Origin: Halobacterium rubrum
GTDB taxonomy: Archaea; Halobacteriota; Halobacteria; Halobacteriales; Halobacteriaceae
Length of the DNA: 64,000 nucleotides
Direction of reading: 5' to 3'
Assembly: GCF_021729015.1 (NCBI RefSeq)
Contig: NZ_JAJQQZ010000001.1
Span: 1 to 64,000, forward strand
The translations under genes were made by a program, and so were the position numbers. Shown in pieces: positions 1 to 64,000 of this stretch. The notes beneath the pieces were generated by a model. It was not told where the DNA came from, searched no databases, and was given only the letters and a program-made list of their open reading frames with translations. Numbering within the stretch: position 1 is the first letter of the stretch; each line of letters opens with the position of its first letter.

Positions 1-70
1 CATTCCTTCGGACCTGAACGTAGTTCGCGGCGAGTCATAAACCCACCGGAACTGGTTTGGTCCGAGACGA

Positions 71-116
71 CGTTCGCATTCCTCCGAACGCCCCGTTATT
101 ACTTAAGGGCATCGAA
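71..116 (-). promoter_or_regulatory. rRNA promoter copy 4, closest to the operon
   Basis: Minus-strand TTCGA (112-116), CTTAAGTAATAAC core (CTTAAG at 102-107) and start box (71-78), again 34 bp apart. It is the nearest of the four to the expected 16S gene. Confidence 0.8.
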
Positions 117-203
117 CCGCGCTCGAATCGAGCGGGGTCGACGCCGCACGGAGCGGCGAGGTAGATGCATCAGCCGCCCGGAGAACCCGGGCAGCCTCAT
201 TGT

Positions 204-249
204 CGTTCGCATCACCTCGTTTCGCCCGTTATTACTTAAGGGCATCGAA
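204..249 (-). promoter_or_regulatory. rRNA promoter copy 3
   Basis: Minus-strand TTCGA (245-249), CTTAAGTAATAAC core (CTTAAG at 235-240) and start box (204-211), with the same 34 bp spacing. The TATA region is nearly identical to copy 4. Confidence 0.8.
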
Positions 250-323
250 CCGGCCCGGACGAGTCCGGGTCGGCCGTCGGCGGCATGCGTCGGCCGCCCG
301 AAGAACCCGGGCGGCCCCATTGT

Positions 324-369
324 CGTTCGCATTCCACCGAAACGCCCTGTTACACTTAAGGGCGTCGAA
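324..369 (-). promoter_or_regulatory. rRNA promoter copy 2
   Basis: Minus-strand TTCGA box (365-369), CTTAAG TATA-like core (355-360) and TGCGAACG start box (324-331). The distance from TTCGA to the end of the start box is 34 bp, identical to the other copies. Confidence 0.8.
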
Positions 370-449
370 CTGACCCCGAGACGGCGTCGGTTCGAACGGG
401 ACGAGGAGGCTTCAATCAGTGGCGTCGGGTACACCGAGCCACCTCACGT

Positions 450-499
450 CGTTCGCATCCCATCCGAGTGCCGAGGTACGTAAAACACCGTCGAACCAG
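450..499 (-). promoter_or_regulatory. rRNA promoter, most distal copy
   Basis: On the minus strand this reads TTCGACGGTGTTTTACGTACC and then, 34 bp from the TTCGA box, TGCGAACG. That is the form I remember for the Halobacterium rRNA P1 promoter: a TATA-like TTTTACG and a start within TGCGAACG. It differs from the other three copies, which have CTTAAG at the same offset. Confidence 0.8.
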
Positions 500-677
500 C
501 GCCGCTTCGGCACGTGACCACACGGCAGAAATCCTCGTACGAGACGATGTCGCGTGGGCGGAGGTCGGCCAGTCGTCCCGCGCGAGTGCGCTCGGTCGGG
601 CCGAGTGGTACCCACGCAGAGACGCGTAGCCGTGGGACACCCTAAGCAGTTGCGGCGCGAAGAAGTCGGGGGGTGGG

Positions 678-989
678 TTACTCGTCGAGGTGGTCGATGC
701 CCTGCTTGGACACGTTGGCTTTCGTGATGTCGCCGGGCATCCAGTCGGGCTTGTCGTCGGGGGCGTCCTCCTCCCAGGCCCAGGCCTCGTAGATGTGTAC
801 TTTGTCCGTGCCTTTCTCCCGGAGCTCGATGTCGTGGCGATCGGCGTCGTCCTCGGAGCCCCCGACGTCGTCGAGGCGGCGAGCTGCTTTCAGAGCTGCC
901 TGTCGGGGGGTGTTACCGCTGAAGACACTGGGCTCGGTCCCGTCGTCGGTGCGGAGTGCGAAGTTCCGCTTACCGTCCTCACGTACCAT
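678..989 (-). CDS. Non-histone chromosomal protein MC1
   Basis: A 103-residue protein matching the MC1 family of archaeal DNA-bending chromatin proteins. Landmarks are RNFALRTDDG near the start, FSGNTPRQAALKAA in the middle, and the PDWMPG motif before a basic and acidic tail. MC1 binds DNA as a monomer and kinks it, here presumably compacting the chromosome. The ATG at 989 is chosen because a GGAGG Shine-Dalgarno motif lies six bases upstream and the family begins here. A TATA-like element (ataaatata, 1027-1035) sits about 40 bp upstream, so the mRNA probably has a short leader. The gene stands alone and diverges from the AbrB-like gene. Confidence 0.9.
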   Translation of the reverse strand: MVREDGKRNFALRTDDGTEPSVFSGNTPRQAALKAARRLDDVGGSEDDADRHDIELREKGTDKVHIYEAWAWEEDAPDDKPDWMPGDITKANVSKQGIDHLDE

Positions 990-1202
990 GGTTTTCCTCC
1001 ATGAGACGCCAACACAAGGACTTGTCATAAATATATCGGCGGATTTCGGACATCTTTTATAAGCAACAGCGGATATTCCACCCACGGCGTCCGTACGGGA
1101 CCCGACAGCAGACCCGCCGCTGCACGGGCCGACCGGCTGTCTGCGCACACGTCGGAAGCGCTTAAGTAGCGGCTGCGGCGAACGTTGACGTAGACACCCG
1201 CG
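990..1202. promoter_or_regulatory. Divergent promoter region of MC1 and the AbrB-like gene
   Basis: AT-rich elements stand out from the GC-rich background: ataaatata at 1027-1035 (minus direction, MC1), cttttataagc near 1054-1064, and cttaagtag at 1161-1169, about 38 bp before the rightward ATG at 1203. No ORF is supported. Confidence 0.6.
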
Positions 1203-1400
1203 ATGGTCCGCAAGAAGAAGCTGAGTCCGAGCGGCGCGAGAGGCGAGGACGGCGAGTACCACAACGCGCACGTGAACCTCCACGAGGACGAGCTGTCCGT
1301 GGCCGGCCTGGAGATCGGCGACGACGTCTTCGTGCGCGTGCGAGAAGACAAGATTATCATACAGAAAGCCGACCCCGACGACGTCGACCACGACCTCTAG
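1203..1400 (+). CDS. Small AbrB/SpoVT-like protein
   Basis: A 65-residue acidic protein with a short basic start (MVRKKKLSPSG). The core, VNLHEDELSVAGLEIGDDVFVRVRED KIII in two stretches, has the beta-hairpin pattern of AbrB/SpoVT swapped-hairpin DNA-binding proteins. The stop at 1398-1400 is followed at once by the ATG of pyrD, so the two genes are almost certainly cotranscribed and translationally coupled. Function is unknown; an AbrB-like regulator or antitoxin-like protein is possible, though no toxin gene is adjacent. Confidence 0.65.
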   Translation: MVRKKKLSPSGARGEDGEYHNAHVNLHEDELSVAGLEIGDDVFVRVREDKIIIQKADPDDVDHDL

Positions 1401-2450
1401 ATGTACGGTCTCCTGAAACCCGCGCTGTTTCGGCTGCCACCGGAGACGGCCCACGAGGTGACGACGGGTGCGCTGCGTGTCGCCCAGCGGCTGGGCGTCC
1501 ACCGGGCGTACGCGAGCCACTACACCGTCGAGGACGACCGACTGGGCGTCGAGGCGTTCGGGCAGTCGTTCCCGAACCCCGTCGGTGTGGCCGCGGGCTT
1601 CGACAAGAACGCCGAAGTGCCGCGTGCGCTGGCTGCCCTCGGGTTCGGGCACGTGGAGCTGGGGGCGGTGACGGCCGAGCGCCAGCCGGGGAACGACCGG
1701 CCGCGGCTGTTCCGGCTGCCCGAGGACGAGGCGCTCGTGAACCGGATGGGGTTCAACAACGAGGGCGCCGACACCGTGGGGGAGCGCCTCGACGAGGAGC
1801 CGCTACCGGACGTCCCCGTGGGCGTGAACGTCGGGAAGTCGAAGACGACGCCACTCGAGGAGGCCCCCGACGACTACCGGTACACGTTCGAGCGCGTGGG
1901 CGACGCCGCCGACTACGTGGTGGTGAACGTCTCCAGTCCGAACACGCCGGGGCTGCGCGAGCTCCAGGGGCGCGAGCAGCTCGCGGCCATCCTCGAGGCG
2001 CTCCAGGACGCCGGCGCCGACCGGCTGCTGGTGAAGCTCTCCCCGGACCTCCACCGTGACGCCGTGGCAGACGCCGTCGAACTGGCAGGCGACCTCGGGC
2101 TGGACGGCATCGTGGCGACGAACACGACGACCGACCGCCCCGACAGCCTCCAGCACCCGAACGCCGGGGAGGGCGGCGGGCTCTCGGGGGCGCCCATCCG
2201 GGAGCGCGCGACCGAGCAGGTGCGGTTCGTCGCCGAGCGCACCGACCTCCCAGTGGTGGGGGTGGGGGGCGTGGCGACAGCCGAGGACGCCTACGAGAAG
2301 ATTCGCGCGGGAGCGAGCGTGGTCCAGCTGTACACCGCGCTCGTCTACCGGGGGCCGTCGGTCGCGAAGCGGATCAACGAGGGGCTGCTGGCGTTGCTCG
2401 AACGGGACGGCTTCGACGACGTCGAGGATGCGGTCGGGGCCGACCTGTAG
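1401..2450 (+). CDS. pyrD: Dihydroorotate dehydrogenase, class 2 (quinone)
   Basis: A 349-residue enzyme that oxidises dihydroorotate to orotate in pyrimidine synthesis, passing electrons to membrane quinones. Class 2 features are visible: an N-terminal helical extension (LLKPALFRLPPETAHEV), the FMN-barrel start NPVGVAAGFDKNAEV, GAVTAERQPGN, NRMGFNN, the catalytic-loop VNVSSPNTPGLRELQ with its serine, and LVKLSPD. The C-terminal phosphate-binding part reads GVGGVATAEDAYEKIRAGAS. Length is normal for the family. The ATG follows directly on the preceding stop codon. Confidence 0.96.
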   Translation: MYGLLKPALFRLPPETAHEVTTGALRVAQRLGVHRAYASHYTVEDDRLGVEAFGQSFPNPVGVAAGFDKNAEVPRALAALGFGHVELGAVTAERQPGNDRPRLFRLPEDEALVNRMGFNNEGADTVGERLDEEPLPDVPVGVNVGKSKTTPLEEAPDDYRYTFERVGDAADYVVVNVSSPNTPGLRELQGREQLAAILEALQDAGADRLLVKLSPDLHRDAVADAVELAGDLGLDGIVATNTTTDRPDSLQHPNAGEGGGLSGAPIRERATEQVRFVAERTDLPVVGVGGVATAEDAYEKIRAGASVVQLYTALVYRGPSVAKRINEGLLALLERDGFDDVEDAVGADL

Positions 2451-2501
2451 CTCCGGGGGGCGACAGCAGAGACGGCGAGAGCGAGAGACGCAGCAGCTAT
2501 T

Positions 2502-4262
2502 CTACCGGAGCGCGTCGAGTTCGAACTCGAAGCCGGCGACCGGCACTTCGACGTCGTGGTCGACGATGACCGCGGGGTGGAGTTCGCCGATGACGCCAAC
2601 CGGCTCGCCGTCGATCTCGACGGTGGCAGCGCGCCCGTCGATGAACGACGGGTGGTCGGTCGGCGGGGTGGCGAGGTCGACGTGGAACTCGTCGCAGAGT
2701 GCCTGCAGGCGCGCTTTGGCGTCCTCGTAGGAGGCGTCGTGGCGCGCGAGCACGGCGGCGACGGTGCGGCGTTCGGCGACGCCCGTCTCGGTGTCGCCGT
2801 CGGCGTGAGCGGCGAAGCCGACTTCGGCGAGTTCCTGCGGGTAGGAGTGGTGCGTGTTGTTCTCCAGGACCATCGCGAGCGAGGGCAGCGCCCACGTGCG
2901 GAGGATGGTGAAGTCCTCGCTGTAGGGTTCGGAGATGGTGGCTGGCTCCGCAGCCCCCACCGCGTCGTCCTCGTCGGGCGACAGCCGCATGCGGTCGAAG
3001 TTCTCCGCCTCGCTGGTCATGTTGAAGTTCAGGAGGTCCTCGAAGCCGAGGCCGACGAGCGTCCCGCGGACGGAGCGTTCGAGCCGCGAGGACTCGGTGC
3101 GGCCGCCGATGGTGTTGACGTCCGGGTAGCGCGGCTCGAGGTCGTTGAAGCCGTACGCGCGCCCGAGGTCGTCGACGACGTCGACGGGGTGCAGCACGTC
3201 GACGCGGTACGGGGGAATCTCGACGTCGTAGCCGTCGTCGACCGGCGTGGCGTCGAGCCCCGAGCGTTCGGCGAGGTCGACGACGTCGTCGGTGGTGAAG
3301 TCGACGCCGAGCAGCGTCTCGATGCGGTCGTGGGTGACGTGTTTGGTGCGGACCGCGAAGTCCGGCCGGTGGAGCTCCCTGTCGGGGTAGTCGACCGTGA
3401 CGTCCTCGATGGTGGCGCCGCGGGCGTCCAGCGCGTAGCAGATGATGGCGCACATGCGGTCGAGCGTCCACTGGTCGGTGCCAGTGAGTTCGACGAACAG
3501 CTCCCGGGAGTCGGTGGTGACCTCGGTGCGCCGGCCGTTGATGACCGGCGGGAAGCTGAACAGCCCGATGGCGTCGTAGATTGCGGGGTAGGCGTCGTAG
3601 TCCGCCAGGAGGTCGGCGTAGGTCTCCCCGGTCGGGTGCTCGGAGAGGACGTCGGCGGGCGTGCGTTCGGCGTCGTCGTCCAGTGGGACGAACGTGTCGC
3701 CGTCGGGCTCGACGCTCGTGTACGTGATGGAGCGAGTGGCGGCGCCGTCGCCCTCGGTGTCGACGGCTTCGCTCGCGGTTTCACCGCTCGCGCGTTCGGT
3801 GGCGCTGCGCGCCACCTGCCCCTTGAGCATCGCGAGGTCGTGGATGCCGATGGCGCCCTTCGCGCGCTTGCGGCCCATCGTGGCGTGCAGCTTCTCCTGG
3901 AGCTGGATGAGCGAGTCGAGCGCGTCCTCGTCGAGGTCGACGCCGCGAATCACGGCACCGGTGACGTACGGCCGATCTTCGGGGACGTCCTCGACGTTGA
4001 TGGTCCACTCCGGGCTGTTCGTGTCGGGGACGTCGACGCCGCGGTCGTCGCCGTAGTGGTAGCGCAGACTGCGTGCGATGCCCTCGACGGAGAGCCGGTC
4101 GAGGCGGTCGGCCTCGAACTCGAGTTTGAAGTCACCGTCCTCGGTCTCGCCCTCGTACTCGATGCCGAGGCCGAAGAGGTCCTGGCGGAGGTCGTCGTCG
4201 TCCTTGTCGCGGTGGCCGGTGAGCCGGCGGAGTTCGTCGGGGTCGACGTCGACGACGGGCAT
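2502..4262 (-). CDS. pheT: Phenylalanyl-tRNA synthetase beta subunit
   Basis: A 586-residue archaeal-type PheT. With PheS it forms the heterotetramer that charges tRNA-Phe; PheT carries the B3/B4 editing and B5 domains. Visible are MPVVDVDPDELRRLTG at the start, GAVIRGVDLDEDALDSLI, IGIHDLAMLKG, and the B5-like HVTHDRIETLLGV and DVLHPVDVVDDLGRAYGF. The start ATG overlaps the pheS stop (TGATG), so translation is coupled. Residues about 149-164 (ARSATERASGETASEA) are a coding palindromic repeat inserted between conserved blocks. Convergent with pyrD. Confidence 0.97.
   Translation of the reverse strand: MPVVDVDPDELRRLTGHRDKDDDDLRQDLFGLGIEYEGETEDGDFKLEFEADRLDRLSVEGIARSLRYHYGDDRGVDVPDTNSPEWTINVEDVPEDRPYVTGAVIRGVDLDEDALDSLIQLQEKLHATMGRKRAKGAIGIHDLAMLKGQVARSATERASGETASEAVDTEGDGAATRSITYTSVEPDGDTFVPLDDDAERTPADVLSEHPTGETYADLLADYDAYPAIYDAIGLFSFPPVINGRRTEVTTDSRELFVELTGTDQWTLDRMCAIICYALDARGATIEDVTVDYPDRELHRPDFAVRTKHVTHDRIETLLGVDFTTDDVVDLAERSGLDATPVDDGYDVEIPPYRVDVLHPVDVVDDLGRAYGFNDLEPRYPDVNTIGGRTESSRLERSVRGTLVGLGFEDLLNFNMTSEAENFDRMRLSPDEDDAVGAAEPATISEPYSEDFTILRTWALPSLAMVLENNTHHSYPQELAEVGFAAHADGDTETGVAERRTVAAVLARHDASYEDAKARLQALCDEFHVDLATPPTDHPSFIDGRAATVEIDGEPVGVIGELHPAVIVDHDVEVPVAGFEFELDALR
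3770..3817 (-). repeat. In-frame double-hairpin repeat inside pheT
   Basis: On the coding strand: an 8-bp perfect stem with a 3-base loop (arms 3798-3805 and 3809-3816), a 10-base linker GAACGCGCGA, then GCGGT-GAA-ACCGC (arms 3775-3779 and 3783-3787). It encodes ARSATERASGETASEA. The order stem, linker with CGA, stem, and the reading register match copies inside the two XPD-like helicases. Confidence 0.75.
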
Positions 4263-5770
4263 CAGTACACCACCTCCGCGTCCCGCAGGAACTCCACGTC
4301 ACACAGCGTCCCGTGGACGTCGCGGATGTCCTCGAAGCCGGTCATCAGCATCAGCAGCCGCTCGAGTGCGAGCCCCCACGCCATCACGTCGGCGTCTACG
4401 TCCAGCGGTTCCAGCATCTCCGGCCGGAAGATGCCGGAGTTCCCGATCTCGATGAGCTCCCCCGTCTCCGGGTGGCGGCCGAACAGCTCGAAGCTCGGCT
4501 CCGTGTAGGGGTTGTAGGTGGGCTTGAACTGGAGGTCGTGGATGCCGAACTGGCTGTAGAACTCCCGGAAGGTCCCCATGAGGTCGCGCACGGAGAGGTC
4601 GTCGGCAACCACCAGGCCCTCGATCTGGAAGAACTCCAGGAGGTGGGTGGCGTCGAGGGTGTCGTTCCGGTAGGCTTTCTCGACGCTGAAGTAGCGGGCG
4701 GGCGGTTCGACGTCCTCGTCGGCGACGCCGGCGAGGTGGCGGGCGGTGAGACTCGTCGTGTGCCCGCGGAGTGCGAGCGCACGCGCGAAGTCCTCGTCCC
4801 ACGGCGAGTGGTAGCCGTCGCCGTCTGGGCTGACGCCCTCGCGGTGCGCGCGCTCGACGCGCTCGACGAGGTCGGCGGGCAGCGAGTCGATCTGCTCCGG
4901 GTTCGAGAGCGCGAACCGGTCCCAGTGGTTCCGGGCCGGGTGGTCCTGGGGCATGAACAGGCAGTCGTTGATGTAGAAGTCGGCGTCGACGTGGGGGCCT
5001 TCCATCTCCTGGAAGCCCATCCCCACGAGGACGTCTTTGACGCGTTCGGCGGCCTGCCGGAGCACGTGGGTCTTCCCGGGCGTGTGGTCGGCGGCGTCGG
5101 CTTCGACGTTGTAGTCCGCGAACTCGACGTCCTGCCACTCGCCGGAGGCGAGCAGCTCGGGAGTGAGTTCGCCGACCTCCTCGGCCGCTTCGACGCCGGC
5201 CATCAGTTCCGTGACGCCGGCCTCGGTGAGCGTCACCGACCGAACGGTGCGCTCGCGGACGTTCACGAGGTCGCGGCTCGCGAGCTGGTCGAGGACGGCC
5301 TGGTCGTCGACGCTGCCGCCGTCGGCGAGCGTCGCGAGCGCGTCGGCCTCGGGGTCGCTGTCGGGGTCGGCGTCCGGGTCCGCCGAGAGTTCTCCGGAGT
5401 CGATGGCGCCGTACCCCTTCCGGGCGTAGTTCGACAGCGCGATGTCGACCTGCGGACCCTCGAGCCCGGAGGCGCCGATGACCTGCCCCATCTGGACGGG
5501 AGATTCGTCGGCGCCCGCGTCGAGGGCGGCCCGGTACAGCCGGACCTCGGGCAGGCCGTCGGCGGCGTACTCGCGGCCTTCGTCGGTGAGCGATACGTCT
5601 GCGGTGCTGGCCTCGCTGACGGCGACCAGCCCGGCGTCTTCGAGTTCGAACGCCGCGCCGGCGACCGTCTCGGGCGGATACTCCGTCTCCGCCGCGAGGG
5701 CCTCGATTCGTCGGGGGTCGTCGGCGCTCGCCGCTTCGAGCACCGCGACCTGCTGTGCTGGGAGTTGCAT
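4262..5770 (-). CDS. pheS: Phenylalanyl-tRNA synthetase alpha subunit
   Basis: A 502-residue catalytic subunit that activates Phe and charges tRNA-Phe. The first about 150 residues are winged-helix-like (MQLPAQQVAVLEAAS onward), as in archaeal and eukaryotic PheS. The class II core shows HPARNHWDRFAL, RYFSVEKAYRNDTLDATH, FELFGRHPETGELIEIGNSG and motif 3 MAWGLALERLLML. The ATG at 5770 is preferred over longer in-frame extensions because homologues begin with this helix. A weak proximal TATA-like GATAAC lies near 5797-5802, but the main promoter may be about 190 bp further upstream, before a Phe-rich leader ORF. Confidence 0.96.
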   Translation of the reverse strand: MQLPAQQVAVLEAASADDPRRIEALAAETEYPPETVAGAAFELEDAGLVAVSEASTADVSLTDEGREYAADGLPEVRLYRAALDAGADESPVQMGQVIGASGLEGPQVDIALSNYARKGYGAIDSGELSADPDADPDSDPEADALATLADGGSVDDQAVLDQLASRDLVNVRERTVRSVTLTEAGVTELMAGVEAAEEVGELTPELLASGEWQDVEFADYNVEADAADHTPGKTHVLRQAAERVKDVLVGMGFQEMEGPHVDADFYINDCLFMPQDHPARNHWDRFALSNPEQIDSLPADLVERVERAHREGVSPDGDGYHSPWDEDFARALALRGHTTSLTARHLAGVADEDVEPPARYFSVEKAYRNDTLDATHLLEFFQIEGLVVADDLSVRDLMGTFREFYSQFGIHDLQFKPTYNPYTEPSFELFGRHPETGELIEIGNSGIFRPEMLEPLDVDADVMAWGLALERLLMLMTGFEDIRDVHGTLCDVEFLRDAEVVY

Positions 5771-5879
5771 GTCGTGTAGGCGTGCGTGGGAGTCAGTTAT
5801 CGGTTCCGAACGACCGCGGCCCGACCGCGTGGTTTCGGCCGCCCCGGCGCGCCAGCGCCCGGGCGGCGTCCGCCACGCG
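5771..5879 (-). promoter_or_regulatory. Candidate attenuator hairpin and pheS leader
   Basis: Between the Phe-rich leader ORF and pheS lies a GC-rich hairpin, arms 5839-5850 and 5855-5866 with a GCCA loop and one C-C mismatch. Further on, the transcript sequence GTTCGGA (5805-5811) can pair with TCCGAAC at 5948-5954 near the leader start. The same partner can instead pair with GGGTTCGGA at 5898-5906, which contains Phe codons, so the pairings are mutually exclusive. No U-tract follows the hairpin, so whether it acts on transcription or translation is open. Confidence 0.55.
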
Positions 5880-5960
5880 TCAGGCGTCGAAGAAGAATCC
5901 GAACCCGGGACGCGCGGCTGGCTCGCGGCTCGTACACCCGGCGTAGGGTTCGGACGCCAT
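5880..5960 (-). CDS. Phe-rich leader peptide of pheST
   Basis: A 26-codon ORF with the C-terminal sequence GFGFFFDA: four Phe in the last seven residues, read as TTC GGA TTC TTC TTC. It opens at ATG 5960, 28 bp after a TATA-like run (5984-5992, GTTTTTGG on the minus strand), so a leaderless message starting at this ATG is likely. The stop is 14 bases before a GC-rich hairpin and 110 bases before pheS. The layout mirrors bacterial leader peptides such as the one for E. coli pheST. It could instead be a chance ORF, but the residue bias, position and promoter spacing agree. Confidence 0.6.
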   Translation of the reverse strand: MASEPYAGCTSREPAARPGFGFFFDA

Positions 5961-6036
5961 ACTCTGGGCGACGAGGCCTCCGGCCAAAAACGTTCCGTCG
6001 AGAAGGGGCGGTCTGGGGGGAGGAGGGAGGAGACGA
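5961..6036 (-). promoter_or_regulatory. Promoter of the pheST leader
   Basis: On the minus strand CGGAACGTTTTTGGCC gives a purine-rich BRE-like CGGAAC followed by a T-rich TATA-like box centred near 5988, 28 bp before the leader ATG. The preceding gene ends at 6037. Confidence 0.5.
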
Positions 6037-7218
6037 TTACTCCGCGGGGTCGCCGACGCCCGCGAGCCCGAGTTCGCGTTCGGCGGCCGCCGCGACTTCG
6101 GGGACGTCGTCCTCGGGTGCGTAGACGCCGAACCGCCACTGGACGCGCTGGGAGGCGAGCATCCCCTCGACGAGCGGGCTCTGTTCGTCCAGCCGGCGGG
6201 TGTCGCCGTTGACCGCGACGCGCACCGAGGACTCCGGCATCGAGGGTTCGCCGGGCGTATCGACGACGACGGCGTCCTCGGGGACGCCGGCGGTCTCGGC
6301 GACCTGCGCCTCGAAGTCCCGGGCCGTCTCGTAGTCGGCAGTGGCGACGTCGTCGGGGACGGCATCGCGTTCGGCCCAGACGGCGCGCTTGTAGAGGTCG
6401 CGGTCGCGGACGCGGCGGGCGGCGTCGCGGGTCGCCTCGCAGTCCCGGAGCGCGGCGAGCAGTTCGGCGTCCGTGAACCGCGCGAACGTCTCGATGTCGA
6501 GGTCGGTGGTGTCCAGCAGGCGGGCGCCCGCGCGGTCGAGCATGGCGCCCGCGATGCGGGAGACGTGGTGGCGGTAGACGGCCGAGTTCATGAGCGCGCG
6601 CCCGACGAGCACGCTCTCGGCGGTGGGGACGTTGCCCTCGGCGAGCACGAGGTCGTCGTCCCGGAAGGTGAGCGCGCGCAGCAGCCGGCCGTGGTCGATG
6701 GTGCCGTAGGGGACGCCGGTGTGGTGGGCGTCCCGCACGAGGTAGTCCATGCGGTCGACGTCCAGTTCGCCCGCGACGAGCTGGCCGAGTCTGCCCTCGC
6801 CGGCGACGAGGTCGGCGACCCGGTCGGGGTCGAGGCCGTGCTCGCGGAGGACGTCACCGAGGACGCCGTTCGAGAGGAGGTGGGCGACGTCGTCGTGGTG
6901 GCGGCCGAGCCGGCGCTGGATGATGCCCTCGGTCTGGTGGCCGTAGGGGCCGTGGCCGACGTCGTGCAGGAGGGCGGCGGCGCGGACGGTGTCGGCGCGC
7001 GCGCCGGAGACGTCGAGGTGGTCGAGCGCGCGGTCCGCGAGGTGGAAGACGCCCAGCGAGTGCTCGAAGCGCGTGTGGTTCGCCGACGGGTAGACGAGCC
7101 GGATGGTGGAGAGCTGCTTGATGTGGCGGAGTCGCTGGACGGGCCCGGTGTCGAGCAGGGCCTCCGCGACGCCGTCGACCTCGATGTAGTCGTGGACGCT
7201 GTCCTTGATGGCGCGCAT
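6037..7218 (-). CDS. HD-domain phosphohydrolase
   Basis: A 393-residue protein of the HD superfamily, resembling dNTP triphosphohydrolase-like and YdhJ-type HD proteins. It begins MRAIKDSVHDYIEVD, then has ALLDTGPVQRLRHIKQL and the metal-site residues H48, H53 and H85-D86 in HTRFEHS and LLHDVGHGPYGH, with a further Asp-rich DRMDYLVRDAHHTG. It probably hydrolyses a nucleotide phosphate, but the substrate cannot be read from the sequence. The C-terminal 130 residues are less conserved. It lies 54 bp downstream of the TrmB-like gene on the same strand and may be cotranscribed. Confidence 0.88.
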   Translation of the reverse strand: MRAIKDSVHDYIEVDGVAEALLDTGPVQRLRHIKQLSTIRLVYPSANHTRFEHSLGVFHLADRALDHLDVSGARADTVRAAALLHDVGHGPYGHQTEGIIQRRLGRHHDDVAHLLSNGVLGDVLREHGLDPDRVADLVAGEGRLGQLVAGELDVDRMDYLVRDAHHTGVPYGTIDHGRLLRALTFRDDDLVLAEGNVPTAESVLVGRALMNSAVYRHHVSRIAGAMLDRAGARLLDTTDLDIETFARFTDAELLAALRDCEATRDAARRVRDRDLYKRAVWAERDAVPDDVATADYETARDFEAQVAETAGVPEDAVVVDTPGEPSMPESSVRVAVNGDTRRLDEQSPLVEGMLASQRVQWRFGVYAPEDDVPEVAAAAERELGLAGVGDPAE

Positions 7219-7272
7219 TCGTTCGCCCCGTGGCAGGGGGCGGACAAAGGTGATTCGACAGCTACCGCGCCG

Positions 7273-8061
7273 TCACGTTCGCGGGGCGACCGGGACCTCG
7301 ACGGGCGCGTCCGCGAGCAGCCGGCGGGCGACGGCGACGAGGACGTTCTCGGCGCCGGTGCCGACGACGGCGTGCGGGTCGTCGCCGGCGGTGGCGTACA
7401 GCACGCGCGTCCCGTCGACGAGCAGGAGCCGGTCGACTTCGGCGCCGTCGTCGAGTTCGCCGGCCAGCCAGGTGGGGTCGGCGTCGAAGACGGTGTCGTC
7501 ACCGAGCGCGTCGGCGGCGGCGTCCCGGGCGCCCTGGTCGACACCGCCGACCGTGACGTCGACGCCGGCGTCGGCGGTCGCCGCGAGTTCCTCGGCGAGG
7601 GCGGCGTCGAGCGCGTCGGCGGTGGCGACGAGCGCGACGGCCGTGTCGGCGTCCGCGACGAGACCCGTGGTGCGGTTCGCGACGGCACTGGCGCCGGTCA
7701 GCGTCCAGACATCGGTGGTGTCGGCGTCGGCGTCGCGCTGGACGTCGGGAACGTCGTCGAGCGCGTCCCGGAGGTCGCCGATGCGGGCGTCGTACTCGTC
7801 GCGCAGCGTCTCGGCGGCCTCGGCGACCGGGACCGCGCGGAAGCGCTGGGGGTTCGAGTGCTGGCGCGCGACCAGTCCGGCGTCCTCGAGCGCGTCGACG
7901 GCGTCGTACACTCGCGTTCGCGGGACTTCCGAGAGCTCGCTGACGGCTTTGGCAGTCGCGTTCTCGACTCTGGAGAGCGCGACGAAGCACTTCGCCTCGT
8001 ACTCCTTGAGACCGAGGGCCTGGAGCAGTTCGACCGCGTCGTCGACAGGTGAGTCGTGCAT
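7273..8061 (-). CDS. TrmB-family transcriptional regulator
   Basis: A 262-residue protein with an N-terminal TrmB winged helix (about residues 5-80: ALGLKEYEAKCFVALSRVENATAKAVSELSEVPRTRVYDAVD in two runs) followed by a helical dimerisation stretch and a C-terminal domain of unknown ligand. ATG 8061 is chosen over an upstream TTG because a TATA-like tttaaa lies at 8097-8102, about 36 bp upstream. The C-terminal part lacks an obvious sugar-binding motif. Its neighbour downstream is the HD hydrolase. Confidence 0.85.
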   Translation of the reverse strand: MHDSPVDDAVELLQALGLKEYEAKCFVALSRVENATAKAVSELSEVPRTRVYDAVDALEDAGLVARQHSNPQRFRAVPVAEAAETLRDEYDARIGDLRDALDDVPDVQRDADADTTDVWTLTGASAVANRTTGLVADADTAVALVATADALDAALAEELAATADAGVDVTVGGVDQGARDAAADALGDDTVFDADPTWLAGELDDGAEVDRLLLVDGTRVLYATAGDDPHAVVGTGAENVLVAVARRLLADAPVEVPVAPRT

Positions 8062-8368
8062 GGGTCCCAACCGGCCGAAACTTGCGCTGGCTACGGTTTA
8101 AATTACCATCAATATGGAGAGATATTACTAGCTTGTGGCGTCAGTGAGGCGAGACGAACCCGCGGAATCTGTCACCCAGTTAATCACAGCATATTATACA
8201 CGGGGCGTGGTAGGGGGTCGTGGCTCCCGGCGCGAGGTCCCAACCAATCACGCGCCCGGAGTCACTGCCGACGCGAGACTGCGTCTCGACAGGTGCGAAA
8301 GACTCTTCGTGACGCACAGTATCAGTGGGCACAGTCCGGGGGTCTCCCCCGTACAGAGGCACGCCACC
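8062..8368. other. Intergenic region between TrmB and HalOD1 genes
   Basis: Holds the leftward promoter of the TrmB-like gene (8097-8102) and AT-rich patches including tattatacac near 8193-8202 that could serve a rightward promoter. A small inverted repeat, cgagac/gtctcg, lies near 8273-8288. No supported ORF. Confidence 0.5.
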
Positions 8369-8659
8369 ATGACTGACAACACTCGATGCGGGCACGGTCG
8401 CGGGCGACAGGGCGAGGGCAGCCACACGACGTACGACCTCGGAGAGTACGACCGGCCGACTGTCGGCGTCGTCGAAGCGGTGGCAGCCGCCACCGACCGC
8501 GACCCCGGGTCGCTCCCGCAGCTCGGCCACGTCGTCGACCCCGACGCCATCGACGACCTGCTCGCCAGCGGGCCGGACGTCGAAATCGACTTCGAGTACG
8601 CCGACACGACCGTCACCGTCCGCGGGGACGCCACGGTCGTCGTCGACGTCCACTGCTGA
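8369..8659 (+). CDS. HalOD1 output-domain protein
   Basis: A 96-residue protein. After a short Gly/Arg-rich start, TVGVVEAVAAATDRDPGSLPQLGHVVDPDAIDDLLAS and the closing beta segment VTVRGDATVVVDV fit the halobacterial output domain 1 (HalOD1). That small domain is common in haloarchaea, often alone, and is inferred to act in signalling. ATG 8369 is preferred over an earlier ATG because upstream residues look non-coding. Biochemical role unknown. Confidence 0.75.
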   Translation: MTDNTRCGHGRGRQGEGSHTTYDLGEYDRPTVGVVEAVAAATDRDPGSLPQLGHVVDPDAIDDLLASGPDVEIDFEYADTTVTVRGDATVVVDVHC

Positions 8660-8747
8660 GGCTGCAGCCGCCGGCAGACACGCGTCCGGGAAGCCAGCGC
8701 TGCCGCCGCCGAAACCCGCTTGAGCCTCGAGTCGCTACAGCCCGAAA

Positions 8748-9437
8748 ATGGGTCGACCGCGCGTCGCGCTGCTCAACGCCGCACACGAACCCGCAGAGAC
8801 CACCCGGAACTTCCGCCGCGAGCTGGACGCCGACCTCGCCGAGTTCCACGCGAAGTCAGGCGAACTACCCACTCATCACGAGTTCGACGGCGTCGTCGTC
8901 ACCGGCTCGAAGTCCTCCGTCTACTGGGACGACGACTGGATCCCGGCACTCGTCGACTACGTCGCGGACGCCCACGACGCCGGCGTGCCGATTCTCGGCG
9001 TCTGCTTCGGCCACCAGGTGCTCGCGGAGGCGCTGGGCGGCACCGTCGAGGACATGGGCGCCTTCGAGCTCGGGTACCGGGCGATCGAACAGACCGTCGA
9101 CGCCGACCCCCTGTTCGAGAGCGTTCCCGAGACGTTCACGACGTTCACGACGCACGGCGACGCCGTCACGGAGCTCCCGCCGGGTGCGACCCTGCTCGCG
9201 GAGAACGACTACGGCGTCCACGCGTTCCGCGTCGACCAGTCCGTCGGCGTCCAGTTCCACCCCGAGTACGACAACGACACCGCCGAACGCATCGCCCGCG
9301 AGAAGGACGTCGACGAGGACCGCCGCGACGACGTGCTGGCCGGCATCACCCCCGAGGCGTACGACGCCGCCTGCGAGACCAAGCGGCTGTTCGAGAACTT
9401 CACCAGCGGGCTGGCGTCGCCGACGGCCGGCGACTGA
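8748..9437 (+). CDS. Class I glutamine amidotransferase-like protein
   Basis: A 229-residue type 1 glutamine amidotransferase similar to the GMP synthase GATase domain. The nucleophile elbow is PILGVCFGHQ with C86, and the other triad residues are H171 and E173 in VGVQFHPEYDND. It would release ammonia from glutamine, but no synthetase partner is adjacent and the acceptor is unknown. Free-standing members also include gamma-glutamyl peptide hydrolases. A T-rich stretch (9475-9480) after the stop may terminate this gene or serve as the TATA box of the next one. Confidence 0.87.
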   Translation: MGRPRVALLNAAHEPAETTRNFRRELDADLAEFHAKSGELPTHHEFDGVVVTGSKSSVYWDDDWIPALVDYVADAHDAGVPILGVCFGHQVLAEALGGTVEDMGAFELGYRAIEQTVDADPLFESVPETFTTFTTHGDAVTELPPGATLLAENDYGVHAFRVDQSVGVQFHPEYDNDTAERIAREKDVDEDRRDDVLAGITPEAYDAACETKRLFENFTSGLASPTAGD

Positions 9438-9504
9438 GCCGGCCGCGACCGACCACTGCGACGGACCAGTAGGCTTTTTCACCGTTTGGCGCCGAGTACG
9501 CGGT

Positions 9505-10668
9505 ATGCTCGACTACGTGGGCCTGGAGGCCGACCTCGACAGCGAGGAGCGGCTCGTCCGGGACACCGCCCGCGAGTTCGTCGACGAACACGTCCGCGAC
9601 GACATCGGCGACCACTACCTCGAGGGGACGTTCCCGACGGAACTCATCCCCGAGATGGGCGAACTCGGGTTCTACGCGCCGAACCTCGAGGGGTACGGCC
9701 TGCCGAACGTCTCGGAGACGGCCTACGGCCTGCTGATGCAGGAGCTGGAGGCCTGCGACTCGGGGCTGCGGTCGATGGCGAGCGTGCAGGGCGCGCTCGT
9801 CATGTACCCGATTCACGCCTTCGGCAGCGAGGAGCAGAAAGAGCAGTGGCTGCCCGACCTCGGCCGCGGGGAGGCCGTCGGTTGCTTCGGGCTGACCGAG
9901 CCCGAGCACGGCTCGAACCCGTCCGCGATGGAGACCACGGCGGAGCCGGACGGCGACGAGTACGTCTTGAACGGCTCGAAGACGTGGATCACGAACTCCC
10001 CCATCGCCGACGTGGCCGTCGTCTGGGCGAAAGACCAGGGTGAGGACGGGACCCCCGTCCGGGGCTTCCTCGTGGAGACGGACCGCGACGGCGTCACCAC
10101 CAACAAGATCGACGAGAAGCTCTCGCTGCGCGCCTCGATCACGGGCGAGATCAGCCTCCAGAACGCCCGCGTCCCGAAGGAGAACCGGCTGCCGGGCGTC
10201 GAGGGCATGAAGGGGCCGCTGTCCTGCCTGACGCAGGCCCGCTACGGCATCGCGTGGGGCGCAGTCGGCGCCGCCAGGGACTGCTTCGAGACCGCCCGCG
10301 ACTACGCCACCGACCGCGAGCAGTTCGGGCAGCCCATCGGCGGCTTCCAGATGCAACAGCAGAAGCTCGCCGAGATGGCGACCCAGGTGACGACCAGCCA
10401 GCTGCTCGCCCACCGGCTCGCCGAGCTCAAGGAGCGCGGCGACCTCCGCCCCCAGCACGTCTCGATGGCCAAACGCAACAACGTCCGGATGGCGCGGGAC
10501 CAGTCCCGCATCGCCCGCGAGATGCTCGGCGGGAACGGCATCACGGTGGACTACTCGCCGATGCGCCACATGGCGAACATGGAGACCGTCTACACGTACG
10601 AGGGCACCCACGACATCCACACGCTGATTCTCGGCGAGGACCTCACCGGCATGCAGGCCTACCAGTAG
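9505..10668 (+). CDS. Acyl-CoA dehydrogenase, glutaryl-CoA dehydrogenase-like
   Basis: A 387-residue FAD enzyme. The sequence RSMASVQGALVMYPI, the FAD-binding GCFGLTEPEHGSNPS, KTWITNSPIADV and the catalytic glutamate in TYEGTHDIHTLILG (about E366) are characteristic of the glutaryl-CoA dehydrogenase branch, which oxidises and decarboxylates glutaryl-CoA. Other acyl-CoA substrates are possible. ATG 9505 lies about 28 bp after ggctttttc. The gene has no catabolic neighbours here. Confidence 0.9.
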   Translation: MLDYVGLEADLDSEERLVRDTAREFVDEHVRDDIGDHYLEGTFPTELIPEMGELGFYAPNLEGYGLPNVSETAYGLLMQELEACDSGLRSMASVQGALVMYPIHAFGSEEQKEQWLPDLGRGEAVGCFGLTEPEHGSNPSAMETTAEPDGDEYVLNGSKTWITNSPIADVAVVWAKDQGEDGTPVRGFLVETDRDGVTTNKIDEKLSLRASITGEISLQNARVPKENRLPGVEGMKGPLSCLTQARYGIAWGAVGAARDCFETARDYATDREQFGQPIGGFQMQQQKLAEMATQVTTSQLLAHRLAELKERGDLRPQHVSMAKRNNVRMARDQSRIAREMLGGNGITVDYSPMRHMANMETVYTYEGTHDIHTLILGEDLTGMQAYQ

Positions 10669-10728
10669 ACCGGAGTCCTCGCTTCAGTCCCGACAAGACA
10701 CTTACCCCGACCGCCGGAACCCGGAGGC

Positions 10729-11592
10729 ATGCCCACGCGCAGAGCCCTCCTCCGGGACGGCGCCGGCGCCGCTTCGCTGGCGGTGCTCGCCGGCTGCCAG
10801 TCAGCGCTCCCCTCCTCCCGGAACACCACCACACAGCCCGAATCCTCGGGCGCCGGCGAGCCGAGACTGGACGCCGAACCCGTCACGCCTTCGTCAATCC
10901 CGGACGGTGCGACTGTCGGCGTCACCAGTCCGCCTCTCCACGAACTCGTCGCGAACGCCGCCGAAGCTGACGGCCGCGTCGACCTGCAGACGACCGGGAG
11001 CGCCGACGGCGACGAGTCCCTCACGCTCGGCGGCTTCGACTACGTCGAGTTCGAGGACCAGACGTACGAGTCGACGGCGTCGTTCGCCGGGTTCGGCGAG
11101 GAGTCCACCGCGAAGTTCTCGCTGCTCGCCGTGGACGGCGACGAGGTCGGCGCTGACGCCGACGTCACCACGTACGAGTCGCTGAGCGACCGCGAGCAGG
11201 CGGTCGCCGACGAGATGCTCGCGGACGGGTCACTCTCTGTCGGCCGCCACGAACGGCGACCCGAGGAAGTCGGGGCAATCGTCGGGAGTGAGTTCTTTCG
11301 CGCGGACGGCCAGACGTACCGCATCCAGATCACCGTCGGCGACCCACCAGCACACCACATGCTGGAACTGGATACCGCGAACCCCGGCGACGACGCGCAG
11401 GTCGTGACAGTGCTCGACGAACGCCCTGCGGCCGACTGGAGTGACGTCCTGCAGGAGGGCCTCGGCCCCGGGAGCGTCGGTGTCGAGGACCTTCCCAGCA
11501 GCGCGGCGCTCGTCGACTACCTCGACGGCATCGACTACGTCGTCACCGCCACGACCGTCGCCGACGCCACGGTGAACGAGACCGTCCAGTAG
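10729..11592 (+). CDS. Tat-type lipoprotein, tandem copy 1
   Basis: A 287-residue secreted protein with a twin-arginine signal (MPTRRALLRDGAGAA) and lipobox LAGC, so it is probably anchored by C23 to the outer face of the membrane. No enzyme motif is recognised. It is a paralogue of the next gene: both share DGATVxV, a DYV/EYV-AFEDxTY segment, HHML-LD-NPG-DAQVVTV and a closing YLDGIDYV. Even the promoter text (aagacacttac, 30-35 bp before the ATG) is repeated. Function unknown. Confidence 0.8.
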   Translation: MPTRRALLRDGAGAASLAVLAGCQSALPSSRNTTTQPESSGAGEPRLDAEPVTPSSIPDGATVGVTSPPLHELVANAAEADGRVDLQTTGSADGDESLTLGGFDYVEFEDQTYESTASFAGFGEESTAKFSLLAVDGDEVGADADVTTYESLSDREQAVADEMLADGSLSVGRHERRPEEVGAIVGSEFFRADGQTYRIQITVGDPPAHHMLELDTANPGDDAQVVTVLDERPAADWSDVLQEGLGPGSVGVEDLPSSAALVDYLDGIDYVVTATTVADATVNETVQ

Positions 11593-11665
11593 CGCGCGGC
11601 GGCGGTCGTTACAAGAAGTCGGGACCGCAGAAAAGACACTTACAGCGGCGTCCGGAACGCCCGGT

Positions 11666-12547
11666 ATGGCCTCTCGCAGGCGGTTCGTCCGGGCGGCAGG
11701 CGCCGCGGCGGTCGCGGCGCTCGCCGGTTGCGCGAGCGGGAGCGGTGGCGACGCGACCGACACCACCCACAGCGACGGCAGCAGTGGGGACGACACCGGC
11801 GACGGCGGGCTGCGGCTCGCGGGCGAGGCGATAGTGCCGGCCGACGTGCCCGACGGCGCAACGGTGGCAGTGTCCGAGCCGGACCTCCACCAGCTGGTCG
11901 TCGACGCCACACAGACCGACGGCCGGGTCGACCTCGACCGCGGCGGCAGCGGGCCCGGGCGGAACGCGACGCTGGCGCTCGGCGCGTTCGAGTACGTCGC
12001 GTTCGAGGACGAGACCTACGCCCCGAGCGCGTCGTTCGCGGAGTTCGCGGCGGAGACGGCCTACCGCTACGAGCTCGTGTCCGTCGACGACGCGGACGCG
12101 CCCGAGCGTGGCGACGACGTGCTCCGGTACCCGGACCTCAGCGAGGGCGAACAGGCGTTCGCCGACCAGTTGCTGGCGAGCGGGACGCACACAGTCGGTC
12201 CACACGAGCAGCGGCCGCCCGGCGCCGAGCCGTTCCAGTCCCAGTCCTACCTCCGCACCGACGACGCCACGTACCGGATTCGGGTGTCCGTCGGCGACCA
12301 CGCCGCCCACCACATGCTCTCGCTGGACCCCGCCGACCCGGGGAACGACGCCCAGGTCGTAACTGTCACCGACCGCGTGCCGGAGCCGGCGTGGTCGGGC
12401 GTGTTCGCGGCGCTGCTCGGCGCAGGGTCGGTCAGCATCGAGGACGTCGCCGGCGCCGACGCGCTCGTCAACTACCTCGACGGCGTCGACTACGTCACCA
12501 CGGCCGCCGACGTGCTCTCCGTGGACGTCCGGGGAGCCAGCGAGTAG
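11666..12547 (+). CDS. Tat-type lipoprotein, tandem copy 2
   Basis: A 293-residue paralogue of the preceding gene. The signal peptide MASRRRFVRAAGAAA ends in a lipobox with C22 (ALAGC), followed by a Ser/Gly/Asp-rich linker and then the shared domain (VPDGATVAV, FEYVAFEDETY, HHMLSLDPADPGNDAQVV, YLDGVDYV). The ATG is preceded by aaaagacacttac, matching the promoter of copy 1. Probably a surface lipoprotein arising by local duplication of a gene with its promoter; function unknown. Confidence 0.8.
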   Translation: MASRRRFVRAAGAAAVAALAGCASGSGGDATDTTHSDGSSGDDTGDGGLRLAGEAIVPADVPDGATVAVSEPDLHQLVVDATQTDGRVDLDRGGSGPGRNATLALGAFEYVAFEDETYAPSASFAEFAAETAYRYELVSVDDADAPERGDDVLRYPDLSEGEQAFADQLLASGTHTVGPHEQRPPGAEPFQSQSYLRTDDATYRIRVSVGDHAAHHMLSLDPADPGNDAQVVTVTDRVPEPAWSGVFAALLGAGSVSIEDVAGADALVNYLDGVDYVTTAADVLSVDVRGASE

Positions 12548-12681
12548 GAGCGGGAGCACCACCACAACGCTGAAGCCGGCGGCAGGCGCCACTCGGCGGA
12601 TTCTCGCGGCCACAGCGGCAGCACCGTGTGGGCTCGCCGCCGCCAGTGGCCGGCCGCCACACGACACGTGGCGGAGTATCC

Positions 12682-12963
12682 ATGGAACCCCACCACGCGC
12701 TCGTGTCGCAGTTCGAGTCGTACAGCGTCCAGCGACAGCTCCACGGCGTGCCGCCCCACGAGGTCACCGTCGACGGCCAGCCGGCGGTCTGCAAGCGCGA
12801 CACCGGGCCGACCGGGGGAGCAGGCGTCGAGGGGCGCGTGACCCGGTTCGTCGGCGAGCGGACGAGCGTCCCAGTTCCCAAGATTCCCGCCGTCGGCGAC
12901 GACTGGCACGAGGCGGCGATGGGGTACGTCCGACGGCGCCGGCCGGTGCTCGACGACTGCTGA
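12682..12963 (+). pseudogene. Truncated phosphotransferase-like fragment
   Basis: An ORF of 93 residues resembling only the N-terminal lobe of the aminoglycoside phosphotransferase/kinase-like family. VDGQPAVCKRDTGPTGG is a possible nucleotide-binding strand with its lysine, followed by GRVTRFVGERTSVPVPKI and VGDDWHEAA. The text then turns basic (GYVRRRRPVLDDC) and stops, with no catalytic loop (HGDxxxxN). The stop directly abuts the stop of the convergent DCC gene. I read it as a C-terminally deleted remnant; a functional small protein is less likely. Confidence 0.55.
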
Positions 12964-13341
12964 CTACTCCCGCGCCGGCGGGTCGTCGCGGGCGAGCTTC
13001 CCGAGCGTGACCCGGTTGTCCGCCCCCCAGCGGTAGAGGCGCTCCCGCACCACTGCGTACCCCGGCACCGCCCCGAGCGCGGCGAACACCGGCCGGAGTT
13101 CCGGGAAGTCGTGTTCGAGCGTGCGCTCGATGGCCGCCCCACACGAGTAGACGGCGTCGTCGGTGAGGAGGTGCGCGCAGTCCTCGTAGTCGTCGGGCAG
13201 CCGCGCGACCTGGTCGGGGGACAGCTCCGTGAACCCGACGAGCTCCACGTCACCGTGGCGCGCCGCGAAGTTCGCACACCACGTGCAGAACCCGCAGTCG
13301 TCGTCGAACACCAGCCGCGGCGGGTGGTCTGGCTCGGGCAT
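12964..13341 (-). CDS. DCC-family thiol-disulfide oxidoreductase-like protein (DUF393)
   Basis: A 125-residue protein with the diagnostic start LVFDDDCGFCTWCANF (C16, C19, C22) and the later YRWGADNRVTLGK. Members of the family are predicted thioredoxin-fold redox proteins. Its ATG is only two bases from the stop of the upstream cupin gene, so the two form an operon. Convergent with the truncated phosphotransferase. Confidence 0.85.
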   Translation of the reverse strand: MPEPDHPPRLVFDDDCGFCTWCANFAARHGDVELVGFTELSPDQVARLPDDYEDCAHLLTDDAVYSCGAAIERTLEHDFPELRPVFAALGAVPGYAVVRERLYRWGADNRVTLGKLARDDPPARE

Positions 13342-13343
13342 GG

Positions 13344-13811
13344 TCAGTCGAAGCGCCCCGTCACAGTCCCGCAGGACTCACAGACCGCGCGAATCTCGGA
13401 GTGGTCGTCGGCGAGCGAGAGCTCCTGTGTCGTCTCGCCCCCGCAGTCCGGACACTCGCGGAGGATTTCGGTCTCGCCGGCGTCCTGCGGCGCGCCGACG
13501 GCGAGCGCGCGTACGGGCTCGTCGCCCTCGTTGACGCCCTGCTGGAACTCGCCCGGCCCGAACCGCGCGAGCTCCCCCGCCTCGACGGTGACGTCCTCGT
13601 CCAGCGTCCGGAACGTCACCTCGCCGTCGAGCACGTAGAACACCTCCTCCTGCTCGGCGTGAGCGTGGAACCCGTACGCGAAGCTGTCTCCGGGTTCGAG
13701 CTCGTAGAAGTTCATCGCGGCGTCGGCCAGCCCCAGCGCGTCGGTCAGCGGGAGGCTGCGGGCAGCCGGCCCCATCCGGGAGTCGAGGTCGTCCAGACGC
13801 ACTTTCCGCAT
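13344..13811 (-). CDS. Cupin protein with C-terminal zinc ribbon
   Basis: A 155-residue protein. Residues about 30-105 form a cupin barrel with FHAHAEQEEVFYVLDGEVTF as metal-binding motif 1 and GEFQQGVN in the region of motif 2. The last 45 residues add CPDCGG and CESCG pairs, a zinc ribbon. The fusion suggests a metal-dependent enzyme or sensor that also binds a partner; the substrate is unknown. A TATA-like element on the minus strand (GGCTTATG, near 13837-13844) lies about 28 bp before the ATG. Confidence 0.85.
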   Translation of the reverse strand: MRKVRLDDLDSRMGPAARSLPLTDALGLADAAMNFYELEPGDSFAYGFHAHAEQEEVFYVLDGEVTFRTLDEDVTVEAGELARFGPGEFQQGVNEGDEPVRALAVGAPQDAGETEILRECPDCGGETTQELSLADDHSEIRAVCESCGTVTGRFD

Positions 13812-13892
13812 ACGTCTGGATTCCGTTCGGCGCGCGCATAAGCCCTCGGGAGTTCTAGGCCTCAGCGTCCTCCCGGCCTCCTTCGGGACCCA

Positions 13893-14223
13893 GAAAGCCC
13901 CGGCTGGCCGAACTCGGGGGCACCGGAAGACTCGCTACGCTCGTCTTCCGAGGTCACGTTCGCTGCGCTCACGTGACCCTCGCTGCGCGCTCCCTTCGGT
14001 CGCGTGCTTACGTCGGCCGCCTGCGTTCGGCCAGCCGCCCCTTTCAGTCCACCCACTACCGGCTGGCCAGCCGGCAGAAACCGTCTGATTCCACAGCCGG
14101 TAGCGGGGTGGGGAAATCGAAAGGGGCGAGGCGCTGGGCGAAGGCGCGCGACGCAAGCACTGGAGCGAGCGTAGCGAGTGAAGCGCGCAGCGAGCGCACC
14201 GAGCCCAGCGCCTCGGGGCTTTC
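13893..14223. repeat. Large palindromic intergenic element, copy 1
   Basis: About 330 bp bounded by a 10-bp perfect inverted repeat, GAAAGCCCCG (13893-13902) and its complement (14214-14223). Inside are nested inverted stretches: CCCCTTTC near 14038-14045 against GAAAGGGG near 14118-14125, and GGAAGAC/GTCTTCC (13925-13947) around ctcgctacgctc. No ORF is plausible. A diverged second copy lies at 25956-26255. It looks like a foldback or MITE-like element, or a structured RNA. Confidence 0.7.
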
Positions 14224-14284
14224 GAGGCGTCCAAGTCAGAGAACAAACCTGTAGCAGCCCCACAACCACCAGAAACCCAAATGA

Positions 14285-14662
<378 letters not shown>

Positions 14663-14797
14663 CCGGCGCTGTTCTCGGACCGGCGCTGTTTCTCGGAGCG
14701 GCACTGTCTGACGGCGAGCCGGTGGCTGTGTGTCTTTGACTCGGTAGCCGAACGTCGTCGAACGAGCGGGGTAAAAGTGGGGCGAAAGCGGGGCGCG

Positions 14798-14959
14798 TTA
14801 CGACCGGTCGATCTCGAGCTGGTCTCGGAGCTGCTCGAGGGTCTCGCTGTCGGAGATGTCGTCGAGGCGCTCCTGGAAGTGCTCCTCGCAGACGCCGACC
14901 TTCAGGCCGCCTTTCTCGACGGTCAGGTCGGCGCTCCGGTCGCAGTAGTGACACTGCAT
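14798..14959 (-). CDS. Small zinc-finger protein, DUF6757-like
   Basis: A 53-residue protein beginning MQCHYCDRSADLTVEKGG and continuing VGVCEEHFQERL, with a C-x2-C and C-x2-H pair likely to bind zinc, and ending in an acidic helix. Conserved small proteins of this form occur across haloarchaea. ATG 14959 is chosen because an upstream extension begins with Arg/Pro-rich non-coding-like text. Role unknown. Confidence 0.72.
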   Translation of the reverse strand: MQCHYCDRSADLTVEKGGLKVGVCEEHFQERLDDISDSETLEQLRDQLEIDRS

Positions 14960-15034
14960 ACGCGTCGGTTGGGGCCGGAGCCTCGTGAACCTCACGGCAG
15001 GGGCACGAATGGTACCGTGTCGCGCGGATTGCCG

Positions 15035-15853
15035 CTACTCCGTGGGGAGGTGCTGGCGGACGGCGTCGTACTGGTCGCGGTCGAGGCCCGCCGTGCCGAG
15101 CGTGCGCTCGTGGGCGTCGGTGCCGCCGGTCGCGAGGAGGTCGTGGGTCTCGATTGCGGCCGCGACGAGGGCGGCGCCGTCGCCGTCGGCGTCGTCGGGG
15201 TCGCGGCCGACGGGGCGGTCGTAGGGGTAGTGGGCTTCGACGGCGTCGAGGTCGGCGCAGAGCGCGAGCGCGCTCTCGGGGTCGTCGTACCGCAGCGGGT
15301 GGGCGAGGCCGACGAGACCGCAGGCGTCGGCGAGGAGGTCGACGCCTGTCTCGAAGTCGGGGACGTCGCGGGCGACGAAGCAGGGACCGTCGTCGGCGAT
15401 GAGGTCGGCGAAGACGCCGTCCATCGCCTCGTAGTCCGTGTCGGCGTGGTCGACGACGGCGCGCGCGATGTGCGGGCGGCCCAGCCCCTCCCGGGGTTCC
15501 AGCGGGAGGCCGACGCCGAGTTCGGCCTCGACGTTCTCGATGATGCGGCGGCCGCGCTCGCGGCGGTCGCGCTGGATGCGCTCGCACTCGGCGACGAGCG
15601 CGTCGGTGCGGCGGACGCCGTACCCGAGGAGGTCGACGCGCTGGTCGCCGGCGTCGACCCGGAGTTCGATGCCGTGGACGACTTCGACGCCGTCGCGTTC
15701 GGCGACGGGCGCATCGAGGTCAGGGTGGAGGCGGTCGTGGTCGGTGACCGCCACCGCCGAGACGCCGGCGTCGCGAGCGGCGCTGGGCACCTCGTCGACC
15801 GTGAGGGTGCCGTCGGAGTTGGTGGTGTGGACGTGGAGGTCCGCGTAGACCAT
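15035..15853 (-). CDS. PHP-domain metal-dependent phosphoesterase
   Basis: A 272-residue PHP protein. Motifs appear in the expected order: YADLHVHTTNSDGTL (metal-binding H-x-H), VAVTDHDRLHPD, GIELRV, a central insertion, then GLAHPLRYDDP and TGGTDAHERTLG. Members include TrpH/YciV-like nucleases and histidinol phosphatase relatives; the substrate cannot be assigned. The ATG at 15853 directly opens the PHP motif. Confidence 0.87.
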   Translation of the reverse strand: MVYADLHVHTTNSDGTLTVDEVPSAARDAGVSAVAVTDHDRLHPDLDAPVAERDGVEVVHGIELRVDAGDQRVDLLGYGVRRTDALVAECERIQRDRRERGRRIIENVEAELGVGLPLEPREGLGRPHIARAVVDHADTDYEAMDGVFADLIADDGPCFVARDVPDFETGVDLLADACGLVGLAHPLRYDDPESALALCADLDAVEAHYPYDRPVGRDPDDADGDGAALVAAAIETHDLLATGGTDAHERTLGTAGLDRDQYDAVRQHLPTE

Positions 15854-15962
15854 ACGGGAGCGCGGGCGGCCCGCCACCTAAGCCCCCCGGTACCGGGCGT
15901 CGGGCGGGGGCGTGACTAAGGGCCCTATAACTATCATTATTGTTGATGCAGAACACTCTTGC

Positions 15963-16268
15963 ATGGAGCCAGCGACCACAGACGTGATGACGTTCAAAGA
16001 GACCGCAGACGTGCTACGCGACCAGGAGTACCCGACCAGCGCGGCAGCGCTCGCGGCAGCCTGCGGGGACATCGAACTCGACGACGCGGGCGGCGAGGAT
16101 CTCCGGACGGTCATCGCCCGCACGGGCGCCGACCAGTTCGCGTCCGCGACCGACGCCACGTTCGCGGTCTACGGCGCACTCCCCGCCGACGCCGTCGGCC
16201 GCGTCGGCTACAGCGACCGCGACCCGGACCCGATGGGCGTCGGCACCACCGAACCGGTCTCGTTCTGA
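15963..16268 (+). CDS. DUF5789-like haloarchaeal protein
   Basis: A 101-residue protein with MTFKETADVLRDQEYPTS, an internal GDIELDDAGGEDLRTVIAR and the closing VGRVGYSDRDPDP. This matches the haloarchaeal DUF5789 pattern (YP-x-S, Gly-Asp, GR-x-GYSDRDP). Function unknown. The ATG at 15963 follows a ctataac TATA-like element by about 35 bp; a second in-frame ATG at 15987 is possible. Confidence 0.72.
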   Translation: MEPATTDVMTFKETADVLRDQEYPTSAAALAAACGDIELDDAGGEDLRTVIARTGADQFASATDATFAVYGALPADAVGRVGYSDRDPDPMGVGTTEPVSF

Positions 16269-16350
16269 CCCGCCCAGTCCGGTGGGACCGGGTCGAATCC
16301 TCCGTTAGTTTGATATTGGACAACTGACTACTACCGTGTGTGTAGTTGTC

Positions 16351-16518
16351 ATGTCAATGGGTGCCTATGACGAAGACGAACACGAACGGCGGGAATCGAA
16401 ACACAGCGTCGAAGTCTCGGACGACGACACGCGGTCCACGTACGAGGGGTCCGTCGAGTTCGACTCCGGAGACTCCACGGAGGAGCTGCTCGACCAGTTC
16501 GAGCAGATGAAGAACTGA
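16351..16518 (+). CDS. DUF5786-like small acidic protein
   Basis: A 55-residue protein beginning MSMGAYDEDEHERRESK and ending DSTEELLDQFEQMKN, the pattern of the haloarchaeal DUF5786 family. ATG 16351 is the family start; earlier alternative starts add a Val-rich stub. TTTGATATTGG at 16309-16319 may be the TATA region. It abuts the stop of the convergent membrane gene. Confidence 0.72.
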   Translation: MSMGAYDEDEHERRESKHSVEVSDDDTRSTYEGSVEFDSGDSTEELLDQFEQMKN

Positions 16519-17322
16519 CTACTTCCTGAGGAGATACAGCGACACGCTCGTCACCACCGCCACCGCCAGCACGTGTCCAGACACGGCCGCGACCAGGAAC
16601 GGGTGTCCCCAGACGAAGGGGACCAGAACCGCCTGCAGCACACCGAACCCGAGTGTGCGGACGTCCACGGCGGCCATTCTGGTCGCGGCCGCCGGGTGCA
16701 GGTCCTGCGTCAGCGACCGCCACAGCGCCACGACGGCCGCCCACCAGCCCGTCCCGATGCGGTAGCAGACGTCCCACAGCACGAGCAACGCGAGCGCCGA
16801 CGGCAACACGGGCGGCTGCTCCCCGAGCAGTGAGACGAACAGCGTTGCGCCGTCCCGCGGGTCCCAGACGAACAGGTACGTCAACAGCAGGACGTACGAC
16901 ACCACCCCCAGCACGACCTCGATGCTGGACGCGAACAGGAGTTGGCGGTACCGCGGCGGGACGCCCGGTCCCCGGGCGCGAGAGCCGATGTCGAGCATGA
17001 ACGCGCTGCCGGCCGCCGCCACCAGCACTGCCGCCGTCCCCGGCAGAATCGCGCCCGGCAGGTCGTAGACGGCGGCCATCACGAGCAGGCCCGCCTCGAA
17101 CAGCACGAACTGCACGAGCACCGCCAGCCGGTCGGAGATGTCGACGCCGGGGACGGCGCCGACGATGCTCTCGTACACCCACGTCTCGCCGTAGACGCCG
17201 CCCGCGACACCGGTCCCCGCGCTCGCTGGGTCGAACTCGCTGTACTCGGCCCCGCCGCCAGCGTCACCGCCGGGCGCGCTACCGCCGCCGGAGCCGCCAC
17301 TGCCGCCGCTCCCGTCAGCCAT
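16519..17322 (-). CDS. Haloarchaeal integral membrane protein
   Basis: A 267-residue protein with a Gly/Ser-rich, signal-less N-terminus (about 50 residues) and about six hydrophobic helices, such as LAVLVQFVLFEAGLLVMAAVY, ATFV-free central segments, and GHVLAVAVVTSVSLYLL at the end. No family is recognised; it resembles polytopic proteins with a Yip1-like layout only superficially. Its ATG overlaps the end of the upstream oxidoreductase-like gene by eight bases, so the two are cotranscribed. Confidence 0.7.
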   Translation of the reverse strand: MADGSGGSGGSGGGSAPGGDAGGGAEYSEFDPASAGTGVAGGVYGETWVYESIVGAVPGVDISDRLAVLVQFVLFEAGLLVMAAVYDLPGAILPGTAAVLVAAAGSAFMLDIGSRARGPGVPPRYRQLLFASSIEVVLGVVSYVLLLTYLFVWDPRDGATLFVSLLGEQPPVLPSALALLVLWDVCYRIGTGWWAAVVALWRSLTQDLHPAAATRMAAVDVRTLGFGVLQAVLVPFVWGHPFLVAAVSGHVLAVAVVTSVSLYLLRK

Positions 17323-18217
17323 CGACGGCCACCCCGCGGTCCCGCAGCGCCTGCGCGGCCGCGTCGTCGAACGGTGTCAGGTCCACGTCTACGAGGTCGC
17401 GGATGCTGTCGTCGGTGACGACGACGGGGTTCTTCAGGCCGTGAATCAGGGGGTGGGCGACGCTGCGCGGGACGTCCGTCACGAGGTCCACCCAGTACGT
17501 CGACAGCGTCGGTGACAGCACGGGCACCGGGAAGATGTACAGCCGGCGGCCGGCCAGCGCGGCAGTGCGCTCCAGCATCTCCTGGTAGGAGAGGACGTCC
17601 GGCCCGCCGACCTCGTAGGTCCCGCCGGCCGTCTCGGGGACGTCGAGGACGCCGACGAGGTACGCGACCACGTCCCGGGCCGCGATTGGCTGGCAGGGCG
17701 TCCGCACCCACTGTGGCGTCACCATCACCGGCAGCCGGTCGACGAGCTGGAAGACGAGCTCGAAGCTCGTGCTCCCCTCGCCGACCACGACGGCCGCCCG
17801 CAGCGTCGTCAGGTCGAACGCGGCGTCGGCCAGCACCGCCTCGACCTCGCGGCGCGACTCGAGGTGTTCGGACAGGTCGGCGCCCTCCTCGCCGAGCCCG
17901 CCGAGGTAGACCACGCGGTCGACGCCCGCCGCGTCGGCGCCGGCGGCGAAGTTCCGGGCCGCGCGGCGGTCCCGTTCGGCGAAGTCCTCGCCGGCGCGCA
18001 TCGAGTGGACGAGATAGTAGGCGGCGTCGACACCCTCGAAGACGCCCGACAGCGACTCGGGGTCCAGCAGGTCGCCCTCCACGACCTCGACGCCCTCGGG
18101 CGGGTCGTACCCCGAGGCGTCGCGGACGAGCGCCCTGACGTCGTGGCCGGCGGCGACGAGTTCGGGAGCGAGCCGGCCGCCGACGAAGCCGGTCGCGCCC
18201 GTGACGAGTACGTGCAC
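17315..18217 (-). CDS. NAD(P)-binding NmrA/epimerase-like protein
   Basis: A 300-residue atypical short-chain dehydrogenase. The Rossmann motif VTGATGFVGGRL opens the protein, then VRALVRD, GVDAAYYLVHSM and VYLGGLG. It resembles the NDUFA9/NmrA-like group rather than a defined enzyme, so it may be a redox sensor or bind a quinone-related substrate. GTG 18217 is taken as the start because a CACTTAACC TATA-like box (minus strand, near 18240-18249) lies about 28 bp upstream. It diverges from the pst operon. Confidence 0.82.
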   Translation of the reverse strand: MHVLVTGATGFVGGRLAPELVAAGHDVRALVRDASGYDPPEGVEVVEGDLLDPESLSGVFEGVDAAYYLVHSMRAGEDFAERDRRAARNFAAGADAAGVDRVVYLGGLGEEGADLSEHLESRREVEAVLADAAFDLTTLRAAVVVGEGSTSFELVFQLVDRLPVMVTPQWVRTPCQPIAARDVVAYLVGVLDVPETAGGTYEVGGPDVLSYQEMLERTAALAGRRLYIFPVPVLSPTLSTYWVDLVTDVPRSVAHPLIHGLKNPVVVTDDSIRDLVDVDLTPFDDAAAQALRDRGVAVDG

Positions 18218-18298
18218 GCCGCTACCAACGGCCGGCGCGGGGTTAAGTGTCGTCCCCGGTCGTTCGCCACCGGGAGCGCGCCGGGTCCGGGGAGCGTT

Positions 18299-18360
18299 CC
18301 TATATAGCAATCATTCTCCTACAACCCCCCAAAATCCGGCACGTACCCCTATTATAAACC
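18299..18360 (+). promoter_or_regulatory. Dual TATA elements of the pst operon
   Basis: Two TATA-like boxes precede pstS: tatatag at 18301-18307 and attataaacc at 18351-18360. The second would start RNA about 10-15 bases before the ATG, the first about 60 bases before it. From memory, the H. salinarum pst1 operon has two phosphate-dependent starts, and this spacing fits such an arrangement. Confidence 0.6.
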
Positions 18361-18391
18361 GGTTTAGTGTCAGCTGGCCCGTGTCCAGTCG

Positions 18392-19564
18392 ATGGCATCA
18401 GACCCAGACCGGCTGGCCGACATCGTATCGCGTCGGAAGTTCGTCGCGGCGACGGGCGCCGCAGGCATCGCGGCCGTCGCGGGCTGTTCGAGCAGCGGCG
18501 ACGGGGGAGACGGCGGTGACGGCGGAGACGACGGGGAATCGACGACGGCAGCGGCGACGGCCGACAACCAGGAGACGACGAGCGGCGACGAGCAGGCCTC
18601 GCAGGTCGCGACGGACACCCTGGTCGGCGACGGGTCCTCGACGGTGTTCCCCATCGCGAACACGGGCGCCTCGTACTGGAACTCCAACCCGGAGCCCGGC
18701 GACGAGGACTACTTCCCGCAGGAGTGGGCCGACGAGTACGGCACCGACATGCGTCTCGCCGACTACTTCGCCACCCAGTACGGCTGGACGGAGTCCGGCG
18801 AGCGCTCCGTGCCCCCGTTCCGCATCAGTATCGCGCTCTCACACTCCGGGACCGGCATCGAGGGCGTCATGGAGGAACGCATCGATATCGGTGACGCCAG
18901 CTCCACGGCGGAGGCGGAACTCGCCGGCAGCGACGTCTCCGACGAGGAGCTCGACAAGTTCGTCGACCACGTCGTCGGCGTCGACGGCCAGCCCATCGTC
19001 GTCTCCAAGGAGATCAAGGACGCCGGCGTCACCGACATCACCATCGAGGAACTGCGCAAGATCTACCGCCAGGAGATCACGAACTGGCAGGAGCTCGGCG
19101 GCCCGGACAAGGAGATTCTCGCGCTCGGTCGCGCACCGGGTTCGGGGACGAACACGGCGTTCCTCGTGAACGTCATGGGCGACGCCGAGGCGTCCATCTC
19201 GCCGGACCAGCGCTACGGGAAGAACCAGCAGCTCCAGCAGGCCGTCGCGACGGCCGACAACGCCATCGCGTACATCGCGCTCGCGTTCGTGCAGCCGGAC
19301 GGCCAGGTGCCGCCCATCGGCCTCGAAATCGACGGCACGCTCTACGAGTACGGGAAGAACCTCGGCTCCAAGGAGTACCCGCTGGCGCGCGACCTCCACT
19401 GCTACACGTGGGAGGACACGAGCCGCCAAGAGGCTGCCTTCATCAACTTCCTGCTGTCGGACTTCGGCCAGGAGTTCTTCGTGGAGTCGAACAACTACTT
19501 CGCGCTGCCCGACGGCCGACTCGAGACCCAGCGCGAGAAGGTCGCCGCGAGCAAGTACGAGTAG
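18392..19564 (+). CDS. pstS: Phosphate ABC transporter substrate-binding lipoprotein
   Basis: A 390-residue extracellular phosphate-binding protein. The signal region SRRKFVAATGAAGIAAVAGC carries a twin-arginine pair (R14-R15) and a lipobox Cys (C32), followed by a Gly/Asp linker, so it is Tat-exported and lipid-anchored. The binding domain has VGDGSSTVFPIAN, ALSHSGTGIEGVM, ELRKIYRQEITNW and LGRAPGSGTNTAF, the classical phosphate-contact loops. First gene of the pst operon. Confidence 0.95.
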   Translation: MASDPDRLADIVSRRKFVAATGAAGIAAVAGCSSSGDGGDGGDGGDDGESTTAAATADNQETTSGDEQASQVATDTLVGDGSSTVFPIANTGASYWNSNPEPGDEDYFPQEWADEYGTDMRLADYFATQYGWTESGERSVPPFRISIALSHSGTGIEGVMEERIDIGDASSTAEAELAGSDVSDEELDKFVDHVVGVDGQPIVVSKEIKDAGVTDITIEELRKIYRQEITNWQELGGPDKEILALGRAPGSGTNTAFLVNVMGDAEASISPDQRYGKNQQLQQAVATADNAIAYIALAFVQPDGQVPPIGLEIDGTLYEYGKNLGSKEYPLARDLHCYTWEDTSRQEAAFINFLLSDFGQEFFVESNNYFALPDGRLETQREKVAASKYE

Positions 19565-19634
19565 CCCGCGGTCCGCCGACTGTCGACCTGTCATCCACCT
19601 GCGGTCCGCCTTCGATACACCGAACACAACACAC

Positions 19635-20705
19635 ATGGCATCCAGAATCGTCGAGCGGTTCGAACAGTACCGGTCCCGGAACGAGGACGCCGCGCTGGTC
19701 CTGCTGGCGGTGACCGCGCTGTCACTGGTGGTGGCGTTCGTCCTGTTCTACCAGCAGTCACGCTGGACCGTCGTCCCGGTGGCGGCGTTCCTCGTGTTGA
19801 CCGTGGTCGGCTGGGTCAGATACCAGGCGACCGTCGCGCGCGGCCTGACGTTCGTCATGACCGTCGCCACGGTCGCCGTCCTCGGGCTCATCGTGGCGTT
19901 CCTGGTCGTGCGAGCGTGGCCGGCGTTCGAACAGATGGGACTAGAGGCACTGTACCGGACCGAGGAGCCGCTGTGGAAGCCCGCGAAGACCACGCCGTGG
20001 TCGCTCGCGCCGATGATCGTCGGGACGATGGTGACGACGGCCATCGCGACGGTCGTCGCCGCGCCGCTGGGCATCGCCGGCGCGCTCTACATCAGCGAAA
20101 TCGCGTCCGAGACCACCCGGGAGGTCGTGAAGCCGGGCATCGAGCTGATGGCGGGGATTCCGTCCATCACGTACGGCTTCATCGGGTTCGTCATCGTGAA
20201 CCGGTTCTTCTACGAGGCGTTCCAGACGTCGACGATTGGGAACTACTTCACGGTCGGGGTCATGATCGGCATCATGGCGCTGCCGACCATCGTGTCGGTC
20301 GCCGAAGACGCGCTGTCGACGGTCCCCGAAGCGATGAAGAGCGGCGCGCTGGCCGTCGGGACGACGAACTGGCAGACGATGAAGAGCGTCACCGTCCCGT
20401 CGGCGTTCTCCGGCGTGTCCGCCGCCGTCCTGCTGGGCGTGGGGCGCGCGATGGGCGAGACGATGGCGGCGACGGTGATGATTCCGCACACGAAGGGTTT
20501 CGCCGACCCAGTCTACGACGTGTTCGGCGGCGTCGGCGAGACGCTGACGACCGTCATCGCCTTCGAGGGCGGGAACGCCACGGGCCGCCACATCGAGGGG
20601 CTGTTCGCGGCCGGCGTCGTGCTGTTCGCGATGGTGCTCGTCCTGAGTGTCACCGCGCAGCTGATTCAGGCCCGGATGCGGAGCAAGTACGGTGGTGACC
20701 GATGA
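19635..20705 (+). CDS. pstC: Phosphate ABC transporter permease PstC
   Basis: A 356-residue membrane permease with about eight hydrophobic segments. It contains the MetI-type motifs GAL YISEIAS, VKPGIELMAGIPSITYGF and the EAA-like loop ALAVGTTNWQTMKSVTVPSA followed by GVGRAMGETMAA. It forms the channel with PstA. Its stop overlaps the PstA start by four bases (ATGA), so the genes are translationally coupled. Confidence 0.95.
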   Translation: MASRIVERFEQYRSRNEDAALVLLAVTALSLVVAFVLFYQQSRWTVVPVAAFLVLTVVGWVRYQATVARGLTFVMTVATVAVLGLIVAFLVVRAWPAFEQMGLEALYRTEEPLWKPAKTTPWSLAPMIVGTMVTTAIATVVAAPLGIAGALYISEIASETTREVVKPGIELMAGIPSITYGFIGFVIVNRFFYEAFQTSTIGNYFTVGVMIGIMALPTIVSVAEDALSTVPEAMKSGALAVGTTNWQTMKSVTVPSAFSGVSAAVLLGVGRAMGETMAATVMIPHTKGFADPVYDVFGGVGETLTTVIAFEGGNATGRHIEGLFAAGVVLFAMVLVLSVTAQLIQARMRSKYGGDR

Positions 20706-22345
20706 GCACGGTCACCCGGCACGCGCTCGTCGCGGGGGAGACGACGCTCCGCGAGTACGTCTCGACGGGCGTGATGGCGGTCGGCGCAGTGCTGTTCCTC
20801 GCGAGCTGGGCCGTGCTGTTCCAGTGGGTCGGCGAGCGCACGCCCGTGCTCGGCGTGGACCTCTTCACGCTGTTCGGCGTGCTGTTGCTCGCGATGGCCG
20901 CCGGCATCGCCGGCGTCGGCGTCGCCTCTCGGCTCGGTCACGTGTCCGCGTCGCCGTCCGCGTCGGCCGGCCTCGTCGCCGGCTCGCTGTTCGGCGGCAT
21001 CGGCTTCGTCACCGGTGGACTGGTGGCGTCCCAGACGCTCGGAATGGGGACCGTCGGCTGGCTCGCCGTCGCGGTCGCGACTGGTGTAGCCGCCGCCGCC
21101 CTCGCGGTCGTGCCTCGAGAGGACGTCGGGTCGACGCTCCCGGCGGCGCTGTTCCTCGCGCTCGTCGGCGCGTTGCTCGTCACCGACACCCTCGGCCTCG
21201 GGTGGTCGTGGTCGCCGAACGACGTCTCGGCGACCTTCGTCGGGTCCGTGATGGTCCCCGTGGTGACCATCGCCGGGTCGCTGGTCGGCTCGTGGAGCGC
21301 CGCGAAGGCCCGAGCGGGCTTCGGCACGCAGGGCCGCGAGGCCGGCGCGTTCTACCTGATTCGGCTGAGCGTGTTCGGGATGCTCGGCGTCCTCACCTTG
21401 CTCGTCGGCTTCATCGTGAAAAACGGGCTGGAGACGGCGCTCACGAACGCCCAGTTCGGCCTCGACGGCCACCTCGACCTGCCCGGGGCGCTGTTCGGCG
21501 TGGCGCTGCCGGACTGGTCGCTTCCGTTCGTCGACGTACAGGTCCCGTTCGTGACGAACGTCTCCCAGAGCCTCTATGTCGACGTGCCGGGGCTCGCGCC
21601 CGCCATCCTCGGGACGCTCTGGCTCGTGGTCGGCGCGATGCTGTTCGCTATCCCGCTCGGGCTCGCGGCCGCCATCTTCCTCGCGGAGTACACCGAGAGC
21701 CGGCTGTTCCGGCAGCTCGTCGAGGTCGCGACGAACGGCCTCTGGAGCACGCCGAGCATCGTCTTCGGGCTGTTCGGGCTGGCGTTCCTCGTGCCCCGGT
21801 TCGGCGGCGGGAAGTCCCTGCTGTCGGGTCAGCTCGTGCTCGGCTTCATGCTGCTGCCGCTGGTCGTCATCACGAGCTACGAGTCCATCAAGGCCGTCCC
21901 GGACGAGTACCGGGACGCCAGCGCCGCGCTCGGTGTGACCCAGTGGCAGACCATCAGGAGCGCCGTGCTCCCGGCCGCGATGCCGGGCGTCATCACGGGC
22001 GTCATCCTCGGCGTCGGCCGTATCGCGGGTGAGACGGCACCGCTGCTGCTGGTCTACGGCGGCCCCCCCTTCGCGAGCCAGAACCCGAACGTCCTGTCGT
22101 CGTTCCAGTTCACGAGCTCGCCGCCGTTCGTCTCCAACACCGCGCTACTGGACGCCGGCAGCGCGCTCCCCTACCAGCTCTACACCTCGATCACGAGCGG
22201 GCGGCTGCCCGGACAGGGCGCCCCCTTCACCGTCCAGGACTTCGGCTGGGGGACCGCGCTCGTGCTCCTCGTCGTCGTACTCGGCCTGTACGCCGTCGGC
22301 ATCGCCAGCAGACTGTACTTCCGCAACAAACTGTACAATGAGTAA
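20702..22345 (+). CDS. pstA: Phosphate ABC transporter permease PstA, long form
   Basis: A 547-residue permease, nearly twice the usual PstA length. The C-terminal about 300 residues are the PstA core: [35 protein letters not shown], the EAA loop [15 protein letters not shown] and [14 protein letters not shown]. The first about 230 residues add roughly six extra hydrophobic helices, a haloarchaeal extension of unknown role. The start overlaps pstC and the end overlaps pstB, so coupling is tight. Confidence 0.93.
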
Positions 22346-23243
22346 CGCAGACGTCAGCCACCAGTCGACCCCGGCACCAGCATCGACCACGACGACCGGC
22401 GAGACCGAGGAGACCGTCCGCGAGTCGTGGCGCACCTACGACGTCACGGGCGAGCCCGCCGTCGCCGTCGAGGACCTGAACGTCCACTACGGCGACGACC
22501 ACGCCCTGAAGGACGTCTCCATGGACATCCCCGAGGAGAGCGTGACCGCGCTCATCGGGCCGTCGGGCTGCGGGAAGTCGACGTTCCTCCGGTGCCTGAA
22601 CCGGATGAACGACCGCATCAAGGCCGCGCGCATCGACGGCTCCGTCGAGGTCGGCGGCGAGGAGATATACCAGGACGGCGTCGACCTGGTGGAGCTCCGG
22701 AAGCGCGTCGGGATGGTGTTCCAGGCGCCGAACCCGTTCCCGAAGTCTATCCGGGAGAACGTCTCCTACGGCCCGCGGAAGCACGGCGACCTCGACACGA
22801 GCCTGCTCAGTCGCCTGCTCGGGCGCGACGACGCCGAAGCCGAGGAAGCGCTCGTAGAGCAGTGTCTCCGGGACGCAGCGCTCTACGAGGAGGTCGCCGA
22901 CCGCCTCGAGGACAACGCGCTCGGCCTCTCGGGCGGCCAGCAACAGCGCCTCTGCATCGCTCGCGCGCTCGCCGTCGACCCCGACGTGCTGTTGATGGAC
23001 GAGCCCGCGTCGGCTCTCGACCCCATCGCGACGGCGAAAATCGAGGACCTCATCGGGGAACTCGCCGAGGACTACACGGTCGTCGTCGTCACGCACAACA
23101 TGCAGCAGGCCGCCCGCATCAGCGACCAGACGGCGGTCTTCCTCACGGGCGGCGAGCTCGTCGAGTACGGTGACACCGACCAGGTCTTCGAGAGCCCGGA
23201 GAGCCAGCGCGTCGAGGACTACATCACCGGCAAGTTCGGGTGA
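22338..23243 (+). CDS. pstB: Phosphate ABC transporter ATPase PstB
   Basis: A 301-residue ATPase that powers PstCA. Walker A is GPSGCGKST (residues 74-82), the signature LSGGQQQRL, and Walker [14 protein letters not shown] roughly 40-residue Thr-rich N-terminal extension precedes the core. ATG 22338 overlaps the last codons of pstA. The stop overlaps a possible GTG of phoU. Confidence 0.96.
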
Positions 23244-23248
23244 TTCTC

Positions 23249-23929
23249 GTGCCACGTGATGCATTCCAGAACGCACTCGAGGACCTGCGGGCCGACGTGG
23301 TGGCGCTCGGCGAGCTGGTGGTGTCCCGGCTCGACGACGCGCTCGCGGCGTTGACGGGCGACGGCGGCGACGAGGTCGCAGCGGCGGTCGTGGACGGCGA
23401 CAACGAGGTGAACGAGCGCTACCTCGACCTGGAGGCCGACTGCATCGAACTGTTCGCGCTCCAGCAGCCGGTCGCCGGCGACCTCCGCGTCGTCGCGGCG
23501 TCGTTCAAGATTCTGACCGACGTCGAGCGCGTCGGCGACCTCGCCGCGAACCTCGCCTCGTACGCGCTGGCAGCGGGCGACGAGCACGTCGCCGACGTCG
23601 ACCTCGCGGCCATCGGGACGGCGGCGCGCGACCTGTTCGCGGACGCGCTGGCCGCGTACGCCGGCGGCGACGCGGCCGCCTGCCAGCGCATCGCGAACCG
23701 GGACGACGAGGTCGACGCGCTCTGCCAGCGCGCGAACGACCGCGTCGTCCGGGACCTCGTGGAACGTGGTGCCGCCAGCGAGGGGCCGTGGGATGCCGAA
23801 GCCGTCCTCGACGACGTGTCGACGCTGTTGCTCACCGTCCGGGACCTCGAACGGGTTGCCGACCACGCGGTGAACGTCGCCGCGCGGACGCTGTACCTCG
23901 TCGAGAACGACCCCCGGCTGGTGTACTGA
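23249..23929 (+). CDS. phoU: Phosphate-signalling protein PhoU
   Basis: A 226-residue protein of two PhoU three-helix repeats, each with an E/D-xxx-D metal-binding motif such as DGDNEVNERYLDLE and NRDDEVDALCQRAN. It is expected to modulate the Pst transporter and phosphate signalling. The GTG at 23249 (VPRDAFQNAL) fits family starts better than the GTG at 23240, which overlaps the pstB stop. The next gene follows one base after the stop. Confidence 0.92.
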   Translation: MPRDAFQNALEDLRADVVALGELVVSRLDDALAALTGDGGDEVAAAVVDGDNEVNERYLDLEADCIELFALQQPVAGDLRVVAASFKILTDVERVGDLAANLASYALAAGDEHVADVDLAAIGTAARDLFADALAAYAGGDAAACQRIANRDDEVDALCQRANDRVVRDLVERGAASEGPWDAEAVLDDVSTLLLTVRDLERVADHAVNVAARTLYLVENDPRLVY

Positions 23930-23930
23930 G

Positions 23931-24968
23931 ATGGAGACGAGGAAAGTCCAGCAGGTCGGCGGCGGCACGTACACGGTCTCGATTCCCGTACACTGGGCGA
24001 ACGAGCACGACGTCGGCGCGGGCGACACGGCCTACCTCTACCCGCACAGCGACGGGTCGCTGGTCGTACGGTGGGCCGACGGCGAGGACAGCGACCTCGC
24101 GGCGACCGTCGTCGACCTCCCCGACAGCGACGAGGCAGCGGCGTCGCCGGCGGCGGCCGAGCGTAGCCTCGACGCGGCGTACGTGGCCGGCTACAGGCGA
24201 ATCGAGATACGGACCGCCGGCGGCCTCGACGACGGCCAGCGGCGGGCGGTCGTCGACCGGGCGCGCACCCTGAGCGGCGTCGGCGTCACCGAGGGGACCG
24301 AGGACAGCGTGACCGTCCGGGGGCTACTGGACGCGGACGACGTCTCCGTCCGGCAGTCCATCCGGCAGTTGCGGTTCACGGCGCTATCGACACACGACTC
24401 GGCGGTCAGCTCGCTGTCCGCTGTGGCAGCGGCAGACGGCGGCGTCGACCACGGCGACCGGCCCGCGCGGGTCCGCGACCGGCTCGGGGAGGTCGACCGG
24501 CTCGCGCGGCTGGTCGAGCGCTACGCGAACCGCGGGCTCGCCGACCGACAGGTGCTCGACGACCTCGGGGTCTCACGGGTGCGACTCGCCGAGTACGCCA
24601 CGGTCGCCCGACAGCTCGAACGAGTCGCGGAGCACGCGGCCGCGGTCGCCCGGCACGCCGACGCTGCGCGCGGGTCGGTCGCGGCCGACGCCGTGACGGA
24701 ACTGCGGGGAATCGGTGACGACGCCCGGCAGGTCGTCGACGACGCCACCAGCGCTCTAGTCGACGACGGCGACCCGGACGCGGCTCACGGCGCTCGCGCA
24801 CTTGCGACGACGGTGAACTCGGATGCCGAGAGCGTGCGGCGGGCGCTGATCGAGCGGAGCCGGCACGACGCGCCGTGCCTGCTGCAGACGCTTGACTGTC
24901 TCGCCGGGACAGCGGCCTGCGGAGCGGAGATTGCGGCGGCGGCGCTCCGGGCGTCCGTGCGGTCGTAG
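23931..24968 (+). CDS. AbrB-PhoU fusion regulator
   Basis: A 345-residue protein. The first about 50 residues (RKVQQVGGGTYTVSIPVHWAN, GDTAYLYPH) form an AbrB/SpoVT DNA-binding hairpin. The rest is helical with PhoU-like repeats (RLARLVERYANRGLADRQV, EYATVARQLERVAEHAAAVA). The fusion suggests a phosphate-responsive DNA-binding regulator of the pst operon; this is inferred from context. It directly follows phoU and is the last gene of the operon. Confidence 0.85.
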   Translation: METRKVQQVGGGTYTVSIPVHWANEHDVGAGDTAYLYPHSDGSLVVRWADGEDSDLAATVVDLPDSDEAAASPAAAERSLDAAYVAGYRRIEIRTAGGLDDGQRRAVVDRARTLSGVGVTEGTEDSVTVRGLLDADDVSVRQSIRQLRFTALSTHDSAVSSLSAVAAADGGVDHGDRPARVRDRLGEVDRLARLVERYANRGLADRQVLDDLGVSRVRLAEYATVARQLERVAEHAAAVARHADAARGSVAADAVTELRGIGDDARQVVDDATSALVDDGDPDAAHGARALATTVNSDAESVRRALIERSRHDAPCLLQTLDCLAGTAACGAEIAAAALRASVRS

Positions 24969-25001
24969 TCTGCCCGGCAAGCCGCCGGTGGCGGCGCGCT
25001 G

Positions 25002-25865
25002 TCAGCCCCAGCCGGGCGTCCGGGGCGCGCCTCTCGCCGCTTCGACCGTGTCGGCGAGCTCGGGGTCGGGCGTCTCGTCGCCATCGGCGTGCTCGGCCCA
25101 GTCGTCGATGGCGCGCCCGACCCACGAGTCGGCGTCGACTGCGGTCTCGTAGGCCTGCTCGCGCTTCGTCGGTTCGACGGCGGTCGTGCCGGGGGCGCTG
25201 GCGGCGGCGACGGCGACGAACCGCGCGCGGTCCTCGTCGGTGAGCTCGCCGGCTTCCAGGCGGTCGACGATGCCCGCCGGCAGGTCCCCGGGGTCTGGGT
25301 ACGCGAACACCTTCTGGCCGACCGCCTGCGGCCCGAACAGGAGCCCGGAGAGTTCCTCGGGCGGCGTGTCGTCGAGCAGCCTGTCGCCGCCGACGTGGTT
25401 CTCGACGCGCTCGCACTCGGTCTCGACGTCGAGTTCGAGGTTGTGTCCGGGGTACTCGGCGCACTCCTCGGGGTAGACGTCGCTGTCGTGGATACGACAC
25501 TGCAGCGTCTCGGGGTCGAGGAACGCACACGAGGGCAGCCACGCACCGTCGGTGTCGAACGGCGCGACGGGCTTCGGTGGCTTCCGGATGCCGACGAAGA
25601 ACGCCGGCTTCCCGCGGATGGCGGCGACCTCACGGCCGTCGACCTCGACGCTCGGGCCGTCCCGGGCTTCCCAGAGCCGGGGCGTCATCGCGTCGCCGAG
25701 CCCGGCGTCGAGGAACGCCCGCACGTCGTCCCGCGTCAGGGGGACGAGGTTGTACGTGTCGTCGAGGGGTTCCTGCGGGCCGCGGCGCTCGTGGTCGACG
25801 CCGGTGTCGGCGAGCGCGCGCCAGTCCACACAGCAGCCGGCGCAGTTCTCGCAGTCGACCTGCAT
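25002..25865 (-). CDS. YkgJ-family cysteine cluster protein
   Basis: A 287-residue protein beginning MQVDCENCAGCCVDWRAL, the YkgJ/Fliw-like zinc- or iron-chelating Cys cluster, with later cysteines in CAFLDPETLQCRIHDSDVYPEEC. The C-terminal half is acidic with no recognised fold. The family is proposed to bind a metal or Fe-S cluster; function unknown. Convergent with the pst operon. Confidence 0.82.
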   Translation of the reverse strand: MQVDCENCAGCCVDWRALADTGVDHERRGPQEPLDDTYNLVPLTRDDVRAFLDAGLGDAMTPRLWEARDGPSVEVDGREVAAIRGKPAFFVGIRKPPKPVAPFDTDGAWLPSCAFLDPETLQCRIHDSDVYPEECAEYPGHNLELDVETECERVENHVGGDRLLDDTPPEELSGLLFGPQAVGQKVFAYPDPGDLPAGIVDRLEAGELTDEDRARFVAVAAASAPGTTAVEPTKREQAYETAVDADSWVGRAIDDWAEHADGDETPDPELADTVEAARGAPRTPGWG

Positions 25866-25955
25866 GGGCGGTGATTCGTGGTGTGGCGTTTTGACTGTAG
25901 CGCCGGCTGGTGCTGTCGCTGTTCAATTATCAGCCGGCTACTCCGCTACAACCAC

Positions 25956-26255
25956 GAAAGCCCCGGCGCGCTCGACTCCCGGGCCTCCCTGCGCTCCTCG
26001 GTCGCTATGCTCCCTGCGGTGCTTACTTCGGCCGGGTTCACCGACCGCGCCGCCCCTTTCGAAGTCCACCCGATACCGGGTGGCCGACGAGCACGTTTCT
26101 GCCCATTGACCAGCCGGGTGTCAGCGCAAGTGCGCCAATCAGACCGGGCGGGAATGGAAGGGGGCGGCGGGCTCCGGGAAGGCGCGCGACGAAAGCACGC
26201 GACCGAAGGGAGCGCGCGCAACGAGCGCACCGACCGGAGCCCGTCGGGGGCTTCC
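25956..26255. repeat. Large palindromic intergenic element, copy 2
   Basis: About 300 bp beginning GAAAGCCCCG (25956-25965) and ending in an imperfect complement (CGGGGGCTTCC, about 26244-26254). It shares with copy 1 the phrases gctta-ttcggcc, ccgcccctttc, gtccaccc, and ggcgcgcgacg-aagcac in the same order, with diverged sequence between. Its 5' and 3' halves are partly complementary. The surrounding bases 25866-25955 and 26256-26327 show no gene. Confidence 0.65.
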
Positions 26256-26327
26256 AGAACAAGTGCGAAGCAGGGTCGAACGCTCCTGCGGGCGAAAGTG
26301 TTTGGCCGGCGCGCCCCAACTCGGGGT

Positions 26328-26528
26328 ATGAGCGAGGTCTGTGACGCCTGCGGCGACGAGGTGCGGCTCGCCGGCGGCATCGCGAACATCTGGTCGAGCG
26401 AGCCGATCCGGACCGGCGGCATGACCCTGGAGTTCGCCGACGACACGGAGCACTTCCTCTGTTTCGACTGCATCGAGGAACTCCCCGACGACCCCGTCGA
26501 GGCGGACGTGGACGCGCTGAAGGGATGA
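26328..26528 (+). CDS. Small CxxC-CxxC zinc protein
   Basis: A 66-residue protein, MSEVCDACGDEVRLAGG through FLCFDCIEELPDDPVE, with two CxxC pairs expected to bind one zinc. It is of a type conserved in haloarchaea but I do not assign a family with certainty. The helicase GTG follows 31 bases after its stop, so the two may be cotranscribed. Confidence 0.65.
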   Translation: MSEVCDACGDEVRLAGGIANIWSSEPIRTGGMTLEFADDTEHFLCFDCIEELPDDPVEADVDALKG

Positions 26529-26559
26529 CGTTTTCCGCGCGGCCCGCCTGCCTCCGACA

Positions 26560-28497
26560 GTGAATCCCGAGCGCATCGTCGGGGAGTTCCCCGCCCCCGA
26601 GTTCCGGGGCGCCCAGCAGCAGGCGCTTTCGGACATCCGGGACGCGTTCGCGGCGGGGAACGACGTGGTGCTGGTGCGGGCGCCCACCGGGAGCGGGAAG
26701 AGCCTGCTCGCGCGCTCCATCATGGGGTGCGCCCGGCGGGCTGCCGACGCCAGCCCGAGCGACGCCGTCGGCGCCTACTACACGACGCCGCAGGTGAGCC
26801 AGCTCGACGACGTCGCCGAAGACGACCTGCTGGAGGACTTCAAGCTCATCCGGGGGAAGTCCAACTACACCTGCATCCTGCCCGACGAGGAGACCACGCC
26901 CGTGGACCGGGCGCCGTGCGCTCGCGAGCGAGGCTACGACTGCGCGGTGAAACACCGCTGTCCGTACTTCTCCGACCGCGCCATCGCGTCCTCCCGGGAC
27001 TTCGCGGCGATGACGCTGGCGTACTTCATGCGCACCGCCGGCAGCGAGGTCTTCAGGAAGCGCGACGTCTGCGTCGTCGACGAGGCCCACGGGCTCGCGG
27101 AGTGGGCGGAGATGTACGCGACCATCGACCTCGACGACCGGACGGTGCCGGTCTGGGAGGACGTCCGCGTCCCGGACGACCTCGACGGCGACCCCGACAG
27201 GACCGTGGACTTCGCCGAACACCTCGTTCGAGTCTGCGAGGGCGCGAAAGACGACCTGCTCGGGCAGGACGAGCTCACCGCCGAGGAGGTCGCTCGCCGG
27301 GACCGGCTCCAGGAGCTCATCTCCGAGCTGAACTGGTTCGTGGAGGACTACCGCGACCCCGAGTCGGCGACGACGTGGGTGGTGGACAGCGAGGCGCCAC
27401 GCGCCTCGGAACGGTCGAGCGGGCGGAGCCCGCGAGACGCCGACGCCGAGGCGGTCACCATCAAGCCGATGGACCCGGAGCGCTACCTCAAACACACCGT
27501 CTGGGACCGCGCGAACAGGCACGCGCTGCTCTCGGCCACGATTCTGAACAAGGAGGCGTTCTGCCGGAGCGTCGGCCTCGACCCGTCGAACGTCGCGCTC
27601 GTCGACGTCGAACACACCTTCCCCGTGGAGAACCGGCCGCTGTACGACGTGACGCAGGGGAAGATGACCTACGAGCACCGCGAGCAGACGCTGCCGAAGG
27701 TCGCCGAGACCGTCGTGCGCGCGATGGCGAACCACCCCGACGAGAAGGGCATCGTTCACGCCCACAGCTACGACATCGCGGAGAAGCTGGCGGCCCACCT
27801 CGACGACGTCGGCGTCGGCGACCGCGTGCGGACCCACGACTCGGACACCCGGGACGCCGAACTGGAGCGCTGGAAAGCCAGCGACGCCCCCGAGGTGTTC
27901 GTCTCCGTGAAGATGGAGGAGGCCCTCGACCTCGCTCACGACCTCGGGCGCTGGCAGGTGCTGTGCAAGGCGCCGTTCCTCAACACGAACGACTCCCGCG
28001 TGGCCGCGAGGCTCGCGGACGGCCAGTGGGCGTGGTACTACCGGACCGCCCTCCGAACCGTCATTCAGGCCTGCGGCCGGGTGGTGCGCGCCCCCGACGA
28101 CTACGGCGCCACCTACGTCGCCGACGCGAGCATCCTCGACCTCTTCGAGCGCGCCCGCACCGACATGCCGCCGTGGTTCGCCGACCAGGTCGACCGCATG
28201 AGCACGCCGGACCTCCCGCCCGCCGACCCCGAGGCCGCGCTCGGCGAGACAACCACGAGCGTCGAACAGGTCGAGACGTTCGACCGCTCCGACAGCGGTG
28301 ACCGGAGCGGGTCGAGGAGTGGCGGTGGCGGCAGTAGCAGTTCGGACGGGAGCGGTGGCAGCAGCAGCAAAAGCGGTGGTAGCGGTAGAAGCGGCGGCGG
28401 TGGCTCCGGCGGGGGGGCGCCCGTCGGCCGGACGACGGACTACGAGGACCGCGAGAGCAAGGGGTCGCCGGTCGCCGACGTCTGGAACACGGAGTAG
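26560..28497 (+). CDS. XPD/Rad3-like DNA helicase (copy 1)
   Basis: A 645-residue SF2 helicase of the DEAD_2 group. Walker A is APTGSGKS (residues 41-48) and the DEAH box is VVDEAHGLAEWA (about residue 174). Between them are cysteines in YTCILPDE, APCARERGYDCAVKHRCPYF, an XPD-like Fe-S cluster candidate. C-terminal motifs include LLSATIL and QACGRVVRAPDDYG. Residues about 278-293 are a coding palindromic repeat, and the last 65 residues are Ser/Gly-rich and probably disordered. GTG is the start, giving the family N-terminus EFPAPEFRGAQ. Likely role: DNA unwinding in repair. Confidence 0.9.
   Translation: MNPERIVGEFPAPEFRGAQQQALSDIRDAFAAGNDVVLVRAPTGSGKSLLARSIMGCARRAADASPSDAVGAYYTTPQVSQLDDVAEDDLLEDFKLIRGKSNYTCILPDEETTPVDRAPCARERGYDCAVKHRCPYFSDRAIASSRDFAAMTLAYFMRTAGSEVFRKRDVCVVDEAHGLAEWAEMYATIDLDDRTVPVWEDVRVPDDLDGDPDRTVDFAEHLVRVCEGAKDDLLGQDELTAEEVARRDRLQELISELNWFVEDYRDPESATTWVVDSEAPRASERSSGRSPRDADAEAVTIKPMDPERYLKHTVWDRANRHALLSATILNKEAFCRSVGLDPSNVALVDVEHTFPVENRPLYDVTQGKMTYEHREQTLPKVAETVVRAMANHPDEKGIVHAHSYDIAEKLAAHLDDVGVGDRVRTHDSDTRDAELERWKASDAPEVFVSVKMEEALDLAHDLGRWQVLCKAPFLNTNDSRVAARLADGQWAWYYRTALRTVIQACGRVVRAPDDYGATYVADASILDLFERARTDMPPWFADQVDRMSTPDLPPADPEAALGETTTSVEQVETFDRSDSGDRSGSRSGGGGSSSSDGSGGSSSKSGGSGRSGGGGSGGGAPVGRTTDYEDRESKGSPVADVWNTE
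27391..27440 (+). repeat. In-frame double-hairpin repeat in XPD-like helicase 1
   Basis: GAGGCGC-CAC-GCGCCTC (27391-27407), the linker GGAACGGTCGA, then GCGGGC-GGA-GCCCGC (27419-27433). It encodes EAPRASERSSGRSPRDA. An almost identical copy lies in the other XPD-like helicase at 55761-55810, and a related one in pheT. The insertion falls in a variable loop before the motif that starts ITIKPMDPERYL-like text. Confidence 0.85.
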
Positions 28498-28500
28498 TAG

Positions 28501-28584
28501 CTAGAAGAACGAGACGGCGTACGCGACCGACGACCCGAGCATCAGGACCGTGAGGACGATGGCGAGGTACTGCTTGCGCTCCAT
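28501..28584 (-). CDS. Tiny membrane protein (27 residues)
   Basis: A 27-residue ORF: MERKQYLAIVLTVLMLGSSV, then AYAVSFF. Charged residues are followed by one hydrophobic helix, the form of a single-span membrane peptide. The stop lies three bases from the stop of the convergent helicase. The only other evidence is that ORF ends meet cleanly and similar small proteins occur in haloarchaea. No known function. Confidence 0.5.
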   Translation of the reverse strand: MERKQYLAIVLTVLMLGSSVAYAVSFF

Positions 28585-28655
28585 GCCGTTGCGGTGTGGC
28601 TGCCGGGAGTTAGGCGTACCGGTGGGGTTTCGGACCGGGAGCCCGAAGCGCCGGT

Positions 28656-28931
28656 ATGCTCCGGACGCGACTGCTCGGCGTCGGCCTGGTGGCAGCGGGA
28701 CTGCTGCACCTCCTGGGCGCGACCCGGCTGCTGGACCTCGGCGAGACGGCGTACGGCGTCGTGCTGGACGTGGACTTCGACCCCGGGCGGACGGCCGCGT
28801 GGCGCGTGCGCGGGTTCGGCCTCCTGTTCCTCGCAGCTGGCGCGCACCTCGTCTACCACGGCCGCGTCGTCCCCCGGAGCGAAGACGGCGACAGGGACGC
28901 GGACGACGACGACGACGAGCGTGAGAACTAG
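28656..28931 (+). CDS. Two-helix membrane protein
   Basis: A 91-residue protein with two hydrophobic segments, LLGVGLVAAGLLHLLGATRLL and GFGLLFLAAGAHLVYH, and an Asp-rich C-terminal tail. No family recognised. The upstream gap is short and it ends just before a tandem 40-bp repeat shared with the taw2 3' end. Confidence 0.65.
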   Translation: MLRTRLLGVGLVAAGLLHLLGATRLLDLGETAYGVVLDVDFDPGRTAAWRVRGFGLLFLAAGAHLVYHGRVVPRSEDGDRDADDDDDEREN

Positions 28932-28938
28932 GCGACCC

Positions 28939-29022
28939 GGGCGTCGAGAGCGACCACCCCAACGTGGTCAGTCCACGCGGGCGTCGAGAGCGACCACCCC
29001 AACGTGGTCAGTCCACGCGGGC
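28939..29022. repeat. Tandem 40-bp duplication at the taw2 3' end
   Basis: Two identical 40-bp units start at about 28941 and 28981, followed by about 10 bases of a third. Each unit contains the last codons and stop of the taw2 gene plus an inverted repeat GACCAC-GTTGGG-GTGGTC. The functional end of taw2 is the first stop (29008-29010); the second unit lies downstream as a duplicate tail. Confidence 0.85.
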
Positions 29023-30036
29023 GTCGAGGACGACGTGGAAGACGCCCTCGCTGTGTGACTTCACGCGGCGCCGGTCCAGCACCTCGACTTCGCGGCCGGC
29101 GCGCTCGCAGCCCTCGCGCAGGCGGCCGAGCGGGCGGTCCCAGAGTTCGGCCTCGGGGACGGCGGCGTGGACGTGGACGGTGCCGCCGGGTTCGAGGGCG
29201 TCGAGGGCGGCGGCGAGGTAGCCGGGGTCCTCGCCCGCGACCGGGCCGCCGAGCGCGTCGTAGTAGCCCATAACGACGCGGTCGGCCGACGCCTCGACCT
29301 CGCGGCAGTCGCCGAGGACGGCGTCCAGATTCCCGGCGACGTCGTTGAGCTGGGCGTTCTCCACGAGGAACCGGAAGGCGGTGGGGTTCTTCTCGACGGC
29401 TGTGACGGCAGCGCCGGCGCGCGCCATCGGGAGCGCGAAGTAGCCGACGCCGGCGAACATGTCCAGCACGCGCTCGTCGGCTTCGACGGCGTCGCCCATC
29501 CGGGCGCGCTCGGCCTTGTTGCCGGGCGAGAACATGACCTCGGCGAGGTCCAGCGCGTACCGGGTGCCGTGCTCGACGTGGACGGTCTCGGTGTCGCCGG
29601 CGCCCGCGACGACCGAGACATCGGGTTCGCGGTGTTCGCCGTCGACGCCGTCGCCGCGGTCGAGGACGGTGTCTGCCTCGCCGTGGAGGTCCAGCAGCGC
29701 GTCGCCGACCTCGTGGGGGTGGGGGCAGTCGGTGAAGTCCGCGAGAATCACGCTGCCGAGCACCGCCCACGAGGACGGCGCGCGGTCGCGTTCGGCGTCG
29801 GTCCAGCCGCGCTCCCGCAGCAGGTCGCCGAGGTCGGGGGCACGGGGGTCCGGGTCGTCCTGGGCGATGGCGCGCTCGAACGGGACCTCGTCGGGTTCCT
29901 CGGTCACCGGGAGTTCGACGTGGTCGTCGTCGTGCTCCCGTACCTTCCGCCGGTCGTCGTAGACGCCCTCGGCCTCCAGGCCGTCGATGACGGTCTGGCT
30001 GTCGGGCTTCGGGACGACGACGGCGAGGCTACGCAT
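29008..30036 (-). CDS. taw2: tRNA-Phe wyosine aminocarboxypropyltransferase Taw2 (TYW2-like)
   Basis: A 342-residue SAM enzyme of the Trm5/TYW2 family. The segment MFSPGNKAERARMG (168-181), rather than the FSPR of Trm5, and DMFAGVGYFALPMARAG (192-208) with VEKNPTAFRFLVEN point to Taw2, which transfers the aminocarboxypropyl group of SAM onto 4-demethylwyosine at position 37 of tRNA-Phe. A Trm5-type methyltransferase is the alternative. The ATG overlaps the end of the upstream NMD3-like gene by eight bases, implying one operon. Confidence 0.75.
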   Translation of the reverse strand: MRSLAVVVPKPDSQTVIDGLEAEGVYDDRRKVREHDDDHVELPVTEEPDEVPFERAIAQDDPDPRAPDLGDLLRERGWTDAERDRAPSSWAVLGSVILADFTDCPHPHEVGDALLDLHGEADTVLDRGDGVDGEHREPDVSVVAGAGDTETVHVEHGTRYALDLAEVMFSPGNKAERARMGDAVEADERVLDMFAGVGYFALPMARAGAAVTAVEKNPTAFRFLVENAQLNDVAGNLDAVLGDCREVEASADRVVMGYYDALGGPVAGEDPGYLAAALDALEPGGTVHVHAAVPEAELWDRPLGRLREGCERAGREVEVLDRRRVKSHSEGVFHVVLDARVD

Positions 30037-31132
30037 CGGGGAGGACGTGGAGGCCGGCCCGGGATTTGAGCGCCGGCACCGTCGACGCGTCTGGGTCGAC
30101 GTAGTCCGGCCGGGGCACGGTCTCGGCCTCGTAGGTCTCCGGGTCGAGAATCTGGATGGAGGCGTCGTCCTCGGCCGTGACGACGGTCGCCTCCGTGGCG
30201 TCCTCGACGGAGCCGAGTTTGCGGGCGTCCGGGCTGTCGCCGTCCTCGAAGCTGGCCTCGTAGGGTTCGCCCGTGGTCACGCGGACGCCCTTGAGGTTGC
30301 CGTGGTTCGACCGCACGAGCACCGGGCCGCCGTCGTCGTCGGCGAGGTCCACGACGTCTCCGGGCGTGAACTCGGGGAGGCGGACGGCGTACGTCACCCG
30401 GTAGACCTCGTTGCCGTCGTCGTCCTCCGTGATGAGCGTCTCGTGGTCCTCGAAGCCGCCGCCGAACTCCTCGACGAGCTTCCGGGCGAGCTTGAGCCCG
30501 ATCTTCGTCGTGGAGACCTTGATGTCGATGCCGGACTCGGCCGGCGATATCTCGGTGACGAACGCCTCCCGGTCGCCGGTGTCCTCGAGGTCGCCGACGA
30601 TGCGGTGGGCGAGCTCGGTGGCTCGCTCGGTCTCCTCGCTGGTCGGGTCCCGGCCCACGGCCCGCACCTGCACTGTCGAGGCGTACGACTCCCCGGCGAT
30701 GCGGCCACAGCGCGTGCACGTCTGGCGGCTCACCTTCACCGTGACGGTGACCTGCTCGGTCCGGTGGGTGTCCCGGACGACGCCCGTGAACGTCGCGTGC
30801 ATCCGGACGGTGTTGTCGTCGAGTTTCTCCGGGCGGACCTCCCAGTCGACGTCCTCGGCCTCGAGGTGGACGCCCAGCGCCTCCGTCGTCTCCGCGACGG
30901 CGACGTCGACGTAGTCGTCGGCGCCGACGTCCACCCAGCGGTTCCCGCGGTGGACGGCCCCGCAGCGCGCGCACACCATCACCTCGATGGTGTCGGGAGC
31001 GTCCACGAGGTCGAAGTCCTCGAAGTAGCAGGCGTCGCACAGCGACTGCTCGCGGCGCGTCGCGCCGCTCCCGCCGCCCGCCTCGACGGGGTCTCCACAC
31101 TGCGGGCAGAAGCTACTGCCTGCGTCGGTCAT
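30029..31132 (-). CDS. NMD3-family protein
   Basis: A 367-residue homologue of the eukaryotic 60S export adaptor NMD3. The N-terminus has zinc pairs CPQCGDP, LCDACYF, MVCARCGAVH and, later, QTCTRCGRIAGESY, followed by the NMD3 core with the DIKVSTTKIGLKLARKLVEEFGG stretch in two parts. Archaea lack a nucleus, so a role in large-subunit maturation is probable. ATG 31132 is supported by a CTTAAC TATA-like box (minus strand, near 31156-31163) about 25 bp upstream. Confidence 0.9.
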   Translation of the reverse strand: MTDAGSSFCPQCGDPVEAGGGSGATRREQSLCDACYFEDFDLVDAPDTIEVMVCARCGAVHRGNRWVDVGADDYVDVAVAETTEALGVHLEAEDVDWEVRPEKLDDNTVRMHATFTGVVRDTHRTEQVTVTVKVSRQTCTRCGRIAGESYASTVQVRAVGRDPTSEETERATELAHRIVGDLEDTGDREAFVTEISPAESGIDIKVSTTKIGLKLARKLVEEFGGGFEDHETLITEDDDGNEVYRVTYAVRLPEFTPGDVVDLADDDGGPVLVRSNHGNLKGVRVTTGEPYEASFEDGDSPDARKLGSVEDATEATVVTAEDDASIQILDPETYEAETVPRPDYVDPDASTVPALKSRAGLHVLPDA

Positions 31133-31315
31133 GCCCCCGGATAGCGCGCGGAGGCTGTTAAGTACCCCGTCACGGCCTCGGGACACCGCTCACTGGACGG
31201 CGGCGGTAACGAGCACCCACCAGCACCGGGCAGCGCCCCGCCGGCGCCCGCCATTTTCACTTTCAGTCTGGTGTATACGAGGCTTTATGGGTGGGCCCGC
31301 ACAAGCAGGAGGTAC

Positions 31316-32347
31316 ATGCCCGAAGCAGACCTCGAGGAACTCCCCGGTGTGGGGCCCGCGACCGCAGAGAAACTCCGCGAGAACGGCTTCGACTCCTTCC
31401 AGAGTCTCGCCGTCGCCAACAGCGCCGAGCTGTCGAACACCGCCGACGTCGGCGAGAGCACCGCCGCCGACGTCATCCAGGCCGCCCGCGACGCCGCCGA
31501 CGTCGGCGGCTTCGAGACGGGCTCGACCGTCCTCGAGCGCCGCGAGGAGATCGGGAAGCTCACGTGGAACATCCCCGAGGTCGACGACCTCCTCGGCGGT
31601 GGCGTCGAGACACAGTCCATCACCGAGGTGTACGGCGAGTTCGGCGCCGGGAAATCCCAGGTCACCCACCAGCTCGCGGTGAACGTCCAGCTCCCCACCG
31701 AGCACGGCGGCCTCCACGGCCGCGCCGTCTTCATCGACTCCGAGGACACGTTCCGCCCGGAGCGCATCGACGACATGGTACGTGGCCTCCCCGAGGAGAA
31801 ACTCGAGGCCGCGATGGAGGCCCACGAGGTCGAGGGGAGCGTCGACGACGACGAGGCCCTCACGGAGCTCGTCGAGGCGTTCCTCGACAAGATCCACGTC
31901 GCGAAGGGCTTCAACTCCAACCACCAGATGCTGCTCGCCGAGAAGGCCAGCGACATCGCCAGCGAGTACGAGGACAGCGACTGGCCGGTACGAACCCTCG
32001 TCGTGGACTCCCTGACCGCACACTTCCGCGCCGAGTACGTCGGCCGCGGCGAACTCGCCGACCGACAGCAGAAGCTCAACAAGCACCTCCACGACCTCGA
32101 GAAGGTCGGGAACCTCTACAACGCCGCCGTCGTCGTCACCAACCAGGTGCAGTCGAACCCGGACGCGTTCTTCGGTGACCCGACCAAGCCCATCGGTGGC
32201 AACATCCTCGGCCACAAGTCCACGTTCCGGATGTACCTCCGGAAGTCCAAGAACGACAAGCGCATCGTGAAGCTCGTCGACGCGCCGAACCTCGCGGACG
32301 GCGAGGCCGTGATGCGCGTGCAGGACGGCGGTCTCAAGCCCGAGTAG
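31316..32347 (+). CDS. radA: DNA repair and recombination protein RadA
   Basis: A 343-residue archaeal RecA/Rad51 recombinase that forms filaments on single-stranded DNA. It has an N-terminal helix-hairpin-helix domain ([16 protein letters not shown]), Walker A GEFGAGKS (107-114), [16 protein letters not shown] with Walker B, and the L2-region [23 protein letters not shown]. No intein is present. ATG 31316 is preceded by the strong Shine-Dalgarno GGAGGT, and ctttatg near 31283-31289 may be its TATA box, so this mRNA has a leader, unlike many neighbours. Confidence 0.97.
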
Positions 32348-32379
32348 CGCCGCAGAGTCCGAACGTCGCCTGCCCACTC

Positions 32380-32784
32380 CTACCCGTTCTCGACGGCGTC
32401 CAGTGCCGTCTGGCGTTTGGCCACGACGTCGTCGATGCGGGCTTTCTTGTCCTCCGGGTCTTCGAGGTCCCGGAGCCAGTAGAGGCTCGCGTAGAACTCG
32501 ACGAGCGCACCGACCTCGCGCTCCGAGAGCCGGCCGAGATCGTCGGCGTTCGCCTCGTAGACGACCGGCACGTCGACGGCCGTCGTCACCCCCTCGTAGT
32601 CGCCCGCCTCGACGAGGTCGTCGACGTAGTCCAGCGACCGGAGTTCGTGCGTGAGTGCGACGCGGAGCCGGCGGGTCGCCGCGCGCTGGCGCCGCCAGAA
32701 GACGAAGTACGAGCCGGCGGCCGTGGCGACGGCGCCGACGAGCGCGCCGAGCACGAACCCCGGAGCTGTCGACGGGACGGTCAC
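32380..32784 (-). CDS. Membrane-anchored hypothetical protein
   Basis: A 134-residue protein. One N-terminal transmembrane helix (APGFVLGALVGAVATAAGSYFVF) is followed by WRRQ and a cytoplasmic helical domain with LTHELRSLDYVDDLVEAG and LVEFYASLYWLRDLEDPEDK. No family is known to me. The start is GTG 32784, as no ATG lies near the helix. Convergent with radA. Confidence 0.7.
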   Translation of the reverse strand: MTVPSTAPGFVLGALVGAVATAAGSYFVFWRRQRAATRRLRVALTHELRSLDYVDDLVEAGDYEGVTTAVDVPVVYEANADDLGRLSEREVGALVEFYASLYWLRDLEDPEDKKARIDDVVAKRQTALDAVENG

Positions 32785-32833
32785 ACCGGCGGTAGCCGGC
32801 GAGCACGGAAAAACTGTGGGCGGCGCGGAGCGG

Positions 32834-33256
32834 TCAGTCCTCGGTGGTCGTCTGGTCGACCTCGTCGGCCTCGCCGGCGTAGATCTCCGCGCCGTCCTGC
32901 ACGACCTTCTCGGAGAGCACCGCGCACTTGATTCGCATCGGCGTCACCTCGACGCCGAGCATGTCGAGGACGTCGTCGCGGTCCAGTTCGTCCACCTCGT
33001 CGAGCGTCATCCCCGGCAGCTTCTCGGAGAGCATGCTCGCCGACGCCTGACTGATGGCACAGCCCTCGCCGCGGAACGCCACCCGCTCGATGGTCTCCCC
33101 GTCGTCGCGGAGTTCGACGTCGAACTCGAGTTCGTCGCCACACGAGGGGTTGTAGCCCTCGTGGGAGAACGTCGGCTCGGGGAGTTCGCCCTGGTTCCGG
33201 GGGTTGCGGTAGTGGTCGAGAATCTGCTGCCGGTACATGTCCGAGCCCATACTCAT
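32834..33256 (-). CDS. sufU: Fe-S cluster scaffold SufU/IscU-like
   Basis: A 140-residue scaffold protein beginning MSMGSDMYRQQILDHYRNPRNQG. The conserved sulfur- and metal-binding cysteines are in NPSCGDELEF, GEGCAISQASASMLSEKLPG and MRIKCAVLSEKV, the U-type scaffold pattern. It accepts sulfur from SufS, whose gene ends 62 bp upstream on the same strand. ATG 33256 is preferred because CGCTTTTACG lies about 30 bp upstream; ATG 33250 is possible. Confidence 0.92.
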   Translation of the reverse strand: MSMGSDMYRQQILDHYRNPRNQGELPEPTFSHEGYNPSCGDELEFDVELRDDGETIERVAFRGEGCAISQASASMLSEKLPGMTLDEVDELDRDDVLDMLGVEVTPMRIKCAVLSEKVVQDGAEIYAGEADEVDQTTTED

Positions 33257-33318
33257 CTTGTGTCCGGGTACGGCTGAGCGGCGTAAAAGCGTTCCGCGAG
33301 TCGGCGTCAGGGCGTCCG

Positions 33319-34563
33319 CTACGCGAAGATGTCGCGGGCTTCGTCGACGGCGTCGACGAGCGCGTCGACCTCCTCGCGAGTGTTGTAGAGGTAGAACGAC
33401 GCGCGAGCGGACGCGGCGACCCCGAGCGTGTCGTGCAGGGGCTGCGTACAGTGGTCGCCGGCGCGGATGGCGACCCCGTAGTCGTTCAGAATCGAGGAGA
33501 GGTCGTGGGCGTGGATGCCGTCGACGTTGAACGACACGACGGCGCCACGGTCGTCGCCTGGCGGCCCGTAGACGTCGACGTCGCCGGTCTCCGTGAGGCG
33601 GTCGTAGGCGTACTCCGTGAGTTCCTCCTCGTGGGCCTGAATCGCCTCCATGCCGACGTCCTCGATGTAGTCGACGGCCTCGGCGAGCGCGACGCCCTGC
33701 GCGATGACCGGCGTCCCGGCCTCGAATTTCCACGGCAGGTCGTTCCACGTCGAGTCCTCGTACGTGACCTTCTTGATCATCATGCCGCCGTAGAGGTACG
33801 GCTCCATCGCTTCGAGGAGGTGCCGTTTGCCGTAGAGGCAGCCGATGCCCGTCGGGCCGAGCATCTTGTGCCCGGAGAACGCGTAGAAGTCGGCGTCGAT
33901 CTCCTGAACGTCGACGGGCCGCGTCGGCGCGGCCTGCGCGCCGTCCACGAAGATGAACGCGTCGTGGTCGTGGGCGATGTCGGCGAGGTCGCCGACGGGG
34001 TTGACGGTGCCCAGCGTGTTCGAGACGTGGACGACGTTCACCAGCTGGGTGTCCTCCGTGATCATCTCCGCGGCGGCGTCCATGTCGAGGTAGCCCTCGT
34101 CCGTGATGGGGATGTACTTCACCTCGGCGCCGGTCTTCTCGGCGACCTGCTGCCACGTCACGAGGCTGGCGTGGTGCTCCATCTGCGTCAGCACGACCTC
34201 GTCGCCCGGCCCGAGCTCGTTCAGCCCCCACGCGAACGCCACGAGATTCTCCGCCTCGGTGGTGTTCTTCGTGAACACCATCTCCTCGCGGTCCTCGCCG
34301 CCCACGAACTCCGCGAGCTTGTCGTGGGCGTCCTCGTAGGCGACAGAGGCCTCCTGACTGAGTTCGTGGAGGCCGCGGTGGACGTTCGAGTTGTACCGCC
34401 GGTAGTAGTCCGCGATGGCGTCGACGACCTGGTCCGGCGTCTGCGACGTGGCGGCGTTGTCCAGGTAGACGAGGTCCCGGCCGTCCGCGACCTCCCGCTC
34501 CAGAATCGGGAAGTCCGCCCGTATCGCTTCGACGTCGAGCGGCGCCTGCTCGGTTGCTTCCAT
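33319..34563 (-). CDS. sufS: Cysteine desulfurase SufS
   Basis: A 414-residue PLP enzyme that removes sulfur from cysteine for Fe-S assembly. Visible are the N-terminal VYLDNAATSQTPDQVVDAI, the PLP lysine in AFSGHKMLGPTGIGCLYG, VVSFNVDGIHAHDLSSIL, and the sulfur-carrying cysteine in RAGDHCTQPLHD (C372), followed by ARASFYLYNTREEVD. Length is normal. It precedes sufU, its probable partner. Confidence 0.96.
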   Translation of the reverse strand: MEATEQAPLDVEAIRADFPILEREVADGRDLVYLDNAATSQTPDQVVDAIADYYRRYNSNVHRGLHELSQEASVAYEDAHDKLAEFVGGEDREEMVFTKNTTEAENLVAFAWGLNELGPGDEVVLTQMEHHASLVTWQQVAEKTGAEVKYIPITDEGYLDMDAAAEMITEDTQLVNVVHVSNTLGTVNPVGDLADIAHDHDAFIFVDGAQAAPTRPVDVQEIDADFYAFSGHKMLGPTGIGCLYGKRHLLEAMEPYLYGGMMIKKVTYEDSTWNDLPWKFEAGTPVIAQGVALAEAVDYIEDVGMEAIQAHEEELTEYAYDRLTETGDVDVYGPPGDDRGAVVSFNVDGIHAHDLSSILNDYGVAIRAGDHCTQPLHDTLGVAASARASFYLYNTREEVDALVDAVDEARDIFA

Positions 34564-34650
34564 TACCCCGAGCTAGGGAGGGAGGCCACTACTGTTCTTC
34601 GGTGGACCAAAACCCGGCCGCTATCCGTGACACCCCAAGAATCAGCGCCG

Positions 34651-34974
34651 TCAGAGCCGCACGAACTGCGCGTGGACGGTGTCCTCGAGGTCGAGGACGT
34701 TCGCCTCGTCGACGAACCCGGCGTCGATGGCGAGGTCGACGACCGCTTCCCCGACGAGGTTCCCGACGTTCGCGGCCGCCAGCGACTCGCGGACGGCCTC
34801 CGGCGAGGCCACCTCGCCGCCGTAGAACTCCTCGTTGACGGTGAACTCGAGGTCGCCGTTGTCGTAGGTCTCACCGAGCACGTCCCGGTCGCAGGCCGCG
34901 ACCAGCAGCCCGCGCTCGGTCTCCCGCTCGGCCAGCACCATCGACGGCCCCGCCTCCGGCCCGGACGTCGTCAT
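34651..34974 (-). CDS. DUF424 family protein
   Basis: A 107-residue protein of the archaeal DUF424 family: MVLAERETERGLLVAACD, TYDNGDLEFTVNEEFYGG, and the closing VLDLEDTVHAQFVRL. Members are small and widespread in archaea with no settled function, often beside translation genes. The ATG overlaps the stop of the TPR gene (ATGA), so the two are translationally coupled. Confidence 0.85.
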   Translation of the reverse strand: MTTSGPEAGPSMVLAERETERGLLVAACDRDVLGETYDNGDLEFTVNEEFYGGEVASPEAVRESLAAANVGNLVGEAVVDLAIDAGFVDEANVLDLEDTVHAQFVRL

Positions 34975-35768
34975 CGCTCGTCGACGAGCTCCCGCTCCTG
35001 CTCGGTCTGGATCTCCTCGGCCTGCTCGGCGACCTCGGCGGCCTCCTCGTCACGCCCCAGTCCCTCCAGCGCGCGGGACTTCTCCTCGTAGACGTCGGCC
35101 TGCTGGAAACCCAGCCGGATGGCGTTGTCGAGGGCGTCCAGCGCCTGCTCGTGGCGCGCGCGCTCGTTCTCGATGAAGCCGAGGTTGTACCACGCCTGCG
35201 GGAGGCGCTTGTCCACGCGAACCGCTTCCTCGGCGTGCTCGTAGGCCTGCTCGTCCTCGCCGTGCTCCCAGAGCGCGTACGCCAGATTCGTGTGCGCCGC
35301 CGCCTCGTGGTCGCCGTCCTCGGCGACGAACAGCGCCTCGCGGTGGGCGCCCATGGCGGCGTCCCACTCCTCCAGCTCGCCGTGCGCGATGCCCTTGTTC
35401 ACCCACGCCTCCTGTTCGAGGTCCTCGTCGTCGGCGTGTCGGGCGGCGCGCTCGAAGGTCTCGGCGGCCTGCTCGTTCCGGTTGATGCCCATGTAGCTCA
35501 GGCCGACGTCGATGAGTTCGTCCGCGTCGACGTCCTCGTTGTCCACCGAGCGCTCGTCGAGGGTGTCCGCGACGACGCGGCTGTCGACGGGGTCGACCTG
35601 GTCGGGGTCGACGTCGAGCTCCGGCGGGTCGAGGTCGAAGCCCTCGTAGGGGTCGTCGAAGCCCTGCCCAGAGGAGAACTCGTGGTCGAGGTCCGCGACG
35701 TCGACGTCCTCGTCGAGCCCGTCTTCCGCGGCGGGCTCGCTGTCGGCGTCGTCGCTGCTGTCAGTCAT
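34971..35768 (-). CDS. Tetratricopeptide repeat protein
   Basis: A 265-residue soluble protein. The first about 90 residues are very acidic and probably disordered. From about residue 95 to the end come TPR units with the W-x-N-x-G/A-x-A pattern: AWVNKGIAHGELEEWDAAM, AHTNLAYALWEHGEDEQAY and AWYNLGFIENERARHEQAL. Probably a protein-protein interaction scaffold. ATG 35768 is supported by a CCTTAACC TATA-like box about 28 bp upstream on the minus strand. Confidence 0.85.
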   Translation of the reverse strand: MTDSSDDADSEPAAEDGLDEDVDVADLDHEFSSGQGFDDPYEGFDLDPPELDVDPDQVDPVDSRVVADTLDERSVDNEDVDADELIDVGLSYMGINRNEQAAETFERAARHADDEDLEQEAWVNKGIAHGELEEWDAAMGAHREALFVAEDGDHEAAAHTNLAYALWEHGEDEQAYEHAEEAVRVDKRLPQAWYNLGFIENERARHEQALDALDNAIRLGFQQADVYEEKSRALEGLGRDEEAAEVAEQAEEIQTEQERELVDER

Positions 35769-35822
35769 ACGGCAGGGTTGGCGAGCCGCGTGGTTAAGGC
35801 CTCCGCACCCGGACGCGTACGC

Positions 35823-36380
35823 ATGCGGCTGTTCGTCAGTGTCGACCTCCCGGACGACCTCGCCGACGCGGTGGCGGCGGTCCAGGACCGGTTCGCGGAC
35901 GCCGACGGCCTCCGGTACACCGACCCCGGACAGGCCCACGTCACGCTGAAGTTCCTCGGTGACGTCCCCGACTCCCGCGCCGACGAACTCGCCGGCGCGC
36001 TCGACGCGGCGGTCGCAGACGCCGACGTCGAGCCGTTCGACGCGAGCTTCGAGGGGCTGGGTGTCTTCCCGAGCCTCGACTACATCTCGGTGGTGTGGCT
36101 CGGCGTCGGCGAGGGCAGCGAGGCGCTCGCGGCGCTCCACGAGGCCGTCGAGTCCGAGTTCGTGAGCCAGGGCTTCGACCCCGAAAGCCACGACTTCACG
36201 CCGCACGTCACGCTCGCCCGCATGGAGCACGGCGGCGGCAAACAGCTCGTCCAGAACGTCGTCTCCGAAGAGCACCCGGCGGTCGGGACGGTCCGCATCG
36301 AGGACATCAGGCTGACCGAGAGCACACTCACCGACGACGGCCCGGTGTACGAGACCGTCCACGCGACCGACCTCGGCTGA
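35823..36380 (+). CDS. thpR: RNA 2',3'-cyclic phosphodiesterase (LigT/ThpR)
   Basis: A 185-residue 2H phosphoesterase. The two HxTx motifs are HVTLKFLG (H39, T41) and HVTLARM (H128, T130) at the expected spacing. The enzyme opens 2',3'-cyclic phosphates on RNA and tRNA. It diverges from the TPR gene with a short shared promoter region containing ggttaaggcc. The ribosomal genes downstream have their own promoter. Confidence 0.93.
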
Positions 36381-36454
36381 CGGCCGCGAACGGCCGCCGA
36401 CGGCGCCGACAGAAGAACAACGTTTTAACGACGGCGGTGGTACTCGCGTCCACT

Positions 36455-36607
36455 ATGGGTAAGAAGTCGAAGGCCTCGAAGAAGCGGCTGGCCAAGCTGG
36501 AGCGCCAGAACAGCCGCGTCCCCGCGTGGGTCATGATGAAGACGAACCGCGAAGTCCAGCGCAACCCGAAGCGCCGCAACTGGCGGCGTAACGACACCGA
36601 CGAATAA
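36455..36607 (+). CDS. rpl39e: Ribosomal protein L39e
   Basis: A 50-residue basic protein, [20 protein letters not shown], with [21 protein letters not shown]: the classical L39e that lines the peptide exit tunnel. TATA-like cgttttaacg (36421-36430) lies about 28 bp before the ATG, so the transcript is nearly leaderless. The stop overlaps the L31e ATG (TAATG). Confidence 0.97.
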
Positions 36608-36885
36608 TGAGCGCCAGCGACTTCGAGGAGCGCATCGTGACGGTGCCGCTCCGCGACGTGACGAAGGTCCCGAGCCACGAGCGCGCCGGCGAGGCGATGC
36701 AGATCGTCCGCCAGCACCTCGCCAAGCACTTCGCCGTCGACGAGGACGAGGTCCGCATCGACCCGTCCATCAACGACGCCATCTGGGAGTCCGGCAACAA
36801 CAGCCCGCCCCGGAAGCTCCGCGTACACGCGGCCCGCTTCGTCGAGGACGGCGAGACGGTCGTGGAAGCAGAGTACGAAGGCTGA
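36607..36885 (+). CDS. rpl31e: Ribosomal protein L31e
   Basis: A 92-residue large-subunit protein: [32 protein letters not shown], and [13 protein letters not shown] followed by [11 protein letters not shown]. It sits near the exit tunnel opening. Directly coupled to L39e upstream and five bases before the TTG start of eIF6. Confidence 0.97.
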
Positions 36886-36890
36886 GAAGC

Positions 36891-37556
36891 TTGCTACGCG
36901 CTGCGTTCCACGGTTCCTCGTACGTCGGCGTGTTCGCTCGCGCCACCGATAGCTGCCTGCTCGTCCGACCGGACCTCGAAGACGACCTCGTCGACGACCT
37001 CGCGGCTGAACTCGACGTGCCCGCAGTCGAGACGACGGTCGGCGGGTCGTCGACCGTCGGGTCGCTGGCCGCCGGGAACAGCAACGGCGTGCTCGTGAGC
37101 AACCGCGTTCGAGACCGGGAGCGCGACCGTATCGAGGACGAGGCCGACGTCACCGTCGGCGAACTCCCCGGCGAAATCAACGCCGCCGGGAACGTCGTCG
37201 TCGCAAACGACGAGGGCGCGTACGTCGCCAGCGAGCTCGACGACGACGCCGTCGCGGCCGTCGAAGAGACGCTGGACGTCCCCGTGACGCGCGGCCAGCT
37301 CGCGGGCGTCGACACCGTCGGGACGGCCGCCGTCGCGACGAACGACGGCGTGCTCTGTCACCCGAAGGCGACGGACACGGAGCTCGACCGCATCGAGGAC
37401 GCGCTCGACGCGTACGCCGACGTCGGCACCGTGAACTACGGCGCGCCGCTGGTCGGCTCCGGACTGGTCGCGAACGCCAGCGGCTACGTCGTCGGCGACG
37501 ACACCACTGGCCCCGAACTCGGCCGCATCGAGGACGCGCTCGGCTACATCGACTGA
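36891..37556 (+). CDS. eif6: Translation initiation factor 6 (aIF6)
   Basis: A 221-residue anti-association factor that binds the large ribosomal subunit and blocks premature joining. The pseudo-fivefold repeat is visible in recurring motifs: [46 protein letters not shown], and [20 protein letters not shown]. The start is a TTG ([10 protein letters not shown]), matching the family N-terminus; no ATG is available in frame. Confidence 0.95.
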
Positions 37557-37674
37557 CCGGCTCGACACACCGGCGTTCAAGACGGCCGTCTCGCAGCTTC
37601 TCTCTCCCGTTTGTCTTCTCGGTTCGAGTCCCCGAGTAGGAAGATACTTCCCGCTCGCAGCCGGACTCAATGAC
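37557..37674. other. Gap where L18a is expected
   Basis: These 118 bases contain no ORF. In many archaea a ribosomal protein L18a/LX gene lies between eIF6 and prefoldin alpha. The only visible element is aagatactt near 37640-37648, a possible TATA box for pfdA. Confidence 0.5.
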
Positions 37675-38142
37675 ATGAGTCTTGGAGGCGGCGGTCAACA
37701 GCAGCTGCAGCAGTTGTCACAGGAAATTGAGGCCATCGAGGAGGAAATCGAGGAGCTCGAGGCGGACGTCCAGGACCTCCGCGACGAGCAGACCGAGATC
37801 GAGGAGGCCAAGGAGGCCCTCGACGTGCTCGAGACCGGTTCCACGGTGCAGGTGCCCCTGGGCGGCGACGCGTACGTTCGCGCCGAAGTCGAGGACATCG
37901 ACGAGGTCGTCGTGAGCCTCGGTGGCGGCTACGCCGCCGAGCAGGACGCCGAGGACGCCGTCGACGTGCTCGACGAGAAGAAAGAGACCATCGACGAGCG
38001 CATCGAGGACGTGGAGGACGAGATCTCGGAGCTCGGCGACGAGGCCGACCAGCTCGAACAGCAGGCACAGCAGGCCCAGCAACAGATGATGCAACAGCAG
38101 ATGCAGGCCCAGGAGCAGCAGCAGCCGCAGGGCGACGAGTAA
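37675..38142 (+). CDS. pfdA: Prefoldin subunit alpha
   Basis: A 155-residue chaperone subunit. N- and C-terminal coiled coils (EIEAIEEEIEELEADVQDLRD, and KKETIDERIEDVEDEISELG) flank a beta-hairpin region VQVPLGGDAYVRAEVEDIDEVVVSLGGGY in two strands. It ends in a Gln/Met-rich tail. With beta it makes a jellyfish-like hexamer that hands unfolded proteins to thermosomes. It lies seven bases upstream of ftsY. Confidence 0.95.
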   Translation: MSLGGGGQQQLQQLSQEIEAIEEEIEELEADVQDLRDEQTEIEEAKEALDVLETGSTVQVPLGGDAYVRAEVEDIDEVVVSLGGGYAAEQDAEDAVDVLDEKKETIDERIEDVEDEISELGDEADQLEQQAQQAQQQMMQQQMQAQEQQQPQGDE

Positions 38143-38149
38143 GGTCAGC

Positions 38150-39334
38150 ATGTTCGACGGGCTGAAGGACAAACTCTCGAACTTCCGGGAGGACGCCGAG
38201 GAGGTCGCCGAGGAGAACGCCGAGGAGCTCGACGACCCCGAGGCGGCCGAGGAAGCGGAGGACGCAGCGGCGTCGGAGGCGGACGCAGCCGCCGGCGACG
38301 ACGCAGTCAGTGACTCGCCAGCGGCCGCTGCGTCCGGCGGCGCGCAGTCGGGTGCAGCCGTCGACACTGCGAGCGCCGAAGCCGCCGAGACTGACGACAG
38401 CGGCGACGGCGACGGCGGCGACGGCGAGGAGGAGTCTTCAGCCGGGTTCGTGAGTCGGGCGGCGTCGATGGCGCGCGGCCGCGTCGTCATCGACGAGGAA
38501 GACCTCGACGGGCCGCTGCGCGACCTGGAGTTCGCGCTTCTCGAGAGCGACGTGGAGATGAGCGTCGCCGAGGAGATCCTCGACCAGATCCGCGACGACC
38601 TCGTCGGCGAGGAGCGGAAGTTCACGGAGTCGACGGGTGCGCTCGTCGAGGACGCGCTCCGGGACGCCCTCCTGTCGGTCATCGACGTCGGGCAGTTCGA
38701 CTTCCTCGAGACCATCGCAGCCAGCGAGAAGCCCGTCACCGTCGTGTTCACGGGCGTCAACGGCGTCGGGAAGACGACGTCCATCGCGAAGGTCGCCGAG
38801 TACCTCGAACAGCGCGGGTTCTCGGCGGTGCTGGCGAACGGCGACACGTACCGCGCCGGCGCGAACCAGCAGATCCAGGAGCACGCCGACAACCTCGGGC
38901 TGAAGTGCATCAGCCACGAGCAGGGCGGCGACCCGACGGCGGTCGTCTACGATGCCGTGGAGTACGCCGAGGCCAACGACATCGACGTGGTGCTGGGCGA
39001 CACGGCCGGCCGGCTGCACACCAGCGACGACCTGATGAGCCAGCTCGAGAAGCTCGACCGCGTCGTCGACCCCGACCTCACCATCTTCGTGGACGAGGCG
39101 GTCGCGGGGCAGGACGCGGTGAACCGCGCCAGCGAGTTCGACGACGCGTCCAGCATCGACGGCACGATTCTGACGATGGCGGACGCCGACAGTCAGGGCG
39201 GCGCCGCCATCTCCGTCTCGCACGTCACCGGGAAGCCGATTCTCTTCCTGGGGACCGGGCAGGGGTACGACGACCTCCAGCCGTTCGATCCGGAGGAGCT
39301 CGTCGACGACCTGCTCGCCGACGACGACGACTGA
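38150..39334 (+). CDS. ftsY: Signal recognition particle receptor FtsY
   Basis: A 394-residue SRP receptor GTPase. The first about 100 residues are strongly acidic and Ala/Ser-rich, likely the membrane-interaction A domain. Then follow the N domain and G domain with GVNGVGKTTSIAKVA (about residue 200), DTYRAGANQQI, GDTAGRLHTSDDL, and ILTMADADSQGGAAISV with the closing GTGQGYDDLQPF. It docks SRP54-ribosome complexes at the membrane. Confidence 0.96.
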   Translation: MFDGLKDKLSNFREDAEEVAEENAEELDDPEAAEEAEDAAASEADAAAGDDAVSDSPAAAASGGAQSGAAVDTASAEAAETDDSGDGDGGDGEEESSAGFVSRAASMARGRVVIDEEDLDGPLRDLEFALLESDVEMSVAEEILDQIRDDLVGEERKFTESTGALVEDALRDALLSVIDVGQFDFLETIAASEKPVTVVFTGVNGVGKTTSIAKVAEYLEQRGFSAVLANGDTYRAGANQQIQEHADNLGLKCISHEQGGDPTAVVYDAVEYAEANDIDVVLGDTAGRLHTSDDLMSQLEKLDRVVDPDLTIFVDEAVAGQDAVNRASEFDDASSIDGTILTMADADSQGGAAISVSHVTGKPILFLGTGQGYDDLQPFDPEELVDDLLADDDD

Positions 39335-39402
39335 GGCGGGCGGCTTCTCTCTCCCGGCTTCCTCGAACGCCGAGTACTAGCGGCAGCAACGGCGGGCCCG
39401 TG

Positions 39403-39837
39403 TTACGGCGCGTCGGCTGCTGGCGCTTCGGCGTCGACGAGCACGAGGTCGCGGCGGGTGCCGCTGCGGTCGTGCGCGCGGACGTCACTCGCGTCCCACG
39501 GCGGGATGCCGACGAGCAACTGGGCGTGGAGGTCGTCGGTGACGGTGACGTCGGGGTTGCCGTCGGGGTGGGAGACGAACCGGCCGGCTGTCTGGCCGGT
39601 GGGCGCGGCGAGGTCGACGCCGAACACGCGCGTGAGGGCGTCGCCGGCGTCCGGGAAGTAGAAGTCCGAGAGCACGCGCGTGTCGGGGTCGAGGCCGATA
39701 GTACCGTCGCCGTCGCTGGCCTCGAGGTCGCCCGCGCGGGTCGCTGCGAGGCGGACCGAGACCGACCCGGGGTCGGCGTCGGCCGCGAGTTCGCACAGCA
39801 CGTCGACGAGTGCGCGAGTCGCGTAGACGGGTGCCAC
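39403..39837 (-). CDS. Conserved hypothetical protein between ftsY and srp54
   Basis: A 144-residue acidic protein, MAPVYATRALVDVLCELAAD onward, with FVSHPDGNPDVTVTDDLHA and LLVGIPPWDASDVRAHDRSG. No motif identifies a function. It starts with GTG 39837; the next alternative is far downstream. It lies opposite in orientation to ftsY and srp54. Confidence 0.65.
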   Translation of the reverse strand: MAPVYATRALVDVLCELAADADPGSVSVRLAATRAGDLEASDGDGTIGLDPDTRVLSDFYFPDAGDALTRVFGVDLAAPTGQTAGRFVSHPDGNPDVTVTDDLHAQLLVGIPPWDASDVRAHDRSGTRRDLVLVDAEAPAADAP

Positions 39838-39982
39838 GCGTCCACGTAGGGCGTGGTCCCGGTTGAGCGTTCCCCCTGTGCGAGCCGGTAGCAGGGGCGG
39901 CCGCGAGCCTCGCGTCGGCCGGTCTCGGCGCCGTCGCGTGGAACAAGGCTCTTAGGGGGCGGTCGCGTAGCTGCTGGCAATC

Positions 39983-41377
39983 ATGGTACTCGACGACCTC
40001 GGGAGTTCTCTGCGGGGCACACTCGACACGCTCCGCGGGAAGTCCCGCATCTCCGAGGAGGACGTCGACGAGGTCGTCAAGGAGATTCAGCGCTCCTTGC
40101 TGCAGGCCGACGTCGACGTGAGCCTCGTGATGGACCTCTCCGACTCCATCAAGGAGCGGTCCCTCGACGAGGAGCCGCCGGGCGGGACGAGCGCTCGCGA
40201 CCACGTGCTCCGCATCGTCTACGAGGAGCTCGTGGACCTCGTCGGCGACTCGACGACCATCCCCCTCGAGGAACAGACCATCATGCTCGCCGGCCTGCAG
40301 GGGTCGGGGAAGACGACGACGGCGGCGAAGATGGCGTGGTGGTTCTCGAAGAAGGGGCTGCGGCCGGCAGTCATCCAGACGGACACGTTCCGCCCGGGCG
40401 CCTACGACCAGGCCGAGCAGATGGCCGAGCGCGCCGAGGTGGAGTTCTACGGCGACCCGGACAGCGACGACCCGGTCCAGATCGCCCGCGAGGGCCTCGA
40501 AGCCACGGCCGACGCCGACGTCCACATCGTGGACACCGCCGGTCGCCACGCCCTCGAGGACGACCTCATCGCCGAGATCGAGGAGATCGAGGAGACCGTC
40601 GACCCGGACCGGAGCCTGCTGGTGCTGGACGCCGCCATCGGGCAGGGCGCGAAAGACCAGGCCCAGCAGTTCGACGAGTCCATCGGCATCGACGGCGTCG
40701 CCATCACGAAACTCGACGGCACGGCGAAGGGTGGTGGGGCGCTGACCGCCGTCGACGAGACCGGGTCGACCATCGCGTTCCTCGGGACCGGCGAGACGGT
40801 CCAGGACATCGAGCGCTTCGAGCCCGACTCCTTCATCTCCCGGCTGCTCGGGATGGGGGACCTCAAGCAGCTCACCGAGCGCGTCGAGCGCGCGATGGAG
40901 GAGACCCAGGAGGACGAGGACTGGGACCCCGAGGACCTCATGAAGGGGGAGTTCACGCTCCACGACATGAAAAAGCAGATGCAGGCGATGGACAACATGG
41001 GGCCCCTCGACCAGGTGATGGACATGATTCCGGGGATGGGCGGCGGCGGCCTGATGGACGAACTCCCGGACGACGCGATGGACGTCACCCAGGAGCGCAT
41101 GCGGAACTTCGAGGTCGTCATGGACTCGATGACCGAAGAAGAGATGGCCAACCCCCGCTCGATCGGTGCCTCGCAGGTCAAGCGCATCGCGAAGGGGTCG
41201 GGGCAGCCCGAGGACCGCGTCCGCGAGCTGCTCGACCAGCACAAGATGATGGCCCAGACCATGAAGCAGTTCCAGGGGATGGGCGACGGCGACATGCAGC
41301 GCATGATGAAGCAGATGCAACAGCAGGGCGGCGGCGGCGGTGGCGGCGGTGGCGGCGGGTTCGGCGGCATGTTCTAG
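39983..41377 (+). CDS. srp54: Signal recognition particle protein SRP54
   Basis: A 464-residue SRP GTPase. The NG domain has [46 protein letters not shown] and [16 protein letters not shown]; the M domain has the Met-rich [21 protein letters not shown], then [11 protein letters not shown]-like RNA-binding text ([12 protein letters not shown]). It ends in a Gly-rich tail. It binds 7S RNA and signal peptides and docks on FtsY, encoded just upstream. Confidence 0.97.
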
Positions 41378-41416
41378 GCGAAGACGTTAACACCCGCCCC
41401 GCGAAACGTCGCGTGA

Positions 41417-42304
41417 ATGCGTCACAGGGGGACCGGGGAGTCGGTCACCGGCGTGGTCCGCGGCGTCGAGCGCGTTCCGGCCAGTGAAGTGGCCGACGAC
41501 GTGCGCTTCGACGCCACGCACGCCGTCGTGCTCGCCGTCGACACTGGCGACCGGCGGGTGCGTGCGCTCGAAGCGTGGCCGAGCGGCGGCCACTCGTCGA
41601 GCCGGCTGGCCCGCGTGCTGGACGCGGTCGGCCGCGGCGTGGACGGCCCGCGTGCCCTGACCGGCGAGACGGTCGTCGTCGAGCACCGCGACGACGTCCA
41701 CCGGGTGGCCGTCTCGGCCACCGAAGCCCACCACGCGACGGACCCCGGGGAGCGCCACCACTCGCACTCGCTGCTGGAGCTCGGCGTCGGCGCCGGCGTG
41801 CTCGCCGGGTTCGCCGCCGCGCTGGCCGTGCTCACCGGAGCGGGCGCAGTCGGTGCAGGGCTCGCACTCGTCGCAGCCGCCGTCCTCCCGGTCTCGCTGT
41901 GGCTGGACGCGCGCCGCACCGCCATCGGCGGCTGGTCGCCGCGCGCGACGCCGTGGGCGGTCGGCGGCATCGTCCCGGTGCTGAACGTCGCCGTGGCGGT
42001 CGCCTACCTCGCGCGGAAGACCGTCGCCATCGACGGCGAGGGCGCGACGACCGTCTGGCGGGACGTCCTGTACGGCGTCGTCGGCGCGTTCGGCGTCGCG
42101 CTCGCGCTCGCGGCCGTCGACCTGACGGCGCCGGTCGCCGCCGCGGTGGCGGTGCACGCGTGGCTCCTCGCCCCGCTTGCGGTCTACCTCGACCTCGGGA
42201 GTAGCCGCCACGGCGGCCGCTGCCCGAGCCGGGCGCCCTGGGTCGCCGGCGCAGCGGTCGTCGGCGGGGCGGGCGCGCTTGTCTACCTCCTCAAGACAGC
42301 CTGA
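41417..42304 (+). CDS. Multi-span membrane protein
   Basis: A 295-residue protein. The first about 100 residues are soluble-looking (VRGVERVPASEVADDVRFD, RVRALEAWPSGGHSS). From about residue 115 come five to six hydrophobic helices, including LLELGVGAGVLAGFAAALAVL and AVGGIVPVLNVAVAVAYLA, with a KTVAID loop. No family assigned. A T-run at 42326-42331 follows the stop. Confidence 0.7.
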   Translation: MRHRGTGESVTGVVRGVERVPASEVADDVRFDATHAVVLAVDTGDRRVRALEAWPSGGHSSSRLARVLDAVGRGVDGPRALTGETVVVEHRDDVHRVAVSATEAHHATDPGERHHSHSLLELGVGAGVLAGFAAALAVLTGAGAVGAGLALVAAAVLPVSLWLDARRTAIGGWSPRATPWAVGGIVPVLNVAVAVAYLARKTVAIDGEGATTVWRDVLYGVVGAFGVALALAAVDLTAPVAAAVAVHAWLLAPLAVYLDLGSSRHGGRCPSRAPWVAGAAVVGGAGALVYLLKTA

Positions 42305-42356
42305 CCCGGACACGCGGCGACGAGGTTTTTTCCACGGGGGCTGCGTCGTCGTCGGC

Positions 42357-42929
42357 ATGAGCGTTCGCCGCGTCGCCGTCGACGCCTACCGGGAGGCAGC
42401 GCCGGCGCTGGCGGCGAGCGTCGTCGGCGGCCTGTTCGCGGGCGCCGTACTGGGCGGGATGCGCGCCCAGCTCCGGGCCGTCGAGGGGCTGCTGGTGCTG
42501 GTGCCGGCGCTGCTGGCGACCCGCGGGAACGTCTACGGCGCGTTCGGCGCGCGGCTCGCCACCGGCCTCCACCAGGGTGTCGTGGAACCGCGCGTGGACG
42601 TCGGCGACCGGCGGCTGCGGGCGGGGGTCGCCGCCGCGATGGGCAACGGCCTCCTGGCCAGCGGGTTCGCGGCCGTCGTGGCGTTCGTCGTGCTCGCCGT
42701 GCTCGGGCGGCCGGTGGCGGGGCTCGGGACCCTGGTCGCCGTCGCACTGATCGCAGGGCTGCTTTCGGGCATCGCGCTCACCGTGGCCGTGGTCGCGGTC
42801 GTGTTCGCGGGCTACCGACGGGGCCACAACCCCGACACCATCGTCGGCCCGCTGGTGACGACGACCGGTGACGTGTTCGGGCTGGCGTTCCTCGTGCTGG
42901 CGGTGCGCGTCGTCGTGGGGGGCGTCTGA
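42357..42929 (+). CDS. MgtE/SLC41-like membrane protein, first half
   Basis: A 190-residue integral protein resembling one half of the SLC41/MgtE divalent-cation channel domain: AAPALAASVVGGLFAGAVLGG, LVLVPALLATRGNVYGAFGARLATGLHQG with the conserved Arg-Gly-Asn region, and NPDTIVGPLVTTTGDVFGLAF. The next gene encodes the other half. A T-rich TATA-like stretch (42326-42331) lies 28-30 bp before the ATG. Confidence 0.8.
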   Translation: MSVRRVAVDAYREAAPALAASVVGGLFAGAVLGGMRAQLRAVEGLLVLVPALLATRGNVYGAFGARLATGLHQGVVEPRVDVGDRRLRAGVAAAMGNGLLASGFAAVVAFVVLAVLGRPVAGLGTLVAVALIAGLLSGIALTVAVVAVVFAGYRRGHNPDTIVGPLVTTTGDVFGLAFLVLAVRVVVGGV

Positions 42930-42932
42930 GCC

Positions 42933-43490
42933 GTGCACCGCGAGTGGACCGTCGCCGCCATCACGCGCGCGACGCTGCCCGTCCTGCTCGCGCTCACCGT
43001 CGTCGAGGTCGGCAGCGGGCTCGTCCTCGGCAGTTTCGAGGCGACACTCCTCCGGTACCCCTCGCTGCTGGTGCTCGTCCCGGTCACCATCGGGACGGCG
43101 GGGAACCTCGGCAGCATCCTCGCCTCGCGGCTGTCGACGGCGTTCCACCTCGGCACGCTCTCGTTCGACCCCGCCGACGACGACCTCGCCGGGAACGTCG
43201 TCGCGACGGTCACGCTCGCCGTGACGCTGTTCCCCGTCGTCGGCGCGGGCGCGTGGCTGCTGGCTGCCGTCACGGGCGGCGCCATCCTGTCGCCGGGGAC
43301 AGTCGTCGCCGTCGCCGCCGTCTCGGGCGCCGCGCTCGCCGTGCTCGCGGTCGCCGTCACGCTCGCCGCGACGTACGCCGCCTACCGCTTCGAGCTCGAC
43401 CCCGACGACGTCGTCATCCCGGTCGTCACGAACGTCTGCGACGTGCTCGGCGTGCTCGTGCTGTTCGGCGCCGTCCAGCTGCTCGTCTGA
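42933..43490 (+). CDS. MgtE/SLC41-like membrane protein, second half
   Basis: A 185-residue partner of the preceding gene, with the matching core LLVLVPVTIGTAGNLGSILASRLSTAFHLG, split here into two runs, and DPDDVVIPVVTNVCDVLGVL. Start GTG 42933 lies three bases after the previous stop, so the two are cotranslated. Together they probably form a heterodimeric Mg2+ (or other divalent cation) transporter. Confidence 0.8.
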   Translation: MHREWTVAAITRATLPVLLALTVVEVGSGLVLGSFEATLLRYPSLLVLVPVTIGTAGNLGSILASRLSTAFHLGTLSFDPADDDLAGNVVATVTLAVTLFPVVGAGAWLLAAVTGGAILSPGTVVAVAAVSGAALAVLAVAVTLAATYAAYRFELDPDDVVIPVVTNVCDVLGVLVLFGAVQLLV

Positions 43491-43571
43491 GCCGGCGGCC
43501 CGACCGCTCCCCGCGACGCAGGCACGACCGGAACCGACACCAGTAACCCGGACTGGGTCCAACCACGGCCC

Positions 43572-44528
43572 GTGCAACTCGGGGCGCTGCTCGCCGAAGT
43601 CGGCCCACGTGTAGCGGTCGTCTCGGTCGCCATCGCAGTCGGCCTGACGCTCGCGAACCTCGCGGTCTCGTTCGGCGCGGTCCGGTACGTCGCCGGGCTC
43701 GCCCGCCCACTCACGGGTCCCGCGAACCTCCCGGACGCCGTCGGCACCGCCATCCTCGCGACCACGGCGTCGCCGACGGCGGGCTACGGGATGCTCAAGG
43801 AGTACCGGGACGCCGGCGTGCTCGACGACCGCGCCACCCTGATCGCCGTCACCGTCAACACCTTCTTCGGGTTCGTCCAGCACATCTTCACGTTCTACGC
43901 GCCGGTGTTGATTCCGATTCTCGGCCTCAGGGTCGGGCTCATGTACGTCGGTGCGCGCGCTGCGGTGAGCCTCGGCATCACACTCGCCGGCATCCTCGCC
44001 GGCGCGCTCCTCCTCACCGAGGCAAACGTCAACCCCGGCGGCGACGCCGACGTCGACCTCCCCGGCGACGGCGAGGACGCCACGCGCCGGGAGTCCGTCC
44101 GGAACGCCCTCGAGAAGACCGCCGGGAAGCTGAAGACCCTCGTCCCCCGGCTCGCCGTCGTCTACGCCATCGTCGTCTACCTCACGGAGACCTACGACGT
44201 CACTGCACTCACTGCGGCCGCCGACCCGCTCACGTCGCTGCTCGGGCTCCCCGGGGCCGCCGTCCCCGCCATCGCAACGTTCGCCGTCGACACTACCACG
44301 GGCGCCATCTTCATCGCCCCACAGGTCCCGGGCGCGTTCACCGCCGAGGAAGCCGTCGCCACGATGCTCGTCGGCGGCATCGTCTCCTTCGCCGTCTCCA
44401 CGTTCAAGCGCTCCATCCCCTTCCAGTACGGCATCTGGGGCGCGCGCTTCGGCTCGAAGGTCATCGCCGTCAACGTCGCCACGAAAGTCGTGTTCATCGG
44501 TGTCGCCATCGCCGTGCTCCTGCTCTGA
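43572..44528 (+). CDS. Nucleoside-recognition (Gate) domain membrane protein
   Basis: A 318-residue polytopic protein with the Gate/nucleoside-recognition fold: AILATTASPTAGYGMLKEYRDAG, VNTFFGFVQHIFTFYAPVL, and the repeated half near the end (VPAIATFAVDTTTGAIFIAPQ, SFAVSTFKRSIPFQYGIWGA). Substrate unknown; related proteins are called nucleoside transporters without firm proof. GTG start. A charged linker (about residues 160-175) lies between the halves. Confidence 0.8.
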   Translation: MQLGALLAEVGPRVAVVSVAIAVGLTLANLAVSFGAVRYVAGLARPLTGPANLPDAVGTAILATTASPTAGYGMLKEYRDAGVLDDRATLIAVTVNTFFGFVQHIFTFYAPVLIPILGLRVGLMYVGARAAVSLGITLAGILAGALLLTEANVNPGGDADVDLPGDGEDATRRESVRNALEKTAGKLKTLVPRLAVVYAIVVYLTETYDVTALTAAADPLTSLLGLPGAAVPAIATFAVDTTTGAIFIAPQVPGAFTAEEAVATMLVGGIVSFAVSTFKRSIPFQYGIWGARFGSKVIAVNVATKVVFIGVAIAVLLL

Positions 44529-44546
44529 CCCGACCAGTCAGGTCGA

Positions 44547-44888
44547 CTACTCGAGCACGCCGACGTCCCGGGCGTGGCGCTCCAGCCGGGTTCGCTCGCG
44601 CACCTCGGCTTCTGAGAGTTCGCGCTTGACGACCGTGTACTCGTTCGTCGTGTTGTCGTAGTGGACGTACCCGAAGTTCACGAGCTCGCGCCGGACCGTC
44701 ACGTGGTCTCCGAAGTGCTCGCCCAGCGTCGCGTTCACCTCGGCCTTGCTGTACGTCTCCCCGACCTCGAACTCGTCGAGCAGTTCCTCCAGGACGACGA
44801 GTTTCAGGGCGTCGTTGCCGGGAAGCGAGTCCGCTTCGACGCGCGTCTCGAAGAACTCGCGCCAGTCCCGGTCGAAAGAGAGTGCCAT
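44547..44888 (-). CDS. DUF2087-domain protein
   Basis: A 113-residue protein. The core LVVLEELLDEFEVGETYSKAEVNATLGEHFGDHVTVRRELVNFGYV in pieces, ending in VKRELSEAEVRERTRLERHA, matches the DUF2087 winged-helix-like domain, which also occurs at the C-terminus of bacterial regulators. ATG 44888 opens MALSFDRDWREFF. Convergent with the Gate-domain gene. Confidence 0.8.
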   Translation of the reverse strand: MALSFDRDWREFFETRVEADSLPGNDALKLVVLEELLDEFEVGETYSKAEVNATLGEHFGDHVTVRRELVNFGYVHYDNTTNEYTVVKRELSEAEVRERTRLERHARDVGVLE

Positions 44889-44974
44889 ACGCTGCGCAGG
44901 CCCACCGGGACGGTGTGTTTTGGGGTGGTCTGTGGAGTGCCAGCACACCCACCCGACGCTCGCTGGCGGGGGCG

Positions 44975-45391
44975 CTACGGCTCCTCCAGCGGCTCGCCGT
45001 CCTCGGTCCGGGGCGCGAAGTAGTCGACGAACTGCTGGACGTCGGGCTCGTGGACGGTCACCTCGACGTGGAGGTCGCCGAGCTCGTCGGGGTTCCCGAC
45101 GGCGAAGTTCACCGTGTCGTTGAACGCCGCCTGCTTCTTCAGGTCGAAGCTGAACCCGGAGTCGGTCTGGTTCGCCTGGAACTGCTTGCGGGCCGTGTCG
45201 AGGATGCGCTGCTCGAACAGCTGCTGGCGGAACGACTCCACCGTGTGCGTCTCCGCGACCACCCGGCTGCCCTGCGTCTCGACGTCGACGCCCGGGAACA
45301 GGTTCCGGATGGCGTCGGCCACCCGGTCCTCGAGTTCTGTCGGGTTCACCGGCGCCGTCACGCGCACGTCGACGCTGTACGCGTCAGTCAT
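44975..45391 (-). CDS. UPF0201 family RNA-binding-like protein
   Basis: A 138-residue protein of archaeal family UPF0201, with VDVRVTAPVNPTELEDRVADAI, LFPGVDV, ILDTARKQFQANQTD and FDLKKQAAFNDTVNFAVG. The family has an RNA-binding-protein-like fold (L5-like) and no established role. Its ATG overlaps the end of the UPF0200 gene by eight bases, a pairing common in archaea. Confidence 0.88.
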   Translation of the reverse strand: MTDAYSVDVRVTAPVNPTELEDRVADAIRNLFPGVDVETQGSRVVAETHTVESFRQQLFEQRILDTARKQFQANQTDSGFSFDLKKQAAFNDTVNFAVGNPDELGDLHVEVTVHEPDVQQFVDYFAPRTEDGEPLEEP

Positions 45392-45974
45392 CGCTCTCGT
45401 TCACCCCCGTCTTCGCCTCCGCTTCCTCGTCGACGTGCTCGCCAGTCAGGAGGTCGCGGAACGCCCCGTGGAACGCCTCCAGTGTCCCCGCGTTCTTGAT
45501 GCGGACGTCGGCCAGCTCGATGGCGTCCTCCATCCCGAAGCCCTTCTCTCGCTCCTCGCGGGCTTCGAGGGATTCGCCGTCGGTGTCCCCGGGTCGGTTT
45601 CGGCTCTCGATGCGTTCCTTCCGGAGTTCCCGGGGCGCGTACACGTGTACGAGCGTGAAGTCCTCCCCGAAGGCCTCCCGGAACGTCTCCACTTCGACGT
45701 CGGACCGGATACCGTCCACGAGCACCGTGTCGCTGTCCGCGAGGTGGTCCTCGATGATCGGCAGCGACCGCTGCGCGATGGCGCCCGGACCGTTCTCCTC
45801 CCGGAGCGCCTGCGCGATGCGGCCGTGGTGCTGGGCCGGGTCCAGCCCCCGGTCCCGGCACTCCTGGCGAATCACGTCGCCCATGATGAGGACGGGGACG
45901 CCGGCCTCCTCGGCCACTGTCGCGGCCTCGCTCTTCCCGGAGCCCGGCATTCCCACGGTCCCGATGACTCTCAT
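45384..45974 (-). CDS. UPF0200 family P-loop kinase-like protein
   Basis: A 196-residue NTP-binding protein with Walker A VGMPGSGKSEAA near the start, ALREENGPGAIAQRSLP, and VLVDGIRSDVEVETFREAFG as a Walker B region, similar to dephospho-CoA and nucleotide kinases. The substrate is uncertain. It heads a two-gene operon with UPF0201. Confidence 0.9.
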   Translation of the reverse strand: MRVIGTVGMPGSGKSEAATVAEEAGVPVLIMGDVIRQECRDRGLDPAQHHGRIAQALREENGPGAIAQRSLPIIEDHLADSDTVLVDGIRSDVEVETFREAFGEDFTLVHVYAPRELRKERIESRNRPGDTDGESLEAREEREKGFGMEDAIELADVRIKNAGTLEAFHGAFRDLLTGEHVDEEAEAKTGVNESDD

Positions 45975-46060
45975 TAGGGGAACCCTCGGCCGGCGGCTAC
46001 GAGTGTGTGTCGGTTCGATACCCGGCGGTTTTTACTCCCGCCCACGTTACCTCGGCTTGC

Positions 46061-46135
46061 GGGCACGTAGCTCAGTTCGGACAGAGCGTTCGGCTTCTAA
46101 CCGAAATGTCGGGGGTTCGAATCCCCTCGTGCCCG
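46061..46135 (+). tRNA. tRNA-Arg (anticodon UCU)
   Basis: A 75-base cloverleaf: acceptor arms GGGCACG (46061-46067) and CGTGCCC (46128-46134) with discriminator G, D-arm GCTC/GAGC, anticodon stem TTCGG/CCGAA with loop CTTCTAA (anticodon TCT at 46096-46098), and T-arm GGGGGTTCGAATCCCC. A gtttttac TATA-like box lies about 28 bp upstream. CCA is not encoded. The 3' end from 46114 to 46137 is repeated at 46234-46257. Confidence 0.97.
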
Positions 46136-46257
46136 TATTCTGTCGCGAGCGAACGCGAGCGACGAATCGGGTGAGGGGTTCGAACCCTGGAAGTCGCAGC
46201 GACCGAGCGAAGCGAGGTCGACCGTCTTCCACCGGTTCGAATCCCCTCGTGCCCGTA
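46114..46257 (+). repeat. Duplicated tRNA-Arg 3' end (att-like)
   Basis: A 24-bp perfect direct repeat: the T-arm 3' half and acceptor of tRNA-Arg at 46114-46137 and again at 46234-46257, 120 bp apart. Between them is a related inverted GGGGTTCGAACCC near 46172-46184. This is what an integrase leaves at a tRNA gene; no integrase is present. Confidence 0.75.
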
Positions 46258-46504
46258 CAGCGAGGAGCAGACCGACGAGCGAACCGGCACGGAGCGCCCG
46301 CTAGCACGGCCAACGGGGCCGGTCGTTCCGCTCGGCTCACAAGTTGCCACGCAAAAAACTCCTCGCTCAGTCGCTGTGCTCTTTCACGGTGAGTCGCGCT
46401 CGCTTCGCTCGCGCGAACGCGCTGACAGCACTGCAACCACCCAGTTCCGTCTTCAGCAGCACCAGTCGGTGCGAGCTATCGGTCCGGGCGATGCCGGCGC
46501 TGTC
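46258..46504. other. Non-coding region after the tRNA
   Basis: No supported ORF. The stretch holds a palindromic patch around 46390-46416 (gcgctcgcttcgctcgcgcg) and a run gcaaaaaactcc near 46349-46360. Composition suggests debris from a mobile element. Confidence 0.4.
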
Positions 46505-46654
46505 CTACATCAGCTGCTGGACTTCCTCGAAGTCCGAGCGACAGAAGGGACAGCAGTAGCTCGTCTCGAAGCCGGTCGTCTGTGCGACTGTCTGCGTTTC
46601 GAGTTCGTGCATCGCAATATCGCGACCACAGTCCGGACAATCGAGCTTGGGCAC
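46505..46654 (-). CDS. Small two-finger zinc protein, GTG start
   Basis: A 49-residue ORF (VPKLDCPDCGRDIAMHELET, then SYCCPFCRSDFEEVQQLM) with CPDC and CPFC pairs likely to bind zinc. GTG 46654 is chosen because an in-frame stop lies 9 bases upstream and a TATA-like CTATATTTTAAG (46679-46690, minus strand) sits about 28 bp before it. That promoter in GC-rich DNA makes this a real, leaderless gene. Function unknown. Confidence 0.65.
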   Translation of the reverse strand: MPKLDCPDCGRDIAMHELETQTVAQTTGFETSYCCPFCRSDFEEVQQLM

Positions 46655-46861
46655 GTGACAGCGTTACTCACGCCCGTGACTTAAAATATAGTGCGGTACA
46701 CGTTAGCACGCCAGCGGTTCTCAGGCTCGTTATCGCACGGTATCCACCGATACTCCGAGCACGGGCCGAGCCGGCCGCGGCATACGCTTTGTGGCGAGCT
46801 GGCCCGCACAGCCGCTGTTACCGCAGGACTAACAATTTCGCCGTCGTCCCTCGCTGCCAGC

Positions 46862-47980
46862 ATGAGCAGTGAGGAACTCCAGGAGGCCGGGTACACCATC
46901 GAGCCGTTCGACGCCGCCACCGACGTCGAGGAGTTCCTCGCCCTCCACGGCCACATCTTCGACCCCGACCACGACCGCGAGTGGTTCGCGTGGAAGTACG
47001 CGGACAACCCCTACGTCGACCACCTCCCCATCCTCGTCGCCAGAGAGCGCGGCGACCTCGTCGGCGCCCGACCGTTCTTCGCACTGGACGTGTTCGTCGA
47101 CGGCCAGCGCCACCTCGCGCTCCAGCCCGGCGACACGATGGTCCACCCCGACCACCGCCGCCAGGGGCTGTTCACCCGGATGACGGAGGCAGCCATCGAG
47201 CGCTACACCGACGGCGAGCCGAGCTGCTTCTTCAACTTCCCGAACGGGCAGTCCGGCCCCGGCTACCTCAAGCTCGGCTGGGAGCGCGTCCGGGAGAAAC
47301 CCACCTACTACCGGATTCAGGACTCGAACGCGGTCGGCCTCGGCGGCGACGACGGCTCCGGGGGCGCACTGGCGGGGCTGGCGGGCGGCGTGGCGCAGCC
47401 GCTCCTCGACGGCTACAACCGACTCAGGGCCGCCCGCCTCGGCGGAGGCGGCAGCGACGTGACCGTCACGCGCCACGAGGACGTTCCGGCGTCGGTGCTG
47501 GCGGCCATCGACAGCGAGCCCTCCTCGGGCGGCATCCACGTCGCCCGCGACGAGCAGTTCTACGAGTGGCGCTTCGGCAACCCCGAGTGGGAGTACGCGG
47601 CCTACGTCGCCGAGGTCCGGGGCGGCCCCGTCGCCGGCATGATCGCCGGGACCTCGGTCGGTGCCGGCGAGACGACCACGAAAGTGACCGATGTCACACC
47701 GCTCCCCCCGGAACTGGACGACCGGGTCCTCAAAGCCCTGCTCGCCCGGCTCGTCGCCGACTACGCCGACTCGGACGTGCTCGCCGCACCCCCGATTCTC
47801 CCCCGGTCGACGATGCGCGCGGCCGGCTTCCACGGCGACGACCGCCCCCCGCTGTCTCTGCAGGCCAGCCGGACCACGCACGTCGTCCGAACGCTCACCG
47901 GCGACTGGACGCTCGACGGCGTCGACCTCACCGACGCGGACAGCTGGCGGCTCACCTTCGCCGAACACGACACGAGCTAG
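46862..47980 (+). CDS. GNAT-family N-acetyltransferase
   Basis: A 372-residue protein with an N-terminal GNAT domain. The acetyl-CoA-binding region is PGDTMVHPDHRRQGLFTRMTE (about residues 87-107), preceded by WFAWKYADNPYVDHLPILVA. The second half (about 180-370) is a second domain with EQFYEWRFGNPEWEYAAYVA, a repeat of the first half seen in two-domain GNATs. Substrate unknown. Bases 46655-46861 upstream show no other gene. Confidence 0.85.
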   Translation: MSSEELQEAGYTIEPFDAATDVEEFLALHGHIFDPDHDREWFAWKYADNPYVDHLPILVARERGDLVGARPFFALDVFVDGQRHLALQPGDTMVHPDHRRQGLFTRMTEAAIERYTDGEPSCFFNFPNGQSGPGYLKLGWERVREKPTYYRIQDSNAVGLGGDDGSGGALAGLAGGVAQPLLDGYNRLRAARLGGGGSDVTVTRHEDVPASVLAAIDSEPSSGGIHVARDEQFYEWRFGNPEWEYAAYVAEVRGGPVAGMIAGTSVGAGETTTKVTDVTPLPPELDDRVLKALLARLVADYADSDVLAAPPILPRSTMRAAGFHGDDRPPLSLQASRTTHVVRTLTGDWTLDGVDLTDADSWRLTFAEHDTS

Positions 47981-48105
47981 GCGGCGAAATCCGTCGACAG
48001 AACAGCGCTCCAGTGGGCTCGCGGCTCACTCCGTTCGCCGCTCGCCATTTCCGCGGTTCTCACTCGCTACGCTCGCTCCGAATCGCGCTCTCCTTCCGAG
48101 CCACG
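47981..48105. other. Convergent intergenic region with palindromic motif
   Basis: Between the ends of two convergent genes. Contains actcgctacgctcgctcc (about 48062-48079), a near-perfect palindromic motif also seen in copy 1 of the large element and after the tRNA. No gene is supported. Confidence 0.5.
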
Positions 48106-49215
48106 CTATCCTTCGAATCCGTCCTCGAACCGGAACGTCCCGTCGCGCTGGACGATTTCGCCGTCGACCTCGATGAACGAGTCCTCGCTCATGTCGACGA
48201 TCATGTCGACGTGCTTGGCCGACTCGTTCTGTTCGACGTCCTCGCCGACCGTCGCGGGGTACGCGCGACCCAGCGCCATGTGGACGGTGTCGCCCATCTT
48301 CTCGTCGAACAGCATGTTGTACGTGAACTGGTCGATGTCCCGGTTCATCCCGATGCCCAGCTCGCCCAGCCGTCGGGCGCCGTCGTCCGTGTTCAGGATG
48401 CCCGCGAGGACGTCCTCGTTCTGGTCGGCCGCGAAGTCCACGACCTCGCCGTCCTCGAACTCGAGGTACGCGCCCTGAATCTCGCGGGCCTGGTGGTAGA
48501 CCGGCTTGTCGAACAGCACTTCGCCCTCCACCGAGTCGGGGACGGGCGCCGTGAACACCTCGCCCGCGGGGAGGTTGTTCGAGCCGGAGTCGTTCAGCGT
48601 CGTCATGTCCGCGACGCTCATCGTCACGTCGGTCGTGTCGCCGGAGACGATGCGCACCTCCTCGGCGGGGTCGAGAATCTCGACCATCTGGGCCTGGTGG
48701 GCTTCGACGGCGTCCCAGTCCTTGTTCATCGCCTCGTAGACGAACTCCTCGTAGGCCTCGGTGGACATGCCGGCGAGCTGGGCGTCGGCGGGCGCCGGGT
48801 AGTGCGTGAGACACCACTTCGTGGACAGCCGCGAGTCGAGGACGTTCCGGTAGGCGGCGGCGAACGCCGAGCCCGTCTCCGTCGAGACGTCGCTCTGCTC
48901 GCTGACGTTCTCGTGGGGCCGGGCGACGATGGCGGCGTCGGCGTGCTCGAACAGCTGCAGGAGGTGCTCGGGCTCCGAGATGTCGTCGGCGTCGACCGCG
49001 CGGAGGTACGCGCGAGCGGCGCGGTCCGTCCCGATGCCGCGGTCGCCGCGCGCCAGCATCACGGGGTTGGCGCCGACCTTCCCGATCTCCTCGTAGAGGG
49101 CGACGCGGAGGTCCTCGGCGACCGGCGGCATGCTCACCACGACGTTCTCGTCGGGCTGGAGGTCGATGCATCGGTCGACGATGATCTCCGCGTGGGTCCG
49201 AATCCGGGGGTCCAT
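48106..49215 (-). CDS. M29-family aminopeptidase
   Basis: A 369-residue metallo-aminopeptidase (thermophilic aminopeptidase, AmpS/PepS family). Features are RIRTHAEIIVDRCIDLQPDE, NNLPAGEVFTAPVPDSVEG, AYLEFEDGEVV, and the metal-ligand cluster VHMALGRAYP and KHVDMIVDMS (His and HxD). It cleaves N-terminal residues from peptides. ATG 49215 opens the conserved start. Confidence 0.92.
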   Translation of the reverse strand: MDPRIRTHAEIIVDRCIDLQPDENVVVSMPPVAEDLRVALYEEIGKVGANPVMLARGDRGIGTDRAARAYLRAVDADDISEPEHLLQLFEHADAAIVARPHENVSEQSDVSTETGSAFAAAYRNVLDSRLSTKWCLTHYPAPADAQLAGMSTEAYEEFVYEAMNKDWDAVEAHQAQMVEILDPAEEVRIVSGDTTDVTMSVADMTTLNDSGSNNLPAGEVFTAPVPDSVEGEVLFDKPVYHQAREIQGAYLEFEDGEVVDFAADQNEDVLAGILNTDDGARRLGELGIGMNRDIDQFTYNMLFDEKMGDTVHMALGRAYPATVGEDVEQNESAKHVDMIVDMSEDSFIEVDGEIVQRDGTFRFEDGFEG

Positions 49216-49342
49216 GGGCTTGAGTGATGCCAACGGACGGTTGGCTTTTTCGGAACGCCCCCGTCGGCCACACCGCCGCCTGCTCTGCCGGCTGGCCGGC
49301 GGGCCGGTCGCACTTTTGGGTCTGGAGTGTGGACGTCCACCC

Positions 49343-50362
49343 GTGATAGACCTTCGCAGCGACACGGTCACGACGCCGAGCGACGCGATGCGGACGGCCG
49401 CCGCGGACGCCGACGTCGGCGACGATGTCTACGGCGAGGACCCGAGCGTGAACGAGCTCGAAGCGGCGGCCGCCGACGCCGTCGGGATGGAGGCCGCGCT
49501 GTACGTGCCGTCGGGGACGATGGGCAACCAGATCGCCGCCCGGGTCCACACCGAGCGTGGCCAGGAGGCGCTCGTGGAGCGCGAGAGTCACGTCTACAAG
49601 TGGGAGCTCGGCGGGTTCGCCCAGCACGCCGAACTCCAGGTGCGTACCTTCGAGGGCGGCGAGAACGGCTGTCCGGCGCCCGAGCGGATACGGGACGGCT
49701 ACGTCGAGGAAGACCTCCACCGGCCGGGGACGGGACTGGTGTGTCTGGAGAACACCCACAACTCGAAGGGCGGGACGGCGGTGCCGGCCGACGAGTTCGC
49801 GGCGGCCGCGGAGGCCGCCCACGGCCTCGACGTTCCGGTGCACGTCGACGGGGCGCGCGTGTTCAACGCGGCGACTGCGCTCGGCGTCGACCCCGCCGAC
49901 CTGCTGGCGCCCGTCGATTCGGTGATGTTCTGCCTGTCGAAGGGGCTGGGCGCGCCGGTCGGGTCGGTGCTGGCGGGCAGCGAGTCGTTCGTCGAGGAAG
50001 CCCGCCGGGTGCGGAAGCTGTTCGGCGGCGGGATGCGGCAGGCGGGGATGATCGCTGCGCCGGGCGTGCTCGCGCTGGAGAACCGCCACCGGCTCGACGA
50101 GGACCACGAGAACGCGCGGCGGCTCGCGGCGGACCTCGACGCGCTGCCGGGGCTGTCCGTCGACGAGCCGGACACGAACATCGTACTCGTGGACACGAGT
50201 GACGCCGGCATGACGGCCGCGGCGTTCCTCGCCGGCTGCGAGGACGAGGGCGTGCTCGGCTCGGAGTTCGGCGACTACACGGTCCGGTTCTGCACGCACC
50301 TCGACGTCGACGGCGCGGACGTCGCCGACGCCGTCGCGGCCGTCGAGCGCGTCGTCGCCTAG
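49343..50362 (+). CDS. Low-specificity L-threonine aldolase
   Basis: A 339-residue PLP enzyme that splits threonine or allo-threonine to glycine and acetaldehyde. It starts VIDLRSDTVTTPSDAM, has FVPSGTMGNQ-like VPSGTMGNQIA, HVDGARVFNAATAL, and the PLP lysine in MFCLSKGLGAPVGSVLAG. Start GTG 49343 lies about 28 bp after cacttttgg. Its stop overlaps that of the convergent small membrane gene. Confidence 0.94.
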   Translation: MIDLRSDTVTTPSDAMRTAAADADVGDDVYGEDPSVNELEAAAADAVGMEAALYVPSGTMGNQIAARVHTERGQEALVERESHVYKWELGGFAQHAELQVRTFEGGENGCPAPERIRDGYVEEDLHRPGTGLVCLENTHNSKGGTAVPADEFAAAAEAAHGLDVPVHVDGARVFNAATALGVDPADLLAPVDSVMFCLSKGLGAPVGSVLAGSESFVEEARRVRKLFGGGMRQAGMIAAPGVLALENRHRLDEDHENARRLAADLDALPGLSVDEPDTNIVLVDTSDAGMTAAAFLAGCEDEGVLGSEFGDYTVRFCTHLDVDGADVADAVAAVERVVA

Positions 50363-50490
50363 TTGCCTTTGCCGTCCTCGAAGCCCTCGCGGAACCCCGC
50401 GAACGTGCGGCGGATGAGCAGGAACATGAAGAACACGAACAGGAGGACGGCGGCGGCGAGGACGTAGAACACGGGGCCGAGTTCGACCAT
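50359..50490 (-). CDS. Single-span small membrane protein
   Basis: A 43-residue protein: MVELGPVFYVLAAAVLLFVF then FMFLLIRRTFAGF, ending FEDGKGN. One transmembrane helix with a positive flank. ATG 50490 is chosen over an upstream TTG because the family-like start VELGPV fits and CCCCTATTG (TATA-like) lies 20-30 bp upstream. Its stop overlaps that of the threonine aldolase gene. Function unknown. Confidence 0.65.
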   Translation of the reverse strand: MVELGPVFYVLAAAVLLFVFFMFLLIRRTFAGFREGFEDGKGN

Positions 50491-50597
50491 GTGGGTGGCA
50501 ACCACGGGCGTGACAATAGGGGTTTCGGGTTCCCGGGGCGTGTGAGGCCGCGCGAGTAACGACAAAATTCATTGTAGTTTGGTGATAATGGGGTGTT

Positions 50598-51248
50598 ATG
50601 TCTGGTCTCCTGCCCTCGACGTCGGAGGTCGCGGCGCCCGACGGCGACCCGCGGGTCGTCGGCGTCGACTCCGACGACGCTGACCGCCTGCTGTCGGCGC
50701 TGTCCTCGGGCACGGCCCGCGACCTCTACGCCGCCCTCCACGACGACCCGGCGACCCCCTCCGAGCTCGCCGAGGACGTCGACACCTCCCTCCAGAACGC
50801 CCAGTACCACCTCGAGAACCTCGAGGACGCCGAGCTCATCGAGGAGTGCGACACGAAGTACTCCGCGAAGGGCCGGGAGATGAGCGTGTACGCGCCCATC
50901 GACGCGCCCGTCGTGCTGTTCGCGGGCAGCGAGGAAGACGGCGAGAGCGTCCAGTCGGCACTGACGAGCCTCCTCGGCGCCGTGAGCGTGCTCGGCGTGG
51001 CGAGCGTGGTCGTGCAGCGCGTGTTCGGCGACGGACTATCGGCGCCGGGCGCGGCGTCCGGCGGGAGCGAGGTCGGTACGGCGACCGGCCAGCACTCGGC
51101 GCTCGTCGCCGAGGGCGGCGAGACGGCCGGCGCCGCAGCGCAGGCCGCCAGTCAGGGCGCCGGTGGGCTGCCGGTCGGGCTGCTGTTCTTCCTCGGCGGG
51201 CTGCTGGTGGTCGGACTGCTCGCCGTCGCGTGGTTCGCCGGTAAGTAA
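50598..51248 (+). CDS. ArsR-like HTH regulator with membrane anchor
   Basis: A 216-residue protein. Residues about 25-95 are a winged helix: LLSALSSGTARDLYAALH, TPSELAEDVDTSLQNAQYHLENLEDA and YSAKGREMSVYAP. After a hydrophobic stretch (LTSLLGAVSVLGVASVVV) the C-terminus has a strong transmembrane helix, LPVGLLFFLGGLLVVGLLAV. A membrane-tied transcription factor is implied. AT-rich text near 50561-50585 holds the promoter. Confidence 0.82.
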   Translation: MSGLLPSTSEVAAPDGDPRVVGVDSDDADRLLSALSSGTARDLYAALHDDPATPSELAEDVDTSLQNAQYHLENLEDAELIEECDTKYSAKGREMSVYAPIDAPVVLFAGSEEDGESVQSALTSLLGAVSVLGVASVVVQRVFGDGLSAPGAASGGSEVGTATGQHSALVAEGGETAGAAAQAASQGAGGLPVGLLFFLGGLLVVGLLAVAWFAGK

Positions 51249-51331
51249 AACGCCAGTTTGAGTGTGCGTCGCCTTATTGATAGCGGCTCCCGTACCGGAT
51301 GGTACAGGCCGCTGCGGCCTGCCCCCTGACG

Positions 51332-51847
51332 CTACCGGCCCTCCACACGGAACTCCCGAAGCACCCGCCCGTCGCGGGCCCGGAGCTCCCCCCGCACGCC
51401 GCCGCGGTCCGTCGACCGCAACTCGGCGTGTGCCGCCGGGTTCCCGCGCGGGTCGGCGTGGCTCCCCGGATTCAACAGGACCGCGTCGTCGGTCGTTTTC
51501 ACTGCCGGTGTGTGCGTGTGCCCCGACACGACGAGGTCTGCGTCGCGCTCCCGCCCGAACAGCGACAGCCCCATCTCGCCGCCGTCCTGTCGGTGGGTGA
51601 CTGCGACGCGGAGCCCGGCGACGTCGACCGTGCGGGCCGGCGGGAGCCGGTCGCGGACGGCCGGGCTGTCGGCGTTCCCGTGGACGGCGTGCAGGCGGTC
51701 GGCGGCGTCGTGGAAGGCGTCGAGGGCGGTCTCAGTGGTGAAGTCGCCGGCGTGGACGACGGCGTCGGCCGTCTCGACCGCTTCGCGGGCGCGGCCGGCG
51801 AGCGCGTGTCCGTCCTCGCTGTGGGTGTCCGAGAGTACGGCAATCAC
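51332..51847 (-). CDS. YfcE/MJ0936-type metallophosphoesterase
   Basis: A 171-residue small phosphodiesterase with the calcineurin-like signature: VLSDTHSEDGH, DAVVHAGDF, VHGNAD, VVSGHTHTPAV and LLNPGS. It needs a divalent metal pair; substrate unknown. Start GTG 51847. It diverges from the CDF transporter. Confidence 0.9.
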   Translation of the reverse strand: MIAVLSDTHSEDGHALAGRAREAVETADAVVHAGDFTTETALDAFHDAADRLHAVHGNADSPAVRDRLPPARTVDVAGLRVAVTHRQDGGEMGLSLFGRERDADLVVSGHTHTPAVKTTDDAVLLNPGSHADPRGNPAAHAELRSTDRGGVRGELRARDGRVLREFRVEGR

Positions 51848-51938
51848 GCGTCCGCCTAGTCGGCGGGGGGTCCTCAGGCTTGTGCCGGGGGCGCTCGTGT
51901 CGGGGCTTCTTTACGGGGTACGCGCGAACGACGTTGAC

Positions 51939-52889
51939 ATGGCTGGCAGCAAGTCCGTCGTGCTCGCGGCGCTCGTCGCGAACGGCGCGATTGCGGTGTT
52001 GAAGTTCCTCGGGTTCCTCGTGACGGCGAGCCCGGCGATGCTCTCCGAGACGTACCACTCGGTGTCCGATACCGGCAACCAGGTGTTCCTGCTGGTCGGG
52101 CTGCGGTACGGCGAGAAGGACGCGACCCGCGACCACCCCTTCGGGTACGGGAAGGCGCAGTTCTTCTACTCGTTTCTGGTGAGCGTGATGCTGTTCGGCA
52201 TCGCCGGCTGGGAGGCGCTGAAACACGGCTACCACGCGGTCACGCACGGCGAGGCCGCCATCGCGAGTCAGGCGTCCCTGCTGGGGTTCCAGTTCCCGGG
52301 CGTGTGGGTGAACTACGTCGTGCTCGTGAGCGCCATCGGGTTCGAGAGCTACGCGTTCGTGAAGGCGTACCAGGAGACGCGCCGGCAGATGGACCGCCAC
52401 GGCTGGGAGACGCTGCGGGAGATGTTCCGGCGGACGAGCGACACGACGACGCTGACGGCGCTGACCGAGGACACGGTGGCGCTGCTGGGACTGGTGTTGG
52501 CGCTGGGCGGCATCCTCCTCACGCAGTACACCGGGAATCCGTTCTACGACGCGATGTCGGCGCTGCTCATCGGCGTCCTCCTGATGGTGTTCGCGGTGGC
52601 GCTGGCGTGGGAGAACAAGCGTCTGCTGCTGGGGGAGAGCCTGCCGGCCGTCGACGAGCGCGAGCTCCGGGCGGTCGTGGCGTCGTCGACGGGTGTGACC
52701 GAGATCGTGGGCTTTCGGACCGTCTACTTCGGGCCGAACGAGGTCGTGGTGACCGCCGACGTGGCGTTCGAGGAGGGGATGCCGACTGGGGAGGTCGACG
52801 ACGCGATCACCGCCATCGAGGCGGCGCTCCGGGAGGCGAACCCGTCGGTGTCGAAGGTGTACGTGGAGCCCGAGTCGACGCCGGCGTAA
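51939..52889 (+). CDS. Cation diffusion facilitator transporter
   Basis: A 316-residue CDF-family exporter for divalent metals. The N-terminal membrane domain includes LSETYHSVSDTGNQVFLLVG (metal-binding residues H and D of TM2), RDHPFGYGKAQFFYSFLVSVM, and TALTEDTVALLGL (TM5); the cytoplasmic C-terminal domain has VVVTADVAFEEGMPTGEVDDAI. Substrate metal is not clear from the sequence. A ttcttta stretch near 51907-51913 is 28 bp before the ATG. Confidence 0.9.
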   Translation: MAGSKSVVLAALVANGAIAVLKFLGFLVTASPAMLSETYHSVSDTGNQVFLLVGLRYGEKDATRDHPFGYGKAQFFYSFLVSVMLFGIAGWEALKHGYHAVTHGEAAIASQASLLGFQFPGVWVNYVVLVSAIGFESYAFVKAYQETRRQMDRHGWETLREMFRRTSDTTTLTALTEDTVALLGLVLALGGILLTQYTGNPFYDAMSALLIGVLLMVFAVALAWENKRLLLGESLPAVDERELRAVVASSTGVTEIVGFRTVYFGPNEVVVTADVAFEEGMPTGEVDDAITAIEAALREANPSVSKVYVEPESTPA

Positions 52890-52993
52890 CCCGGCACCGA
52901 ACACGTTAGTGCAAAGATTGTTTTTGGAAAAGCAAATTGATTTTCAGGACAGCGGCAACCTTTAAGTGTGGGGCGGACCAACGTGTAGTTGTT
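52890..52993 (+). promoter_or_regulatory. dpsA promoter region
   Basis: Unusually AT-rich for this genome: gattgtttttggaaaagc and aaattgattttc (52916-52945), then TATA-like tttaagtgtg at 52961-52970, about 28-30 bp before the dpsA ATG. The AT-rich block may hold sites for metal- or oxidant-responsive regulators; no specific box is assigned. Confidence 0.6.
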
Positions 52994-53542
52994 ATGAGCA
53001 CCCAGAAGAACGTACTCGCGACCGCCGGCGAGGTCAAAGGGTCCGACGCGCTGCGGATGGACGCCGAGCGAGCCGAACAGGTCGTCGACGCGCTGAACGC
53101 CGACCTCGCGGACGCCTACGTCCTCTACCACCAGCTGAAGAAGCACCACTGGAACGTCGAGGGCGCCGAGTTCCGCGACCTCCACCTGTTCCTCGGCGAC
53201 GCCGCCGGAACGGTCGAGGAGATCACGGACGAGCTCGCGGAGCGCGTGCAGGCGCTGGGCGGCGTGCCCCACGCAAGCGCCGCGACGCTCCAGTCCGAGG
53301 CGTCCGTCGAGCCCGAAGACGAGGACGTCTACGACATCCGGACGTCGCTGGCCAACGACATGGAGATGTACGGGGACGTCATCGAAGCGACCCGCGAGCA
53401 CGTCGAGCTGGCGGAGAACCTCGGCGACCACGCGACTGCCCAGCTGCTCCGCGAGGGGCTCGTCGAGCTCGAGGACGACGCCCACCACATCGAGCACTAC
53501 CTGGAGGACGACACGCTCGTCACCCAGGGCACGATGGAGTAG
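52994..53542 (+). CDS. dpsA: DNA-protecting ferritin-like protein DpsA
   Basis: A 182-residue protein matching halobacterial DpsA in length and sequence. The ferroxidase residues lie in LYHQLKKHHWNVEGAEF, FLGDAAGTVEEITDELAERV, and the late ELEDDAHHIEHYLED. It stores iron as ferric oxide in a 12-subunit shell and protects DNA against peroxide. The transcript should be leaderless from TATA 52961-52970. A T-run follows the stop. Confidence 0.96.
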   Translation: MSTQKNVLATAGEVKGSDALRMDAERAEQVVDALNADLADAYVLYHQLKKHHWNVEGAEFRDLHLFLGDAAGTVEEITDELAERVQALGGVPHASAATLQSEASVEPEDEDVYDIRTSLANDMEMYGDVIEATREHVELAENLGDHATAQLLREGLVELEDDAHHIEHYLEDDTLVTQGTME

Positions 53543-53569
53543 GGCCGCGAGTCCGCGGGGAGAATCTAC

Positions 53570-53580
53570 CGCTGTTTTTC
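53570..53580 (+). terminator. T-rich terminator after dpsA
   Basis: ctgtttttcg (TTTTT at 53574-53578) lies 30 bases after the dpsA stop and just before the convergent small gene. A T-run is the usual archaeal terminator. Confidence 0.5.
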
Positions 53581-53582
53581 GA

Positions 53583-53717
53583 CTAGCGTTCGACGTCGAC
53601 CGTGAGGTCCGTGGAGAGCCAGCCGTCCGGGTTGCCGTCCTCGGTGAACACGGTTCTGTCCGGGGAGGAGCGCAGCGCCGTGACGCCGTCCTCGTCGTCG
53701 TCCTGCGCGAGTGCCAT
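53583..53717 (-). CDS. DUF7331-like small acidic protein
   Basis: A 44-residue ORF, MALAQDDDEDGVTALRSSPD then RTVFTEDGNPDGWLSTD, of the kind conserved in haloarchaea (acidic start, then a DxxxPxxW-xxSD pattern). A TATA-like CATAAG (minus strand, near 53743-53748) lies about 28 bp before the ATG. Function unknown. Confidence 0.6.
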   Translation of the reverse strand: MALAQDDDEDGVTALRSSPDRTVFTEDGNPDGWLSTDLTVDVER

Positions 53718-53859
53718 TACTGCCTCGTAGGCGGCGAGGGTGGCTTATGTGTTTTGGTCGGCCTAAACCGTCGGGACTACGCCCGGGTACCGGTGATTGT
53801 TACCGGCACCCACATTTAAGACCAGTAACTTCGAACCGAACTCGTGTAGGTTACAAAAC

Positions 53860-54084
53860 ATGGTGGCGGACATCGACACAAGCCTGCTCGGACGGGACGT
53901 ATCGTTCACGCTGGCCGAACCGTGGCTGGCGTACTGGCTCGTCGTCATGCGGTTCGCCGTCGGGTGGTGGCTGCTGCACGCCGGCATGGACAAGCTGTTC
54001 AACTGGCCGTTCGACGCCAGCTGGTTCGTCGGCGGCGCCGCCGCCCCTCCCGAGGCGGAGGTTTATACGGCGTGCCGGTCATAA
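53860..54084 (+). pseudogene. Truncated DoxX-like membrane protein
   Basis: A 74-residue ORF matching only the first third of DoxX-family membrane proteins: SFTLAEPWLAYWLVVMRFAV, then WWLLHAGMDKLFNWPFDASW. The DoxX motif FHAG-DK and FDASWF is intact, but after PPEAEVYTACRS the ORF stops and the promoter of the next gene begins. It keeps a good promoter (acatttaag near 53811-53819). Probably a deletion remnant. Confidence 0.7.
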
Positions 54085-54095
54085 CCTCGGACAAC

Positions 54096-56387
54096 GTGGC
54101 CGCCAGCGACGCCGACTACATGCAGTTCTTCCCGAAGCCGTCGCCGTACGACAACCAGCGGGCGGCGATGGACGAGATCCGGGACGCGCTCGACGGCGGC
54201 CGAGACGTTCTCTTCGAGGGCGCCTGCGGGACGGGCAAGACGCTCGCGGCGCTCGCGCCGGCCCTGGCGCACGCACAGGCCGAGGACAAGACCGTCGTCA
54301 TCACGACGAACGTCCACCAGCAGATGCGCCAGTTCGTCCGGGAGGCCCGCGAGATCCACGACGCCGAGCCCATCCGTGCGGTCGTGTTCAAGGGCAAGGG
54401 GTCGATGTGCCACATCGACGTCGACTACGAGGAGTGCCAGGTGCTCCGGGACAACACCCACGAGCTCGTGGACGCCGAGCGCGACAAGCGCCAGCTGGAG
54501 GAACGCCAGCGCGCGCTCCTCGACGAGGCGCAGGCCGGCGACAGCGAGGCCGCCGACGCCCGGCAGGCCGTGATGGACGAACTCGAAGCCGTCGAGGACG
54601 AGCTCGACGACCTCGAGGACGGCAACGTCTGCGAGCGCTACTACGAGAACCTCGTCGGGGACAACGACGAGTTCTACCAGTGGCTGTACGACGGCGTCCG
54701 GACGCCCGAGGACATCTACGACTACGCCGAGGAGGCGGGGCTGTGCGGGTACGAACTCCTCAAGGACGGCATCGAGGGCGTCGACCTCGCGGTCTGCAAC
54801 TACCACCACCTGCTGGACCCCGGGATTCGCGCGCAGTTCTTCCGCTGGCTCGGCCGCGACCCCGAGGACGTCGTGGTGGTCTTCGACGAGGCGCACAACG
54901 TCGAGGACGCCGCCCGCGACCACGCCGCCGAGACGCTCACCGAGCACACTCTGGACAGCGCGCTCGACGAACTCGAGGAGACGAGCGACCCCCGGGCGGA
55001 GGCGGCCGAGCGCGTGCTCGGGGCGTTCCGGGACGCGCTCGTCGAGACCTGCGAGGACTCCTTCGGGCCGGGCGGGAAGGGGCCGACGCGCGCGAAGTCC
55101 GAGGTCGGCTCCAACTGGGAGGACGTCCCCGTGGCGAACGACGACCGGCGGGACGACCTCACACTCTCCTTTCTCCAGTCGTACACCGGCCCGGGCATCA
55201 ACGAGGACGTCACCGACGCGCTCGGGCTCGGCGACTATCTGGACGAGGAGTACGAGGACGCCTACCGGAACGGCGACGCGACGACCCGCCGTGACTGCCA
55301 CGTGCTCGCCGCCGCCGAGTTCGTGGAGGCGTACGTCGAGCGCGGCGGCGAGTTCGGCCAGTACCCGACGGCGGCGGTGCGCCGCGACGACCGCACCGGC
55401 GACGTGTACGGTCGCGCGGAGCTGTACACCTGCATCCCCCGGGAGGTGACGACGGACCTCTTCGACGCCGTGCACGCGAGCGTCCTGATGAGTGCGACGC
55501 TCCGTCCGTTCGACGTCGTCGGCGACGTGCTGGGGCTGGAGGACCCAGTCGAGCTGGCGTTCGGCCTCCAGTTCCCCGAACAGCGCAGGCGGACGTTCGC
55601 CGTCGACACCGAGCCGCTGTTCTCCTCGAACCGCGAGGACCCCGCGACCCAGCAGGCGGTCGCCGACGCGCTCAGGGACGCGATGCGGTTCACGCCCGGG
55701 AACTGCCTGTTCTTCTTCCCGAGCTACGCCGAGGCCGAACGCTACCACGACTTGGTGGGCGAGGCGCCACGCGCCTCGGAATCGTCGAGCGGGCGGGGCC
55801 CGCGAGACGGCGGCGTCGACGGCAACACCCGCTACCTCGACGAGCCCGGCGTGGCGGCCGAGGACCTCCGCCAGGAGTTCGTCGCCGACCGCAGCGGCGC
55901 GCTGTTCACGTCGCTGTGGGGGACGCTCGCCGAGGGCGTGAGCTTCGACGGCGACGACGCCCGCACCGTCGCGGTCGTCGGCGTCCCCTACCCCCACCTC
56001 GACGCCCGGGCCGAGGCAGTCCAGGACGCCTACGCGACGGCGTTCGCCGACCGCGACGAGAAGGGCGGCGACGGCGGTGGCCGGCGTCGCCGGGGCAGCG
56101 GGGACGCCGGCTGGCGGTACGCCGTCGAGATTCCGACCGTGCGCAAGACCCGGCAGGCGATGGGCCGCGTCATCCGCTCCCCCGAGGACTTCGGCGTCCG
56201 GATGCTCGTCGACCGCCGGTACACGGCCGCCAGCCGCACCGGGATGCGGAAGTACTCCGTGAACGCGACGTTCCCGCCCGAGGAGCGCGCCGAGATGGTC
56301 GACGTCGACCCGGAGAAGCTGCGGTTCTCGCTGTTGAACTTCTACGGTGACATGGAGGCCTACGACGGCGACCCGCCGTCGCCCTGA
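54096..56387 (+). CDS. XPD/Rad3-like DNA helicase (copy 2)
   Basis: A 763-residue DEAD_2 helicase. Walker A is EGACGTGKT (about residues 40-48); the four-cysteine Fe-S region includes SMCHIDVDYEECQVL, GNVCERYYEN and GLCGYELL; the DEAH box is VVVFDEAHNVEDAARDHA (about residue 264). Later motifs are LMSATLRPFD, FFFPSYAEAERY and RQAMGRVIRSPEDFG. Residues about 556-571 are a coding palindromic repeat like that in helicase 1. GTG 54096 follows a gtttatacgg TATA by about 30 bp. Inferred role: repair or replication helicase. Confidence 0.92.
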   Translation: MAASDADYMQFFPKPSPYDNQRAAMDEIRDALDGGRDVLFEGACGTGKTLAALAPALAHAQAEDKTVVITTNVHQQMRQFVREAREIHDAEPIRAVVFKGKGSMCHIDVDYEECQVLRDNTHELVDAERDKRQLEERQRALLDEAQAGDSEAADARQAVMDELEAVEDELDDLEDGNVCERYYENLVGDNDEFYQWLYDGVRTPEDIYDYAEEAGLCGYELLKDGIEGVDLAVCNYHHLLDPGIRAQFFRWLGRDPEDVVVVFDEAHNVEDAARDHAAETLTEHTLDSALDELEETSDPRAEAAERVLGAFRDALVETCEDSFGPGGKGPTRAKSEVGSNWEDVPVANDDRRDDLTLSFLQSYTGPGINEDVTDALGLGDYLDEEYEDAYRNGDATTRRDCHVLAAAEFVEAYVERGGEFGQYPTAAVRRDDRTGDVYGRAELYTCIPREVTTDLFDAVHASVLMSATLRPFDVVGDVLGLEDPVELAFGLQFPEQRRRTFAVDTEPLFSSNREDPATQQAVADALRDAMRFTPGNCLFFFPSYAEAERYHDLVGEAPRASESSSGRGPRDGGVDGNTRYLDEPGVAAEDLRQEFVADRSGALFTSLWGTLAEGVSFDGDDARTVAVVGVPYPHLDARAEAVQDAYATAFADRDEKGGDGGGRRRRGSGDAGWRYAVEIPTVRKTRQAMGRVIRSPEDFGVRMLVDRRYTAASRTGMRKYSVNATFPPEERAEMVDVDPEKLRFSLLNFYGDMEAYDGDPPSP
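55761..55810 (+). repeat. In-frame double-hairpin repeat in XPD-like helicase 2
   Basis: GAGGCGC-CAC-GCGCCTC (55761-55777), linker GGAATCGTCGA, and GCGGGC-GGG-GCCCGC (55789-55803), encoding EAPRASESSSGRGPRDG. It differs from the copy at 27391 by only a few bases although the two helicases are otherwise well diverged. Confidence 0.85.
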
Positions 56388-56449
56388 CTGGCGGCCGCCG
56401 GGCCGGTGCCCCGAGTACGCTTATCAGCCGGCCGCGAGAACGGCGAGCC

Positions 56450-57286
56450 GTGACAGACACTGGATCGGCGGGGACGGCGCTCGTCACGGGCGCGTCCAGC
56501 GGTATCGGCCGAGAGCTCGCGGACGTGATTGCGGCCGACGGCTACGACGTCGTCGTCACCGCGCGACGCGAACAGCGGCTGCGCGAGGTCGCCGACCGCG
56601 TCGAGCGCGAGCACGGCGTCGACGCCACCGTCGTCGCACAGGACCTCGCAGCGGCGGGCGGCGCCCGGGCGCTGTACGACGCCGTCGCGGCCGCCGGCAT
56701 CGAGGCCGTGGACGTGCTCGCGAACAACGCCGGCGTCCCCGTCTACGGGGACTTCACGGAGACCGACTGGGCGGACGAACGCCGGATGCTCCGGCTGAAC
56801 GTCGAGGCCGCGACCGAACTCGCGAAGCTGTACGCTCCAGAGATGGTCGGCCGGGCAGGAAGCAACAGCGGCGGCGGCGGTGGTCCGGACCCGGCCATCC
56901 TGAACACGGCGTCGCTGGCGTCGCTGTTCCCGATTCCGGGGAAGGCGGTGTACGCCGGGTCGAAGGCCTACCTGCTGTCGTTCTCGAGGGCGCTCGCCCA
57001 CGAACTCGAGGACGACGGCGTGACGGTGACGGCCGTGTGTCCGGGCGCCGTCGAGACGGAGTACGCCACCCGGGGGGACGTCGAGGAGAGCGAGACGATG
57101 TCCGGCATCACCAGCGACCCGCGGTCCGTGGCCGAGGCCGCCTGGGCGGGCGTGCGGGACGGCGACCGCATCGTGTTCCCGTCGGCGTTCGCCAGCTACG
57201 GCGGACAGGCGGTACGGGTGCTGCCGCGGAAGGCGGTCACGAAACTCGGCGAGCGCACCGTCGAGGACGGGGCGTCGTGGCTCTGA
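56450..57286 (+). CDS. Short-chain dehydrogenase/reductase
   Basis: A 278-residue classical SDR. The NAD(P) motif TGASSGIGRELA is near residues 13-24, LANNAGVPVYGDF is the NNAG motif, and YAGSKAYL has the Tyr-x3-Lys pair. The catalytic serine region (ILNTASLASLFPIPGK) is preceded by a Gly/Ser insertion, GRAGSNSGGGGGPDP. Substrate unknown. GTG 56450 lies about 30 bp after cgcttatc. Confidence 0.9.
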   Translation: MTDTGSAGTALVTGASSGIGRELADVIAADGYDVVVTARREQRLREVADRVEREHGVDATVVAQDLAAAGGARALYDAVAAAGIEAVDVLANNAGVPVYGDFTETDWADERRMLRLNVEAATELAKLYAPEMVGRAGSNSGGGGGPDPAILNTASLASLFPIPGKAVYAGSKAYLLSFSRALAHELEDDGVTVTAVCPGAVETEYATRGDVEESETMSGITSDPRSVAEAAWAGVRDGDRIVFPSAFASYGGQAVRVLPRKAVTKLGERTVEDGASWL

Positions 57287-57316
57287 ACGGGGCCGAACCC
57301 GCAGCCGGCACCACTG

Positions 57317-57844
57317 TCACGCCGGCAGCGAGAGCGTGTCGACGCGCTCGCCGTACTCGGCGTCGTAGAGGTAGAGTTCGTCGATGGTCCACGTGACGGG
57401 GCCGACCTGGCGGCCGTCGATGGCGTCGACGGCGCGTCGGCCCTGGAAGCCGCTGGCGTCCCGCGCGAGCGTAACGTGGGGGTCGTAGTCGTCGCCGCCC
57501 TCCATCACGGGGACGGGGTCGAACACCGAGCAGAGCCGCTCGTGGAGGCGGTGGATGCCGGGGCTCTCGACGGCGAGGTAGACGACCGGGCTGGAGCCGT
57601 TCGGGGGGTTCTCGAAGGTGTCGACTTCCGAGACGCGTGCTTCGACGACGGGCGCGCCGTCGAGGGCGTCCTGGGCGGTCTGCCACGCCGTCCGCAGTTC
57701 CTTGCGGTCGTCGGCGGGCACGCGCTTGACGAGCAGCGTCTGCTCGTGGCGCTGCCGGACCCGGTCGAACTCGGTGAGCGCGGGCCGGAGGTCGGCGGCG
57801 ACCTCGTTCACGGCCGCCGGAACCGGCGCGTTCACGCTGTACAC
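57317..57844 (-). CDS. 2'-5' RNA ligase-like (2H) protein
   Basis: A 175-residue protein of the 2H superfamily. The second HxT motif is clear in DPHVTLARDAS; the first is irregular (RHEQTLLVKRVP, H-x2-T). It may cleave or ligate cyclic-phosphate RNA ends. GTG 57844 (VYSVNAPVP) is the family-like start. Separate from the thpR gene at 35823, to which it is only distantly similar. The next gene upstream ends 45 bp away. Confidence 0.78.
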   Translation of the reverse strand: MYSVNAPVPAAVNEVAADLRPALTEFDRVRQRHEQTLLVKRVPADDRKELRTAWQTAQDALDGAPVVEARVSEVDTFENPPNGSSPVVYLAVESPGIHRLHERLCSVFDPVPVMEGGDDYDPHVTLARDASGFQGRRAVDAIDGRQVGPVTWTIDELYLYDAEYGERVDTLSLPA

Positions 57845-57888
57845 GCCCGTCTGTCGGGCGCGGAGCGTGAAAGCCCTGACGTTGTGGC

Positions 57889-58083
57889 CTAGATCTCGTC
57901 GAGCAGCCACAGGACGATGAGCGCGACGACCACCAGTCCGATGAACGGCCGCGCGATGCCGAGGACCGCGGCGAGCGCGCCGACGAACGCCTCGAGGACT
58001 TCGAGTGCCAGCCACACGACGACCAGCACGAGGACGAGTTTCAGCAGGCTGTCCGTGTCGAGTGCGCCGCGTGCCCGTGACAT
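57889..58083 (-). CDS. Small two-span membrane protein
   Basis: A 64-residue protein: MSRARGALDTDSLLKLVLVL then the rest of one hydrophobic segment, a loop containing VGALAAVLGIARPF, and a second span ending LIVLWLLDEI. ATG 58083 is preferred over an earlier TTG. Small proteins of this kind (DUF7554-like) occur in many haloarchaea. Function unknown. Confidence 0.65.
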   Translation of the reverse strand: MSRARGALDTDSLLKLVLVLVVVWLALEVLEAFVGALAAVLGIARPFIGLVVVALIVLWLLDEI

Positions 58084-58182
58084 GGCCACCGGTTGCCACA
58101 CGACGGACAATAGCCTGCTGGCCATCGTGTGACACCGTGGCAGGCAACGCTTAAGCCAGTGCGTGCATTTCTCGCAGGTACG
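58084..58182 (+). promoter_or_regulatory. argG leader promoter
   Basis: TATA-like cgcttaagcc (58149-58158) lies about 30 bp before the ATG of an Arg-rich leader ORF. It is the only strong AT-rich element upstream of argG and should start RNA near 58180. The promoter of the divergent small membrane gene shares this gap. Confidence 0.55.
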
Positions 58183-58338
58183 ATGACGCCGCCGGCTCCC
58201 ACCAGCGCGCGCTCGCCGCTGTCCACCGGGAGCCGCGCGACCGCCCCACAGCCGGCGGTCGCCGACGACGACCCAGCAGGGCGCTCCGCGGTGGGCGCCG
58301 CCAGCGTGTCGCGACGACGACGACCGGGGTCCCCCTGA
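58183..58338 (+). CDS. Arg-rich leader peptide upstream of argG
   Basis: A 51-codon ORF whose end reads SVSRRRRPGSP: four consecutive Arg codons, all CGA (58312-58323), five codons before the stop. The ATG is about 30 bp after a TATA box, so the message should begin at this ORF. The stop is 86 bases before argG. Within it, ccgccggctccc (58189-58200) can pair with gggagccg (58228-58235) or agccggcgg (58250-58258), not both. The layout fits an arginine-sensing leader peptide; a chance ORF is the alternative. Confidence 0.55.
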   Translation: MTPPAPTSARSPLSTGSRATAPQPAVADDDPAGRSAVGAASVSRRRRPGSP

Positions 58339-58424
58339 CCCCTACTAGCTTCTCTCCCCAGACCCCCCTCGTCGTCCGTCGCACCGCCGTTCGACCGCCA
58401 CGACACGCTACACACACCACCCAC
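58339..58424 (+). promoter_or_regulatory. Pyrimidine-rich spacer before argG
   Basis: A C/T-rich stretch (cccctactagcttctctcccc and following) and then cacacaccacccac immediately before the argG ATG. It is unlikely to fold strongly. It contains actagctt near 58344-58351, too far upstream of the ATG for a leaderless promoter. No Shine-Dalgarno motif is seen. Confidence 0.4.
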
Positions 58425-59678
58425 ATGCCATCAGGAACCGTCGCGCTCGCCTTCTCGGGCGGGCTCGACACGACAGTCTGCGTCCCGCTGCTGAAAGAAG
58501 AGTACGGCTACGACGACGTCGTCGGCGTCACCGTCGACGTCGGCCAGCCCGACTCGGAGTTCGCCGAAGCCCACGAGACCGCCGAGGCGCTCGGCGTCGA
58601 GCACCACGTCGTCGACGCGAAGGCCGAGTTCGCCGACCTGTGTTTCGACGCCGTGCAGGCCGGCGCGACCTACCAGGGCTACCCGCTGGGCACCGCCCTC
58701 GCGCGCCCGGTCATCGCCGAGGCCATCCTCGACGTCGCCGAAAGCGAGGGCTGTACGGCGCTCGCGCACGGCTGCACGGGGAAGGGCAACGACCAGTTGC
58801 GCTTCGAGGCCGTCTGGCGCGCCAGCGACCTCGACGTGCTCGCGCCGGTCCGCGAACTCGGGCTGACCCGCGAGTGGGAGATCGACTACGCCGACGAGAA
58901 GGGGCTGCCCGTCGAGGCCGGCAACGAGGGCGAGTGGAGCATCGACACGAACCTCTGGAGCCGCTCGATCGAGGGCGGCCAGCTCGAGGACCCGGGCTAC
59001 CAGCCCCCCGAGGACATCTACGACTGGACCGACGCGCCGAGTGACGAGACCGAGACCGTCGACATCACGTTCGAGGCCGGTGAGCCGGTCGCCGTCGACG
59101 GGTCGGCGATGGAGCCGGTGCCCCTCATCGAGTACCTGAACGACCTCGCCGGGAGCTACGGCGTCGGCCGCACGGACATGATGGAGGACCGCATGCTCGG
59201 GCTGAAGGTCCGCGAGAACTACGAGCACCCGGCCGCGACCACGCTCCTCGCGGCACACGAGGCACTGGAAGGGCTCGTCCTGACGAAAGACGAGCGCGAC
59301 TTCACCGAGGACGTGAGCCAGCAGTGGGCCCAGAAGGCCTACGAGGGGCTCGTCGACCACCCGCTGATGGACGCCCTGAACGGCTACTTCGCCGAGACCC
59401 AGTCGAAGGTCACCGGCACGGTCACCATCAAGTTCGAGGGCGGGCAGGCCCGTCCGGTCGCCCGCGAGAGCGAACACGCCGTCTACTCGGCGGCCGCCGC
59501 CTCCTTCGACACGGAGACCGTGAACGGCATCGAGCAGGCCGACGCCACCGGCGTCGCGAAGTACCACGGCTTCCAGTCCCGTCTGGCGAACGCCAGCAAG
59601 CCCGAACTGAAGACCGACGGCGGCCCGGGCGGTGAGGCGGGCGCTGGAGTAACCGAGGACGGGGCGAGCGACGAATGA
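58425..59678 (+). CDS. argG: Argininosuccinate synthase
   Basis: A 417-residue enzyme joining citrulline and aspartate with ATP in the last steps of arginine synthesis. The PP-loop is ALAFSGGLDTTVCVPLLKEE near the start. Other marks are YPLGTALARPVIAE, LAHGCTGKGNDQLRFE, WSIDTNLWSRSIEGG and MMEDRMLGLKVREN. Its last four bases overlap the argH ATG, so translation is coupled. Confidence 0.97.
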   Translation: MPSGTVALAFSGGLDTTVCVPLLKEEYGYDDVVGVTVDVGQPDSEFAEAHETAEALGVEHHVVDAKAEFADLCFDAVQAGATYQGYPLGTALARPVIAEAILDVAESEGCTALAHGCTGKGNDQLRFEAVWRASDLDVLAPVRELGLTREWEIDYADEKGLPVEAGNEGEWSIDTNLWSRSIEGGQLEDPGYQPPEDIYDWTDAPSDETETVDITFEAGEPVAVDGSAMEPVPLIEYLNDLAGSYGVGRTDMMEDRMLGLKVRENYEHPAATTLLAAHEALEGLVLTKDERDFTEDVSQQWAQKAYEGLVDHPLMDALNGYFAETQSKVTGTVTIKFEGGQARPVARESEHAVYSAAAASFDTETVNGIEQADATGVAKYHGFQSRLANASKPELKTDGGPGGEAGAGVTEDGASDE

Positions 59679-61183
59679 GCGGCGGGGGAGAGGGCGACGC
59701 AGCGGGCGGCGACGCCGGCGACAGCGATGGCGCCGACGACCACAGCGGCGACACGGTGGTCCGCCGCGACCGTTTCAGCGGCGGCCCCGCGCGCTCGTTC
59801 CTCTCCTCGATGGACGCCGACGGCCGCATCTTCGCCGCCGACCTCGCGGTGGACCGCGCGCACGTCGTGATGCTCGCCGAGCAGGGAATCGTCGACGACG
59901 ACGAGGCCGCGACCATCCTGGACGCGCTCGCCGACGTCGAGCAGGCGGGCTTCGACGCCCTGCCCGACGGCGAGGACGTCCACGAGGCCATCGAGACAGC
60001 CGTCGTGGACCAGGTGGGCAGCGTCGGCGGGAAGATGCACACCGCGCGCTCCCGCAACGACGAGGTCGCGGCCTGCATCCGGTACCGCCTGCGCGAGGAC
60101 CTGCTGGACGCAGTCGAGGCGGTGCTGGCGCTGCGCGGCGCGCTCGCCGACGTGGCCGAGGCGGAGGCCGACACCGTGATGCCCGGGTTCACGCACCTCC
60201 AGCCCGCCCAGCCCACGACCGTCGCGCACTGGGCGCTCTCCTACGAGGGGACGCTCGCCCGCGACACCGGCCGGCTGCTGGACGCCTACGACCGCGTCGA
60301 CGAGTCGCCGCTCGGCGCGGCGGCGTTCGCCGGCACCACGTTCGACGTGGACCGCGAGCGCACGGCCGACCTGCTGGGGTTCGACGGCGTCGTGACGAAC
60401 GCGACCGACGCCGCCGCGAGCCGCGACTTCCTGCTGGAGGCCGTGGCCGCGCTGTCGTCGGTCGCCGTGACGTGCTCGGGGCTGGCCGAGGACGTGGTGT
60501 TCTTCGCCAACCGGGGGTTCGTCGACGTGAGCGACGACTACGCCTCGACGTCCTCCATCATGCCCCAGAAGAAGAACCCGGACACGATGGAGCTGGTGCG
60601 CGCGACCGCCGGCGACGCGCTCGGCGCCTACCAGGGCCTCGCGACGACGCTGAAGGGGCTGCCCCGCGCCTACAACCGCGACCTGCAGCGCGCGACCGGC
60701 CACGCGTGGACGGCCGCCGACAGCGTGACGAGCGCCGTCGAGGTGGCTGCGGGCGCCGTCGCGACGGCCGACTGGCCCGCCGAGGACCTCGAAGCCGCCG
60801 CCGGCGAGGGGTTCTCGACGGCGACGGGCGTCGCGGACGCGCTCGCAGCGGCGGGGCTGCCGTTCCGCACCGCGCACGAAATAGTTGCTCTGGCTGCGGA
60901 GAAAGGTGCCGACCTCGACACCGTCGACACCGCCGCCCAGGAGGTCACGGGCGAGTCGCTGTCGGACCTCGTGGACCCCGAACTCGTGGCCACGGCGCTC
61001 GACCCCGTGGAGAGCGTCGCGCAGCGCGACTCGGTCGGCGGTCCCGCTCCTGCAGCCGTGCAGGCGGCACTGGGCGACGTGCTGGACGGCATCGACGCCG
61101 ACGAGGCGACTGTCGCAGACGAGCGCGAGGCGCTGGCCGACGCCGCCGACGACCTCGCCGCGGAGGTGGCCACGTATGTCTGA
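59675..61183 (+). CDS. argH: Argininosuccinate lyase
   Basis: A 502-residue lyase splitting argininosuccinate to arginine and fumarate. The start is Gly/Asp-rich. Signatures are IETAVVDQVGSVGGKMHTARSRNDEVA in part, GFTHLQPAQPTTVAHW, and the superfamily signature SSIMPQKKNPDTMELVRA with its catalytic Ser. ATG 59675 overlaps argG. Confidence 0.96.
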   Translation: MSGGGEGDAAGGDAGDSDGADDHSGDTVVRRDRFSGGPARSFLSSMDADGRIFAADLAVDRAHVVMLAEQGIVDDDEAATILDALADVEQAGFDALPDGEDVHEAIETAVVDQVGSVGGKMHTARSRNDEVAACIRYRLREDLLDAVEAVLALRGALADVAEAEADTVMPGFTHLQPAQPTTVAHWALSYEGTLARDTGRLLDAYDRVDESPLGAAAFAGTTFDVDRERTADLLGFDGVVTNATDAAASRDFLLEAVAALSSVAVTCSGLAEDVVFFANRGFVDVSDDYASTSSIMPQKKNPDTMELVRATAGDALGAYQGLATTLKGLPRAYNRDLQRATGHAWTAADSVTSAVEVAAGAVATADWPAEDLEAAAGEGFSTATGVADALAAAGLPFRTAHEIVALAAEKGADLDTVDTAAQEVTGESLSDLVDPELVATALDPVESVAQRDSVGGPAPAAVQAALGDVLDGIDADEATVADEREALADAADDLAAEVATYV

Positions 61184-61406
61184 GGCGCTCGGGCTGGCGT
61201 GTTCTCGCGTGTGCCGTGCACCGGCAGCCGCGCGACCGCGACGACCGCCCCGACGAGGGGCAAACAGACACATATCTTACACGACTATCGGTTCCGCTTG
61301 TTCGTCTTCTTCGGCGTTCTCGCTCCGTTAGCTGGCCGTACAGTTATTGTCAGTTTCTAAATAAGTTCGATTAATTTAAGTAGTTAGACGGGGTAGCGAC
61401 GGGTGC
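61184..61406 (+). promoter_or_regulatory. Promoter region of the lysW operon
   Basis: Strongly AT-rich just before lysW: gtttctaaataagttcg and gattaatttaagtag (61354-61384). The TATA-like aatttaag is about 28 bp before the lysW ATG, so the arginine operon starts a new leaderless transcript here. No convincing leader ORF. Confidence 0.65.
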
Positions 61407-61571
61407 ATGACAGCCTGCACCGAGTGCGGGGCCGAGCTATCCCTGCACGACGACCTCGAAGTCGGCGAAATCGTCGACTGCAGTACGTGTGGTACCGAAC
61501 TGGAAGTACTCGAGACCGCTCCCCCGAGCCTCGACCGAGCGCCGGAGCTCGCCGAGGACTGGGGGGAGTGA
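61407..61571 (+). CDS. lysW: Amino-group carrier protein LysW
   Basis: A 54-residue carrier. Four cysteines in CTECG (C4, C7) and CSTCG (C25, C28) bind zinc, and the C-terminal EDWGE ends in the glutamate (E54) whose gamma-carboxyl is linked to the amino group of the substrate during lysine or arginine synthesis. Conserved length and ending make the assignment firm. Its stop is one base before the TTG of argX. Confidence 0.95.
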   Translation: MTACTECGAELSLHDDLEVGEIVDCSTCGTELEVLETAPPSLDRAPELAEDWGE

Positions 61572-61572
61572 G

Positions 61573-62502
61573 TTGCGCGTCGGATTACTCTACTCCCGGA
61601 TTCGCCGCGACGAGAAGCTGCTGCTGGGCGAACTCCGGGAGCGCGGCCACGACGTCGAGAAGATCGACGTGCGCGAGCACGGCTTCGACCTCGACGGCAC
61701 CGACGCCCCCCTGATGGACTGCGACCTGGTCGTCGACCGCTGTCTGGCGACCAGCCGCTCCGTCCACCTCACAGAGGCCTGCGAGACGTACGGCGTGCCG
61801 GTCGTGAACAGCGCCGACACCGCCGCCGTCTGCGCGAACAAGGCCAAGACCAGCCTCGCGCTCGCGGACGCCGGCGTCCCCACGCCGGAGACGACCGTCG
61901 CGTTCACGCCCGAGAGCGCGCTCGACGCCATCGAGGACTTCGGCTACCCCTGCGTGCTGAAGCCCGTCGTGGGCTCCTGGGGCCGCCTCATGGCGAAAGT
62001 CGAGTCCGAGAGCGCCGCCGAGGCCATCCTCGAGCACAAGGACACGCTGGGCCACTACGAGCACAGCGTCTTCTACGTCCAGGAGTACGTCGAGAAGCCC
62101 GGCCGTGACGTGCGCGTACTCGCCGCCGACGGCGAGCCAATCGCTGCGATGACCCGGTCGGGCGACCACTGGCTCACGAACGCCGCGAAGGGCGGCGAGG
62201 TGAACGCCCTCGACGTCGACGACGAGCTCGCCGAAGTCGTCGCCGATGCCAGCGACGCGGTCGGTGGCGGCTTGCTGGGTGTTGATGCGATGGAGCGCGG
62301 GGCGCCACGCGCCCCGGAGGACGCGACCGGCGACGACGTCGAGCCGGGAGCCGAGGGCGGCTACACCGTCCACGAGGTCAACCACACGGTCGAGTTCAAG
62401 GCGCTGGACGAGGCCGTCGACGTCGACGTTCCGGCAGCCGTCGTGGACTGGCTCGAGGCGACGGCCGCCAGCGAGACGACGGGACTGGAGGTGACCGCGT
62501 GA
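61573..62502 (+). CDS. argX: LysW-glutamate ligase ArgX (LysX-type)
   Basis: A 309-residue ATP-grasp ligase attaching glutamate (or 2-aminoadipate) to LysW. It starts LRVGLLYSRIRRDEKLLLGE at a TTG; the ATP-grasp core has YPCVLKPVVGSWGRLMAKVE, FYVQEYVEKPGRDVRVL and HEVNHTVEFKAL. Because argG and argH sit just upstream and argC and argB follow, arginine synthesis is most likely. Residues about 243-255 (RGAPRAPEDATGDDVEPG) interrupt a conserved region with a hairpin-bearing insertion. Confidence 0.92.
   Translation: MRVGLLYSRIRRDEKLLLGELRERGHDVEKIDVREHGFDLDGTDAPLMDCDLVVDRCLATSRSVHLTEACETYGVPVVNSADTAAVCANKAKTSLALADAGVPTPETTVAFTPESALDAIEDFGYPCVLKPVVGSWGRLMAKVESESAAEAILEHKDTLGHYEHSVFYVQEYVEKPGRDVRVLAADGEPIAAMTRSGDHWLTNAAKGGEVNALDVDDELAEVVADASDAVGGGLLGVDAMERGAPRAPEDATGDDVEPGAEGGYTVHEVNHTVEFKALDEAVDVDVPAAVVDWLEATAASETTGLEVTA
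62296..62330 (+). repeat. Reduced coding hairpin repeat inside argX
   Basis: GGGGCGC-CAC-GCGCCCC (62299-62315) keeps the 7-bp stem and CAC loop of the helicase copies, with GGAGGACGCGACCGG following. The second hairpin is missing. It encodes RGAPRAPEDATG in the same register as EAPRASERSSGR. Confidence 0.65.
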
Positions 62503-63575
62503 TGGCGGCCACCCAGACAGACACAGCCGCGGCGGACGCCGAGGCGGCGACTGCGTCGGTCGTCGGCGCCAGCGGCTTCGCGGGCGGCGAACTGCTGCGC
62601 CTGCTCGCCGGCCACCCGGGCTTCGAGCTCGCGCAGGCGACGAGCCGCGAGCACGCGAACCGCACGGTCGGAAGCGTCCACCCGAACCTCCGCTCGCTCG
62701 ACCTGCGGTTCGCCGACCCCGGCGACCTCGACGGCGTGGACGTGCTGTTCGCGGCGGCGCCCCACGGCGTCGCGATGGAGCACGTCGACGAGTGGCGCGA
62801 ACTCGCCGACACGGTCGTCGACCTGAGCGCGGACTTCCGCCTCGACTCGGTGGAGCAGTACGACGAGTGGTACGACGGCCACAGCGCACCCAAGCACCTC
62901 GCCGACGCCGTCTACGCGCTCCCCGAGCTCTCCCGCGGGGACCTCGCGGGCGCCGACCTGATTGCGAGCGGCGGCTGCAACGCCACTGCCACGATACTCG
63001 GCCTGCTCCCGCTGCAGGAAGCAGGGCTACTCGAAGGTGCGCAGGTCGTCGTCGACGTCAAGGTCGGCTCCTCGGAGGGCGGCGCGGGCGGCGGCCCGGC
63101 GTCCTCGCACCCCGAGCGCTCCGGGGTCGTCCGGCCGTACGCGCCGACCGGCCACCGCCACGAGGCCGAGATCGAGCAGGCGCTCGGCCTGTCGGTGTCG
63201 TTCACGGCGCACGCCGTCGACATGGTGCGGGGCGCGAGCGCGACCTGCCACATTTTCCCGGAGGAGACGCCCTCGAAGAGCGACCTCTGGGCGGCGTTCC
63301 GGGAGACGTACGGCGACGAGCCGTTCGTGGAGACGGTCGCCGGCGGCAGCGGCGCGTACCGCTACCCCGAGCCGAAGGTCGTCGCCGGAACGAACGGCGC
63401 CGAGGTCGGCTTCGAGGTCGACGAGTCGAACGACCGCATCGTGACCTTCGCAGCCATCGACAACGTCGTGAAGGGGTCGGCCGGGCAGGCCGTCCACGCC
63501 GCGAACCTCGCGCTCGGCCACGAGGAGACCGCGGGCCTCGACCAGTTCGGGCTACACCCGGTGGGGAGCCCATGA
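62502..63575 (+). CDS. argC: N-acetyl-gamma-glutamyl-phosphate reductase-type enzyme (LysW-linked)
   Basis: A 357-residue reductase that converts the LysW-bound acyl phosphate to the semialdehyde. GASGFAGGELLRLLAGHP binds NADP, SGGCNATATI holds the catalytic Cys, and HAVDMVRGASATCHI and AIDNVVKGSAGQA follow. ATG 62502 overlaps the argX stop (TGATG); a GTG one codon earlier is less likely. Confidence 0.94.
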   Translation: MAATQTDTAAADAEAATASVVGASGFAGGELLRLLAGHPGFELAQATSREHANRTVGSVHPNLRSLDLRFADPGDLDGVDVLFAAAPHGVAMEHVDEWRELADTVVDLSADFRLDSVEQYDEWYDGHSAPKHLADAVYALPELSRGDLAGADLIASGGCNATATILGLLPLQEAGLLEGAQVVVDVKVGSSEGGAGGGPASSHPERSGVVRPYAPTGHRHEAEIEQALGLSVSFTAHAVDMVRGASATCHIFPEETPSKSDLWAAFRETYGDEPFVETVAGGSGAYRYPEPKVVAGTNGAEVGFEVDESNDRIVTFAAIDNVVKGSAGQAVHAANLALGHEETAGLDQFGLHPVGSP

Positions 63576-63597
63576 CGGGTCTCGCGGGGTGGTCGGC

Positions 63598-64000
63598 GTG
63601 ACGGTGGTCGTCAAAATCGGTGGCGCGCGCGCCGTCGACCCGGGGGCGGCGGTGACCGACGTCGCCCACCTGATGGCGAACGACGAGGACGTCGTGGTCG
63701 TCCACGGCGGGTCGACGGCCGTCGACGACGCGCTGACGGACTTCGGGATGGAGCCCGAGTACGTCGAGTCGCCGTCCGGGATGACCGGTCGGTTCACCGA
63801 CCGCGAGGCGATGGACGTCTTCGAGATGGCGATGGGGAAGGTCAACACCGACCTCGTCGCGACCTTCCAGAACGCCGGCGTGCCCGCTGTCGGGCTGAAC
63901 GGCGTCGACGGCGGCCTCCTGACCGGTCCGCGGAAGTCCGCGGTCAAGGTCGTGGACGGCGAGAAGACGAAGATTCGCCGCGGCGACCACTCCGGCCGCA
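63598..64000 (+). CDS. argB: Acetylglutamate/LysW-glutamate kinase, partial
   Basis: An amino-acid kinase fold protein cut by the right edge after 134 codons. It starts GTG (VTVVVKIGGARAVDPG), then VVVVHGGSTAVDDAL, and GMTGRFTDREAMDVFEMAMG and LNGVDGGLLTGPRK. It phosphorylates the LysW-bound glutamate. It follows argC closely and belongs to the same operon. Confidence 0.93.
   Translation, partial: MTVVVKIGGARAVDPGAAVTDVAHLMANDEDVVVVHGGSTAVDDALTDFGMEPEYVESPSGMTGRFTDREAMDVFEMAMGKVNTDLVATFQNAGVPAVGLNGVDGGLLTGPRKSAVKVVDGEKTKIRRGDHSGR

Follow-up and report, generated by a model that had tools for sequence, protein, structure and literature searches.

The window analysed here, a 64,000-nucleotide stretch of DNA, comes from a haloarchaeal genome whose nearest named species by PheT is Halobacterium salinarum (87% identical). 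Close to its start lies pheT, which carries a short palindromic segment within its reading frame, and two helicase genes farther along the window carry segments of the same kind. The genes and features concerned are listed below.

2502..4262, minus strand: pheT, encoding the beta subunit of archaeal phenylalanine--tRNA ligase, the host gene (TIGR00471, 430 bits, above the cut-off)
3771..3818, minus strand: 48-bp insertion in pheT, DNA CAGGTGGCGCGCAGCGCCACCGAACGCGCGAGCGGTGAAACCGCGAGC, peptide QVARSATERASGETAS (empty site of the nearest relative; covariance-model match 3769-3818)
3798..3816, minus strand: hairpin 1, GGTGGCGC / loop GCA / GCGCCACC (perfect 8-bp stem; DNA fold; covariation across copies)
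3791..3797, minus strand: linker GAACGCG (GAA conserved and the rest variable in the 16-copy alignment A2; variable in orthologues)
3772..3790, minus strand: hairpin 2 with a tandem G.A motif, CGA-GCGGT-GAA-ACCGC-GAG (near-invariant columns in alignment A2; AGC/CGA codon use in coding copies)
26560..28497, plus strand: Rad3/XPD-like helicase gene, host of helicase copy 1 (TIGR00604, 3.5e-17, below its cut-off)
27388..27439, plus strand: helicase copy 1 (SEAPRASERSSGRSPRD), net insertion of 51 bp at the site GGAC^GCC (empty-site comparison; E 4e-11)
53922..56387, plus strand: second Rad3/XPD-like helicase gene, host of helicase copy 2 (open reading frame; TIGR00604, 7e-54, below its cut-off)
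55758..55809, plus strand: helicase copy 2 (GEAPRASESSSGRGPRD), net insertion of 54 bp (empty-site comparison; E 1.6e-10)
62296..62353, plus strand: weak match, probably to a decayed copy (RGAPRAPEDATGDDVEPGA; 32 bits and E 0.001 with the covariance model)

The peptide downstream of MLKG in PheT, QVARSATERASGETASEA, had been described in the initial annotation as the product of two stem-loops, and peptide and stem-loops are all present, with stem 1 at 3816-3798 and the second hairpin at 3790-3772, both on the minus strand. The location given there, 3770-3817, was right but one base off, the exact insertion being 3771-3818. Folded as DNA, this segment gives two hairpins at -18.8 kcal/mol (z -3.2), and the hairpin-2 motif found no match in 100 shuffles of the window. 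In the nearest relative searched (genome G003, locus L145), whose PheT is 94% identical, the site is empty and reads AAAGGC^GAAGCC; the empty arrangement ATGCTCAAAGGC^GAAGCCGTCGAC stands against the filled ATGCTCAAGGGG-[48 bp]-GAAGCCGTCGAC of this genome. On this comparison of sequences, the pheT segment is an insertion. A presence/absence survey of haloarchaeal PheT, as proposed in the initial annotation, found that the segment is not universal, being missing from most haloarchaeal PheT proteins as well as from human FARSB, where the loop that holds the inserted residues has no counterpart. The inserted region of PheT is predicted to be disordered (pLDDT below 50 at residues 148-175, in a model that is modest as a whole, mean pLDDT 70), and the insert would lengthen a variable surface loop downstream of MLKG.

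The proposed kinship with the helicase element is borne out by the covariance-model match at 3769-3818 (E 6e-10, whole genome searched) and by clean empty sites, and the pheT copy is read in the same register as those at 27388-27439 and 55758-55809 on the plus strand, as had been claimed. Among the 13 genomes of the genus, the site of helicase copy 1 is empty in 11 and filled in this genome and G005, and that of copy 2 is empty in 10 and filled in this genome, G001 and G005. Comparison of empty and filled sites gives insertion lengths of 48 bp in pheT, 51 and 54 bp in the helicases, 54 bp near pheT and 60 bp at an intergenic site; lengths and ends of the element vary by a few bases, and its true termini are uncertain. 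No target duplication is seen at pheT or at the site near it, and helicase site 1 permits a 3-bp GAC, which is also the usual element end. Additionally, weak model matches in the window at 48015-48089 (29 bits) and 31033-31071 (25 bits) may be decayed copies.

The covariance model was built from the 16-copy alignment, in which 98.5% of cells are paired, with 8 pairs and 31 cells changed on both sides; none of 500 shuffles was as good, and slid versions of the alignment did not come near the observed pairing. The claim that differing stem bases are fully compensated is upheld. The 81 matches from the genus, in an alignment fitted to the model, give the same pairing result, and G-U is rare among the changed pairs. 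Across the family, hairpin 1 is a perfect stem, usually of 8 bp, with a 3-nt loop, and is followed by GAA plus four bases that are free to vary; the core of hairpin 2 is constant, GCGG...CCGC within CGA...GAG, and in it 5'-CGAG-3' would lie opposite 5'-CGAG-3' with two G.A pairs.

At E<=1e-4 the model finds 21 copies in this genome; narrow DNA patterns had found the three window copies only, an artefact of the pattern. With the same threshold, 12 of the 13 genus genomes have copies, and the number per genome runs from 0 (G006) to 45 (G005). Across the class Halobacteria, copies occur in 173 of 242 genomes and 59 of 74 genera (E<=1e-6); the family is present in most of the Halobacteria genomes sampled, within enzymes such as PheRS and the XPD-like helicases. 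Of 196 archaeal genomes sampled across the phylum, 20 match, all of them haloarchaeal and of the window's own order. Haloarchaeal plasmids carry copies too, 5 of 6 matches lying under annotated genes, and in annotated plasmid records genes for P-type ATPase and for PEP carboxylase overlie independent copies. The phage records searched hold no copies, and four pattern matches in viral contigs, all without hairpin 1, were judged to be chance. An Rfam search of the window gave nothing above the gathering score for the element, the sole match being one tRNA. Some variants were seen alongside the common form. An intergenic subfamily with GCGAACGG...CCGTGAGC has A-T in place of a G-C pair and often adjoins other short palindromes (loci L099, L101, L102, L245, L275, L286 and L302); this may be a lineage of its own that stays out of genes. 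Longer versions (L113, L115, L138), mostly intergenic, carry additional hairpins or have inserts in their loops.

Reading frames were called from the codon usage of the flanks with the element excluded, so that for most copies intragenic status was assigned without homology. On this basis 76 of 125 genus copies were callable as coding, and 75 of the 76 are read in sense in frame 0; all 25 coding copies of the class sample behave alike. Combined, 100 of 101 coding copies share one sense register, and they occupy about 63 sites. Intergenic calls make up about a third of the genus copies, fewer than the calls within genes. Stops do not explain the frame bias, since hardly any occur in sense frame 1 or in two antisense frames. 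Frame 0 alone has a net negative charge (21% D/E), and the coding copies all give hydrophilic, disorder-like peptides; the element reads as A-x-x-A-S/T-E-x-x-S-G. The element accounts for the recurring haloarchaeal peptide SEARSASE..SGDEPRD, which could mislead alignments and annotation.

These uniformly hydrophilic, disorder-like peptides are what one would see if the segment were an ordinary flexible linker that selection on the protein had produced repeatedly, GC-rich codons giving rise to the palindromes incidentally. Codon use refutes this reading: in full-length coding copies, the Ser before Gly is AGC in 65 of 65 (background 29%) and the Arg of PR is CGA in 64 of 65 (background 6%). Given also that the perfect 8-bp stems have different sequences and that intergenic copies exist, we regard a linker peptide as extremely improbable. 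Constraint at the nucleic-acid level is also apparent between orthologues. In 24 orthologous pairs, which were picked among model matches on both sides and therefore lean to conserved copies, changes were found at 5 of 285 structural third positions, 208 of 960 flank third positions and 19 of 72 loop 1 positions. The same outcome was obtained with six PheT copies from Natrialbaceae that had been selected for PheT homology and length of the insert, not by the model (5 of 180 structural third positions changed versus 535 of 1500 in the flanks, the pairs not being independent). Overall, third positions diverge by 2-3% in the structural part versus 22-36% in the flanks. Decayed copies exist (L028, L049 and the hel2 copy of G005). 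As far as these alignments tell, the hairpins are conserved after insertion. Selection on the fold had initially been proposed on the strength of the compensated stems. Selection on the nucleic acid is indeed supported, mainly by codon use and the slow third positions; the compensated stems are the weaker argument, since different copies may have entered with different perfect stems. Among orthologous copies there is one clear compensatory pair only (L248/L257). The fold may be kept by a function in the host, by copies homogenising one another or by a mutation process tied to the hairpins. The loops are the most changeable part. Twice, loop 1 is reverse-complemented between orthologues, GTA/TAC in L016/L022 and GAA/TTC in L237/L239, as an inversion of the hairpin at its site would produce, which suggests that the hairpins form in DNA.

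The loop inversions also show that template switching occurs, and it could be argued that the hairpins are unselected, their stems staying perfect through template-switch repair or because copies homogenise one another. The common stem CGAGGCGC does recur in many copies, and orthologues of helicase copy 1 differ in both loops while their stems are identical. However, rare stems are kept as well, CGACGTGC in L225/L279/L124 and CGTGTCGC in L283/L103, while the flanks diverge by 8-21%; the non-palindromic CGAG motifs are equally invariant, and template switching, while it mends mismatches, does not prevent change. We therefore consider this account rather unlikely. A further alternative, to which we give a similarly small chance, concerns movement: the element may be a minimal IS200/IS605-type derivative, comparable to the terminal-only PATEs (52 bp) known from Haloquadratum, or a REP/BIME that a RAYT mobilises; a Y1 HUH transposase would recognise the hairpins and transfer the element in single-stranded form. 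REP hairpins resemble the mismatched second hairpin of the element. Two short hairpins in about 50 bp, the lack of a clear target duplication and preferred entry into another copy likewise recall the PATEs as described in PMC3119063. Against it, PF01797 is absent from this genome, with its 21 copies, and from five other copy-bearing genomes of the genus, whereas G006 has Y1 genes yet no copies; no conserved GTAG or CGTC tag appears in the columns of alignment A2, and the hairpins are at the very ends of the element. Given copies in genomes without PF01797, the need for a resident Y1 (IS200/IS605-type) transposase is not supported.

It is also conceivable, but less so, that the element acts on the host transcript through stability, pausing or protein binding, either as a structured RNA that is mobile or as an mRNA element with a cis-regulatory function. 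Conservation of the fixed, sense-oriented copies at the nucleic-acid level would fit such a role, but no Rfam family matched in the window, the few G-U among changed pairs are as expected for DNA, and about a third of the genus copies are intergenic. An archaeal mRNA intron was dropped as a candidate; an insert that is spliced out has no need to stay in a single reading frame.

How copies come and go was examined at the PheT site. Occupancy there is patchy: a PheT tree of 89 rows, 18 of them filled, requires 16 changes or more, the same number that shuffled labels give. The PheT copy of the window differs by 2 edits from the PheT copy of G010 and by 9 or more from any other copy compared, those of its own genome included. 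Independent gain of each PheT copy from a resident pool was rejected, because copies group by site and not by genome. One ancestral PheT copy with many precise losses, or recombination that swaps filled alleles for empty ones and the reverse, fits better than repeated gain. Other copies lie near pheT or possibly elsewhere within it. In Natrinema altunense, a 54-bp copy of the THSSG..PRED type (L039:2066-2119) lies upstream of pheT, probably within pheS, at a site that is empty in N. gari; possible copies elsewhere in pheT were noted in Haloarcula amylolytica (L046:4255-4305), Natronococcus pandeyae (L084:4075-4120) and a Natrialbaceae MAG (L036:2344-2394).

Elements are also found inside one another. 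At L023, a 51-bp insertion lies within another copy. A subfamily ...GACCRTTCGAGCGGGC..GCCCGCGAGAAGAC recurs after GCGAG(C/T) inside other copies, between the S and G codons (L093, L126, L132, L135, L143, L243, L249, L263 and L267), suggesting that the second hairpin of the element is itself a preferred target. In the PheT of G005 (L156), a different two-hairpin insert, with a possible 4-bp duplication GATG, is nested in hairpin 2; it may represent another family of elements or a copy in reverse orientation.

Taken together, the pheT segment very probably belongs to a haloarchaea-wide family of palindromic insertion elements, non-autonomous, 48-54 bp long and built of two hairpins, that are tolerated in-frame and whose fold is kept after fixation. 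Such elements would enter genes between codons without clear target duplication. We infer that they move as DNA: single strands would extrude the hairpins, and an enzyme provided in trans would cut them. Insertions in other frames would occur but be purged, as they would yield basic or hydrophobic peptides, and copies would be kept where translation gives a hydrophilic loop with acidic residues which the host protein can tolerate. Once fixed, the hairpins may be retained through use by a DNA- or RNA-binding host factor or as mRNA structure, and at the PheT site the same copy would have been passed down or swapped among species, with frequent precise loss. Counting against a family of tolerated insertions is the strict conservation of old copies, unlike what is predicted for a purely selfish neutral insertion. 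A tentative extension, doubtful at present, is that this is a class-wide element kept by hairpin action at the DNA or RNA level, which disperses structured sites in the genes of conserved enzymes and is mobilised neither as a MITE nor by a Y1 transposase. The pairs of presence and absence at identical sites make neutrality, upkeep of the fold and movement testable for small elements that lack coding capacity.

Among known systems, MITEs share their terminal inverted repeats with a transposon and produce target-site duplications, whereas the haloarchaeal element consists of two separate hairpins, not one terminal inverted repeat, and shows no clear duplication of this kind. The RU/ERIC-type repeats of enterobacteria are small and mobile, have open reading frames and also occur inside genes, but PMC2759123 describes them as intergenic repeat units of 103-168 bp with MITE similarities. 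REP/BIME sequences, with RAYTs of the GTAG and CGTC families, are described in PMC3733652 as short hairpins of many copies, sometimes inside genes. The element lacks a GTAG/CGTC tag, is longer and, in the genus sample, has more copies in genes than between them, and no Y1/RAYT gene is found in this genome. The PATEs and SMRs of Haloquadratum walsbyi are described in PMC3119063 as transposase-free repeats with palindromes and without target duplication; a 52-bp terminal-only PATE exists, and one class inserts into the palindromes of another. The element shares near-terminal palindromes and the lack of target duplication with PATEs. However, most PATEs are longer and tied to IS605 ends, and a family habit of in-frame coding insertion is not among the features given in that description; also, the Y1 transposase domain PF01797 is absent from this genome.

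The closest parallel lies outside the archaea. Rickettsia is the best-known home of coding palindromic elements, and an archaeal case was not found in the open literature searched; that literature contained no earlier description of the family or its peptide. Rickettsia palindromic elements (RPEs) are, as described in PMC10969869 and PMC3733652, small palindromic repeats that lie in-frame in unrelated conserved protein genes and are translated as a tolerated segment. Like them, the haloarchaeal element is self-complementary, has many copies and lies within the reading frame of unrelated protein genes. The length of RPEs is about 100-150 bp and their host is Rickettsia, whereas the haloarchaeal element measures 48-54 bp, has two hairpins and a CGAG...CGAG motif and keeps its nucleic-acid sequence in orthologous copies. 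By analogy, then, its behaviour is that of the Rickettsia palindromic elements, in a different build and a different host.

Follow-up and report, generated by a model that had tools for sequence, protein, structure and literature searches.

Comparative evidence for a structured, cognate-codon leader reading frame upstream of pheST in haloarchaea

Ribosome-sensed attenuation is a founding idea of bacterial gene regulation. In bacteria, pheST and pheA are preceded by transcription attenuators with a leader peptide, pheM and pheL respectively: a short Phe-rich ORF carries a run of cognate codons, and hairpins overlap these codons. For archaea, we found no report of attenuation sensed by the ribosome in the open-access literature searched.

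The closest archaeal observations come from the mapping of transcription start sites in Haloferax volcanii (PMC4983044). At pheS (HVO_2948), transcription starts 150-250 nt upstream, a uORF of 26 amino acids lies in the 5'UTR, and there is no second start site at pheS itself. Table 2 of that paper (Babski et al. 2016) lists this uORF, with a pI of 5.9 and a mass of 2772 Da, together with one of 23 amino acids (pI 5.4, 2743 Da) before the gene of a Trp--tRNA ligase, HVO_A0127. Attenuation is not mentioned there: the uORFs were not recognised as cognate-codon leaders, and neither their structure nor their conservation was described.

The locus considered here lies in a stretch of 64,000 nucleotides from Halobacterium rubrum, called the window in what follows, and all positions refer to it. 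On the minus strand, a promoter-like element P1 is followed by a short leader ORF, a large GC hairpin, a second promoter-like box P2, pheS and pheT; the ATG of pheS is at 5770, and 109 nt separate the leader stop from pheS. The features are:

5985..5997, minus strand: P1, promoter-like (CGGAACG-TTTTTG; CGGAACGTTTTTG), with a T run that begins 30 nt 5' of the leader ATG
5880..5960, minus strand: leader peptide ORF (pheL), 26 codons, leaderless-type start, MASEPYAGCTSREPAARPGFGFFFDA followed by the stop
5946..5955, minus strand: 5' arm of helix I, GTCCGAACCC, within leader codons 2-5
5897..5906, minus strand: 3' arm of helix I, GGGTTCGGAT, which spans codons G19-F20-G21 plus one base of F22, its first
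5889..5897, minus strand: Phe codons 22-24 (TTC TTC TTC), a U-rich tract and candidate sensor codons
5826..5879, minus strand: helix II, with outer stem CGCGTGG/CCACGCG, internal loop CGGAC/CGAAA and inner stem GCCGCCC/GGGCGGC
5793..5808, minus strand: P2, a conserved promoter-like box CGGAACCGATAACTGA with its 3' end 22 nt before pheS, a putative promoter
4262..5770, minus strand: pheS, phenylalanine--tRNA ligase alpha (NCBIfam NF003210 and TIGR00468, above cut-off)
2502..4262, minus strand: pheT, phenylalanine--tRNA ligase beta (NCBIfam TIGR00471, above cut-off)

A preliminary description of this locus had reported the 26-codon Phe-rich ORF at 5960-5880 ahead of Phe-tRNA synthetase genes: its coordinates are correct, and the NCBIfam models confirm the identity of PheS and PheT. 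It had also reported a TATA-like box before the ATG, which is indeed present, at a spacing that needs correction, since the T5 tract starts 30 nt 5' of the ATG and not 28.

The comparison covers PheS loci sampled from 30 relatives, from additional members of the class and from a scan of named genomes, which together yield 177 distinct upstream regions. A short ORF with a terminal Phe run precedes pheS in about 145-150 of the 177, a few assignments being doubtful. The consensus of the leader is M..E(S/P)....GFGFFFA followed by a stop, with examples in Natrinema (MALES..TGFDFFFAR), Halorussus (MPSEP..AGFGFFFA.) and Haloferax (MTTEPVSDGVCVTREPTTDGFGFFFLTA); the form in Halorubrum is reduced (AFEPFFD), and no leader is present in the pheS upstream regions compared from Halarchaeum and Halomicrobium. 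In most species, 75-300 nt separate the leader from pheS.

Three properties of this ORF, taken together, are strong comparative evidence that it is translated. The first is the start: in 140 of 144 loci, the TATA box has its T run starting 29-30 nt 5' of the leader ATG, which is the geometry of leaderless haloarchaeal mRNAs, so that the leader ATG probably opens a leaderless mRNA. The second is the frame: when loci are picked by a DNA motif alone, with no ORF required, the Phe run shares the frame of the ATG, with no stop in between, in 126 of 127 cases, at distances from the ATG that range from 18 to 41 codons. The third is the stop, found 1-3 codons past the last Phe in 139 of 150 loci.

The segment TCCGAAC, at 5954-5948, is matched by GTTCGGA at 5904-5898 and again at 5811-5805, and the preliminary description had proposed that it could pair with either copy. 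The two pairings fare very differently. Pairing with 5904-5898 is part of helix I, 10 bp long in the window (5955-5946 with 5906-5897; arms also written CCGAACCC/GGGTTCGG), and is kept in register across loci with compensatory changes. In 149 loci, nucleotides 8-16 of the ORF form on average 8.42 of 9 possible pairs with the G-F-G codons that precede FFF, against 5.62 or less in any other register, and at least 8 of the 9 pairs are present in 134 loci. Position 13 is C-G in 64 loci, U-A in 62 and U-G in 14: a Pro at codon 5 accompanies GGG, and a Ser mostly accompanies GGA. Paired replacements that change both arms preserve the helix: L078, L101 and L182 combine E>G with F>S, L077, L081 and L104 combine E>D with F>V, P>L occurs together with G>D, and Halorubrum joins P>R to G>A. 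When column 13 is placed on the PheS tree, one arm shows at least 9 changes and the other at least 7; after correction for the tree, 6 supported independent pairs remain, with a mean of 3.7 agreeing and 0 opposing, in a single-column test that has little power. The weight is carried by the several different compensations rather than by this column, and together with the conservation they strongly support a helix between the 5' end of the leader and its Phe-codon region.

The second proposed partner, at 5811-5805, lies within the conserved promoter-like box P2. As a general feature this pairing does not hold: a complement of nucleotides 7-14 downstream of the leader is perfect in about 5% of loci and reaches at least 7 of 8 in 22% (5% when shuffled), versus 77% inside the leader. 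We found no alternative pairing, conserved among haloarchaeal leader loci, that would compete with helix I. Another candidate, in which the CGAAACC strand of helix II would pair with the helix I 3' arm, was rejected by eye: few species are complementary, and the change between GGG and GGA is not followed.

A GC hairpin had been placed at 5839-5866. It exists, as the inner part of a larger hairpin, helix II, that extends from 5879 to 5826 and contains a conserved internal loop. Its consensus 3' of the leader stop is CGG-YGGA-[variable stem-loop]-CGAAA-CCG (core CGG-YGGA..GAAA-CCG), and the covariation is strong: among 60 sequences, double-sided changes are seen at 8 of the 9 predicted pairs, with 9-27 at each of the six inner ones. 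Rfam covariance models, those of bacterial leaders included, gave no match here, apart from a single sub-threshold and unrelated one. Two further ideas about helix II were set aside: its consensus, inspected by eye, does not fit a kink-turn, and a model of it searched in 30 genomes matched mainly pheS leaders, the other matches being weak (E 0.04-0.1), so it does not appear to be a widespread element. In L004, of the Halobacterium salinarum type, the leader is present, the region from its stop to pheS is 75 nt long, and helix II is missing.

The preliminary description had staked its reading on the Phe run and the stems being conserved in relatives, and both are. Chance is excluded, since many haloarchaeal families share the ORF with its start spacing and Phe run as well as both helices; the observation itself is confirmed, and is stronger than had been claimed, while the interpretation that came with it is, as a whole, partly supported.

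The Phe codons appear to have a second role. The first of them, inside helix I, is TTC in 148 of 150 loci. The later ones are TTT in 102 of 396 cases (26%), versus 67 of 1679 (4%) in pheS; restricted to the same loci, the split between TTT and TTC is 53:193 in the leader (53/246) versus 67:1612 in pheS (p=6e-19). In leaders with two Phe in place of three, TTT is at the first position in 24 of 28, and a Val within the Phe run is encoded by GTT in 15 of 15 cases versus 160 of 3332 Val codons in pheS, with the reservation that many of these loci are related and are not 15 independent events. These biases clearly point to Phe codons that double as a selected U-rich tract, which adjoins the 3' end of helix I in an arrangement like that of a terminator. 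Between leader stop and pheS, none of 150 loci has a T run longer than 3, so that the Phe-codon tract is the main T-rich tract downstream of P1; nor did these 150 loci contain a classical intrinsic terminator, hairpin and T run, in that interval. In the leader ORFs of L112 and L116, an in-frame insertion (GFGFRPPKPAAFFAHL) parts helix I from the last Phe codons, and brings a second GC hairpin immediately 5' of TTTTTC.

The archaeal termination factor FttA is reported to prefer U-rich RNA, to which it binds at a distance of 30-36 nt behind the 3' end of the transcript; a coupled ribosome has been proposed to exclude it (PMC11616081). Terminators in Haloferax are T stretches that end at C, some with hairpins, and a T5C tract gives 95% termination (PMC7237163). 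Since a ribosome on the Phe codons would cover the U-rich tract, these properties suggest a choice between termination and read-through. We consider it likely that charged tRNA-Phe is sensed by the ribosome at the Phe codons, and that read-through into pheST is controlled in this way, probably at a terminator formed by FttA and the U tract. Transcription would begin at or next to the leader ATG, and a ribosome would load on the bare 5' end of the leaderless mRNA. If charged tRNA-Phe is plentiful, the ribosome would pass the Phe codons and leave the RNA once it reached the stop codon; helix I could then refold and bury the 5' start region, the U-rich Phe-codon tract would be open to FttA, and most transcripts from P1 would end in the leader. 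Under Phe starvation, with charged tRNA-Phe scarce, the ribosome would sit on the Phe codons and cover the U-rich tract as well as the helix I 3' arm, blocking refolding and termination, and RNA polymerase would continue into pheST. Helix II would pause the polymerase or tune the termination step. The comparison of sequences establishes the anatomy, namely the ORF with its leaderless geometry, frame and cognate codons, both helices and the selection of the U tract, together with cognate codons at three further synthetase genes described below; translation, the response to starvation and its direction, the part of FttA and the pausing at helix II are inferred. Several observations count against the model: TTC TTC TTC, present in 48 of 88 FxFFF leaders and in the window, is a weaker T tract than those of known Haloferax terminators; helix I has no conserved competitor among the loci compared; P2 may supply part of pheST expression; and Halarchaeum and Halomicrobium have no leader.

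Like the bacterial pheM and pheL attenuators, the haloarchaeal locus has a short Phe-rich leader ORF, a cognate codon run and hairpins that overlap the codons. It differs from them in its archaeal promoter, its leaderless-type start, the order of its hairpins, the absence of an Rfam match and of a conserved competing helix, and in the T-rich tract, which is inside the Phe codons rather than in a separate hairpin before pheS. Measured against ribosome-mediated attenuators of the trp, phe and his type, it presents a cognate-codon leader ORF upstream of the gene, as judged from conservation, frame and start spacing, and lacks the intrinsic terminator between this ORF and the gene: it would work like bacterial amino-acid attenuation, minus one classical feature. 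The proposal that a termination factor and a stalled ribosome contend for one stretch of RNA also resembles Rho-linked leader control of the bacterial tnaC type, with FttA in the place of Rho, and charged tRNA-Phe as the signal instead of the free Trp sensed by tnaC.

The main rival retains the Phe-sensing leader and places the control in translation or mRNA stability, the position of the ribosome deciding whether pheS is reached, opened or protected. The lack of a classical terminator between leader stop and pheS would suit it, as would L013 and L051, where the leader stop is just 35-37 nt 5' of pheS and both helix II and P2 are missing. However, the gap in most species is 75-300 nt with no conserved helix that extends to the start of pheS, and selection of T at silent positions (TTT, GTT) speaks for a nucleic-acid signal such as a terminator; we regard this rival as rather unlikely, and retain control of termination as the preferred reading.

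A box like P2 (CGGAACCGnTAACTGA, window 5793-5808) is present in most loci, including some without leader. A conserved promoter-like box directly before pheS means that part of pheST expression may bypass the leader. P2 is strongly conserved, yet Haloferax volcanii has no mapped start there, and it may be a condition-specific promoter. On whether leader and pheS share one transcript, the Haloferax volcanii start sites support the two being transcribed together, and the P2-like box permits an internal start. The same box, present also where the leader is absent, could be taken to mean that the leader is a small gene in its own right, coding for a functional micropeptide, and that P2 drives pheST. 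This we hold to be highly improbable: the middle of the peptide varies in sequence and in length (18-41 codons before the Phe run), the conserved residues are those that form helix I or the Phe/U tract, and Haloferax volcanii has no separate start for pheS (PMC4983044).

The uORFs mapped in that species match the leaders described here by position, by length and, for pheS only, by pI, this being a match of properties and not of compared sequences. The Phe leaders of the Haloferax group have 26 amino acids, with a pI of 5.94 and a mass of 2792 Da in the nearest. In one species of the group, other than volcanii, a leader with the motif WRW has 23 amino acids, 2671 Da and a pI of 6.7, the same length as the uORF before the Trp--tRNA ligase.

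Such WRW leaders precede the gene of TrpRS-2 in 28 of 30 loci, with a perfect helix of 8-13 bp whose arms flank the Trp codons. In the genome of the window, the TrpRS-2 leader MQSALRGWRWRVRGADSLVAAA (L232:1138-1206; G000:C1:310171), with its ATG 29 nt after a T5 box, has a 12-bp helix flanking the Trp codons. Leaders of MetRS that start with GTG and end in MRMQR-like motifs are present in 8 of 30 relatives, and further relatives have remnants; the copy in the same genome (VTRAVDHRRPMRMRA; L343 / L348, G000:C2) has a GTG start and a T5 box 29 nt upstream, and an element resembling helix II, GGGTGGAC...GCGAACCC, was recognised by eye after the stop. At ValRS, the leader MRVxxAVVRV, with an invariant pair of otherwise rare codons, GTA GTA, is found in every locus examined from the Halobacteriaceae (L378-L395) and at a few further loci; in the genome of the window (L340 / L378, G000:C2) it reads MRVGSAVVRV, contains the invariant GTA GTA CGT, lies 30 nt past a TTTAT box and is followed by a TTTCTC tract. 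Most Trp, Met and Val leaders have a promoter box about 29-31 nt 5' of the start, and a TTCTC-like tract follows the leader in 19 of 25 Trp, 6 of 8 Met and 17 of 21 Val loci (2.0, 0.5 and 0.8 when shuffled).

These leaders bear on a last alternative, in which helices I and II bind a protein, for example PheRS, there is no codon sensing, and a hairpin with a U-rich tract yields the Phe codons as a by-product. It would account for the conserved internal loop of helix II, of a kind often bound by proteins, for the clear selection of the U tract, and for the persistence of helix I in L078, L101 and L182, which have lost the first Phe codon. It would leave aside the leaderless start spacing, the frame and the stop 1-3 codons after the Phe run in 139 of 150 loci. 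The leaders of TrpRS-2, MetRS and ValRS carry Trp, Met and Val codons instead, and a by-product is unlikely when the leaders of four synthetases each encode the amino acid of their own enzyme, so that we judge this alternative quite improbable. We lean towards a broader reading of the codon-sensing leader: in haloarchaea, a family of leader peptides with cognate codons, encoded on leaderless mRNAs, would control PheRS, TrpRS-2, MetRS and ValRS, through an archaeal attenuation that opposes the ribosome to FttA-type termination at pyrimidine-rich tracts. If it operates here, archaea use the coupling of transcription and translation for regulation, leaderless mRNAs can act as regulatory leaders, and attenuation arose by the same logic on another termination machinery. 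Haloferax volcanii, with its mapped uORFs of matching length, lends itself to a direct test.

In a quick scan of the genome of the window, we recognised no cognate leaders for Thr, Ser, Pro, Gly, His, Ile, Leu, Cys, Tyr or TrpRS-1, nor at three chorismate-binding genes, and in 1.26 Mb surveyed on the largest contig, a T5 box at the correct spacing from a cognate short ORF occurs only at pheS and trpS-2. Upstream of ProRS in this genome (L335), a mini-ORF with a GTG start, VLVESLQGSSRARGRVPAGA, lies 29 nt past a TTTTTG box and has a single Pro. At G000:C1:520775, the mini-ORF MWEYDWCRTWPAVLIFCSASVLA overlaps by 4 nt the start of a gene for an HTH-10/Bat-like regulator; uORFs before HTH-10 genes are also listed in Table 2 of Babski et al. 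(PMC4983044).

Follow-up and report, generated by a model that had tools for sequence, protein, structure and literature searches.

The palindrome carried by two XPD-like helicase genes in the window (the whole 64-kb stretch of Halobacterium rubrum DNA analysed here) belongs to a family of short elements found across the order Halobacteriales, and nearly all members located inside genes share a single strand and reading phase. The original prediction covered two copies of what is an order-wide phenomenon, whose main result is the reading-frame rule.

Reading frame and encoded peptide

A total of 107 copies were classed with a codon model applied to both 180-base flanks. The results showed that 77 of the 107 were confidently inside genes and that 76 of these 77 were read in one strand and phase, the sole antisense coding copy being L065 (C2:250919-250969 of the genome under study). 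The frame bias was significant over copies (binomial, P about 7e-56) and over the 45 host clusters together with the single antisense one (P about 1e-33 to 7e-33). Stop codons do not explain this rule, because most copies have mostly open frames (four to six per copy, mostly six). The frame in use encodes the motif EAxxASxxSSGxxPRD, a neutral, hydrophilic and Ser/Gly/Pro-rich peptide with a net charge of -0.3 and 68% S/G/P/T/N/Q/D/E, whereas four of the other five frames have a charge of +3 to +4 and are less hydrophilic, and the last, at +1, is in between. We infer, as the simplest reading, that copies in the wrong frame were removed by selection; frame-biased insertion is the alternative. 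Intron-like removal at the RNA level was judged unlikely, given the conserved length and frame. In the GatA copies (L098, L111, L132) the spacer is one base shorter, which puts hairpin 2 into a different frame (DSRAGDARET) from that of the other standard-length copies.

Distribution and structure of the family

Copies were found with a covariance model, and all copy counts rest on this search. The genome under study contained 24 copies (E < 0.01), and copies were present in 46 of 59 relatives, with up to 47 per genome. Within the sampled phylum, the family is confined to Halobacteriales, with 40 of 53 genomes of the order positive compared to 0 of 241 outside it. A typical unit measures 51 bp, with 48- and 57-bp forms also present; it runs from (A/G)GC-GAG to GAGAC and forms two hairpins. 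In the stems, 96.9% of cells were paired, with 32 double-change cells, and the covariation score was 0.30 compared to 0.08 ± 0.014 in shuffles (0/500); slid controls failed. The tandem GA/GA internal loop of hairpin 2 had GA on each side in 84 of the 86 51-nt copies, and a GNA loop closed 42 of the 86 first hairpins. No Rfam family matched at the element. Outside genes, a non-coding subtype was observed (L066, L067 and L069, at C2:668429, C2:583857 and C2:571333 of the genome under study) whose hairpin 2 is GCGAACGGC..GCCGTGAGCA; this subtype and the coding one may form distinct subfamilies.

The host genes are unrelated and many are essential. Those named by Pfam include CobN, SBP56, GatA, GatE, TrpA, class I and II tRNA synthetases, PheRS alpha and beta, PurH, ribonucleotide reductase, topoisomerase I, the DNA polymerase D large subunit, carbamoyl phosphate synthetase, a Dna2-like helicase, deoxyhypusine synthase and others, and no common function was apparent among them.

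Copies in the window

The copy in helicase 2 is a 51-bp unit at 55758-55808 on the + strand (covariance model match 55759-55809, 74.9 bits), with the DNA sequence GGCGAGGCGCCACGCGCCTCGGAATCGTCGAGCGGGCGGGGCCCGCGAGAC and the encoded segment GEAPRASESSSGRGPRD. Its limits are codon-exact, with a slide by one codon possible, and the near-identical coding palindrome originally placed at 55761-55810 was thus correctly located within 3 bases. Hairpin 1 (55760-55778, +) has perfect 8-bp arms and a CAC loop (CGAGGCGC-CAC-GCGCCTCG). Hairpin 2 (55783-55809, +) reads CGTC-GA-GCGGGC-GGG-GCCCGC-GA-GACG, consisting of a CGTC/GACG outer stem, the conserved tandem GA/GA internal loop and a GCGGGC/GCCCGC inner stem. 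Folds of the element as DNA and as RNA were both stable (z about -2.8 to -3.9), and several other short GC palindromes are located near it in this very GC-rich genome. The element is in frame with ORF 53922-56387, and the peptide read in that frame, EAPRASESSSGRGPRDG, is the one that had been claimed.

The sister element in helicase 1 (27388-27438, +; covariance model match 27389-27439, 75.7 bits) is also 51 bp long and encodes SEAPRASERSSGRSPRD; the two copies share 90% identity over 60 bp. A 24-bp probe matched only these two helicase sites in the 64-kb window (0 expected from shuffles), while a purely structural pattern gave three matches across the window, against none when 30 Markov-resampled windows were scanned. 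The third family member is in the PheRS beta (phenylalanyl-tRNA synthetase beta) gene at 3769-3817 on the - strand, identified by the covariance model (43.6 bits), the structural pattern, Pfam and empty orthologs, with a net insert of 48 bp (QVARSATERASGETAS). Its stem sequence is entirely different from that of the helicase copies, with the pairing kept. In G011, the PheRS beta copy appears split by a second element-like sequence, as in a nested insertion. A probable decayed fourth member is located at 62297-62353 (+) in ORF 61489-62502, in the same element frame by a coding-frame check (covariance model 33.6 bits, E 9e-5). The protein sequence beside it (HEVNHTVEFK) resembles the filled site of L165 from another genus, which suggests that this is another recurrently used site.

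Placement in the two helicases

Helicase 2 (54096-56387, +) is an XPD/Rad3-like protein with DEAD_2 and Helicase_C_2 domains, assigned by Pfam and by XPD relatives in the PDB, and helicase 1 (26560-28497, +) is an XPD-like protein with the same two Pfam domains; the XPD structure matches were clear for helicase 2 and weak for helicase 1. Just upstream of helicase 2, a 74-aa ORF at 53860-54084 (+) has a membrane-protein-like start and an abrupt end, and is perhaps a truncated gene, possibly DoxX-like.

The inserts correspond to residues about 555-571 of helicase 2 and 277-293 of helicase 1, in agreement with the residues of about 556 and 278 given before. Because the AlphaFold2 models were unusable (pLDDT 39 and 35; 12-row alignments), loop placement was taken from sequence alignment. 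Profile-profile alignment with hhalign paired the HD2 (second RecA-like) domains of the two helicases (76% probability, E 2e-5). In this alignment, the insert of helicase 2 appeared as a gap opposite helicase 1 residue ~416, and the helicase 1 insert was upstream of the LL/M-SAT motif common to both proteins. This alignment supports non-homologous positions for the two inserts; in it they fall apart, as the original prediction had it, rather than at one shared position.

Filled and empty sites

We compared 13 congeners, including the genome under study (G000), for the state of the helicase 2 site. Three genomes carried the insert there (G000, G005 and G011); the remaining ten, among them the closest relative G004, had an empty site. 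The helicase 1 site was filled in G000 and G011 only and empty in all other congeners, G005 among them. Among named relatives (79-86% identity), the helicase 2 site was filled at exactly the same position in Hbt. bonnevillei and empty in Hbt. salinarum. The net insert was 51 bp in both helicases and 57 bp at two sites in CobN, and the PheRS beta gene had a net 48 bp more than its empty orthologs, giving a precise 51/57/48-bp comparison of filled and empty alleles at five sites in four genes within the genus. Every measured net insert was a multiple of three with junctions between codons, and neither target duplication nor a terminal repeat was seen between filled and empty sites. Because each of the two helicase genes has a clean empty site in close Halobacterium relatives, the helicase copies represent insertions or precise losses. 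At the second CobN site (L281, L283), two species differed in the hairpin 1 loop (TTC versus GAA) but not in its stem, as if the hairpin were inverted.

Recurrence was scored in a set of 80 named orthologs of helicase 2. In Halorussus aquaticus (L206), the loop that holds our copy was occupied by another member of the family, and a second helicase 2 loop held members in six species of five genera: Halorussus (H. litoreus), Natronolimnohabitans, Halopiger, Natrialba and Halostella. The independent insertion proposed for the two helicases is supported by these members in other genera, by the precise empty orthologs of each gene and by the non-homologous positions.

Discussion

The element is probably a palindromic DNA element of Halobacteriales that is dispersed, non-autonomous and protein-coding. 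Copies would enter at codon boundaries, or be lost there precisely, with no duplication of the target, and those inside genes would persist if read in the frame that gives the neutral, hydrophilic and flexible peptide, which the protein may tolerate as a longer loop, presumably at its surface. Copies in the other five frames would be taken out by selection. The element itself may be selfish or neutral, and could spread via a folded single strand, either DNA during replication or RNA. The comparisons captured no transposition event, and no enzyme that would mobilise the element was found.

A pattern that weighs against this reading is found at the filled sites. Several of them are shared by distant species (G000 with G011/G012) in a patchy manner, with the sister species G004 empty, a pattern that requires either repeated gain at one nucleotide or many precise losses. 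Old insertions in the ancestor of the genus, inherited vertically and repeatedly deleted with precision, with no recent mobility, would account for flanks that track the species tree right up to the junctions and for the PheT copy, a rare variant found in G000, G011 and G012. This history is possible, if the less probable one, since by our own count it demands roughly 8-10 independent precise losses at the helicase sites compared to 2-3 gains, and the same-loop copies in other genera are different family members. Flank identity shows no long donor tract of the kind expected from ordinary recombination of filled alleles. The tree count would favour few gains over many losses, but the rare PheRS variant of three species fits common descent. 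We consider it doubtful that the element is an actively mobile hairpin entering and leaving genes precisely at codon boundaries and repeatedly re-homing to the same nucleotide of one gene across species by a transposase-free route (e.g. a folded ssDNA or mRNA template); if this were true, such a hairpin would seed one flexible peptide into essential proteins order-wide.

Mobilisation in trans, with a Y1 (IS200/RAYT) transposase working on hairpins in single-stranded form as in REP- or PATE-like elements, appears unlikely. GNA loops, frequent in the first hairpins, are suited to folded DNA. The palindromes also lack terminal inverted repeats and target duplication, and the 51-bp unit is nearly as long as the terminal-only PATEs of Haloquadratum, which measure 52 bp (PMC3119063); on this view it would be a terminal-only IS605-type remnant. 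However, Y1_Tnp (PF01797) was absent in G000, G004, G005, G007 and G028, which contained 24, 11, 8, 11 and 28 copies, respectively, while the Hbt. salinarum-like G006 had two Y1 genes and no copies. Nine Y1 neighbourhoods in relatives contained no canonical element, only weak matches mostly clustered in one, and a conserved GTAG or CGTC tag was not found in the element. A selected functional module is quite improbable, whether as an mRNA structure that controls translation or as a disordered linker of some use. The strict reading frame would fit such a module, as would the orthologous sites, where stems changed in 11 of 320 pairs compared to 60 of 380 unpaired bases, but the hosts have no apparent common function and close relatives manage without the insert. 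This stem conservation could reflect selection for structure instead of a selfish fossil; we do not accept it as proof of selection, because the copies were ascertained with a structure model, which inflates it, and copies found via protein homology have wobble or broken pairs. Chance or low-complexity expansion, which the very high GC content and the many short GC palindromes of the genome might invite, has next to no probability and was rejected by the shuffle and Markov-window controls, which gave 0 matches; it is also contradicted by the high covariation and the exact-length empty sites.

Halobacteriales are a group with genetic tools, and the hosts include essential tRNA synthetases, ribonucleotide reductase and DNA polymerase. 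With filled alleles in some species and empty ones in their sisters, both the movement of the element and its effects on proteins are directly testable. No description of the haloarchaeal coding palindrome was found in the open-licence literature searched, and an earlier report elsewhere is possible.

Among known systems, the PATEs of Haloquadratum (PMC3119063) resemble the element in being haloarchaeal and palindromic and in lacking terminal inverted repeats and target duplication, with terminal-only forms of 52 bp; by their description, they have IS605-type ends, whereas our element showed no link to Y1 in the genomes searched. The CGTC-/GTAG-tagged REPs (PMC3733652) are likewise short hairpins with some copies within genes. 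Unlike REPs, the element has no conserved unpaired tetranucleotide tag, has two hairpins instead of one, has no RAYT in the five carrier genomes searched and, in the sampled phylum, occurs in Halobacteriales only; at the REP-tag position its sequence varies (GTC, TTC, CGC) and is base-paired.

By analogy, we take the Rickettsia palindromic elements (RPE; Ogata 2000, 2002) to be the closest working analogue of the haloarchaeal element. RPE are about 105-150 bp long and have terminal inverted repeats; as described in PMC2229807 and PMC10969869, they are inserted in frame in unrelated conserved genes, their peptide is translated as part of the protein, and they have no known mobiliser. On this description, both are short palindromes in frame in many unrelated conserved genes (here one frame accounts for 76 of 77 coding copies, over 45 host clusters) and add a peptide segment to the protein. 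The haloarchaeal unit differs from RPE in its length of 48-57 bp, its two separate hairpins and its lack of terminal repeats, in spanning a whole archaeal order and in keeping to a single frame when most of the others are open. Coding palindromes are also reported in Wolbachia (Ogata 2005) and in Methanocaldococcus jannaschii, the latter as cited in PMC2229807; by that citation, the M. jannaschii repeats are similar in being archaeal repeats fused into protein genes, in a different lineage. Protein-coding palindromes, hitherto deemed peculiar to Rickettsia, Wolbachia and one methanogen, now extend across Halobacteriales.

Follow-up and report, generated by a model that had tools for sequence, protein, structure and literature searches.

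A conserved arginine-codon leader with a stop-codon hairpin lies upstream of argG in haloarchaea and suggests ribosome-mediated attenuation

In the window analyzed here, the whole 64,000-nucleotide stretch of Halobacterium rubrum DNA, argG stands first in a row of arg genes (Table 1). Within this row, the ORF matching an ArgX/LysX-type ligase scores 274.0 bits against TIGR02144, slightly below the cut-off of 275.6, and its true start probably lies further in. The CTTAAG box is the sole promoter seen ahead of argG, no second TATA-like box being seen between the leader ORF and argG in the window genome. The earlier note had described, behind this box, a 51-codon ORF with four consecutive CGA codons near its end, 86 bases before argG. 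Both the ORF and the codon run are present, with 32 nt from the TTAA of the box to the A of the leader ATG, and we propose that the transcript starts ~25 to 30 nt past the TATA box, which would leave the ORF nearly leaderless. The encoded peptide reads MTPPAPTSAR...SVSRRRRPGSP, and the CGA run is followed by four codons and the stop (CCG GGG TCC CCC TGA). Two structures that the earlier note did not mention lie here: a perfect hairpin, GGGGTC-CCCCT-GACCCC, which contains the stop codon, and an outer helix, which encloses this hairpin in the fold of the window leader (z -3.70). Six short ATG ORFs on the two strands of the window have a TATA at leaderless spacing, and only the argG leader among them has a stop hairpin. 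A search of positions 58000-58500 against Rfam returned nothing at curated score and only two sub-threshold lncRNA matches.

Table 1. Coordinates of the argG leader, the arg genes, and other features of the window
Feature	Position	Strand	Basis or remark
Phe leader of pheST, MASEPYAGCTSREPAARPGFGFFFDA*	5880..5960	-	
tRNA-Arg, anticodon TCT	46060-46136	+	sole tRNA found in window
TATA-type box CTTAAG	58150..58155	+	sequence inspection
Near-leaderless leader ORF, 51 codons, MTPPAPTSARSPLSTGSRATAPQPAVADDDPAGRSAVGAASVSRRRRPGSP*	58183..58338	+	counterparts at 61/68 argG loci
Hairpin 1, 5' arm CGGCTCCC	58193..58200	+	arm complementarity above swapped controls, 57 leaders
Hairpin 1, 3' arm GGGAGCCG	58228..58235	+	58250-58258 is the rival partner of the 5' region
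Outer helix, 5' strand AGCGTGTCG, leading into Arg codons	58303..58311	+	
Four in-frame CGA (Arg) codons, proposed sensing codons	58312..58323	+	
Stop-codon hairpin, TGA inside at 58336-58338	58326..58342	+	covariation, 49 matches (46 distinct)
G-poor stretch 3' of hairpin	58343..58372	+	
Outer helix, 3' strand CGACACGCT, 15 nt ahead of argG start codon	58401..58409	+	
argG, argininosuccinate synthase, regulated gene	58425..59678	+	
argH	59675..61183	+	named from operon order; argH-sized ORF
LysW/ArgW carrier protein	61407..61571	+	TIGR01206 above cut-off
ORF with ArgX/LysX-type ligase	61489..62502	+	TIGR00768 above cut-off
argC	62499..63575	+	TIGR01850 above cut-off

We compared argG and its upstream region in 58 haloarchaeal genomes in which argG was properly matched, out of 59 searched (G033, which lacks such a match, is excluded from the counts), and at 10 further haloarchaeal loci. 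A counterpart of the leader is found at 61 of these 68 loci (52/58 genomes and 9/10 further loci), and the Arg-rich CGA leader described in the earlier note is thus conserved in haloarchaeal argG upstream regions. It occurs in 13 of 16 families and in all 26 genomes of the window's family; its carriers include Haloferax marisrubri, Haloarcula amylolytica, Halobaculum litoreum, Halogranum amylolyticum, and Halosimplex aquaticum, and L009 is the leader locus of a Haloferax species. No leader was found at 7 of the 68 loci (L013 and L146-L151), and families f2, f10, and f12 (6 genomes) have none upstream of argG. MAG QS_4_69_34 has two argG loci, L015 with the leader and L013 without it; contamination or a copy acquired from elsewhere may explain the second. 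In a comparable scan of other archaea, such an ORF was found at 0 of 26 argG loci.

Most of the leaders (55/61) were chosen by a rule, namely at least two Arg in the last 12 residues plus a stem of at least 4 at the stop, while six (L012, L101, L108, L118, L124, and L126) were set by hand. As the rule demands both Arg residues and a stop hairpin, it inflates the counts of these two but leaves codon choice and frame free. Of the 58 leaders evaluated, 57 have the Arg-codon motif in the frame set by the first ATG past the TATA, where chance would give about one-third, relatedness aside. For this test, a broad TATA-like pattern served to pick the next ATG downstream, and 3 of the 61 leaders were omitted. 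Leader ORFs range from 20 to 57 codons, that of L124 starts with GTG, and in most relatives a TATA-like box lies 28 to 33 nt ahead of the leader ATG. The ORF is conserved in position, start spacing, and frame, and its translation is predicted. In 19 of the 61 leaders a second TATA is found downstream, close to argG, so the leader there would control only part of expression. Two-promoter genomes (L117, L119, L121, L009, L037, L123, L130, L131, and others) also carry a partly conserved block, TAGGCATCTCT...AAGAATTTAT, within the last 100 nt before argG, at and ahead of the argG-proximal TATA; this block may be a regulator site.

The earlier note had supposed CGA to be little used, rightly, as it makes up 13 of the 307 Arg codons across 12 window genes. 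Within the last 8 codons ahead of the hairpin, however, CGA accounts for 175 of 221 Arg codons (61 leaders), compared with 32 of 163 in the leader body. This excess has a Fisher P of 3e-78 versus window genes and 3e-32 versus the leader body, values that are indicative only, as the sequences are related. One leader, L130, has CGG in place of CGA. With little Asp plus Glu (5.3%) and much Ala, Ser, Arg, Thr, and Pro, the leader body differs from haloarchaeal proteins at large. The idea that the run is rare as DNA was rejected: (CGA)4 occurs 6 times in the window versus 0.5 expected from shuffles, and CGACGACGACGACC has 35 copies genome-wide, an abundance that presumably comes mostly from GAC-rich coding sequence.

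The stop codon overlaps the hairpin in 56 of the 61 leaders, and in the other five (L101, L108, L126, L012, and L124) it lies at the hairpin end or a few codons beyond, with the hairpin retained. Because some hairpin arms were out of register in a MAFFT alignment of the 61 leader ends (A1), a covariance model of the leader end, R1, was built from 22 in-register sequences (A2), and pairs were counted on its matches (A3). R1 recovered 49 of the 68 argG loci. Across these matches (46 distinct), 94.2% of stop-hairpin cells are paired, and double-change cells number 51, where shuffles give 21.1 and slid controls no more than 3. Among 116 genomes of the class, 36 were matched, with exactly one match each, and in all 17 matched genomes with a known argG position the match lies just upstream of argG. 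The other 80 genomes were unmatched, an absence that means little because R1 has strict filters and represents one hairpin type; 37 non-haloarchaeal loci gave no match. The 30 nt past the hairpin are 38% C, 29% T, 19% A, and 15% G (61 leaders), and no constant T run was found there as a rule in the same set.

The earlier note had also observed that a segment near the 5' end of the leader can pair with either of two downstream partners. Both pairings exist (58193-58200 with 58228-58235 and 58189-58197 with 58250-58258), while the implied role as a switch finds no support. The counterpart of this 5' pairing in relatives is an early hairpin within the ORF that beats swapped controls, with arm complementarity of 20.3 versus 17.1 +/- 0.36 when 5' arms are swapped (57 leaders). 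Neither the 5' arm region with sequence downstream (14.73 versus 15.49 swapped) nor the ORF body with the 5' arm of the stop hairpin (12.47 versus 12.86 swapped) pairs in excess of the controls. A switch through either pairing finds no support, both being below swapped controls, and no separate antiterminator was found among these two, though another pairing may act as one.

In the window's family, the Arg-codon stretch pairs with sequence 3' of the stop hairpin, just before argG, forming the outer helix. Here the pairing scores 21.9, versus 19.25 +/- 0.69 in swapped controls (maximum of 200 swaps, 21.05). Other single-promoter genomes show it more weakly (18.46 versus 16.31 +/- 0.76), and in the two-promoter class it lacks support (17.12 versus 16.26 +/- 0.59); the near-identical L092, L094, L095, and L136 are omitted from the swap tests. 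The stop hairpin and the pairing of the Arg stretch with argG-proximal sequence are more telling than the 5' pairing.

From the argG leader and a Phe leader of pheST, the earlier note had suggested a general amino-acid leader system. Our scans bear this out at pheS and, unforeseen, at ilvB, with end-product codons clustered in each case: Arg at argG, Ile/Val at ilvB, and Phe at pheS. A leader built like that of argG is present at 45 of 53 ilvB loci (drawn from L264-L269 and L289-L342, with L342 omitted as it is from the same genome as L296), a count that includes a few weak ones, such as L320, L326, and L330. The window genome's own ilvB leader lies on contig 4 (G000), near 220,300. These leaders end in IVGA, IIVGA, IVGV, or similar. 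All 45 use the Val codon GTA, which makes up 9 of the 507 Val codons of window genes; the codon ahead of it is ATT in 27 and ATC in 14. Most have their stop within a hairpin, e.g., TGTAGGGG-CGTAGC-CCCCTACA, and the arms reach 8 bp. As GTA is often inside a hairpin arm, pairing may add to this codon choice.

At pheS, a Phe-rich leader was found at 26 of 30 loci (L152-L181), or 24 of 30 in a stricter scan. It has an early hairpin, CCGAACCC/GGGTTCGG, that ends against the Phe codons, and a stop hairpin of the argG type is not present. The arms of the early hairpin resemble each other too closely across species for the swap comparison to discriminate (23.3 versus 22.4 +/- 0.5 swapped). Besides GGGTTCGG, the 5' arm CCGAACCC has perhaps a second partner, GTTCGG, close to pheS, an arrangement that looks like a two-state switch. 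Across up to 8 genomes of the genus, scans of other genes, run-based and by stop hairpin, detected no leader at tRNA-synthetases of PF00579 and PF00587, at chorismate-binding enzymes of PF00425 (a set including the trpE type), or at hisG, and yielded one unrelated-looking match, L191. The run-based scan is insensitive to mixed runs and missed ilvB; as a control, the stop-hairpin scan recovered 50 of the 68 argG loci. The chorismate/trpE negative is weak because trpE need not head its operon.

Taken together, the comparisons lead us to propose that the leader acts in cis on the arg operon as a ribosome-mediated arginine attenuator, a reading to which we assign a probability of about 0.77. The stop hairpin begins a few nucleotides past the CGA codons and offers an RNA structure that a stalled ribosome could change; with CGA in the A site, the 5' arm of the hairpin is a few nucleotides ahead of the ribosome. 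When Arg-tRNA is plentiful, the ribosome would pass the rare CGA codons, terminate at the stop within the hairpin, and depart. The stop hairpin, together with the outer helix in the window's family, would then form, and argG expression would be low. When Arg-tRNA is scarce, the ribosome would stall on the CGA codons and, given the usual ribosome footprint, would cover the 5' arm of the hairpin and the 5' strand of the outer helix, so that neither structure forms. Scarcity of charged CGA-tRNA would thus keep the structures open, and the arg operon would be expressed. Stalling, its effect on the stop hairpin, and the direction and output of the response are predicted here for the argG leader; we infer that open structures mean expression because the regulated genes make arginine.

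As the output of such an attenuator, we favor premature transcription termination over control of argG translation. Termination would fit the two-promoter genomes because the hairpin stays there though argG has its own start. It would also fit the hairpin-linked terminator reported in Haloferax, where the account of terminators gives 59% termination for one tested hairpin (PMC7237163). Counting against it is that a T stretch is missing as a rule, since T stretches are the main signal reported there for Haloferax intergenic terminators (PMC7237163). Termination of the aCPSF1/FttA type has been suggested to compete with ribosomes (PMC8116511). If control is instead translational, the Arg-codon stretch of an unstalled leader would pair upstream of argG and hinder ribosome loading, and stalling would free it, in the way suggested for the actinobacterial LEU element. 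The usual lack of a T stretch after the hairpin agrees with such control, and so does the outer helix, whose 3' strand lies 15 nt before argG; in the window's family, where swaps support it, this adjoining helix favors translational control. The helix is weaker beyond that family and unsupported in the two-promoter class, yet the stop hairpin is kept there, and we regard the translational variant as possible but doubtful. Termination and translational control may also act together.

The remaining explanations fare less well. Nascent-peptide arrest, in which the peptide and free arginine would stall the ribosome at or near the stop, might account for the common C-termini RRPGS and RPGL. However, the sequence that links the Arg run to the stop is not constant (RRRAGS, RRRGGS, RRRTGR, RRRAP, RRGD, RPRPR), the synonymous choice of CGA is conserved although a peptide sensor has no need of it, and the ilvB leader follows the same plan at the RNA level with another peptide; we consider arrest unlikely. 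In the fungal arginine attenuator peptide, which together with free arginine halts the ribosome at the stop or close to it, the arrest sequence is conserved, whereas argG leaders keep nothing constant near their end but the Arg codons. The stop hairpins are palindromic, with arms that can be 8 bp at ilvB, and could be read as a DNA operator of a transcription factor, with the ORF incidental. This is very improbable given the frame (57/58), the pathway-matched amino acids, the rare codons, the compensated arm changes, and the position of the palindrome well within the transcript. Just as improbable is that the leader ORF encodes a separate functional small protein: it has its own promoter, argG has its own TATA in 19/61, and a small-protein alternative is mentioned in the treatment of Haloferax uORFs (PMC4983044), but the sequence and length of its body vary, Asp plus Glu amount to 5.3% there, and only the end of the ORF is conserved. 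A chance ORF in GC-rich DNA, for which the 35 copies of CGACGACGACGACC might speak, has a negligible probability in view of the conserved frame and codons and the 0/26 count at non-haloarchaeal archaeal argG loci; on this comparative evidence, the leader ORF is not a chance ORF.

Leader-peptide attenuation is textbook bacterial biology, and its classical form needs transcription-translation coupling. Archaea have a eukaryote-like RNA polymerase and different terminators. In the E. coli trp/his and pheST (pheM) attenuators, the leader peptide contains end-product codons, and an early hairpin is followed by a later one that acts as a switch. The argG leader is similar in its end-product codons, its early hairpin within the ORF, and its later hairpin as the proposed switch, and differs in having its stop inside the hairpin and no separate antiterminator identified. 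Compared with the trp type, a constant T run is missing and a competing antiterminator was not found; in function, the leader should resemble a leader-peptide attenuator. Mycobacterial leaderless polycysteine attenuators were reportedly described by Canestrari et al. in 2020. Like the argG leader, these are leaderless short ORFs with contiguous codons for one amino acid, and they are described as supply-responsive (PMC9031893); they differ in amino acid and domain. Where the 2005 analysis treats mycobacterial cys leaders, it gives no conserved hairpins for them (PMC1262725).

The same analysis describes actinobacterial ilvB leaders as short ORFs with Ile/Val/Leu codons that overlap a candidate terminator hairpin (PMC1262725). 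Both these and the haloarchaeal leaders have a short ORF with codons at or against a GC hairpin, ahead of an operon for the same amino acid, and ilvB is targeted in both. The actinobacterial hairpins are followed by poly-U runs in that description (PMC1262725), whereas the haloarchaeal hairpins precede G-poor sequence, usually without a T run. The haloarchaeal leaders are further set apart by their occurrence in Archaea, their near-leaderless position behind a TATA box, the stop in the hairpin, and the rare codons. In the LEU element of leuA, as in the argG leader, a codon run forms the base of a structure by pairing immediately ahead of the regulated gene; as outlined there, the partner in the LEU element is a Shine-Dalgarno box and a pseudoknot is added (PMC1262725), while no Shine-Dalgarno is seen upstream of argG.

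In Haloferax volcanii, a table of uORFs in long 5' UTRs lists 16, all with a low isoelectric point, and uORFs with mapped starts include one of 26 aa before pheS (HVO_2948) and one of 23 aa before a Trp-tRNA ligase (PMC4983044). argG (HVO_0049) is not listed in this table, and the accompanying section proposes no amino-acid sensing (PMC4983044). In the open-access papers searched, no precedent was found for amino-acid attenuation by leader peptides in Archaea.

We consider it probable that the leaders of argG (Arg), ilvB (Ile/Val), and pheST (Phe) form a general haloarchaeal family of leader-peptide attenuators, independently built and read out through archaeal factor-dependent termination, which would be the first case of ribosome-mediated attenuation in Archaea. 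Within this reading, its members would share near-leaderless ORFs whose last codons specify the end product, and at argG and ilvB these codons would be rare and the stop would lie in a hairpin whose formation requires a ribosome that has not stalled. Leader attenuators may account for some unannotated small ORFs. Found class-wide in a genetically tractable group, and matched at another operon, ilvB, the argG leader has a clear hairpin and rare codons as proposed sensors, which would make coupling, stalling, and termination in archaea testable by point mutations.
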